From positions 1 through 33,321 of the forward strand of contig PXUB01000011.1 of assembly GCA_003009755.1 (NCBI GenBank): 33,321 nt of DNA. Reading direction: 5' to 3'. Below are positions 1-33,321 of the stretch, in pieces. The position numbers and the translations under genes are program-made. The DNA is from Thermoplasmatales archaeon SW_10_69_26 (lineage in GTDB: Archaea; Thermoplasmatota; SW-10-69-26). The notes under the pieces were generated by a model. It was not told the DNA's origin, searched no databases, and saw only the letters and a list, made by a program, of their open reading frames with translations. Numbering within the stretch: the first letter of the stretch is position 1; each line of letters begins with the position of its first letter.

Positions 1-255
1 CTCGTCCTCGTGGGTCGGGAGGATGTCGACGATCTTGATGGCTTGCTTCCGGGTGACGCGGTCGAGGTCGGTGAGCTCCGCGAGCAGCTCCTCGGCGTCC
101 TCCTTGCTGCCGAGGCGATCGAAGGCCTTGGCGTGGTCCAGCGAGAGCTTCTGCTCGTAGGAGAGCTCGCCGCGGTTGGCGCGCTCCTTCTCCAGCAAGT
201 GATGGACCTCCGGGATGCTCAAGGCCTCGGCGTCGTCGAGGGGCACCGCGATCAC
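1..255 (-). CDS. rpoF: DNA-directed RNA polymerase subunit F (Rpb4-like), truncated by window edge
   Basis: Reading leftwards from a GTG at 255-253 gives 85 codons with no stop before the window edge, so the C-terminus is missing. The acidic helical protein carries the motif VTRKQAIKIVDILPTH, typical of archaeal RpoF/Rpb4. In the family, RpoF pairs with RpoE to form the RNA polymerase stalk, which helps melt promoters and bind the transcript. The start overlaps the stop of rpl21e in a GTGA, which points to translational coupling. A second in-frame GTG at 246 is possible. The order pus10 - rpl21e - rpoF is common in euryarchaea and supports the call. Confidence 0.88.
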   Translation of the reverse strand, partial: MIAVPLDDAEALSIPEVHHLLEKERANRGELSYEQKLSLDHAKAFDRLGSKEDAEELLAELTDLDRVTRKQAIKIVDILPTHEDE

Positions 256-542
256 TCCTGCGGGACCAGGTGCTCGGGACCGGCGATCAGGGTCTTCTCC
301 TTGCCGCCGTCCGTGAAGGAGACGAGGAACGCCTCGCCTTGCGTGCCGGAGATCGTCCCGGTGACGCCTTGGAACCGCGGGTGGGGCATGGCATCGTGGA
401 CGGACGAGTCGATGTCGACGCTGACCCTCTGTCCCTCGTCGAAGTCGCGGAGCGTGTGGGTTACCGGCGGCTCACCCTTGTCGCGAACGTCCTTTCGGAG
501 CTTCTTGCGGGACGAGTTCCGGGACCCTTTCGATCGCTTCAT
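252..542 (-). CDS. rpl21e: Large ribosomal subunit protein eL21 (L21e)
   Basis: This 96-residue basic protein matches archaeal L21e. It has a Lys/Arg/Ser-rich N-terminus, then the SH3-like core with DFDEGQRVSVDIDSSVH, the hallmark MPHPRFQG followed by TGT, and a C-terminal GPEHLVPQ. L21e is a structural protein of the 50S subunit. The ATG lies 4 nt beyond the pus10 stop and the gene ends in a GTGA overlap with rpoF, so the three are probably one transcript. The length is normal for the family. Confidence 0.95.
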   Translation of the reverse strand: MKRSKGSRNSSRKKLRKDVRDKGEPPVTHTLRDFDEGQRVSVDIDSSVHDAMPHPRFQGVTGTISGTQGEAFLVSFTDGGKEKTLIAGPEHLVPQE

Positions 543-546
543 GGAA

Positions 547-1824
547 TCACTCCTCAGCTCGGATGGTGGCGTCGAGCGCTGACGGCCCGCCGACGTCGAC
601 GACGTCGAGCGCCGTGCAGCGTGCGCCTACGTCCAGGAGGCCGGCGAGCGACGGATCGCTGCGGCCCTCGTCCCCGCTGACGAGCTCCTTGATGTACAGA
701 CCGGCGTCCCCTTGGAGGAGGAAGCGGGCCTGGAGCCCATCGTCGCGGCGGTGGACGAGCAAGCAGCGCGTCACGTCGCGGTGGCGGGTCTTGTCGGCCC
801 GCCGGTGCGCGACCCGGGAAGGGGTCCGCTGGGCCACCTGGGTACCTTCCAGCATGTCACTCACCTTGAAAAGCGTTTCTGTGGGCACGGGGTCCTCGAA
901 GGCCACCTCGGCCGCGTACGTCTTCCGCCCGCGGTGGCCTTTCACCTCGCTGACCGCGTCCTTGTCCACGAACGCCAGCTCGGAGACGGAGACGGCGGGC
1001 GCAGCGCACGTGGTGATCGCGCGCCGGAGGACGTCGAGGTTGACGAACCGGCGGCGCGGGTCGGGCAGCTCGAGCACGAACGGTCGGCCCGAGCCCAGGC
1101 AGCGGGCGTCGACGTCCTCGCGCCCGGCGCCGTGGAACGTGGCTTCGCTGGCTCCTGTGGCTTGCTTGGCGGGGGCGGCGACCAGGTCCTCGACGCTCAG
1201 GATGTAGTTCAGGCCGCTGGCCCCGCACTCGGTGCAGCCCGTGCCACGGCAGTTGCGGCACGGCCACCGGGTCTGCGGGATGCCGCGCACGTGCTTGCGG
1301 TAGCGCCCATAGATGAACAGGGATTTGTGGACGTGGTCGACGTGGTCGAAGCGGGTGTCGAGCACCGCGTTCACGTCCGGGCCGTCGAACTCGACGGTCC
1401 AGTTCTCGCGCCCGATGCCGCTGTGGCGGGCCTCGACCTGCTTGCCGATCTCGCGGTTGAGCTCGGACTTGGCGGACTCGGTGTCCTCGGCGCCGATCGC
1501 CTCCCACACCATCTCCTCGCGCTCGAGCACGTCCGGCGGGACCCGGGTGCCGACGAGGAACGTGTCGAAGGCCCAGCCGGCTAGGTCGGCCTCGACGACG
1601 TCCCGCATCCGGTCGACGCGGCCCATCAAGCCCTCGCAGACGTGGCACTCCTCGGGCGTGGTCGTCTCCAGATCGTGTTCTTCGACCAGGATGCGACCCC
1701 GCTCGTCGTTGCCGTACCCGAAATCGACGCGGGCGAAGCACCGGCCCAGACAGTGCTCGCACAAGCCCAGCTCGGCGGCCTCGCGAGCGGGTTCGGCCAA
1801 CTGCGGGTCCCGGATGTCGCCCAC
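547..1824 (-). CDS. pus10: tRNA pseudouridine synthase Pus10 (positions 54/55)
   Basis: This 425-residue protein matches archaeal Pus10. An N-terminal zinc-binding region has Cys22, Cys25, Cys60 and Cys63, followed by a THUMP-like part. A second cluster, CRNCRGTGCTEC, lies at about 189-200. The catalytic loop GREDVDARCLGSGRPF is at about 234-249, with the active aspartate at 237 or 239. The C-terminal GLYIKELVSGDEGR is also family-typical. The enzyme makes pseudouridine at position 54 and/or 55 in the T arm of tRNA, replacing bacterial TruB for tRNA. The start is the GTG at 1824. Its leader is shared with the divergent secreted-protein gene that begins at 1947. It is the first gene of the operon with rpl21e and rpoF. 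Confidence 0.93.
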   Translation of the reverse strand: MGDIRDPQLAEPAREAAELGLCEHCLGRCFARVDFGYGNDERGRILVEEHDLETTTPEECHVCEGLMGRVDRMRDVVEADLAGWAFDTFLVGTRVPPDVLEREEMVWEAIGAEDTESAKSELNREIGKQVEARHSGIGRENWTVEFDGPDVNAVLDTRFDHVDHVHKSLFIYGRYRKHVRGIPQTRWPCRNCRGTGCTECGASGLNYILSVEDLVAAPAKQATGASEATFHGAGREDVDARCLGSGRPFVLELPDPRRRFVNLDVLRRAITTCAAPAVSVSELAFVDKDAVSEVKGHRGRKTYAAEVAFEDPVPTETLFKVSDMLEGTQVAQRTPSRVAHRRADKTRHRDVTRCLLVHRRDDGLQARFLLQGDAGLYIKELVSGDEGRSDPSLAGLLDVGARCTALDVVDVGGPSALDATIRAEE

Positions 1825-1946
1825 GCCGGCCCCAGGCAGCCAGTGTACTTGGGTGTGACGGGCGCGGCCGGTGCTGCCGGGCCCGGTTTAGCATGGTGGT
1901 CCCACGCTTTTTCCGGCTGGGGCCGGTTCGTCCGATGGGAGCTGCC

Positions 1947-3173
1947 ATGCGAGGCCGAGCGTCGACCCTCGTCGCCGTCGTGTTGTTGGTGACCGTGCCG
2001 TGGACCGCCGCCACGGCCGCCGACCCGATCACCGAGACGAACTGCCGGTCCGGCGAACCCCAGACCGACGCGACGACCTGCACGGCCGGCGAGGGCCACC
2101 ACCAGGGCACGCTCGTCCAGCACGCCAACGAGCGGGATCGCTACGAGCTCGACCCGCCACCGTCCTCGCTGGTTCGCATCACGATCGAGGCCGAAGGCGA
2201 GATCGAAGCCCAGCTCGTCGATCCCGACGGCACCACGCGATCGCTGGGCGACAACACGTTCGGCCCGATCGAGCTGACCGCGGTCAGCCAGCCACAGGGG
2301 ACGTGGACGCTCACGATCCAGCGCGAGGGAGACGGGGCCGCGACGGTCGGCTACGCCTTCGACATCGCTTACGAGATCCACGACCACGTCGCAAGCGTGC
2401 AGACCGAGGCCGGCGACGCCGCGTCCGCGATCGCGTCCTTCCCGGACGAGGGCTTCAACCACCTGGAGCTGCGCTACGGGACCGACCAGGACGCCGTCGC
2501 CGAGCAGATCGCGTTCTTCCAGCTGCTCAGTGTCGAGCTGCCGAGCGGCGAGGAGGGGTGGTTCGGCCGGTCGCTGCAGGCCTACGGGGGCTACGGCGCC
2601 GCCCCCCACGTCTGGACCGAGGGGACGCCGCCCAGCGAGGTCAGCCTCGACCTGCCGAATCCCACCGTCGACGAGGGCTCCATCACCCTCTCGATCGAGG
2701 CCGACCACGGCTTCGAGGTCGCCTACGGCCAAGCCCTCTCGCTCGGCCACACCCAGCTCGAGGGCTGGGCGATCTGGGACGGTCCCGACGAGGCCAGCGT
2801 CGACCTTAGCGGCGACGACCCGGCCGCCTTCGAACGCCTCGACGACTTCGAGGACGGCGAGGACGGCTACGGGATCCAGGCTGGCAGCTTCGCCTACGCC
2901 GAGAACCTCACCACCACCTACGAGGCGCCCGAGGACCACGCCACGTTCTTCTCCGTGAACAGCTACACCCCTGCCCACGCGGTCGAGCCCACCCACCTGC
3001 AGGTCCACACCCCCGAGGGCGCCAGCGAGGACCACATCGGCGACGGCGTCGATATCCGGTTCCCGCCCGAAGCCGGTCCCGGCGCCTGGCAGGTCGACGC
3101 CGTCCACGCCGACGGCAACGAAGGCGACACGATCCGCATGGCCGCCGCCTCGTTCCCGTTCACGGTCACCTGA
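1947..3173 (+). CDS. Secreted beta-rich protein of unknown function
   Basis: This 408-residue acidic protein begins with a signal peptide (MRGR, then a hydrophobic stretch ending near TAATAADP). I chose the ATG at 1947 because GGGAG lies 6 nt upstream and the signal peptide starts there. In-frame starts at 1893 and 1935 would add an unlikely leader. After the signal, residues of about 35-130 (GTLVQHANERDRYEL, then WTLTIQ) resemble a PPC-type extracellular beta-sandwich. The rest is beta-rich, with many Gly, Asp and aromatic residues and no catalytic motif I recognise. It is probably an extracellular or surface protein. The next two recognisable genes on this strand also encode exported proteins. 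Confidence 0.75.
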   Translation: MRGRASTLVAVVLLVTVPWTAATAADPITETNCRSGEPQTDATTCTAGEGHHQGTLVQHANERDRYELDPPPSSLVRITIEAEGEIEAQLVDPDGTTRSLGDNTFGPIELTAVSQPQGTWTLTIQREGDGAATVGYAFDIAYEIHDHVASVQTEAGDAASAIASFPDEGFNHLELRYGTDQDAVAEQIAFFQLLSVELPSGEEGWFGRSLQAYGGYGAAPHVWTEGTPPSEVSLDLPNPTVDEGSITLSIEADHGFEVAYGQALSLGHTQLEGWAIWDGPDEASVDLSGDDPAAFERLDDFEDGEDGYGIQAGSFAYAENLTTTYEAPEDHATFFSVNSYTPAHAVEPTHLQVHTPEGASEDHIGDGVDIRFPPEAGPGAWQVDAVHADGNEGDTIRMAAASFPFTVT

Positions 3174-3192
3174 CCCCGCCGGGCGCCTTCGA

Positions 3193-3210
3193 CGGGTGGC
3201 TCGCCACCCG
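3193..3210 (+). terminator. Stem-loop after the secreted-protein gene
   Basis: A perfect 7-bp stem (CGGGTGG / CCACCCG) with a CTCG loop lies 20 nt after the stop at 3173 and is followed by a pyrimidine-rich stretch. It could act as a terminator or 3'-end processing site. There is no U tract, so the role is inferred from position. Confidence 0.4.
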
Positions 3211-3267
3211 CCCTGCCTCCCCCGAGCTTAAGACCCCCTAGGCGTACGCTTGCCTGGAGAAGCCGCC

Positions 3268-3603
3268 GTGCCGTTGCCCAAACGAGCCATCGAGATCACC
3301 TCGCACGCCCAACAGCGAGCCTTCCACCGCTTGCGGCTCGAGAGGGGCGAACGCACCCACTGGATTCGCGAGGCTCTCCGCCAGGGCGACTGGTACGAGA
3401 ACCCCGACGAGCGCGACGAGTTCCTCGTCGTGCATCGGGCCAACAACAAGCCCGCCTGCCTGACGGTCGCCGCCGAGGACCGCCAGCTCACCGTCACGAC
3501 CGTCTACCCGATGAAGAACCCGGGCAAGATCCGCGCCTACCGCCAGCACGGCCCCGAGCTGGACGCCGAGGACATCGCGGAGCGGTACCGCATCCGGCGG
3601 TAG
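3268..3603 (+). CDS. Small conserved-looking protein, possibly DUF4258/RelE-like
   Basis: This 111-residue protein has a balanced, mildly basic composition unlike its acidic neighbours. The N-terminal ITSHAQQRAFHR, followed by a helix and short strands (EFLVVHRANN, LTVTTVYPM), is reminiscent of DUF4258 or RelE-superfamily folds. The identity is not strong enough to assign an RNase function. GTG 3268 is preferred because GGAG lies 8 nt upstream; a TTG at 3250 is the alternative. A TATA-like CTTAAG at about 3227-3232 precedes it. No antitoxin-like partner gene adjoins it, which weighs against a classical toxin-antitoxin pair. Confidence 0.6.
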   Translation: MPLPKRAIEITSHAQQRAFHRLRLERGERTHWIREALRQGDWYENPDERDEFLVVHRANNKPACLTVAAEDRQLTVTTVYPMKNPGKIRAYRQHGPELDAEDIAERYRIRR

Positions 3604-3939
3604 GCCCCGACCCTTCCCGGTTTCGAAGACGGCGGTTAGGTGCCGGTGCCAGCGTCGACCCAAGGTCCCTATCCTGGCAAAGCGTCGTAGACTGGAGGGA
3701 TTGGGTCCCCTCGTCCTTTCAGACGTACGGCTCGACGACCGACAGTGGGCCTTCCGCGGGCGCCATCATGTTCGCCGTCGCAAAGATCCAAGATAATACT
3801 CGATGAGCAGGAGAGGAAGAACCCAGAAGGGCCCACGGGTCCCTCCTCGGCCGGCGGTCCCTGACCTCCGCACAGTCCCCTCTCCGTTTCCCAACCGCAG
3901 GGACCAAATCTCCTACACCCCGATCGTCGTCCGCGGACC
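3604..3939. other. Intergenic region without a convincing gene
   Basis: About 336 nt separate two plus-strand genes. I see no RNA gene and no reading frame with halophile-like coding character. It contains an AT-rich patch around 3784-3798 (AAGATAATACTCG) that reads as a TATA-like element on either strand, and a GC-rich inverted repeat near 3827-3843 (GGGCCCACGGGTCCC). The promoter of the downstream lipoprotein gene probably lies here. Confidence 0.5.
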
Positions 3940-4830
3940 ATGTCTCCGTCACGGATGACGAGGGTGCTGCTGGCCGTATCTCTCGGCTTGGTGGCGTTGA
4001 CCGGCTGCACCACCCCCACCGGCCCGGACGCCGGCGAAACCCCGACGGGCTCCTCCGAGCTCTCGGTCGAGGAGGCTTACCTAGCCCACGTCCCGAGCGA
4101 GGGTATCCCCAGGATGCCCTACGATGCCACCGTCGAGCAGGGAGACGACGTCATCTTGCTCTTGCGAGACGTCGGCCCTTTCTCGCAAGCCCCCGATAAA
4201 GACCGCCGAGGAGCCGCGTTGAACCTCGTCGTCCGGGACGCGGAGGGCGAACCCGTCCATCGGTACTCGGCCAATGTGACGCTCGGCGAACCGGAGGCCA
4301 CCGGATTCCAGATCCCCTGGAAGGCGGTGGACGCTCCAACAAGTGAGTACACGGCCGAGGCCACGGTCACGGACAAGGTCACCGGCGACGAGGTCAGCGT
4401 CGAACTGGATCTGGCGATCGTCGAGACAGTCGACCGGAGCCGGAGTTCGTTTGGAGCCTCGGGCTGGACCTACCTCCTCGACAAGGGGGAAGGAGGGCCC
4501 ACTTTCAGGCCGCTTGCAACGTATCCGAGCGGCAGCGAGGTCCAGTTCGGGCTCGTCGATGTGGGCCCCTTCGCCGAGGGGGAGGACGGCAACCACCACC
4601 CGGCGGCCTCGCTGACCGTCCGTGACTCGGACGGCAACACGATCCTGTCGGAGAACACGACCTACGAACCCCAACGAGCGCCGGATGGCGTCTTCCCAGC
4701 TTTGACGATGGAAATCGGTCTTCCGGCCTCCGAAACGCCGGGCAACTTCACCCTCTCGATGACGGTCGAGGATCGCATCGAGGGTTCGACGACCGAAGAG
4801 ACTCGCGAGTTCGAGATCTTCTCACGGTGA
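3940..4830 (+). CDS. Lipoprotein with a duplicated beta-sandwich domain
   Basis: This 296-residue protein has a lipoprotein signal peptide whose hydrophobic core ends in the lipobox LTGC, so it should be exported and anchored outside the cell by a lipid on the cysteine. The mature part is two copies of one domain. The first, at about residues 65-155, contains LLLRDVGPFSQ, LNLVVRDAEG and YTAEATVTDKVTGDE. The second, at about 185-290, contains FGLVDVGPFAE, ASLTVRDSDG and FTLSMTVEDRIEGST. The shared DVGPF, VRD and T-V-x-D landmarks show the internal duplication. I do not recognise the family; a surface-binding or adhesion role is only inference. A second in-frame ATG lies at 3955. Confidence 0.78.
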   Translation: MSPSRMTRVLLAVSLGLVALTGCTTPTGPDAGETPTGSSELSVEEAYLAHVPSEGIPRMPYDATVEQGDDVILLLRDVGPFSQAPDKDRRGAALNLVVRDAEGEPVHRYSANVTLGEPEATGFQIPWKAVDAPTSEYTAEATVTDKVTGDEVSVELDLAIVETVDRSRSSFGASGWTYLLDKGEGGPTFRPLATYPSGSEVQFGLVDVGPFAEGEDGNHHPAASLTVRDSDGNTILSENTTYEPQRAPDGVFPALTMEIGLPASETPGNFTLSMTVEDRIEGSTTEETREFEIFSR

Positions 4831-5032
4831 TCCCGGCCGCCGTTCGAGGCCGAACCGGGGACGCCAGCAACCCCCGGCCGCCCGCGACGACTGCCCTCCA
4901 ACGGTCGCTCAGCGACACCCCGAGAGGCCCGCTCGCTGTGGGCCCTCCGTGACGTCGACGAGGACCACCCCCAGGTGCCGAGCCGACAGGGGACGGGCCG
5001 AAACGCTCTTGGGCTCACAGCCACGCTGCCCG

Positions 5033-7165
5033 ATGATGAGAGGCTGGAGGCTCGCCACGCTGACCGTGCTCGCGCTGGCTGCCCTCGCCGGCTGCATCGG
5101 TACCGACGAGGTCCTCGACCGGCAATCCGCCGCCACGGACGCGCTCGATCCCACCGACGTCGAGGCGCCCGACGAGGCCGAGATCGAGGAGACCGAGGAG
5201 GGCGTCCGGGTCCTGCTCGAGGCGGTCGAGCTCCCGATCGAGCACGAGATCCAGGTCCCGGAGGACGCCGAGATGGTGCGCGTCACCGCCCACCACGCCG
5301 ACGAGGACCGAGCGATCTTCCCGGTGCTCGAGCACGCCGACACCGGCCACCACCGCTGCTACCCCTCGATCGCCGAAGCTTGGAACGTCGGCGTCAACGG
5401 CACGACCACGTGCGCGGCCCTCACTGCCCTCGACGGCGACAACGCCACCTGGAAGCTGTCCGTGAACGCGGCCACCACCTCCACGGACTTCCTCGTCTCG
5501 ACGCCCGTCGTCTCCGCGTTCCCGCAGAGCAGCGATCAGGGCGTCGCCGAGCGGGTCGCGATCGACTTCGTCGCCGACGCCGACGACGGCCTCGTCGACG
5601 AGATCGACACCGAAGCTCTCTCCGAGCCCCACCACGAGGTCGGCGACACCAGCTTCCACGAGGTCGAAAGCCACGACGGCTCCCAGCTGTGGGTCCAGGT
5701 CACCACGCCGGCCGACGACGCCCACGAGGCCTACCCCACCGTGATGGTCTCGACGCCGTACACGACCGGCGATCGGCAGACGAGCGAGCGCGTCTACGAG
5801 GACTACGTCAAGGAGTTCGTCCAGCGCGGCTACGCCGTCGTCATCGCCGACGTGCGCGGGTTCGGCCGCTCGGACGGCTGCATGGAGGTCTGGGGCCCCA
5901 ACGAGCAAGCCGACCAGGCCGAGCTCGTCGACTGGATCACCGACCAGGACTTCAGCGACGGCAAGGTCGGCATGACCGGCGTCAGCTACCCCGGGACGAC
6001 GCCCATCCAAGCCGCGGTCCAAGCCCCCGAGGGCCTCGAAGCCGTCGTCAGCATCGCCGGCGTCCTCAACGCCTACAAGGACTGGCACTTCGGCGGCGTG
6101 CCCAACGGCGAGTCGATCGGCAGCCCGATCGGCTACCAGACGATCGGACTCACCGCCACCGGCGAGGACCCCATCGAGCGCGCCACGGACCAGGCCAACG
6201 GCGTCTGCGATCCCTCGCTCGTCGCCCGCGCCAACGATCCGCGCGCCGTGCACGACGAGTTCTACGAGGTCCGCAACTTCACCGCTCGCGCCGACGAGGT
6301 CGAGGCCGCCGTCATGGTCGAGCACGGCTACAACGACGTCAACGTCAAATCCGCCATGCAGCTCGACTGGTTCAACGACCTCGACGTCCCCAAGGTCGGG
6401 ATGTTCGGCAACTGGCACCACCAGTGGGCCGCCCGCGCCGACGAGGTCACGATGCGCGTCGCCTGGATGGACCAGTTCGTCAAGGGGGAGAACCTGGGCC
6501 TGGCGAACGCCTCGACGGCATCGGTCACCGCCAACGGCGACCGCTACCGCGAGACCAACGCCTGGCCCGACCCGGCCGCCGAACCGCAAGGCTTCGCGCC
6601 CGACCTCGACGAGCGCAGCCTGCAGGCCGAGCCCGCCGAGGGCAGCGGCGAGGCGCAGATCCTGTTGACCGGCACGAGCAACGCCGAACCGCTCGCCCGA
6701 GCCGCCGGCGAGACCAGCATCGAGCTGTCGACGACGCTGAACGAGACCGTGCGCGTCGCCGGGCAACCCTACCTGTCCCTCGACGTGACGCTCGAGGGCG
6801 CCGAGAACGCCTACGTCGGCGCCGACCTGCTCCACGACGACGGCGACCACGTCCAACGGGTCACGTTCGGCTGGACGAACCTCGCCCACCGCGGCAGCCA
6901 CGACAGCTACGAGCCGCTGCAACCCGGCGAGCGGGTCACCGTTCCCTTGCCCTTCCTCCCGGGCGAGCACGTCTTCGAGGAAGGCGACGAGCTGCGGCTC
7001 GTCGTCCAGGGCGTCACCGAGGAGGACTGGTTCAAGTACCGACCCGGTCAGCCCGGCCAGCTCGTGCTCCACGGTGAGGGCACCCAGCTCACGCTGTCGA
7101 CGCTGGACGAGGGCGCCTACGAGGCGACGCCGACGAGTGCCACGCCCACCCAGCTGTCCGGCTAG
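5033..7165 (+). CDS. CocE/NonD-family alpha/beta hydrolase lipoprotein (peptidase S15 fold)
   Basis: This 710-residue protein begins MMRGW with a lipoprotein signal ending in LAGC; an upstream in-frame start would bury it. An acidic N-terminal beta region of about 190 residues precedes the hydrolase domain. The domain has DVRGFGRSDG, the nucleophile elbow GVSYPG (Ser318), HGYNDVNV (Asp435) and GNWHHQW (His462/463), which form a credible Ser-Asp-His triad. The C-terminal jelly roll of about 180 residues (YLSLDVTLEG, LRLVVQG) is typical of X-Pro dipeptidyl peptidase S15 and CocE esterases. The family cleaves ester or peptide bonds of varied substrates; the substrate here is unknown. It is likely extracellular and membrane-anchored. 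The stop shares CTAG with the convergent dehydrogenase gene. Confidence 0.9.
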   Translation: MMRGWRLATLTVLALAALAGCIGTDEVLDRQSAATDALDPTDVEAPDEAEIEETEEGVRVLLEAVELPIEHEIQVPEDAEMVRVTAHHADEDRAIFPVLEHADTGHHRCYPSIAEAWNVGVNGTTTCAALTALDGDNATWKLSVNAATTSTDFLVSTPVVSAFPQSSDQGVAERVAIDFVADADDGLVDEIDTEALSEPHHEVGDTSFHEVESHDGSQLWVQVTTPADDAHEAYPTVMVSTPYTTGDRQTSERVYEDYVKEFVQRGYAVVIADVRGFGRSDGCMEVWGPNEQADQAELVDWITDQDFSDGKVGMTGVSYPGTTPIQAAVQAPEGLEAVVSIAGVLNAYKDWHFGGVPNGESIGSPIGYQTIGLTATGEDPIERATDQANGVCDPSLVARANDPRAVHDEFYEVRNFTARADEVEAAVMVEHGYNDVNVKSAMQLDWFNDLDVPKVGMFGNWHHQWAARADEVTMRVAWMDQFVKGENLGLANASTASVTANGDRYRETNAWPDPAAEPQGFAPDLDERSLQAEPAEGSGEAQILLTGTSNAEPLARAAGETSIELSTTLNETVRVAGQPYLSLDVTLEGAENAYVGADLLHDDGDHVQRVTFGWTNLAHRGSHDSYEPLQPGERVTVPLPFLPGEHVFEEGDELRLVVQGVTEEDWFKYRPGQPGQLVLHGEGTQLTLSTLDEGAYEATPTSATPTQLSG

Positions 7166-7971
7166 TCCACGAACAGCCACCGCAGGATCCGGTCCTGCGT
7201 CCGGTCCGGCAGCCAGCCCAGGGCTCGAGTGCCCAGCGAGGCCAGCCGTCCCACCGGGACGCGCGTCGGCGCTCGTCGCGCCGTCAGGCACCGCTCGATC
7301 GCGGCCGCCACGTCGTCCGCCGTGACGGCCGGCAGTCGCTCGAGGATCGCCTCGGCCACCCGCTCGTAGGACTCCCGGTGCGGGCTCTCCTCGACGTCCA
7401 CGTGCTCGGCGAGCAGCTCCCGCGAGCGCGCCTGGAACCCGGTGGCGACCGGCCCCGGCTGGACGAGGCTCACGTCCACGCCGGCGGGCCCGATCTCGGT
7501 CCGCAGCGTGGCCGCGGCCGCCTCGAGCGCCGCCTTGCTCGCGCCGTAGGCCCCGTAGAAGGGAACCTGGGTGCGCGCGGCGAGGCTCGAGACCATCACG
7601 ACGCGGCCCTCGGCGTCGCGCAGGGCCCCAGCCAGGGCCCGCGTCAACGTGGCTGGCCCCACGACGTTGACCTCCAGTTGCTCGAGCCAGGCCTCCCGGT
7701 CGAGGTCCTCCACCGCGCCCGGGACGCCGATGCCGGCGTTGTGCACGAGCCCGTCCAACGGCTCCGAGCCCACCTCCGCGGCCAGCGTCTGGATCTCGCG
7801 CGGCTCGCGAAGATCCAGCCCGATCGCCCGGGCCCCGCGATCGTCGAGCGCGTCGCGATCCTCGGCCGAGCGGGCGGTGGCCCACACCTCGAACCCCTCG
7901 GAGAGCAACCGCTCGACGGCGGCCTCGCCGATGCCGCTGGATCCGCCGGTCACGAGCACGCGCTCGGCCAT
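7162..7971 (-). CDS. Short-chain dehydrogenase/reductase (SDR family)
   Basis: This 269-residue classical SDR has the cofactor loop TGGSSGIG at residues 8-15, NAG at 78-80, the catalytic Ser near 129 (VMVSSLA), and Tyr142-x3-Lys146 (YGASK). The start is ATG 7971 because the Rossmann strand MAERVLVTGG follows at once; an upstream start at 8019 would add 16 unlikely residues. The C-terminal extension (RVPVGRLASLGTRALGWLPDR) resembles SDRs annotated as acting on long-chain or steroid-like substrates, but the substrate cannot be read from sequence. It is convergent with the CocE gene, and its stop lies in the shared CTAG at 7162-7165. Confidence 0.92.
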   Translation of the reverse strand: MAERVLVTGGSSGIGEAAVERLLSEGFEVWATARSAEDRDALDDRGARAIGLDLREPREIQTLAAEVGSEPLDGLVHNAGIGVPGAVEDLDREAWLEQLEVNVVGPATLTRALAGALRDAEGRVVMVSSLAARTQVPFYGAYGASKAALEAAAATLRTEIGPAGVDVSLVQPGPVATGFQARSRELLAEHVDVEESPHRESYERVAEAILERLPAVTADDVAAAIERCLTARRAPTRVPVGRLASLGTRALGWLPDRTQDRILRWLFVD

Positions 7972-8040
7972 CGCCCGCGCAAGCCCGGCGTCGTTGAAAA
8001 CGGCCGCGATTCCGTCCAACGCCGAACGAGCCCGCGAGTT

Positions 8041-8051
8041 GGCTTTAAGTA
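8041..8051 (+). promoter_or_regulatory. TATA-like element upstream of the 559-residue protein gene
   Basis: GGCTTTAAGTA lies about 40 nt before the ATG at 8085, in a divergent spacer. Its core CTTTAAG is close to symmetrical, so it could also serve the divergent dehydrogenase gene, although that start is about 75 nt away. A GGAG at 8074-8077 precedes the ATG. Confidence 0.5.
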
Positions 8052-8084
8052 GCTACGCGCCATCGGGTTGCTCGGAGTGGGGCG

Positions 8085-9764
8085 ATGCTGGGGCAACGAG
8101 CGCTGGAGGCAACGCTGGGGATCGAGGAGCCCGTCTCGGTCGAGCCGAGGGAGATGGCCGAGGACCTCCGCATGACGCGGTTCCCCGACGAGAAGGGCGA
8201 CCCGACCGAGCAAGAGCAGGCCTTCGCCGACGAGCTCGCCACCACGTTCGCGGATCTGGGCGTCCAGATGGTGGACTTCGAGTCCACGCTCGAGCCCCCG
8301 CCGATCGGACGGGCGCTGGGTTGGCTCACGGACGGTGCCCGGCGGATCGTCGAGGATCCCACGCGTCTGCTCGGGAACGGCTCCGACAGCCACGAGGAGA
8401 CGACGACGCCCGGCCTAGCCGCGATCACGGACATCCGCTGGGGCGCCAAGGTCCAACCGGGCACCAGCGTGCTCGCCGCCGGCGAGGGCGAGACCGGCGA
8501 CCTGCCCGTGGACTACATGGGCGACTTCCGCGACGTCACGATCTTGACCGTCGTCGAGCGACCCGGCGACGTCGAGGAGGGCATGCCGTTCACCGACCAC
8601 TACGAGCGCGCGCTCGAGCTGTTCGCCCACCACATGACGAACGTCGTCGTCGGCGTCGGCGACGAGCAGTGGTTCATCTACAACTTCAACGGCTCGCACC
8701 CGTTCTACGCGATCGACGGCGACCGCGAGCACCAGATCCTGCACTCGCTGGTCCCCAAGCTGGCCGCCCCGATCCGGCCCCCGACGCTCTCCGAGTTCAC
8801 CATCGCCGAGCAAGCCTTCGACCCCACCGACGACACCCACCAGCCGCTGGTCGAGGACCTCGTCGGCTCCGGACCCCTGCTGGAGGAGACCGGGCTGTAC
8901 CCGGAGGGCATGGACCTCGACGACCTGGAATGGCGCAACGACTTCTACCGGTGGGCCGGCAAGATCCACCTCGACGACCGCACCGGCATGAGCTACGGGT
9001 TCCTCGCCCGCCAGACGCCCACGGCTACTGTACCCGGCCGCGAGCCGGGGGCCTTCGCCGAAGCGACCGGCACCCGGCCGGCCGATCCCGGCGAGGCTTT
9101 CTGGGTCGACGGGAACCTGCACGTCACCCTGGACCTGCCGGAGGGTCCGCTGGTCGTGCCCGTGCCGGAGGTCGAGGTGCTCACGCTGGCCAGCGGCTGC
9201 GACAAGACCGACCCCCACCCGCGCGAGGACCTGGTCAAGGTCGGCCTGCGGGACGGGCAGATGCGCATGGCCACGCCCGAGGGCGTCGAGCTGGCCGAAG
9301 GCTACCGTCCCAGCTTCGACACGCGCGTCATCCTCGCCCACGCCGTCGGCAACGCGCTGGTCGCCAGCGTGCTCGAGCACCGCGAGGGGACCCACGTCTT
9401 CGCCGACGATCTCGCCGAGGAGGGCATGGCGCTGGTGCACTGGCACGGCTACCTGAACCCCGACCACGTGCCCGAGGGCTGGCACGTGCACGGTGCCGAC
9501 CGGCCCCACGTCAGCTGCGGCACCCCGCAAAGCGCGATCTACGCGCTCGACGGGAAGCTGGCTGCCTTCCGCGAGGCCCGCGAGGACGGGCTGGACTTCC
9601 AGGGTGACGTCCACATCGAGCCCCAGCACGGCACGAACCTCACCCACCGGACGCTGGCGGACGTGGGTGAGCTGCTGAACACAGACGACGTCGCCGGCCT
9701 CGGCAACGAGCACCTCGACGCCTACGAGCCGCCGGCCGAACCCGAGGCCGCGCCCACGCCGTAG
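8085..9764 (+). CDS. 559-residue acidic protein of unknown family
   Basis: I do not recognise this protein. It has no signal peptide or membrane segment, so it is probably cytoplasmic. The N-terminal third is helical and acidic. The middle contains HMTNVVVGVGDEQWFIYNF and a Trp/Tyr-rich stretch. The C-terminal third is rich in His and Trp, with VHWHGYLNPDH, GWHVHG and HIEPQHG, which could bind a metal; a single Cys pair is seen at SGCDKTD and HVSCGT. ATG 8085 follows a GGAG Shine-Dalgarno and a TATA box. The gene lies about 80 nt upstream of the galactose-oxidase-like gene on the same strand, but that gene has its own promoter-like GGTTAAG. A functional link is only a possibility. Confidence 0.7.
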   Translation: MLGQRALEATLGIEEPVSVEPREMAEDLRMTRFPDEKGDPTEQEQAFADELATTFADLGVQMVDFESTLEPPPIGRALGWLTDGARRIVEDPTRLLGNGSDSHEETTTPGLAAITDIRWGAKVQPGTSVLAAGEGETGDLPVDYMGDFRDVTILTVVERPGDVEEGMPFTDHYERALELFAHHMTNVVVGVGDEQWFIYNFNGSHPFYAIDGDREHQILHSLVPKLAAPIRPPTLSEFTIAEQAFDPTDDTHQPLVEDLVGSGPLLEETGLYPEGMDLDDLEWRNDFYRWAGKIHLDDRTGMSYGFLARQTPTATVPGREPGAFAEATGTRPADPGEAFWVDGNLHVTLDLPEGPLVVPVPEVEVLTLASGCDKTDPHPREDLVKVGLRDGQMRMATPEGVELAEGYRPSFDTRVILAHAVGNALVASVLEHREGTHVFADDLAEEGMALVHWHGYLNPDHVPEGWHVHGADRPHVSCGTPQSAIYALDGKLAAFREAREDGLDFQGDVHIEPQHGTNLTHRTLADVGELLNTDDVAGLGNEHLDAYEPPAEPEAAPTP

Positions 9765-9843
9765 CCTCGCCGCGGAGGACCGGGGCTCGCCGGGGCGAAG
9801 GGTTAAGTCCGCGGCAGGACGTATCGCGGTCGGAGGCGAGCCA

Positions 9844-11808
9844 GTGGATCACAGATTCGGAGTCGTCCTGGTCGCGATCGCGATGCTGACCGTCCCCGCG
9901 TCCGCGATCGCCGGGGACGGCCACAACGCGATCGAGGCCGAGGGTGTCGCCGTCGAGAACGACGACCAGCACGAGACGAGCATCGCCTTGCCCGCCGATC
10001 CGGGAACGGGCAGCTGGGGCCCCGAGCTCGACGGCGAGGTGCCGGCCGTCAACCTCGCCGTGCTGCCCGGCGGCCAGATCCTGTACTACAGCGGGGTCGA
10101 GGCCGACGAGAGCGAGGACGAGGCCACCGACCTGCACTTCATCTGGAACGCCACCCCGATCCAAGGCCGCAGCCGCGTGGCAACGATCGACGGCGACTCG
10201 ATGTCCGTGGCCACGCCCACGCCCGCCAGCGGTGGCTACTACGACCTGTTCTGCAGCGGGACCACCGTCACGCCCGAGGGCCTCACCCTCGCCCCCGGCG
10301 CCACCGAGTACTACACGCTCGACGACGAGCCGCCGGCCAACCTCCTGACGCCGCTGAAGGGCTGGAACCAGACGCTGTTGTTCCCGCTGGACCCCGTCGA
10401 CGACGACCGCGACTGGATCCAGGGCCCGGACATGGCCGACGACCGCTGGTACCCCAGCGCCCTCCAGTTGCCCGACGGGGACACGCTGGTCGCCTCCGGT
10501 ATCCAGACGCTGTTCTACCCGCACACCTACAGCACGAAGCTCGAGACCTTCGACCCCGACGAGCCGGCGAAGGGCTGGGAGACGATGGACACCTCGTTCC
10601 GCGTCGGGCCGGCCACGGTCGACCAGAACCTCGCCCCCGAGCCCGACACCGGGGTCCAGCTCGCCGACGAGACCCACCAGGGCCTGCCGAACCTGCCGAT
10701 GTACCCCCGCCTGCACGTGATCCCGTCCGGGCCCAACGCCGGCGAGGTGCTCTACACCTCGAACGGCGACTCCTGGGGGCCCTTCGGCCACCACCCCACC
10801 CAAGCCGCCTGGGGCCACTTCCAGACGCTGGACCCCGACTACGGCGAGTGGGAGCTCCATCCGCGCAGCAACGTCGGCCACCGCCACCTGGGCACGACGG
10901 TCCCGATGATGGTCGACGCCGAGGACCCCGAGCCGCGCTACCTGTCCTTCGGCGGCACGATCCAGCAGAGCACCGCCGCCACGCCGACGACCGAGATCGT
11001 CGACGCCTCCGCGGAGATCGTCACCTCGCAACCGACCGACCCGATGACGATCCCGCGCTGGTCGGTGAACGGCGTCCTGCTGCCCGACGGCAGCGCGCTG
11101 GCGATCGGCGGCTCCACCTACGACAACGTGGTCGCCTACGGCTCGCCGACCGTCGGCCCGCTCAACGTCGAGCGCTTCGTGCCGAACGAGGACGGCACCG
11201 GCGGCGAGTGGGAGATGGGCCCCGCGATGGAGAGCCTGCGCGCCTACCACAGCACGGCGGTCCTGCTGCCGGACGGCCGCGTGCTCGTCGGCGGCCACGT
11301 GCCCCTGCCCGCCTTCCACGACGCTCAGCGCGGCAACGGCAACGCGCAGCCGACCGACGAGACGTTCCAGATCTACGAACCCGGCTACCTCGACCGGCCC
11401 GACGAGACCCGGCCCTCGGTCTCGGTCGACGCCAGCGCCGAGGCGGCGGTCGATCTGCCCGGCGAGACCGCGCTGCACGTGCCCGAGGACCAGGCGACCT
11501 TCACGCTGAGCGTCGACGGGCTCGAGCACGGGCTCGACAGCGTCGTGCTGCGCAAGCCCGGGGCGACGACGCACCAGTACAACGCCGACCAGCTCGGCGT
11601 CGAAGCCAACGTCGTCGACACCGATCTCACCGACGGCTCCGGCACGGTCACCGTCGAGGCCCCCCACGATCTGGCGATCCCGCCCGGGCACTACATGACG
11701 TTCGTCAACGAGGACACGCCGGAGGGAACCTACCCCTCCAAGGCCGCCTGGGTCGCGCTCGGCGACGACGTCACCGGCGACGCCCCCGGGGACGGGTACG
11801 CGGACTAG
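9844..11808 (+). CDS. Secreted galactose-oxidase-like copper-radical oxidase (kelch + DUF1929)
   Basis: This 654-residue protein has an N-terminal signal peptide ending near SAIAGDG. A kelch-like beta-propeller follows, with repeated LPGGQILYYSG, LPDGDTLVASG, LPDGSALAIGG and LPDGRVLVGG blades. A C-terminal DUF1929 domain contains GHYMTFVNED and AAWVALGD. Residues that make up the galactose oxidase active site are all present by motif. Cys137 (LFCSG) and Tyr203 (RWYPSA) would form the thioether cofactor. Tyr468-His469 (RAYHST) and His577 (TTHQYNADQ) would bind copper. The family oxidises primary alcohols or aldehydes to give H2O2. GTG 9844 is preceded by GGAGG 7 nt upstream and by GGTTAAG at about 9800. 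The stop shares CTAG with the convergent gene. Confidence 0.88.
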   Translation: MDHRFGVVLVAIAMLTVPASAIAGDGHNAIEAEGVAVENDDQHETSIALPADPGTGSWGPELDGEVPAVNLAVLPGGQILYYSGVEADESEDEATDLHFIWNATPIQGRSRVATIDGDSMSVATPTPASGGYYDLFCSGTTVTPEGLTLAPGATEYYTLDDEPPANLLTPLKGWNQTLLFPLDPVDDDRDWIQGPDMADDRWYPSALQLPDGDTLVASGIQTLFYPHTYSTKLETFDPDEPAKGWETMDTSFRVGPATVDQNLAPEPDTGVQLADETHQGLPNLPMYPRLHVIPSGPNAGEVLYTSNGDSWGPFGHHPTQAAWGHFQTLDPDYGEWELHPRSNVGHRHLGTTVPMMVDAEDPEPRYLSFGGTIQQSTAATPTTEIVDASAEIVTSQPTDPMTIPRWSVNGVLLPDGSALAIGGSTYDNVVAYGSPTVGPLNVERFVPNEDGTGGEWEMGPAMESLRAYHSTAVLLPDGRVLVGGHVPLPAFHDAQRGNGNAQPTDETFQIYEPGYLDRPDETRPSVSVDASAEAAVDLPGETALHVPEDQATFTLSVDGLEHGLDSVVLRKPGATTHQYNADQLGVEANVVDTDLTDGSGTVTVEAPHDLAIPPGHYMTFVNEDTPEGTYPSKAAWVALGDDVTGDAPGDGYAD

Positions 11809-12443
11809 GCCCGGCTTGCCTGAGGCAGGCCCAGCAGCAGCGCGCCGGCGCCCAGGACCAGGCCGATCGCCGCCAGCTCGGGCAACGGCAGCGAGGTGCC
11901 GCCCAGCACCCGGCCGACCAGGCGGATCGCCAAGGCCAGGCCCGCGACGGCGAGCACGCCGACGGCGATCGCCGCCCGCGCCTGGCCGCGAGCCGTCTCG
12001 GTCACCGGAGCCAGCGCCTCCTCCGTGATCCCCCGTTCGAGCAGGTCCTCGCGGAACCGCTCGTGGGCGACGTCGAAAGCCACGCCCAGGCTCAAGCCGA
12101 GAGCGGCCAACGACCCGGCGAGGCTGAGCAGATCGATCGCCGGGCCCGGGCGAGCCCACGGAACGCCGAGGAACGCCAGCACCTGGCTCGTGTGCAGGTT
12201 GGCCCCGATGGCGGCGCCCAGGCTGGCGGCCAACAGGACCGTGGCCGGTGCGGGCCAGGCCAGGCCCTCGGCCACGAGCTGCAGCACGGCGAAGACCGCC
12301 GGCAACGCGATCCAGCGGATATCGATCGGGACGTAGGCCGGCCTGACGGGCGGCATGCCGGCCACAAGCGGCGAGAACAGCAGCCCGGCCGTCGCCAGCA
12401 CGCCCACGAGGGCGGCCACCGCGATGCGGTGGAGACGCGTCAC
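11805..12443 (-). CDS. Polytopic membrane protein, last gene of the MoxR operon
   Basis: This 212-residue protein has about six hydrophobic segments separated by short loops, with one charged loop in the middle (AHERFREDLLERGITEEAL). I do not recognise a family. GTG 12443 overlaps the stop of the DUF58 gene in GTGA, so it is translated with that operon, and its role is probably tied to the MoxR/DUF58 membrane complex. The stop at 11805-11807 lies in a CTAG that also supplies the stop of the convergent oxidase gene. Confidence 0.72.
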   Translation of the reverse strand: MTRLHRIAVAALVGVLATAGLLFSPLVAGMPPVRPAYVPIDIRWIALPAVFAVLQLVAEGLAWPAPATVLLAASLGAAIGANLHTSQVLAFLGVPWARPGPAIDLLSLAGSLAALGLSLGVAFDVAHERFREDLLERGITEEALAPVTETARGQARAAIAVGVLAVAGLALAIRLVGRVLGGTSLPLPELAAIGLVLGAGALLLGLPQASRA

Positions 12444-13720
12444 CGGGCCATCACCCCCTTCGCCAGTGCACGCTCGAGGCCCTCGGCCCCGTCGGCCAAC
12501 CGGTGCACGCGAAGCACCGAGGCTCCGCGCTCGCCCAGCACCTGGCGGGCCTCCTCGACCTGCAGGGCCTGCGCCAGCGCCTCCTCGGGTCGCGAGGTCG
12601 GCGGCTCGGGCGCCAAGACGTGGACGGGGACCGGGCGTCGGGCCGTGGAGGCGTGCGTCTGCACGCGGCGCACGCCCTCGAGCAGATCCTCGGTGTGGGC
12701 CTCCGGACGGGTCACGACGAACACGAGCGGCTCCTCCTGCGACAGGAAGCCCTTGACCCGCTCGACGGCCGCCGCCAGACCCTCCTCGGCCGAGCCGGCT
12801 TCGACGCGGGCCAGCGAGCGGGCGATGATCAGCTCCTGGCGGGAGCCGGCGTCCGGGTAGAAGGTGTCCGGCGGCTCGGTGTTGAACGTCGTCCCACCGA
12901 CCCTGTGCCCGCGCTGCGTGAAGTGGTGGACGAGGGCCAGCGTGATGTCGATCGCGTCCTCGAGGGCCGTGTCCAGCGTGGAGCCGACCTCGAGGTGGCG
13001 GCCGACGTCCAGGAAGAACCAGACGTTCTTGCGGGCCTCGGGCTCGTACTCGTTGACGATCAGCTGGGTCTCGTCGGTCGAGCGCTTGGCGGTCGCCTTC
13101 CAGTTGACGAACTTGAGCGGGTCGCCCTCGTGGTACTCCCGCAGCTCCTCGAACTCCGTGCTGGCCGGCCCACGCGAGGCCGGGTCCTCGCCGACGCCGT
13201 GGTCGGCCGGGCCCCGCAGGCCCTGCACGGTGCGCAGCGGGCGGGCGACGGTCTCGACCGTCAGCTCCCGCCGGGAGCCCCGAGCAAGCGTCTGGGCGGG
13301 CCCCACCAGCAACGGGTGGACGCGGTCGAGCCGAGCCGGCGCCAGTTCGAACACGCCCCGGCGCGGGGAGGCGACGGTCAGGTGCTCGGTGAGGGTCTGG
13401 CCGGGCTCGACCAGGCCCAGGTTGGCGTTCTCGACGCGCAGGAACGTGTCCGGCAGCGGTTGGTGCACGATCCCGACGTATGGGCCCTCCCCGAGGGTGG
13501 CCTCGAGACCGAGCCCGATCGGCGAGGAGCGCTGCACGCGGTCGGCGCCCACGTCCAGGTCCACGCTGCCCTCCTCTTGGGCGCCTTCCCGGACCCGGAC
13601 GAGCACGAGCACCAGACCGCCGGCCAACACCAACAGGGCGACGTTGCCCAAAAGCAGGCCTGCCACGGCGGGCAGGAGGGCGACGAGCACCAGCGACCGC
13701 GAGAGCCGGGTGTGCCTCAT
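12440..13720 (-). CDS. DUF58 family protein
   Basis: This 426-residue protein has two N-terminal membrane segments (about residues 8-42) and then a soluble region. The DUF58 signature is at about 189-213 (EFEELREYHEGDPLKFVNWK), followed by a von Willebrand A-like fold. The expected MIDAS sequence DxSxS is replaced by DVGRH at about 238-242, so metal binding may be lost or altered. DUF58 proteins nearly always sit beside a MoxR ATPase and are thought to work with it in assembling or activating complexes at the membrane. ATG 13720 lies 40 nt after the MoxR stop; the gene ends in a GTGA overlap with the next membrane-protein gene. Confidence 0.9.
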   Translation of the reverse strand: MRHTRLSRSLVLVALLPAVAGLLLGNVALLVLAGGLVLVLVRVREGAQEEGSVDLDVGADRVQRSSPIGLGLEATLGEGPYVGIVHQPLPDTFLRVENANLGLVEPGQTLTEHLTVASPRRGVFELAPARLDRVHPLLVGPAQTLARGSRRELTVETVARPLRTVQGLRGPADHGVGEDPASRGPASTEFEELREYHEGDPLKFVNWKATAKRSTDETQLIVNEYEPEARKNVWFFLDVGRHLEVGSTLDTALEDAIDITLALVHHFTQRGHRVGGTTFNTEPPDTFYPDAGSRQELIIARSLARVEAGSAEEGLAAAVERVKGFLSQEEPLVFVVTRPEAHTEDLLEGVRRVQTHASTARRPVPVHVLAPEPPTSRPEEALAQALQVEEARQVLGERGASVLRVHRLADGAEGLERALAKGVMAR

Positions 13721-13760
13721 CGTCGGCGCGGAGGGTCCCTCGACGTTCGCAGGGGGAGGC

Positions 13761-14767
<1,007 letters not shown>

Positions 14768-14771
<4 letters not shown>

Positions 14772-15727
14772 GTCGTTCCTCCATCCAGCTCGTCCAGGTC
14801 CACGTCCAGGATGTCGGCCAACGCCACCCGGCGAGCGCGGTGGGCGGGCAGGCCCTCCTGCTGCAGCTGTCGGATCCGTCGCTCGAGCAGCTGGCCGTCG
14901 GCGGGGCTGTCGAGGGCTTGCTCGACGCGGTGGGACAGCGACCGGGCGTCCCCGCCGGTGAGGACCTGGTGCACGCGCTCGGCCAGCGGCGCGGCCACGG
15001 GGTCCGGCAGCTCGTGGACCGTCTGCTCGTGCACGCGGTGGCCCTCGCGGATCTCGGGATCGGTCTCGGTGACGGTCGCCGTGGCGACGGCGACCAGCAC
15101 GGCCGCGATCGCGGTCCAGTAGGTCAACAGCGGGCCGAAGGGGAGCACGGGCGCGGCCAACAGGGCGAAGGTCAGGGCCAGGGTCCCGGCACCGCCCAAA
15201 AGCGTCCACCGGGTCCGCGTCGCTGGGCGCAGGGCGAACACGGTGACCAGCCCCCAGCCGGCGGCGGCCACGAGCCCCAGGCGGCCCAGGATCGCCGTCG
15301 ACTTGGCCAGGGTCACGAGCACGGCCAAGATCACGACCAGGCCGACCGTGGCCAGGCCGGCGATGCCCTTGGCCAGCGATCCGGCCGGCACCTCGGCCTC
15401 CATCGTCCGCCCGGCTCGGTGCTGGGCCAGGTCCACGAGGCCGAACGCGATCACTGGCAACAGGACCTCGGGCCGCAGCAGCGTGGTCAGGTGCAGGGGA
15501 GCGATGGCGACGGTCAGCCACGCGACCGATCGCACCGCCAGGCTGTGGCGCGGCACGAAGCGCGAGGCCGCGTGCACGATCACCGCCGACGCGAGGTAGC
15601 CGATCAGCGGTCGAACCGGGGCCTGCCCCCAGGAGGCGAAGGCCACGCGGCCGCCGACGACGAACGCCAGCGTCATCAGGGCGAGCAGGACGAGGTGCGC
15701 GATCGGAGGCCGCCGTGCGTTCGTCAC
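14768..15727 (-). CDS. Polytopic membrane protein of the MoxR operon
   Basis: This 319-residue protein has about seven hydrophobic segments in its first 210 residues and a soluble charged tail of about 100 residues (HELPDPVAAPLAERVHQV onwards, with a helical RRIRQLQQEG region). I cannot assign it to a named family. It starts at GTG 15727 in a GTGA overlap with the DUF4129-like gene and ends in a GTGA overlap with MoxR. Archaeal MoxR/DUF58 loci commonly include such a membrane component, so a role as a subunit of the same system is inferred from context. Confidence 0.75.
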
Positions 15728-16659
15728 CGTGCGACCTCCCGAGCCGGCCCCTCCCCCAGGAGACCGGTCGCGGCGATCGCCTCGTACACGGTCTCGTAGG
15801 TGGCGCGGTCGACCGCCTCGTCACCGTACATGGCGACCTCCAGCTCGACGGCGAGGTCGGCCAGCTGGCTGGCGTCGACGTCGGACAGCGTGCGCAGCTC
15901 ACGGCACAGTTCCCGCGGCGTCGAATCCGGGCCGACGTCGAGCCCAGCGCGCGTGGCCTGGTCCTTCACGCGCTCGAAGAGGTCGCCGACGACGGCCTCG
16001 TAGGGGGCCACGCGACCGCGCAGCGTCGTCGAGGTCGGCTGGGCGCGCGGGTGCGAGAGCTCGATCGTGACGTTGAACGCGCCCTCCTCGGCGAAGGTGA
16101 CGGTGTGCTCGAGCTGCGTGCCCGGCATGCGCTTGTGCACCGTGCCGGACCCGGAGGGGCCGTGCACGTCGATCGTGACCTCGAGCTCGCGTGCCAGGTC
16201 CTCGGGCTCGGCTTCGACCACGAGCGGCAGATCCTCGCCGGGCGCGATCGCCGGTCCGGCGCTCAGCGGCGAGTGGACCCGCACCTGCAACCGGGCGCCC
16301 ACCTCGTCCTCCGGCTCGGGCGGAGCGTGGCCGTTGTGGACGCCCTCGGGCGTGGACGGCTGGGGCGAGGGTTCGTGGTAGGGGGCCAGATGCACCGATC
16401 GTCGCGGGATGTCGGAGCCCAGCGCCTCCCGAGCGTCGTCGACGATGCGGCGCCAGGGGACGTGCAGCACCGCGCTGATGCCGAGCCCCAGCGCCGAACC
16501 CCACGCCAGGCTCGCCTTGCCGGCCGGCGGGTAGCCTGCCGGGCCCAGCGCCTCGGTCACGAGCGCGATCTGGACGCCGAGCGCGAACGCGGTCGCGGCG
16601 AAGGCGGCCGGCACGTAGCCCTTGCGCTCGGGCAGGCCCAAATCGTGGGCGAGCGTCAT
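15724..16659 (-). CDS. Membrane protein with C-terminal DUF4129-like domain
   Basis: This 311-residue protein has two N-terminal membrane helices (about residues 17-65). A Pro-rich linker and a beta-sandwich-like region (LQVRVHSPLSAGP to FNVTIELSHP) follow. The C-terminal helical domain, TPRELCRELRT through LEVAMYGDEAVDRATYE, resembles DUF4129, a domain usually found on transglutaminase or membrane partners of MoxR/DUF58. ATG 16659 overlaps the stop of the upstream gene in ATGA. The role is probably as a membrane partner of the MoxR system. The DUF4129 assignment is by eye and moderately sure. Confidence 0.75.
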   Translation of the reverse strand: MTLAHDLGLPERKGYVPAAFAATAFALGVQIALVTEALGPAGYPPAGKASLAWGSALGLGISAVLHVPWRRIVDDAREALGSDIPRRSVHLAPYHEPSPQPSTPEGVHNGHAPPEPEDEVGARLQVRVHSPLSAGPAIAPGEDLPLVVEAEPEDLARELEVTIDVHGPSGSGTVHKRMPGTQLEHTVTFAEEGAFNVTIELSHPRAQPTSTTLRGRVAPYEAVVGDLFERVKDQATRAGLDVGPDSTPRELCRELRTLSDVDASQLADLAVELEVAMYGDEAVDRATYETVYEAIAATGLLGEGPAREVAR

Positions 16660-17255
16660 CCGGACCCTCCTGCGCACGAGGCGAGCACGATCACGTACGT
16701 CAATCGATCGTAGTTGGCCGTGCGGTGGGTGAGCTCGGCGGTCCACTCGCCGGTCTCCAGGTCGTCGCCGGACACCGTGGAGGTCCGGTTGACCTCCGCC
16801 TGGCGCCCGGAGAGGGCCTCGTGCTCGTAGCTGAAGCTCTCGGTGCCGTTCTCGTGCTGGAGGCTGGCCTCCAGCCTCCCGTCGAGGTTCTCGATCTCGA
16901 GGGCGACGCCGATCCCGATGTGCGTGTCGTTCACGGTCACGGTCGCCTGGGTCCCGTCGACCGTGCGGTTCGGCGAGCTGGGATCGTCGGGATGGTTCCA
17001 GACGGCGGCCGGTTCGGTCTCGACCTCGCACTGCGGGCGCGCGCCGGCGCCCTCGAATGACCGGTTGCCCTCCGGCAGGTCCTCAGGCGGGGTGGCGTTG
17101 GGCGGATCCTCGGGAGGCTCGCGGTCCCAGTCGGCCGGTTCCAGGATCACCCGGTCGGCGGTCTGGGCGGCCTTCTCGAGGACGCCGTTCGTCACCGGTG
17201 CTAGGGCAAGCGTCAGGGCTGCCAGCACCGCGAAGACGCGCGTGGTGTCCTCCAT
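16656..17255 (-). CDS. Secreted protein, first gene of the MoxR operon
   Basis: This 199-residue protein has a signal peptide or N-terminal anchor (MEDTTRVFAVLAALTLALAP). The acidic, Asn- and Thr-rich ectodomain has several N-x-S/T sequons and two cysteines (QCEVE and ASCAGG). It ends with a short hydrophobic stretch, LTYVIVLASC. The fold appears all-beta (TVTVNDTHIGIGVALEIEN). No family was recognised. ATG 17255 has a TATA-like CCTTTATAT about 38 nt upstream on its strand, making it the operon leader. Its stop forms an ATGA overlap with the next gene. Confidence 0.7.
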   Translation of the reverse strand: MEDTTRVFAVLAALTLALAPVTNGVLEKAAQTADRVILEPADWDREPPEDPPNATPPEDLPEGNRSFEGAGARPQCEVETEPAAVWNHPDDPSSPNRTVDGTQATVTVNDTHIGIGVALEIENLDGRLEASLQHENGTESFSYEHEALSGRQAEVNRTSTVSGDDLETGEWTAELTHRTANYDRLTYVIVLASCAGGSG

Positions 17256-17288
17256 GCCCCGACTCAGCGTGCTCCGGTTCCGTCTGCA

Positions 17289-17299
17289 GATATAAAGGC
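17289..17299. promoter_or_regulatory. TATA box in the divergent spacer
   Basis: ATATAAAGG is the clearest TATA box in this part of the window. Read on the minus strand (CCTTTATAT) it lies about 38 nt before ATG 17255, which suits the MoxR operon. On the plus strand it is about 90 nt before the kinase start, which instead has a nearer element (CTCCTTTGTA, 17351-17360) placed for a leaderless mRNA starting at 17383. Confidence 0.6.
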
Positions 17300-17382
17300 T
17301 TTGCCGAGCGAACCTTGCAACGACCCGCCCTTCGACCGGGTCCGGCCGGGCTCCTTTGTACCAGCGGGGCGCTTGGTCGGGC

Positions 17383-18249
17383 GTGCTCGTCGCAGGGTCC
17401 ACCGCCTTCGACACGCTGGCCCGCGTCGAACGGTTCCCCACCGAGGAGGAGGCCATGAAGGCCGACGAGATCGCCTCCGGTGCCGGCGGCTGCGGCGCCA
17501 ACGTCGCCCGCGGGCTGGCCCGCCTGGGCCACGAGCCGCGGCTTCTGTCGGCCGTCGGAGCGGATTTCGCCGATAGTTCGGCCAAGCAGGCTCTCGAGGG
17601 CGACGGCGTGGATCTGGGACGGCTGGTGCGTGTCGAGGACGAGCCGACGGCCGCGGCGATGATGGCCACCGACGACACCCTCCAGCAGACGATCATCTAC
17701 GACGAAGGGGCCACGCCCCGCATGCGCGAGCTCGAGCCGATCGAGGCCGAGCTGGGCCACTTCGCGCCCGGCGAGGTAACCGCCTACCCCGAGCTGATGG
17801 CCGCGGTCGACCGCGTCGTCTACGATCCCGGCCAAGAGGTCTTCTACCGCCCCACCGAGGAGGTGATGGCACCCCTGGACGAGGTCGACGTGCTCGTCGT
17901 GAACGAGCACGAGGCCGAACAGCTGGCCCCCGCCGTCGGCGGGCTCGAGACGCTGGCTGACGAGCTCGAGGGCCTGGTCGTCACGCACCAGGGAGGCCAG
18001 CACGTCTACCAGAGCGGCGACCGTGTCGAGCTGGACGCCGTGGAGGCCGACGTCGTGGATCCCACCGGCGCCGGGGACGCCCACTGCGCGGGCCTGGTGC
18101 ACGGGCTCGCCGAGGGTTGGCAGCTGCCCGAGGCCTGCCGGTTCGGGAGCGTGGTGGCCGCCTGCGCGATCGAGAGCGTCGGCGCTCAGCGCGGCCTGCC
18201 GACGCGCGACGAAGCCCAGGCGCGGCTCCCAGGTGCCAAGAAGACCTGA
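17383..18249 (+). CDS. PfkB-family carbohydrate/nucleoside kinase
   Basis: This 288-residue protein shows the PfkB (ribokinase-like) pattern. It starts MLVAGSTAFDTLARVERFP, has the glycine-rich GAGGCGANVARGLARLG near residues 35-50, and carries the C-terminal signature DPTGAGDA at 226-233 with the catalytic base Asp232. Members phosphorylate sugars, nucleosides or similar alcohols with ATP or ADP. The substrate is not clear; short archaeal members with VNEHEAEQL are often annotated as adenosine or sugar kinases. GTG 17383 is preferred because the first beta-strand begins there and a TATA-like element sits 26 nt upstream. TTG 17356 is the alternative. Confidence 0.9.
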   Translation: MLVAGSTAFDTLARVERFPTEEEAMKADEIASGAGGCGANVARGLARLGHEPRLLSAVGADFADSSAKQALEGDGVDLGRLVRVEDEPTAAAMMATDDTLQQTIIYDEGATPRMRELEPIEAELGHFAPGEVTAYPELMAAVDRVVYDPGQEVFYRPTEEVMAPLDEVDVLVVNEHEAEQLAPAVGGLETLADELEGLVVTHQGGQHVYQSGDRVELDAVEADVVDPTGAGDAHCAGLVHGLAEGWQLPEACRFGSVVAACAIESVGAQRGLPTRDEAQARLPGAKKT

Positions 18250-18256
18250 GGCTCGC

Positions 18257-18750
18257 CACCTAGCCTGCCGGACGTTATCTGCTCAAGTCTCGCCGCCCTC
18301 AGAGGTTCGAAGGCGCGGAGCGGGACCGAAGGTCTGCCCGGATCAAAGATCCGGGCTCTCCCGAGGATCCGCCCTGCGGGCAGGGATCCTCGGGACTTGC
18401 CCCGAAGGGCAAGTCGAGGGATTCGCGACAACGCCTGCCACAGGGCCAACCGCGGAAACGACGTCATCGGGCGTCCGAGCAAGCCCCCCTTGTGTGGGGC
18501 TTGCGAGCTGTACGAGCCGCCCCGGGCGGCTCGTGCTTGTGAGGTCGGCCTCGCGGAGAGGCGCAGCACGGATCGACGATCCGTACGCGCCACAGACGGC
18601 CGGTGGCCGTCTCTGGCGCCGGCGTGAGGCGCCCCATCTCGTTGTCGCGCCCGGAGATCTCGCCCGAGGGCGATCTCCGGCGCGTCCGAACCCCCTGTGG
18701 GACGGCCGGAGCCTCGTCGGCGTTCGCCGTCTTGGAGCTGCTCGCCGAGG
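18257..18750. repeat. Non-coding stem-loop array, copy 1
   Basis: This spacer of about 500 nt is packed with perfect or near-perfect hairpins of unrelated sequence. Stems I measured: 18336-18356 (9 bp, loop AAA), 18360-18394 (11 bp plus an inner 4 bp), 18394-18415 (9 bp, loop CGAA; it shares base 18394 with the previous stem, so one must open by a pair), 18479-18504 (9 bp), 18512-18534 (10 bp, loop CCG), 18568-18584 (7 bp, loop GAC), 18594-18612 (8 bp, loop GGT), 18615-18633 (6 bp), 18651-18680 (8 + 4 bp with bulge), and the palindrome at 18736-18745. The left edge (18260-18296) is related to 33152-33189. It could be a structured RNA, a repeat family or a mobile-element relic. I find no convincing protein frame. 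Confidence 0.75.
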
Positions 18751-18788
18751 GGTCCGAGGGCCCTCGCCCGTGGCCGTCGGCGGGAACA

Positions 18789-18797
18789 CCTTTAAGG
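18789..18797 (+). promoter_or_regulatory. TATA-like element upstream of prf1
   Basis: CCTTTAAGG lies about 100 nt before the prf1 start at 18894. Transcription would begin near 18815-18820, giving a leader of about 75 nt. A strong GGAGGAG at 18811-18817 sits at that point and precedes a tiny reading frame rather than prf1 itself. Confidence 0.55.
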
Positions 18798-18821
18798 GGC
18801 TCCACATTCAGGAGGAGATGG

Positions 18822-18851
18822 ATGCCCTGCGTCCGTCGCCGTCCCCGTTGA
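18822..18851 (+). other. Possible 9-residue leader peptide before prf1
   Basis: ATG 18822 begins MPCVRRRPR and ends at a TGA, 42 nt before the release factor start. GGAGG at 18811-18815 is 6 nt upstream, a good Shine-Dalgarno spacing, and better placed than for the out-of-frame ATG at 18818. Four of nine codons encode Arg. If translated, termination at its UGA would depend on the very factor encoded downstream. If transcription starts at about 18818, the Shine-Dalgarno would not be in the mRNA and this reading fails. Confidence 0.3.
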
Positions 18852-18893
18852 CGAGCGGCCCGGGCCAGGGACGCCACCTTCTGGGGGTCCTGC

Positions 18894-20147
18894 ATGGCCA
18901 GCGACGAAGAGCAGAGCGAGCAACGTGCCCGCTACGAGTTCAAACGCATCCTCGAGGACCTCGAGGGCGTCCGGGGCAGAGGCACGGAGCTCGTGTCCCT
19001 GTACGTGACCCCGGACAAGAACCTCAACGACGTCCGCAACCAGATCTCCAGCGAGATCGGCGAGGCCCAGAACATCAAGTCTAAGTCCACGCGCAAGAAC
19101 GTGACCTCGGCGCTCGAGGTCATCGAGGGCGCGCTCAAGAACTACAAGCAGACGCCCGAGAACGGGCTCGTGTTCCTCGTCGGCCACAAGTCCGCCAAGG
19201 GCGATACAACCGAGATGGTCCGCCACGTCCTCGAGCCGCCCCAACCCGTGCCGGTCAACCTCTACCGCTGCGACAACACCTTCCACCTCGACCCGCTGGC
19301 GGGCATGATCGAGGACGCCGACGCCTACGGGCTCGTCGTCATCGACCGCTCGGAGGCCTCGATCGGGGTCTTGCGAGGCGAGCACGTCGAGACGCTGCGC
19401 CACACCCAGTCGATGGTCCCCAGCAAGCACACCGCCGGCGGGCAATCGCAGCAACGCTTCGAGCGCCTGATCGAGGAGGCCGCTCAAACCTACTTCCGAG
19501 ACGTCGCCGAGCAGGTCAACGAGCTGCTGTGGACCCGACGCGACAAGGAGATCCAAGGCCTGCTTGTCGGGGGCCCCGGCCACACGAAGGACGAGTGGCT
19601 GAAGACCGGCGAGCTCCACCACGAGCTCGAGAAGAAGCTCGTCGACACCTTCGACACCGGGTACGCCGACGAGTACGGGCTCAGCGAGCTCGTCGACCAG
19701 GCCCACGACACGCTCGAACAGCGAGGCCTGACGCGCGAGAAGGACCTCGTGGACGAGTTCCTCGCCGAGGTCCGCCAGGAGGGCGGCAAGTTCAGCTACG
19801 GGGAGGACCAGGTCCGCAAGCGCCTGCGGATGGGCGCCGTCGAGACGCTGTTGCTCTCCGAGTCCCTGCGACGCATCCGGGCCGACCTCGTCTGCCCCGA
19901 GTGCGAGCACCGGTTCCAGCGCACCACCGACGAACCCGATCAGTTCCGTCCCTCGCCCGCCGCCTGTCCCGAGTGCGGCGAGGAAGCCGAGATCGAGGCG
20001 GAGACCGACGTCGTGGCCGAGCTCACCGAGCTGGCCGACCAGCGAGGCACCGACGTCGAGCTGATCAGCGAGCAAAGCGAACAGGGCCAGATGCTCGTCA
20101 ACGCGTTCGGCGGCGTGGCCGCGATCCTTCGCTTCCGCATCAGCTGA
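18894..20147 (+). CDS. prf1: Peptide chain release factor 1 (aRF1)
   Basis: This 417-residue protein is an archaeal eRF1-type release factor. The N domain carries the stop-codon-reading motif NIKS at residues 60-63, and YRCDNTFHLDPL is also present. The M domain has the catalytic GGQ at 182-184 (TAGGQSQQRF). The C domain carries two zinc-ribbon-like CPEC motifs. It recognises all three stop codons and triggers peptide release, and with aPelota/ABCE1 relatives it links to recycling. Start ATG 18894 is preceded only by a weak GGGGG, unlike the strong site upstream at 18811. The stop is inside a hairpin at 20142-20169. Confidence 0.96.
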   Translation: MASDEEQSEQRARYEFKRILEDLEGVRGRGTELVSLYVTPDKNLNDVRNQISSEIGEAQNIKSKSTRKNVTSALEVIEGALKNYKQTPENGLVFLVGHKSAKGDTTEMVRHVLEPPQPVPVNLYRCDNTFHLDPLAGMIEDADAYGLVVIDRSEASIGVLRGEHVETLRHTQSMVPSKHTAGGQSQQRFERLIEEAAQTYFRDVAEQVNELLWTRRDKEIQGLLVGGPGHTKDEWLKTGELHHELEKKLVDTFDTGYADEYGLSELVDQAHDTLEQRGLTREKDLVDEFLAEVRQEGGKFSYGEDQVRKRLRMGAVETLLLSESLRRIRADLVCPECEHRFQRTTDEPDQFRPSPAACPECGEEAEIEAETDVVAELTELADQRGTDVELISEQSEQGQMLVNAFGGVAAILRFRIS

Positions 20148-20169
20148 CCGGTGCGCGAACCGGTCAGTT
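20142..20169 (+). terminator. Inverted repeat spanning the prf1 stop
   Basis: CTGACCGGT and ACCGGTCAG form a perfect 9-bp stem around GCGCGA, extendable by a G-U and an A-T pair. It contains the prf1 stop codon and ends next to the TTG at 20168. It may be a terminator, a processing site or an attenuator before the prepilin peptidase gene. Confidence 0.45.
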
Positions 20170-20197
20170 GAAGACCCCGACGGGGACTGGCGCGCCC

Positions 20198-20920
20198 GTG
20201 CTCGCCGTCGACGCGCTCAGGATCCTGACCGGCGCCTCGATCCTCACCTTCGCCGCCGCCTGCGACATCAAGTGGCGGCGCGCACCCGACGCCGCCTGGG
20301 GGGTGATGGCGGGCATCGGTGCCGTGCTCCTCGGCGTCCAGGCGTGGCTGGAACCAGCGTTCGTCGCCACCTACCTCCCCTCCCTCCTGACGGCCGGCAT
20401 CGTCGCCGTGCTCGCCATCGTCGGCTACCTCGGCGGGCTGATCGCCGGTGGCGCCGACGCCAAGGCCCTCGTCAGCCTCTCCATCCTGGCCCCGGTGCCG
20501 TTGGACGTGGTATGGACGGTGCCGCTCGAGAGCATCCTGCCCCTCGTCGTCACCGCGATCGCCAACGGGCTCGTCGTCGGGTTGGCCGTGCCCATCGCCC
20601 TGCTGTTCGTCAACCTGGCTCGCGGGGACGTCGACGGCTGGCGGACCCTGCTCGCCACGCGCGCCCCGACCGAGAACGTGCGCGAGCGGGTGACCTGGCC
20701 GCTGGAGTACGTCGACGAGGAGGGCGAGCTCGTGACCGTCACGATGCCCGGCAACGTGCCGGTCGACGGTTTCGACCGCGACGCGGTCCTCGACGCCGGA
20801 CGCGAACGGGTGTGGGTCTCGCCCAAGATCCCGTTCCTGGTGCCCTTGACCTTCGGGTTCGCGATCAGCGTGATTCTCGGCGACCCGCTGGCGGCCGGTC
20901 TAAGGCTCCTCCTCGCCTGA
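20198..20920 (+). CDS. Archaeal prepilin/preflagellin peptidase (A24 family)
   Basis: This 240-residue membrane protein has about six hydrophobic segments. The two catalytic aspartates of A24 peptidases are seen as Asp23 in CDIKWRRAPD and Asp87 in GGADAKAL, matching the D-x-K and GxxD-x-K motifs of FlaK/PibD. The enzyme cleaves class III signal peptides of pilins and archaellins at the membrane. A soluble loop of about 60 residues (WPLEYVDEEGELVTVTMPG) precedes the last helix, as in euryarchaeal relatives. GTG 20198 is chosen; TTG 20168 would add 10 residues and lies in the hairpin. The 3' end overlaps the convergent gene by 21 nt. Confidence 0.85.
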   Translation: MLAVDALRILTGASILTFAAACDIKWRRAPDAAWGVMAGIGAVLLGVQAWLEPAFVATYLPSLLTAGIVAVLAIVGYLGGLIAGGADAKALVSLSILAPVPLDVVWTVPLESILPLVVTAIANGLVVGLAVPIALLFVNLARGDVDGWRTLLATRAPTENVRERVTWPLEYVDEEGELVTVTMPGNVPVDGFDRDAVLDAGRERVWVSPKIPFLVPLTFGFAISVILGDPLAAGLRLLLA

Positions 20921-21811
20921 GGGCTCCATCGCCGTCTCGTCCTCGGCGGGGGCATCCTCGTCGACGCGTGTCAGCGTCTTGATCTCGCGCGTGCTACCGT
21001 CCTCGGGCGTGACGCCCAGCTTGGCCACGCACAGATCGCCGGGCTTGGCGTCCTCGGGGGCGCGCACCATCATGTAGACGGTCCGGTCCTCGTCGGGCCC
21101 CAGCTCGAGGCTGGGCAGCGTCGTCAAGGCGCTCCAGCCCTCTTGGACGTCGGTGACCTCGAGTTCGACCTGCACGGCATCCGAGCCCTCGTTCTCCAGC
21201 TCAATCGGGTAGCTCGTGCCCCGGCCGGGCTGCACGTCGCGCTCGCTGTCCTCGCAGGCCGCCCCGACCCGGGGCTGGCGGTTGCGGTAGACGACGGGCA
21301 CGCCGACGACCGTGCCGGCCACGATCGCTCCGAACACGATCCACGCGACGGGCAGGCCGCCACCGTCGCCGCCCTCGGCCACCGGTGCGTGCGTGAACGC
21401 CAGCGAGACCGTCTGCGTCGACTGGCCACCCGAGTTCGGGACGTCGCACCCGTAGTCCTGAACGTTGGCCTGCAGCTGGGCGTCCCGCTCGACGTCGCCC
21501 TCGAAGCGGACGTCGACGTCGATCTCCTGGGTCTCCCCGGAGGCGATGCTGACGGGCTGTTCGGTGGGTGTCCAGTACCAACCGCTCGGGAGCGGGGACG
21601 TGATCCGGAAGGTGCCGTCGGCCTCGAAGTCACCGGTGTTCTCGGCCACGAACGTGTAGGTCCGTTGCTCCCCGGGATCGAAGGGTCCCTGGGGGAGGTC
21701 GTCGGCTGCCGACAGGGTGAGCTCGCAGTTGCCCTGTTCGAGCTGGGCCGCCGCCCCCATGGGAGCCAGCACGGCCACGGCTAGCCCCAGCGCGATCCCG
21801 AGGTTCCGCAT
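20900..21811 (-). CDS. Exported membrane-anchored protein with two beta-sandwich domains
   Basis: This 303-residue protein has a signal peptide (MRNLGIALGLAVAVLAP to AAAQLE). An extracellular domain resembling CARDB/NEW3 additive-domain sandwiches follows (YTFVAENTGDFEADGTFRI, VDVRFEGDVERDAQ). A membrane helix lies at about 157-178 (VAWIVFGAIVAGTVVGVPVV). A second sandwich (YPIELENEGSDAVQVELEV, RTVYMMVRAPEDAKPGDLC) and an acidic tail finish the protein. By simple topology the second sandwich would be cytoplasmic, which is odd for such a domain. ATG 21811 is supported by a GGGAG and by a TATA-like CCTTAAG about 27 nt upstream on its strand. Function unknown. Confidence 0.72.
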   Translation of the reverse strand: MRNLGIALGLAVAVLAPMGAAAQLEQGNCELTLSAADDLPQGPFDPGEQRTYTFVAENTGDFEADGTFRITSPLPSGWYWTPTEQPVSIASGETQEIDVDVRFEGDVERDAQLQANVQDYGCDVPNSGGQSTQTVSLAFTHAPVAEGGDGGGLPVAWIVFGAIVAGTVVGVPVVYRNRQPRVGAACEDSERDVQPGRGTSYPIELENEGSDAVQVELEVTDVQEGWSALTTLPSLELGPDEDRTVYMMVRAPEDAKPGDLCVAKLGVTPEDGSTREIKTLTRVDEDAPAEDETAMEPSGEEEP

Positions 21812-21952
21812 AGCTCCCTCACGACGAACCGCCAGCTTAAGGCCTTCGCAACGTCCCATCTCCCGGTCCGGCCCGATCCGCGCTCCTCGGGCGGAAGTTT
21901 CGGCTCACCCTGCAAGCAGGATACTTGCCTTCACGGGCGGGCAATAGCTGCG

Positions 21953-24199
21953 ATGGCTGTGGCCACCGAGGGGTTCGCGCTCGCCGAAGCCGAGGAACGG
22001 CCCTACCAGACGACGATCGCCCGCCAGTGCTATGGCCGCAACAGCCTGATCGTCCTCCCGACCGGGCTCGGGAAGACGATCATCTGCGCGCTCATCGCGG
22101 CACGCTACGTCGACGACGGGGAGCGCGTGCTCGTCGTCGCCCCGACACGGCCGCTCGTCGACCAGCACGCCGAGACCTTCCGCGAACAGCTGCCCGAGGC
22201 CGACGTCCGCGCCGTCACCGGCGACGACCGCCCCGCGGACCGCGGGGACCTTTGGACCGAGACCGACATCGCCGTGGCCACGCCCCACGTCGTCCGCAAC
22301 GACCTCTACGCCGACCGCGTCGATCCGGCCACCTGGGGCCTGCTCGTCGTCGACGAAGCCCACCGCGCCGTCGGGAACTACGCCGCCGTCCCCGTCGCCC
22401 ACCGCCTCCGCGAGGAGGGTTGCCGCATCCTCGGCGCCACCGCCTCGCCCGGCAGCGACGTCGACCGGATCGAGGAGGTCTGCCAGACGCTGGGCATCCA
22501 GCACATCGAAGCCCGGGGCCGGTGGGACGACGACGTGGAACCCTACGTCGAGCCGGTCTCGATCGAGTGGGTCCGCGTCGGGCTCCCCAACACGCTCGAG
22601 GAAGCCGCCGCCAAGCTGCGCGAGACGGCCGAGGACCACGTCGACGAGCTGCGCTCCACGGGCCTGTACAGTTCACGGTTCCTCAAACGCGGCCCCCTGC
22701 TCGAGCTGCGGGAGGAGCTGCGTGGCCGCCTCGAGGAGGACCGCACGCGCTCGATCTCGGACGCCCTCGACCACGTCGGGCGCGCGCTCAAGCTCCTCCA
22801 CGGCGTCAAACTCGTCGAGACCCAGAGCACCGCCGCCGCCCGCGAGTACCTGGAAGACATCGCCAACGAACGGGACCAACGGCCCCCCGAAGCTTTCCGC
22901 GACGCCCGCCGGCTGCTCGACGGCTACATGGGCGAGCACCCCAAGATGCGCCGATGCGCCTCCGAGCTCGAGAACACCGTCGCCGACGGCGGCCGCGCGC
23001 TCGTGTTCGTCCAGACTCGCGAGACGGCCAGCGCTCTCGCCGACGCCCTCGACGAACGCCACCGCCTCGACGCCGACCTCTTCGTCGGCCAAGGCGGCGA
23101 GGACGGGCTCACCCAGGACGAACAGCTCGAGCGCATCGAGGCCTTCCGCGAGGGCGAGACCAACGTCCTCGTCTCCACCAGCGTCGGCGAGGAAGGCCTC
23201 GACATCCCCGACGTCGACCTCGTCGTCTTCTACGAGGCCGTCGCCAGCGCCATCCGATCGATCCAGCGCCGCGGCCGCACCGGCCGCGATGCACGCGGCC
23301 GCGTCGTCGTCCTCATGGCCCGCGGCACCTCCGACGAGGCCGCCTACTGGACCGCCAACCGCCGCGAACAGCGGATGCGCGAACTCGTCCGCGAGCTCCA
23401 GGCGAACGGTGAGGATCCGGACCCCGTCATCCGCGAGAACCCCTCGACGCCCACGACCCACGAAGACGCAGACGAACCGCACATCATCGTCGACCACCGC
23501 GAGCTCAACGGGACGATGGCTCGCCTGCTCTCCCAGGAAGGCCTCTCGATGGAGCCCTCGACGGTCGGCGTCGGCGACCTCATCGTCTCCGAACGCGTCG
23601 TCGTCGAACGCAAGACGCCCGAGGACTTCGTGGAGAGCATCATCGACGGACGGCTCATGGACCAGGCCCGCACGCTGAAGAAGAACTACGAGGCCCCGAT
23701 CGTCGTCGTCGAAGGCGATCCCTTCGCGACGCGCTTGGACGTCTCGGATGCGGCTATCTCCGGGGCGATCGCCGCGCTCGGCAGCTCGTTCAAGGTGCCG
23801 GTCCTCACCGTCGAAGACACCCGGCGCGCGGCCGACATCGTGGCCGCGATCGCCCGCCGCGAGCACGATGAGGGCTCCGGGCCGCCCAAGCTCCGCCACG
23901 AGACCGGCGGCCGCAGCCTCCCGGAGAAGCAGCAGTTCGTGCTCGAGGGCCTGCCCAACGTCTCGTCCACGCTGGCCCGCCGCCTGCTCGAGCACTTCGG
24001 CTCCCCCGCGGAAGCCCTATCCGCCAGCGAGGAGGAGCTGGAACGGGTCCGCGGCATCGGTCCCACGACGGCAACGGCCATACACGAGGTGCTGCATGAG
24101 CGCACCGAGACCCCGTGGCCGACCGAGAGCTCACCGTCCACCCCTCCCCCGGCGAGCACAACGCCCTCTGGTACTGGGCAGGGGAAGTCGGTTTCCTGA
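21953..24199 (+). CDS. hef: Hef-type helicase-nuclease (FANCM/XPF homologue)
   Basis: This 748-residue protein has a superfamily 2 helicase at about residues 15-490: PTGLGKT at 36-42, DEAH at 134-137, GATASPG, and QRRGRTGR. An XPF-family nuclease follows at about 495-625, with GD (Asp542), ERK at 552-554 and Asp558. Tandem helix-hairpin-helix motifs come last (LPNVSSTLARRLLEHFGS and VRGIGPTTATAI). Archaeal Hef processes stalled replication forks and is linked to crosslink and fork repair. A TATA-like GGATACTTG sits about 30 nt upstream. The final 28 codons overlap the acyltransferase gene in another frame and are low-complexity Ser/Thr/Pro, probably a by-product of the overlap. Confidence 0.94.
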   Translation: MAVATEGFALAEAEERPYQTTIARQCYGRNSLIVLPTGLGKTIICALIAARYVDDGERVLVVAPTRPLVDQHAETFREQLPEADVRAVTGDDRPADRGDLWTETDIAVATPHVVRNDLYADRVDPATWGLLVVDEAHRAVGNYAAVPVAHRLREEGCRILGATASPGSDVDRIEEVCQTLGIQHIEARGRWDDDVEPYVEPVSIEWVRVGLPNTLEEAAAKLRETAEDHVDELRSTGLYSSRFLKRGPLLELREELRGRLEEDRTRSISDALDHVGRALKLLHGVKLVETQSTAAAREYLEDIANERDQRPPEAFRDARRLLDGYMGEHPKMRRCASELENTVADGGRALVFVQTRETASALADALDERHRLDADLFVGQGGEDGLTQDEQLERIEAFREGETNVLVSTSVGEEGLDIPDVDLVVFYEAVASAIRSIQRRGRTGRDARGRVVVLMARGTSDEAAYWTANRREQRMRELVRELQANGEDPDPVIRENPSTPTTHEDADEPHIIVDHRELNGTMARLLSQEGLSMEPSTVGVGDLIVSERVVVERKTPEDFVESIIDGRLMDQARTLKKNYEAPIVVVEGDPFATRLDVSDAAISGAIAALGSSFKVPVLTVEDTRRAADIVAAIARREHDEGSGPPKLRHETGGRSLPEKQQFVLEGLPNVSSTLARRLLEHFGSPAEALSASEEELERVRGIGPTTATAIHEVLHERTETPWPTESSPSTPPPASTTPSGTGQGKSVS

Positions 24200-24654
24200 C
24201 GGTCGTGGCGAACTACGTCCTGATGGCGTTGGCCCGCCTCAGCCCGTCGTTGCAGGTCAAGAACTGGCTGTATCGCCGGATGGGGATCGACGTCGGCGAC
24301 CACGTCAGCGTCGGGTTGGAGGCCACGATGGACGTGTTCTTCCCAGAGCTGATCTCGATCGGGGCCGATTCCATCGTCGGGTTCGACAGCGTCATCCTCT
24401 GCCACGAGTTCCTCGCCGACGAGTACCGCACCGGGCCCGTCGAGATCGGCGAGGGCGTCTCGATCGGTGCCAACGTCACGATTCTCCCCGGGGTCGAGAT
24501 CGGGGATGGCGCCACCGTCTCCGCACACAGCCTCGTCAACTGCGACGTCCCAGCCGGCGCCTTCTACGGCGGCGTCCCCGCCCGCCCGCTCGACGACGCC
24601 GACGGGGGTGAGCCCGAGGAGGCCGGGGCCTTTTCCGGCCAGGACACCCGTTGA
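24115..24654 (+). CDS. Left-handed beta-helix acyltransferase (hexapeptide repeat)
   Basis: This 179-residue protein resembles archaeal galactoside/maltose O-acetyltransferase-like enzymes. Hexapeptide repeats run from about residue 60 (IDVGDHVSVGLEA) to 150 (VEIGDGATVSAHSLV, GGVPARPL), with a likely catalytic His97 in CHEFLADEYRTG. The N-terminal segment VHPSPGEHNALWYW followed by a hydrophobic helix and LQVKNWLYRRMG matches relatives seen in haloarchaea, so the GTG at 24115 is credible even though it lies 85 nt inside hef. Starting at an internal ATG would lose this segment. It probably transfers an acetyl or acyl group to a sugar or lipid head group; the substrate is unknown. Confidence 0.85.
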   Translation: MADRELTVHPSPGEHNALWYWAGEVGFLTVVANYVLMALARLSPSLQVKNWLYRRMGIDVGDHVSVGLEATMDVFFPELISIGADSIVGFDSVILCHEFLADEYRTGPVEIGEGVSIGANVTILPGVEIGDGATVSAHSLVNCDVPAGAFYGGVPARPLDDADGGEPEEAGAFSGQDTR

Positions 24655-24675
24655 CCATGCGCATGTTGGGAAAAC

Positions 24676-24690
24676 ACTATGTATAAGGCT
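24676..24690 (+). promoter_or_regulatory. TATA box and AT-rich patch before UPF0147
   Basis: ACTATGTATAAGGC is a strong TATA-like element in the most AT-rich stretch of the window. Transcription would begin about 50 nt before ATG 24762, giving a real leader. Arms GTTGGGA (24665-24671) and TCCCAAC (24716-24722) flank the element as a 7-bp inverted repeat, possibly by chance. Confidence 0.55.
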
Positions 24691-24761
24691 CGGATACCGC
24701 TTTGATTACCAGCCGTCCCAACGTTACCTTCCTGTAGCGCTTGGACAGCGAGGTGGTCGTC

Positions 24762-25025
24762 ATGGATTCTGAAGAGGAGCGCCTCCGACAGGTTACGACC
24801 GTGATCGATCAGTTGATCGAAGACAACTCCGTCCCCCGGAACATCCGGAGAGGGGCTGAAGACGCTAAGGAGCGTCTCCTCAACGAGGACGAAGCCCTCG
24901 ACGTTCGCGTGGCGGGGGCAGTAAGCACCCTCGACGATCTCGCGAACGACCCCAACATCCCTCTGCACGGTCGCACCGTCATCTGGAACATCATCAGCGG
25001 TCTCGAGTCGATCTCCGCGAAGTAG
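24762..25025 (+). CDS. UPF0147 family protein
   Basis: This 87-residue helical protein matches the archaeal UPF0147 family. It has EEERLRQVTTVIDQLIEDNS, VPRNIRRGAEDAKERLL and the C-terminal DPNIPLHGRTVIWNIISGLE. The family is small, abundant and widespread in archaea, with no established biochemical role. ATG 24762 has GAGGTGGT upstream; an in-frame TTG at 24741 is less likely. The same GAGGTGGT leader precedes the next gene. The product is highly charged and less GC-biased than its neighbours, as expected for a conserved, well-expressed gene. Confidence 0.9.
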   Translation: MDSEEERLRQVTTVIDQLIEDNSVPRNIRRGAEDAKERLLNEDEALDVRVAGAVSTLDDLANDPNIPLHGRTVIWNIISGLESISAK

Positions 25026-25089
25026 GCCCCATCGTCTACCGGCGGATTTTTAGGGAGATGGCATTTTCGCCCTGACAGAGGTGGTATCG

Positions 25090-25251
25090 ATGATCATCAA
25101 CAAGAGCAGGGTGAAAGAGGCAGCCGGCGACTTCCGTGTGAGCAGTGACTTCTACGAGGCCCTCGACGCGTTCCTCGTCGAGGAGATCGACAAGGCCAAG
25201 GAGCGCGCCGACGAGAACGGCCGCTCCACCCTGATGCCCTACGACGTCTGA
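25090..25251 (+). CDS. DUF1931-type single histone-fold protein (53 residues)
   Basis: A 53-codon gene reads MIINKSRVKEAAGDFR, then VSSDFYEALDAFLVEEID and KAKERADENGRSTLMPYDV. The pattern VKEAA - x - V[SA]SDFYEALD - x(n) - A-x-x-RA-x-x-NGR-x-T-x-x-P-x-D is that of the archaeal DUF1931 histone-fold family (NFYB/HMfB-like helix-strand-helix). Such proteins may bind DNA or pair with other histone folds. GAGGTGGT at 25079-25086 and a TATA-like GATTTTTAGG at about 25045-25054 precede it, and a pyrimidine tract follows it. It is short and easily missed. Only one histone fold is present, and the last helix is short. Confidence 0.82.
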   Translation: MIINKSRVKEAAGDFRVSSDFYEALDAFLVEEIDKAKERADENGRSTLMPYDV

Positions 25252-25288
25252 TCGCCGGGCATCACCCGATCGTCGGCCTCACCGGCTG

Positions 25289-25313
25289 ACCCCTCTCCTC
25301 TTCCTTCTTCTTC
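25289..25313 (+). terminator. Pyrimidine-tract terminator after the histone-fold gene
   Basis: CCCCTCTCCTCTTCCTTCTTC begins about 37 nt after the stop at 25251. Archaeal intrinsic termination relies on T-rich tracts, and this is the most T-rich run in the spacer. Confidence 0.5.
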
Positions 25314-25400
25314 GATACCGGTCAGCACCGCCCAGGCCGACCGATGAGTCCCGCGGCTGTCTGAGAGCGGACTGGCCCCCCGACCGCCGCGGATCCTCCA

Positions 25401-25489
25401 GGATGCCGCTGGCGCTAGCGATGCCCGGATTCCGTACGGACCTCGCTATCGCTCGGTCCGTACTCGCACGCGAGCCGAGCGAACGCTCG
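25401..25489. repeat. Hairpin cluster downstream of radA
   Basis: Three stem-loops lie in the spacer before the radA 3' end. GTACGGACC/GGTCCGTAC is 9 bp at 25434-25463, CTCGC/GCGAG is 5 bp at 25463-25474, and CGAGCG/CGCTCG is 6 bp at 25476-25489. A bulged stem (GCGG-ATCCT/AGGAT-G-CCGC) lies near 25388-25408. It resembles the arrays at 18257 and 33150 in style, though not in obvious sequence. It may include the radA transcript end. Confidence 0.55.
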
Positions 25490-25496
25490 TCCCTCC

Positions 25497-26450
25497 TCAG
25501 TCCCGGATACCCTCGTTCTCGATCTGGAACACCGACTCGCCCTCGGGCAGGTTGGGCGCGTCGATCAGGCGCGCGATGCGTTTCCCGCCGCGGGACTTGC
25601 GGAGGTAGACGCGGTAGGTGGCGGTGTGGCCGACGATGTGGCCCCCGATCGGGCGCGTGGGGTCGCCGAAGTAGGCGTCGGGCTTCGACATCACCTGGTT
25701 CGTGACGGCGACGGCGGCGTTGTTGACGTCGCTGAACCGCAGGATGTCGTGCATGAACTTGTTGAGCTTCTGCTGGCGCTCGGCCAGGTTCCCGCGGCCG
25801 ACGTACTCGGCGCGGAAGTGGCTGGTGAGGCTGTCCACGATCAGGCAGCGAACGTCGTTGTCGCTCTCCTTGGCCAGGTCCAGGGCCTCGTCGGCGAGCA
25901 GCATCTGGTGGTGGCTGTTGAACGCGCGAGCCACGTGGATGTTCTCGAGCGCGTCCTCGGGATCGATGCCGACACCCTCGGCCATCTGAGCGACGCGCTC
26001 GGGTCGGAAGGTGTTCTCCGTGTCGATGATGATCGTGTCGCCACCGAGCCCCCCCTCCTCCTCGGGGAGCTGGGTGCTGACGGCGAGCTGCAGCACGACC
26101 TGGGTCTTCCCTGACCCGTACTCGCCGAAGAACTCGGTGATCGACTGCGTCTCGATGCCGCCACCCATGAGATCGTCGAAGTTCTCGGATCCCGTGGTGA
26201 CCTTCGAGATGTCCTTGCGACGGTCCATGATGTCGGTGCCGGTCTCGAAGCCACCGACGTCGGCCTGCTCGCGGGCAGCTTGGATGATCCGGACGCTGGC
26301 GGCTTCCCCGACCTCGGCGGTGTCGGAGAGGACCGAGGGGCTGGCCACGGCGATGGCCAACATGTCGTCGAAGCCGGCATCGGTCAGCTTCTCAGCTGTC
26401 GCGGGCCCGACACCGGGCAGCTCCTGGAGGTCTTCTTCGTTGTCGGCCAT
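25497..26450 (-). CDS. radA: DNA repair and recombination protein RadA
   Basis: This 317-residue recombinase has an N-terminal helix-hairpin-helix ([20 protein letters not shown]) and a RecA core. Walker A is GEYGSGKT at 109-116, and Walker B is [13 protein letters not shown] region and the L2-associated [14 protein letters not shown] follow. It forms filaments on single-stranded DNA and drives strand exchange; it is the archaeal Rad51. ATG 26450 has GGAG about 10 nt upstream, and a TATA-like TCAATAAGG lies near 26515. Length and motifs are complete. Confidence 0.96.
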
Positions 26451-26580
26451 GTATGGGTCTCCTGCGGCGAGAAGCCGCGGTGAACGTCTTCAACCAGCGG
26501 TATGAGAGGGGCCTTATTGAATCCATCCGCGGAGGGCGGTGGAACCTTCCATGCTCGCCGGAGGGGCGGCTCGCGAGCGG

Positions 26581-27120
26581 TCAGTCTTCCCTGGCATCCT
26601 CGCCCGAGCGGATGCGGGCGTCGCGACCGGTGTGGAGCTCGACCTCGTCGCGGCGCTCCTTCGTGTACAGCCCGTCGAAGCGGACGAAGGTGCCGGGATC
26701 GACGCCGACGACGTCCTGGATGTGGTCGTCCCACATCGTGATCTCGTAGACCCCCTTGTCTCCCTTGACGCGGGCATCGGTCACGAACCCGGTCGATCCG
26801 TCGTCGCGCTGGAAGGTGCGCGTGGGCTCGACGCCCAACAGCTCGCCCTCCACGATCACGCCGTCCAGTCCGGGCTCGATGTCCTCGGGCGCCAGCACCT
26901 TCGCGTAGTCGGGGGCGACCAGCTCGGCGTGCGGGGCCGCGTCCATCTCGTCGAGGACCGTCAACGCGGCGACCTCCGGCGTCAACAGTTCGCCGCTGGC
27001 GCGCACGAGCTCGCCGACCTCCTCGAGGAAGGATCGCTTGTCGGTCTGTTGCTCGGCGCGCTCGATCAGCTCCTCGAGCTCTTCGCTGTGTCGCCCGAGA
27101 CCGGCCATCGTGGGTGTCAT
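26581..27120 (-). CDS. RPA-like single-stranded DNA-binding (OB-fold) protein
   Basis: This 179-residue acidic protein has a helical N-terminus (ELIERAEQQTDKRSFLEEVGELV) and an OB-fold at about residues 85-150 (GVIVEGELLGVEPTRTFQR, GVYEITMWDDHIQDV, GTFVRFDGLYTKER). The pattern matches archaeal RPA-associated or RPA-like proteins that bind single-stranded DNA. ATG 27120 is supported by GAGGTGAGG just upstream and by an ATGA overlap with the ParB-like gene. It is adjacent to radA on the same strand, consistent with recombination and repair. No zinc finger is seen. Confidence 0.78.
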   Translation of the reverse strand: MTPTMAGLGRHSEELEELIERAEQQTDKRSFLEEVGELVRASGELLTPEVAALTVLDEMDAAPHAELVAPDYAKVLAPEDIEPGLDGVIVEGELLGVEPTRTFQRDDGSTGFVTDARVKGDKGVYEITMWDDHIQDVVGVDPGTFVRFDGLYTKERRDEVELHTGRDARIRSGEDARED

Positions 27121-27539
27121 GCGTCCTCACCTCGCAACGTTTCGATCGGCGTCGACTGGCGCGGCAGATCGAACAGCGTCCGGTGGCGGCTCGTCTTGAT
27201 CGGGTAGCGCTCGCCGGCCAGCGCCTGTCGCAGCAGCTCGTGCTTGTCGATCAGCGCGCGAGAGTCCCACGTCTCGACGATGATCGTCGGTTCGAGGTAA
27301 TCCACACAGTAGCAGGGGATCCGTCGGCAGCCCAGCTGCTGGAGGGCGTGGAAACGGTGGTGCCCGTCGAGGATGACCTCGGTGGCGCGGTCGACGAGCA
27401 CGGGCTCGTGCACGGCTCCGTCGGCGCGGATCCGCTTGGTGAGCCGGTCGACATCCGTCTCGTCGACCTCTTCGTGCGGGGTCAACCGACCGACCGGGAG
27501 GAGGGTATAGTGAGGTGCCGAACCCGTCAATCGGGCCAT
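27117..27539 (-). CDS. ParB-N/SerK-like protein (possible ADP-dependent serine kinase)
   Basis: This 140-residue protein has the ParB/Srx fold signature. LTPHEEVDETDVDRL is followed by VHEPVLVDRATEVILDGHHR and LGCRRIPCYCVDYL. DGHHR is the phosphate-binding loop. The HEE near the N-terminus resembles the catalytic Glu region of archaeal SerK, a free-serine kinase related to ParB, so a small-molecule kinase role fits better than plasmid partition. It is shorter than SerK. It starts at ATG 27539, 13 nt inside the upstream gene, and ends in an ATGA overlap with the RPA-like gene. A TTG at 27530 is an alternative start. Confidence 0.7.
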   Translation of the reverse strand: MARLTGSAPHYTLLPVGRLTPHEEVDETDVDRLTKRIRADGAVHEPVLVDRATEVILDGHHRFHALQQLGCRRIPCYCVDYLEPTIIVETWDSRALIDKHELLRQALAGERYPIKTSRHRTLFDLPRQSTPIETLRGEDA

Positions 27540-28138
27540 CCTCCGGCCATCTTCTCGCCCTCCATGCGGCGGAGGCCGAGCTCGCGGCGGACGTCCGCGC
27601 TCACCATCTCGCCCCATGGGAACGTGAAGAACGCCATCGTGCGCGGCGGCTCGCGCCGCAGCAGTGACACGAGGCTCTCCACCAGCGAGGTTTGCCGACG
27701 CTTCGTCAACGGTCCGACCTGGGCATCGTCCAGCAGAGCGTCGACGCCGGCGCGGGCCCGGTCCTCGACGTTGGCGCCCTCCGCCCGCTTGACCGTGCGC
27801 TTGATGCGGCGAGCTTTCGACAGGCCGACGCTGGATCGCGACCCGATCGGATGCAGGTCGGCGTCGTTGTCCTCGGCCCAGTTCACGATGCGCTGGTAGA
27901 CCGTGAGCGGCGGCTCCTCGGCTTCCTCCTCCATGTCGGCCACGTGCGCGGCGAGGAACGGGTCCTCGACCTCGTCGCTCTCCAGGGAGGTCATGTCGTC
28001 GACGGTCAGATCCAGGGCGATGGTGTCGGGATCCATCCGATCGATCAGATCGGTCACGGACGAGATGGTATCGGGGGCTCCGAGGACCATGTCGCAGGTC
28101 ACGAAGGTGACCTGGCCGACGCTCCGGTGGACGTGCAT
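27527..28138 (-). CDS. Protein of unknown function, possibly TraB-like
   Basis: This 203-residue protein starts MHVHRSVGQVTFVTCDMVLG, and PDTIALDLTVDDMTSL is reminiscent of the PDxVxVELD segment of TraB/PrgY proteins, but the match is loose. The middle is very acidic (DMEEEAEEPP) and a basic helical part follows (KARRIKRTVKRAEG). The C-terminus has RRELGLRRMEGEKMAGG. ATG 28138 is chosen over an upstream start because a TATA-like CACAAAACC is about 30 nt before it, suiting a leaderless mRNA. It overlaps the ParB-like gene by 13 nt, so the two are probably translated together. Confidence 0.6.
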   Translation of the reverse strand: MHVHRSVGQVTFVTCDMVLGAPDTISSVTDLIDRMDPDTIALDLTVDDMTSLESDEVEDPFLAAHVADMEEEAEEPPLTVYQRIVNWAEDNDADLHPIGSRSSVGLSKARRIKRTVKRAEGANVEDRARAGVDALLDDAQVGPLTKRRQTSLVESLVSLLRREPPRTMAFFTFPWGEMVSADVRRELGLRRMEGEKMAGGWPD

Positions 28139-28183
28139 CGCCGACGACGATGCGGCCACCGTGCTGAAGGTTTTGTGGTCGTG

Positions 28184-28250
28184 CCCCGAACGGGTAGGTT
28201 CGCTTCGGGGAAGAGGGGAAAGGCGAGCCCCGCCCGGTCGCCCGGGCGGG
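28184..28250 (-). terminator. Two stem-loops after nrdJ
   Basis: CCCCGAA/TTCGGGG (28184-28210, 7 bp) and CCCGCCCGG/CCGGGCGGG with loop TCGC (28229-28250, 9 bp) lie between the nrdJ stop and the next gene on the same strand. They are placed to end or stabilise the nrdR-nrdJ transcript. There is no clear T tract. Confidence 0.45.
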
Positions 28251-28281
28251 CCATGCAGGGACCGGCTGCCTCAGCAGCGGC

Positions 28282-30744
28282 TCAGCACTCCGAGTAGCCG
28301 CAGCCGTGGCACTTCACGCAGCCCTCTTCGTAGACCAGCATGGCCGAGCAGTCCGGGCACTCCGGGCTGCGGCCGCGGCTCACGAGCTCGGCCGCCTGGT
28401 CCGTGTCCTCCTCGTCGACGGTCTCCTTCTCGGCCTCGGTGTCCGTCTTGACCGTCGCCTCGCCGTGGGCGCCGGTGCCGGGGCCGTCGGCGAAGGTGTC
28501 GACGCGGGCCTGGATGCTCTTGCGGAACTCGCCGGAGAGCTGGCGTTGCAGCGCGGTCGCGAGCGCGTCGGGGACCGAGTAGATCTGCTCGCCGTGGTCC
28601 CAGGCGATCTTGGGCGACCGGATGCCCTCGAGCTGCTCGACGATCTCCTCCACGGGCACACCGGAGCGCAGACCCAGCGAGATCAGGCGGGCCACGGCCT
28701 CGGTGAACGACGCGGTGTAGCCGCCGCCGCGTCCGATCTGAGCGAACACCTCGAAGAGGCCACGCTCGTCCTCGTTGATGGTCACGTACAGGGAACCGTA
28801 GCCGGTCTCGATCTTCTGCGTGGTCCCCATCGTCACGTCGGGGCGCGGGCGCGGGGTCGTCTGCGGATCCGTGACGGCCGAGGGCTCGGCGGCACCCTCG
28901 GTCGTGACGGGGGCCTGGGCGGCCTCCTCGGCCTCCACGGCTTGGGCCTCGGCGTCCTCGTCCCCCTCGCTCTCCTCTTCGGAGATGAGGATGCCCTCGC
29001 GGGAGCTCTCTCGGTAGACGGTGACGCCCTTGCAGCCGAGCTCCCAGGCGTACTCGTAGACCTCCTTGACGGTCTCCACGTCGATGTCGGCGGGGAGGTT
29101 GACCGTGCTGGAGATCGCGCTGTCGACGTAGGGCTGCAGCGTGCCCTGCATCTTGACCCGGAAGAACGGGTCGATGTCGTGGGCGGTGACGAAGAAGTCC
29201 GGCAGCTCGCCCTCCTCGTTCCCGGTCGCGTCGCGGTACTCCTGGACGAGCCGGTGGTCGACCTCGTAGAACTCCTGGCTGAGGCTCTCGCTGCGGCGCT
29301 GGTACTTGAGCTGGAAGATCGGTTCGACGCCGCTGGTGGTGCCGGTGAGCACGCTGCCGGAACCGACGGGAGCGACGGTGAGCAGGGCCACGTTGCGGAG
29401 GCCGTGCTCGGCAATCTTGTCCTTGATCTCCTGGGGCAGGCGCTGGACGAAGGGTCGGTCGAGGTGCTCCTCGGCGTCGAAGAGCGGGAACGGCTCCTTC
29501 TCCTTGGCGATCTCGGTGCTCTCGTCGTAGGCCCAGTTGCGGATGCGCTCCATCAGCCGGTCGACGAACGCGATCGCGTCGTCGCTGTCGTACTTGATCC
29601 GCAGCTTGGCCAGCATGTCGCCCAGCCCGGTCACGCCGAGACCGATGCGGCGCGTGTTGCGGGCTTGCTCGGCTTGCTCCTCGTGGGCGTGCAGGGGGAG
29701 GTTGTACTCGACGACGTCGTCGAGGAAGCGCACGCCGGTGCGGACGGCGCGCTCGATGCCGTCCCAGTCGACGTCGGCGTCCTGCTGGAACTCGCCTTCG
29801 ATGAAGGAGGCGACGTTCACGTGGCCCAGGGTGCAGGCGCCGTTGGACTCCAGCGGCTGCTCGCCGCAGGGGTTGGTGCCTTCGACGGGGGCGCAGTACT
29901 CGCTGGGGCTCTCCGCCTTGACGTTGTCCCAGAACAGGATGCCGGGCTCGGCGCTCGCGTGGGCGCTGGTGATCATCTCGTCCCACAGCTCGCGGGCGTC
30001 GACCGTGTCCTCGACGCGGCCGACCTCCTCGCTCTCGTAGTGGAGGGTGTACTCCTCGCCGGCCTGGACGGCCTCCATGAACTCGTCGTCGACCTTGACG
30101 CTGATGTTCGCGTAGCGGACGGAGTCGAGGTCGTCGCTTTTGATCGAGACGAAGTCCTCGATGTCCGGGTGCCAGACGGGGCTGGAGATCATCAGGGCGC
30201 CACGGCGGCCGTGCTGACCGATCGTGCCCGTCGTGGTGCTGAACAGCTCCATGAAGCTCACGGCGCCGCTGCTGGTGCGCGCCGCGTTGTTCACGGGCGT
30301 TCCCTGCGGGCGCAGGACACCGATGTCGACGCCGTTGCCGCCGCCGTAGGAGTACGTGCGAGCCGCCGACTTACACCAGTCGAAGATCGCCTCGAGCGAG
30401 TCCTCCTCGATGCCCGTGTAGTAACAGTTCGTGAGCGTGACGTCGCGCGGGTTGCCGGCACCGTGCAGGATCCGGCCGCCGGGGACGAACGTGAAGTCCT
30501 CGAGCAGCCAGTGGAACTCGTCGAACCAGTGCGATTGATCCTCCTCCACGGAGGCCATCGCTTCGGCCACGCGTTCCCACATCTGTTTCGGATGGGTCTC
30601 GATGAGACCCTCCTCGTCCGTCTCCAGCGCGTACTTCTCGATGAAGCACCGCGCTTGAAGCTCGTCACCGTCGAAGTAGTCCAACGCTTCCTGAGGCAGC
30701 TCGTCGGGCGAGCTTTCCTCTTGTTCTGTTACCACACTAGCCAT
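28282..30744 (-). CDS. nrdJ: Adenosylcobalamin-dependent ribonucleotide reductase (class II)
   Basis: This 820-residue enzyme has NCYYT with Cys107, NPCGE at 291-295 with Cys293 and Glu295, and TVAPVGSGSVLTGTTSG, all hallmarks of the class II reductase barrel. It makes deoxyribonucleotides using a radical generated from B12. An acidic linker of about 45 residues (near 605-650, Glu/Ala-rich) separates the catalytic part from a C-terminal domain. The domain ends in a Cys-rich tail, CPDC through CVKCHGCGYSEC, that acts as redox shuttle and zinc ribbon. No NrdB gene is needed or seen. ATG 30744 lies 8 nt inside nrdR, so the two are coupled. Confidence 0.96.
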   Translation of the reverse strand: MASVVTEQEESSPDELPQEALDYFDGDELQARCFIEKYALETDEEGLIETHPKQMWERVAEAMASVEEDQSHWFDEFHWLLEDFTFVPGGRILHGAGNPRDVTLTNCYYTGIEEDSLEAIFDWCKSAARTYSYGGGNGVDIGVLRPQGTPVNNAARTSSGAVSFMELFSTTTGTIGQHGRRGALMISSPVWHPDIEDFVSIKSDDLDSVRYANISVKVDDEFMEAVQAGEEYTLHYESEEVGRVEDTVDARELWDEMITSAHASAEPGILFWDNVKAESPSEYCAPVEGTNPCGEQPLESNGACTLGHVNVASFIEGEFQQDADVDWDGIERAVRTGVRFLDDVVEYNLPLHAHEEQAEQARNTRRIGLGVTGLGDMLAKLRIKYDSDDAIAFVDRLMERIRNWAYDESTEIAKEKEPFPLFDAEEHLDRPFVQRLPQEIKDKIAEHGLRNVALLTVAPVGSGSVLTGTTSGVEPIFQLKYQRRSESLSQEFYEVDHRLVQEYRDATGNEEGELPDFFVTAHDIDPFFRVKMQGTLQPYVDSAISSTVNLPADIDVETVKEVYEYAWELGCKGVTVYRESSREGILISEEESEGDEDAEAQAVEAEEAAQAPVTTEGAAEPSAVTDPQTTPRPRPDVTMGTTQKIETGYGSLYVTINEDERGLFEVFAQIGRGGGYTASFTEAVARLISLGLRSGVPVEEIVEQLEGIRSPKIAWDHGEQIYSVPDALATALQRQLSGEFRKSIQARVDTFADGPGTGAHGEATVKTDTEAEKETVDEEDTDQAAELVSRGRSPECPDCSAMLVYEEGCVKCHGCGYSEC

Positions 30745-31222
30745 GTTTCGGTGTCACCTCATTAGAATCGTGGGTCGAGGGACCCAGCTGTTCGAGCTCC
30801 TGGACGAACTGCGTGCCGTCCGAGAAGTCCTTGTAGACGGACGCGAAGCGTAGGTAGGCGACCTCGTCCACGTCCTTGAGCCGGTCGCAGACGATCTCGC
30901 CGATCGTGTCGCTTTCGACGATCCGCCCCGCGCGGGAGCGGAGCTCGTCCTCGACGGCGCCGATCAGCGCCTCGAGCTCGTCCTCGTCTACCGGTCGCTT
31001 CTCGACGGCTCGTCGGATACCGGCAGCCAGCTTGTCCCGCCGGAAGGGCTCGGTCTGCCCGTCGCGCTTCTCGACCTCCACGTGGTGGAGCTTCGAGCGC
31101 TCGTACGTGGTGAACCGCTCCCCGCAGTTCTCGCACTCTCGGCGACGTCGGACGCACGCGCCGTCGTCGATGTTCCGCGAGTCGACGACGCCGGTCGATC
31201 CTTGGCAGTAGAGACACTTCAC
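30737..31222 (-). CDS. nrdR: Transcriptional repressor NrdR
   Basis: This 161-residue protein starts VKCLYC at GTG 31222. The N-terminal zinc ribbon uses Cys3, Cys6, Cys30 and Cys33 (RRRRECENCGERFTTYER), and an ATP-cone domain follows (EKRDGQTEPFRRDKL to YLRFASVYKDF). NrdR senses dATP/ATP and represses ribonucleotide reductase genes. NrdR is mainly bacterial but occurs in some archaea, and here it sits directly upstream of nrdJ, overlapping by 8 nt, which suggests autoregulation of the operon. The upstream start that would add 66 residues is rejected because the zinc ribbon begins at 31222. Confidence 0.95.
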   Translation of the reverse strand: MKCLYCQGSTGVVDSRNIDDGACVRRRRECENCGERFTTYERSKLHHVEVEKRDGQTEPFRRDKLAAGIRRAVEKRPVDEDELEALIGAVEDELRSRAGRIVESDTIGEIVCDRLKDVDEVAYLRFASVYKDFSDGTQFVQELEQLGPSTHDSNEVTPKHG

Positions 31223-31267
31223 GACGGGCCCATCCCCTCGAACCGCGACACGGCCCCGCGGCCCCCA

Positions 31268-31333
31268 CCCAATATGTAGGGGGAACCCTCGGCACCGAGT
31301 ACGAGACCTCGTACCGACAACCCCCATATTAAG
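31268..31333 (-). promoter_or_regulatory. Promoter and palindrome cluster upstream of nrdR
   Basis: On the minus strand two TATA-like elements, CCTTAATATGG (31323-31333) and TACATATTGGG (about 31268-31278), flank palindromes CTCGG/CCGAG (31288-31299) and GTACGAG/CTCGTAC (31299-31314). The outer arms AATATG-GGGGG (31271-31283) and CCCCCATATT (31321-31330) form an imperfect inverted repeat of about 10 bp. This layout fits an operator region for NrdR, though no copy of the bacterial NrdR box is obvious. Confidence 0.5.
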
Positions 31334-31477
31334 GCCGCCGGATCTGATTCGCGTATCGGGGGGGACATCGACTGTTTCAACTGGAGTCATGCGGGCTCTC
31401 GCGGACCCAGGGGAGACCACGCCTGTTCCTTCACCGTGGATCTGGAAGGTGACCGGAAGTACCGGCGGCGAGCCGGG

Positions 31478-31852
31478 TCAGTAAACGTAGACGGTCGGGG
31501 CCAGGTAGACGACCAGGAGGAAGAAGAGAGGGTAGGCGGCGGCCGCGAGGGCGAAGCGGTAGGCGGGAGCAAGCTGGGCCGTCGTCGCGTGATGGACGGC
31601 CGTCGCGACCGCGAAGAGAAGCACCGAGAGACCGAGCGCGGAGAACGCCTGGGACTCCTGATCCGTCAACGGGACGCCGAACACCGTGTAGTAGGTCCCG
31701 CTAGGTCCCATGCAGTTCTCGTCGTCTGGCTCACAGCCCCGTTCGCGGTCGACCACGCCGGTCGCGACAGCCGCCGCGACGATCACGGCGACCGCCAGCG
31801 CGGCCGCGGCCGTGGCCACGATCGCGCGGCGGGCCCTCGGGTGCTCCTCCAT
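31478..31852 (-). CDS. Small membrane protein of unknown function
   Basis: This 124-residue protein has about three hydrophobic segments (ARRAIVATAAAALAVAV, QAFSALGLSVLLFAVATAV, FALAAAAYPLFFLLVVYL) and a central Cys pair (GCEPDDENCMGPSGTYYTVFG). I chose ATG 31852 (MEEHPRARR); a longer start at 31993 would add a low-complexity Thr/Arg shadow. No family was recognised. The gene follows a degraded secreted-protein remnant on the same strand and lies upstream of nrdR, separated by about 255 nt. Confidence 0.65.
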   Translation of the reverse strand: MEEHPRARRAIVATAAAALAVAVIVAAAVATGVVDRERGCEPDDENCMGPSGTYYTVFGVPLTDQESQAFSALGLSVLLFAVATAVHHATTAQLAPAYRFALAAAAYPLFFLLVVYLAPTVYVY

Positions 31853-31874
31853 CGCGATCACGTCGAGTTTGGCG

Positions 31875-32216
31875 GGCTCGATCGTTGATGTCGTTGTTGC
31901 TCGCCGCGTCCTCGACGTCGCTCGTGGCGTAGCCGTGGCTGGACCAACGGCATCCCTGGTCGTAGTAGTCCCGCAGGCTGTCGTCCTCGCCATCTTCGAC
32001 CATCTCCGTCAACCGGTGGTCCGAGGGGTCCGAGGACTCGCCGTCGGAGGCGGAGTCCACGACGTCCCACAGCGTCCTCGCCACGTTCCACTCGTTGTCG
32101 TCTCCCTGGGCGGTGCTTCCGCGATCGCTGCTCTCGATGTCGTTTCCGTTGTCGTCGTCCCCGTCCGCTCCCGGAACCCCGTCGTTGCCGAGGCGAGTGC
32201 TTCGTCGTGACCGCCG
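31875..32216 (-). pseudogene. Remnant of a secreted protein C-terminal domain
   Basis: The minus strand here reads a strongly acidic sequence: GADGDDDNGNDIES, then EWNVARTLWDVVDSASDG, DYYDQGCRWSSHGY and DVEDAASNNDIND. LWD-x-x-D-x-x-x-DG and the closing DVED-x-x-x-NDI resemble a C-terminal domain found in secreted adhesin-like proteins. No proper start or signal peptide is present: the frame is closed by a TGA at 32217-32219. A similar acidic composition continues upstream in a different frame (VVDGDPGPDGDGGHDEAL, about 32195-32255), which suggests a frameshift. A GTG at 32084 could start a short protein. The call as a degraded gene is an inference. Confidence 0.45.
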
Positions 32217-32362
32217 TCACCGTCGGGCCCGGGATCGCCATCGACAACGCGTCCAACTGCGTCGGCATCGCGACCCAGGCGCCAAGCGTAGCCTCGAGCG
32301 GGGCCTTGGCGATCCAGGAACCCACCGCAACGGATAAACTGGGCCGTGGGCTACGGCCGGGC

Positions 32363-32998
32363 GTGCGCGTGCTCCTGCTGCTCTCCGGCGGCATCGATTC
32401 ACCCGTGGCTGGACGCTTCTTGCAGGAGAACGGCCACGACGTCGCCGCCTTGCACTTCAGCCAGGAGCCGTTCACCGACGCCTCCCCCGAGGACAAGTCG
32501 GCCACCTGCGCCGACCACCTCGGCATCGAGCCGTTGTGGGTGTCGCGCGCCGGGGAACGCTTCGGCGAGCTGACGAGCACGTGCGAGCATCGGCTGTACT
32601 TCGTGCTCTCCAAGCGGTTGATGCTCGCCGCCGGTGACCGCCTGGCTCGCCGGGAGGGCTTCGACGCGATCGCGACCGGCGAGAACCTCGGCCAGGTGTC
32701 CTCGCAAACCCTGCAGAACCTCTCCGTCATCCACGAGGCCACCCAGCTCCCGGTCCTGACACCGCTGTTGGCCCTCGACAAGGACGAGATCGTCGACGCC
32801 GCGCGCGAGTTCGGCACCTACGAGATGTCGACCGGGCCGGAGATGTGCGACACGCTGGGCCCCGACCATCCGGCGACGGCCGCCGACGTCGACGAGATCA
32901 CCGAGGCCGAGGAGGCCACCGACCTGGACGAGATGGCAGCCGACCTCGTCGCCGAGGACAACCTCGCCCGCGTCCAACCGGAAGCCGTCTCGGCTTGA
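32363..32998 (+). CDS. ThiI-like tRNA 4-thiouridine synthase domain protein, lacking THUMP
   Basis: This 211-residue protein starts MRVLLLLSGGIDSPVAGR, with the PP-loop SGGIDS at residues 8-13. It continues with the ThiI signature GENLGQVSSQTLQNL and the CDTLGPDHPAT motif, which matches the ThiI C-terminus. ThiI adenylates tRNA U8 and inserts sulfur, and may also serve thiamine synthesis. The THUMP and ferredoxin-like domains usually found before the PP-loop are absent here, so tRNA recognition must come from elsewhere or the substrate differs. GTG 32363 is supported by a TATA-like GGATAAACTG about 28 nt upstream, consistent with a leaderless mRNA. The frame is open further upstream without any domain. 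The C-terminal tail is acidic. Confidence 0.88.
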   Translation: MRVLLLLSGGIDSPVAGRFLQENGHDVAALHFSQEPFTDASPEDKSATCADHLGIEPLWVSRAGERFGELTSTCEHRLYFVLSKRLMLAAGDRLARREGFDAIATGENLGQVSSQTLQNLSVIHEATQLPVLTPLLALDKDEIVDAAREFGTYEMSTGPEMCDTLGPDHPATAADVDEITEAEEATDLDEMAADLVAEDNLARVQPEAVSA

Positions 32999-33149
32999 GG
33001 TCAGCCGACGACGAGCCCAGCGAGACGCTCTCGATAGGCCGCAGTGGATCCTCCTTACCTTACCGATGCTCCCCTAGGGCCGGTCTGTGAATCGTGGTGC
33101 ACGCCAGGTTTGCGCCGAACGCAGAGATGCGAGGGAGCCGACCGACGAG
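32999..33149. other. Spacer after the ThiI-like gene
   Basis: I see no gene here. Short frames are present but lack a start with a ribosome-binding site or coding character. It leads into the repeat at 33150. Confidence 0.4.
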
Positions 33150-33321
33150 CTTAGACTGCCGGACGTGTTTTGCTTACGCTCTCGCGCCGGTCTCGGGAGA
33201 CCGGGCACGGTCTGCCGAGAGGACGAGCCCGGAGGGCTCGTGCGAATGAGCGAGGCAAGGTCGCGGAGCCCGAGGAAGGAAACCCCGAAAATTTCCGACC
33301 CTCCGGTGGTTGCAGGCCCGC
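33150..33321. repeat. Stem-loop repeat, copy 2 (cut by window edge)
   Basis: The stretch opens with CTTAGACTGCCGGACGT and then TTTGCTTACGCTCTCGC, aligning with 18260-18296, including an 11-base identity CTGCCGGACGT. It contains hairpins 33188-33205 (7 bp, CCGGTCT/AGACCGG) and 33224-33242 (8 bp, ACGAGCCC/GGGCTCGT). A block AAGGTCGCGGAGCCCGAGGAAGG (given here only as its ends AAGG and GAAGG, near 33258-33280) resembles 18310-18332. It continues past the window edge. Confidence 0.65.

Follow-up and report, generated by a model that had tools for sequence, protein, structure and literature searches.

The window analysed here, a 33,321-nucleotide stretch of DNA that makes up the whole of contig PXUB01000011.1 (C11) of Thermoplasmatales archaeon SW_10_69_26, encodes at positions 9844–11808 of the forward strand what is in all likelihood an exported copper radical oxidase (CRO) of the GlxA/glyoxal-oxidase type. 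The Cys, Tyr, Tyr-His and His residues of the predicted active site are invariant across 17 archaeal and bacterial homologues, the predicted fold matches that of solved CROs, and the archaeal proteins form a clade of their own on the GlxA side of the family tree.

The gene and its predicted active site

The open reading frame starts with GTG, encodes 654 residues, includes its stop codon within the coordinates and shows no internal stop in the translation; its homologues align over nearly their full length. A candidate ribosome-binding site, GGAGG (9832–9836, forward strand), was recognized by eye 7 bases upstream of the start codon. The protein begins with the hydrophobic stretch FGVVLVAIAMLTVPASAIA (residues 1 to about 23; 9844–9912, forward strand), by eye a probable Sec signal peptide. 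Lipobox-like N-termini were also read by eye in two archaeal relatives, as LPGC in L013 and AAGC in L015. Because of this Sec-like N-terminus and the lipobox-like N-termini of the relatives, the oxidase is probably exported or surface-bound.

The initial annotation had described a kelch propeller followed by DUF1929 and had named four active-site motifs, LFCSG (Cys137), RWYPSA (Tyr203), RAYHST (Tyr468-His469) and TTHQYN (His577); each motif was located exactly as claimed. Cys137 (10252–10254, forward strand, as are all residues below), the sole cysteine of the protein, is the predicted thioether partner of Tyr203 and is invariant in 17 of 17 aligned members. The segment Arg201-Trp202-Tyr203-Pro204 (10444–10455) is likewise invariant in all 17, with Tyr203 as the predicted cross-linked copper ligand, 66 residues from the cysteine, and Trp202 as a stacking tryptophan of the GlxA W288 type. 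Tyr468-His469 (11245–11250), the predicted axial tyrosine and first histidine ligand, align with the RxYHS motif of galactose oxidase, alcohol oxidase and GlxA, and His577 (11572–11574), the predicted second histidine ligand, aligns with the VTH/STH motif of solved CROs. Gln221 (10504–10506) takes the place of galactose oxidase Trp290 in the alignment with 9g43, a position that is aromatic in none of the 17 members.

The 17 homologues are 23–44% identical to the query, and only 29 of its 654 positions are invariant among them; these include Cys137, Arg201, Trp202, Tyr203, Pro204, Tyr468, His469 and His577. The first-shell residues follow one another in the order Cys, Tyr, Tyr-His, His, and the pattern CRWYP...RYH...TH recurs in 17 of 17 members. 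The chance that all five first-shell residues would be invariant is about 1e-7, or 4e-9 for six with Trp202 included, if positions are taken at random, although Cys, Trp, Tyr and His are amino acids often conserved in any case. In a profile alignment to solved structures, the FC, RxY, RxYHS and TH motifs of the query fall on the ligands of galactose oxidase and alcohol oxidase, and in a phmmer alignment they fall likewise on those of GlxA. Trp202 can be equated with GlxA W288 because the RWYP of wild-type GlxA becomes RAYP in the chains of its W288A mutant.

Kelch propellers often serve as binding modules, and the protein could be a catalytically dead structural or binding protein that has kept the kelch/GO-like fold. 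We regard this as highly improbable, because invariance of the first shell and the stacking tryptophan across 17 members of such low identity to the query is not expected without function.

The fold evidence agrees with a CRO. The GO-like early set domain PF09118 (formerly DUF1929) spans residues 549–638 (11488–11757, forward strand) and scores 41.8 bits (cut-off 25). An AlphaFold2 model built on the 17-sequence alignment is of fair quality (pTM 0.83, mean pLDDT 77). The 10-residue blocks with Tyr203, Tyr468/His469 and His577 have mean pLDDT values of 87–91, the Cys137 block reaches only moderate confidence (mean 70), and 105 residues fall below 50; the model is poor at the N-terminus and in a few insert loops. 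In a Foldseek search of the PDB, ranks 1–27 were all CROs (E values from 9e-33 to 2e-26), followed by other kelch proteins at 8e-14; these matches bear out the propeller and DUF1929 architecture as well as the CRO fold. The TM-scores on the query are 0.56–0.64 with an rmsd of about 5–7 Å, so we read the model for its overall fold and not for distances: the predicted fold is right overall and the blade packing imprecise. A profile search of PDB sequences returned galactose oxidase (2e-113), alcohol oxidase (6e-105), GlxA (1e-94) and fungal glyoxal oxidase (9e-53), with generic kelch proteins after them. That Cys137, Tyr203 and the other ligands would come together at a single metal site, which the initial annotation had set as its test, is supported indirectly, by the fold match and the aligned positions.

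Enzyme kind and proposed function

The tree was anchored on proteins with solved structures, namely galactose oxidase, alcohol oxidase and GlxA. A branch with support of 100/99 splits galactose oxidase and alcohol oxidase (AA5_2) from GlxA and the archaeal proteins. Five archaeal proteins form a clade (96/89 to 96/91) that is sister to an uncharacterised actinobacterial clade, their joint branch being supported at 100/98 to 100/99. The archaeal clade stands apart from Streptomyces GlxA, with which its joint branch reaches just 80/66.

The initial annotation had called the protein an archaeal galactose-oxidase-like enzyme. The CRO fold and active site, the archaeal genome and the likely export hold; galactose oxidase as the nearest kind does not, given the Trp202/Gln221 arrangement and the tree. 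A galactose or alcohol oxidase of AA5_2 type, which in line with the initial annotation would oxidise extracellular glycans at C6 or terminal alcohols, shares the overall architecture, and galactose oxidases are among the closest solved relatives by both profile and fold. This assignment is nonetheless unlikely: Gln221 occupies the Trp290 place and Trp202 the GlxA place, the 100/99 branch sets the archaeal protein apart from AA5_2, and the glyoxal oxidase Pfam model matches 17 of 17 aligned family members. In the oxidase itself, Glyoxal_oxid_N (PF07250) scores 26.8 bits, under its gathering cut-off of 37.5. According to a 2026 paper (PMC13094651), the stacking tryptophans of a fungal AA5_1 aldehyde oxidase (W509, next to the cross-linked Y510) and of Streptomyces GlxA (W288) sit at another point of the chain than W290 of AA5_2 galactose oxidase; C450 and Y510 of the AA5_1 enzyme lie 60 residues apart. 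RWYP also occurs in bacterial homologues that fall on the AA5_2 side; the tryptophan placement may for that reason be the older state, and aldehyde specificity is only suggested by it.

By its sequence the oxidase is a GlxA relative, with GlxA orthology excluded, because its sole NCBIfam match, to the GlxA equivalog NF052501, scores 98.8 bits, far under the curated cut-off of 800. That score and the separate clade make it improbable that the protein does exactly what GlxA does in Streptomyces, making a surface glycan with a cellulose-synthase-like partner, even though it lies on the same side of the tree, places the tryptophan identically and is probably exported. The surroundings point the same way: no adjoining glycosyltransferase was found, no neighbour is common to the archaeal loci, and a search of the genome found no DyP peroxidase. 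In Streptomyces, GlxA needs the helpers Sco and DyP peroxidase (PMC4736821), and the Sco-like matches in the archaeal genome are weak (28.3 and 27.2 bits). As the search for partner genes came up empty and the known helpers are weak (Sco) or absent (DyP), we keep the reading at an exported, H2O2-yielding aldehyde or alcohol oxidase.

What is observed for this oxidase is its set of residues, how invariant they are, its overall fold and where it falls in the tree; copper, thioether, radical and H2O2 would be expected by analogy with the family. After export, copper would be loaded at Tyr203, Tyr468, His469 and His577, and this loading would drive formation of the Cys137-Tyr203 thioether, on which Trp202 would stack. 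The resulting Cu(II)/tyrosyl-radical pair would act outside the cell, where it would oxidise a primary alcohol or a small aldehyde in hydrate form by two electrons and reduce O2 to H2O2. O2 is a plausible co-substrate because the genome encodes a haem-copper oxidase (COX1, 539 bits). A small aldehyde is the substrate we favour, by somewhat better than even chances, and galactose-type alcohols are a less likely choice. It is conceivable, if rather doubtful, that the proteins form an archaea-specific CRO subfamily acting on an archaeal surface component or metabolite, with a distinct substrate pocket (loops DNVV.HG and GGHVPLP) and a way of making the Cys-Tyr cofactor that dispenses with the GlxA helpers, possibly at high salt.

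Genome setting, distribution and origin

The source genome comprises 2.8 Mb in 49 contigs and is 95% complete and 2% contaminated. The contig is archaeal, since RadA, aRF1 and a Hef-like helicase/nuclease were recognized by eye among the translated open reading frames of the window. The window proteins are acidic (RadA pI 4.6, RNR pI 4.3), which fits a salt-adapted proteome, and the oxidase, with a pI of 4.09 and 0.8% Lys, is the most acidic among the homologues compared. The acidity of both argues against recent arrival or contamination.

In a search for operon or partner genes, comparison of the window genes with the archaeal and bacterial loci found no oxidase neighbour common to them; what few matches there were amounted to weak similarity of the S15 kind in L015 and generic SDR similarities in L022 and L030. 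Around the oxidase in L012 and L013, Pfam identified ABC transporter, UbiD, tRNA endonuclease and THUMP genes, with nothing consistent between them. Immediately upstream of the oxidase, positions 8085–9764 (forward strand) encode a 559-residue protein with no Pfam match, whose homologue within the class occurs only in G043, a genome of the same family, at 56% identity. We dropped this gene as an operon partner, the G043 homologue and the G043 oxidase lying on different contigs. Further upstream, 4949–7165 (forward strand) encodes a Peptidase_S15/PepX_C (CocE-like) hydrolase with a lipobox-like N-terminus, LAALAGC, of which a weak relative (25% identity) adjoins the oxidase in L015. Elsewhere in the window, ARAGORN called a tRNA-Val (cac) at 17851–17939 on the reverse strand, antisense within the PfkB-family kinase frame at 17356–18249 (forward strand); this overlap suggests that the call is a false positive.

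Archaeal homologues, for which the initial annotation had proposed a search, were found in Thermoplasmatota metagenome-assembled genomes (MAGs). A protein match at 1e-10 or better was obtained in 6 of 390 Thermoplasmatota genomes, and PF09118 scored above its cut-off in 6 of the same 390, five of them common to both lists; the gene is present in five other Thermoplasmatota MAGs besides the source genome. Within the window's class, a real copy occurs in 3 of 7 genomes (G000, G043 and G037), that of G043 being cut by the contig end. A GO-like fragment in G031 was rejected as an intact gene, as it holds only the C-terminal 74 domain positions in a frame of 176 residues. A pattern scan of 84,980 species, by which alone the other archaeal phyla were covered, returned four archaeal MAG loci (L012–L015) and 17 bacterial loci. 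The record of L014 (JAJPHT010000022.1, Centralia_MAG_189) is titled 'Proteobacteria bacterium', and the genome itself falls within the archaeal class of the window; it is probably a mislabelled MAG. On some proteobacterial MAG contigs, as in L024 (6001–10146) and L030 (4394–7350), two or three CRO-like genes lie next to one another.

The oxidase was not found in viral contigs, and plasmids yielded only bacterial relatives below 30% identity and no archaeal one. In the phylum of the Frankiales MAG that carries L016, relatives occur in 27 of 297 sampled genomes, and their identity to the archaeal L012 protein reaches 43%. In G043 the oxidase adjoins a block with PfkB kinase, aRF1 and Hef genes, whereas the window has this block about 5.5 kb further downstream; the arrangement fits inheritance within the family. 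This G043 contig (L072, 1–7283; G043:C89) carries genes for the PfkB kinase, aRF1, a prepilin-peptidase-like protein and a Hef-like protein in the order of window positions 17356–24199, and its truncated oxidase gene is divergent from PfkB. The simplest reading of a tree without an outgroup root is that the gene probably entered the phylum once, from actinobacteria-like bacteria, and was later inherited within it.

Novelty and comparison with known systems

A 2013 study reported archaeal orthologues as absent and proposed a eukaryotic origin of the family with transfer to bacteria (PMC3543389). In the titles and abstracts of the open literature, we found no paper with an archaeal CRO as its subject. 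The chemistry is established, and fungi and bacteria are well-known sources of this kind of enzyme; what is new, to the extent that this could be checked, is the host group. The initial annotation had suggested a new setting for Cys-Tyr cofactor chemistry. An archaeal branch with a complete predicted site stands, and it would extend Cys-Tyr radical copper chemistry to Archaea; the novelty is smaller than proposed, as bacterial relatives are common and public MAGs already carry the gene. The Thermoplasmatota branch is thus a modest new setting for known chemistry. The proposed eukaryotic origin of the family deserves re-testing, because its bacterial diversity is broad and the archaea form one branch. 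A strongly acidic archaeal CRO (pI 4.1) might also serve where salt stability is wanted.

Among known systems, GlxA of Streptomyces lividans and S. coelicolor (SCO2837; PDB 4UNM) shares with the archaeal protein the kelch propeller and early-set fold, the Cys/Tyr/Tyr-His/His site, the tryptophan before the cross-linked tyrosine (W288) and, probably, export. The two are only about 20% identical in the fold alignment and belong to separate clades; GlxA has a long insert between Cys and Tyr (about 168 residues in alignment numbering), whereas the archaeal protein, with 66, lacks it, and neither a CslA-like nor a DyP partner was seen for the archaeal oxidase. The fungal AA5_1 aldehyde/glyoxal oxidase FgrAldOx (PDB 9N3U) resembles it in Cys-Tyr spacing (60 versus 66), in the tryptophan before the tyrosine and in the first shell. 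Unlike this enzyme, the archaeal protein has no WSC domains, and its AA5_1 profile match (9e-53) is weaker than that to galactose oxidase, with Glyoxal_oxid_N below the gathering score. The AA5_2 galactose and alcohol oxidases (1GOF, 9G43 and 6RYV) have the fold and the first-shell ligands in common with it, but they lie on the opposite side of the 100/99 branch, carry Trp290 where it has Gln221, and have Gly in place of Trp before the cross-linked tyrosine. The sister clade is an uncharacterised bacterial branch of actinobacterial CROs (L016 from the Frankiales MAG, L052, L053, L055, L058 and L065), of which L016, 30% identical to the query, shares with the archaeal proteins a loop of GGHVPLP/GGHAPI type after the Tyr-His motif.
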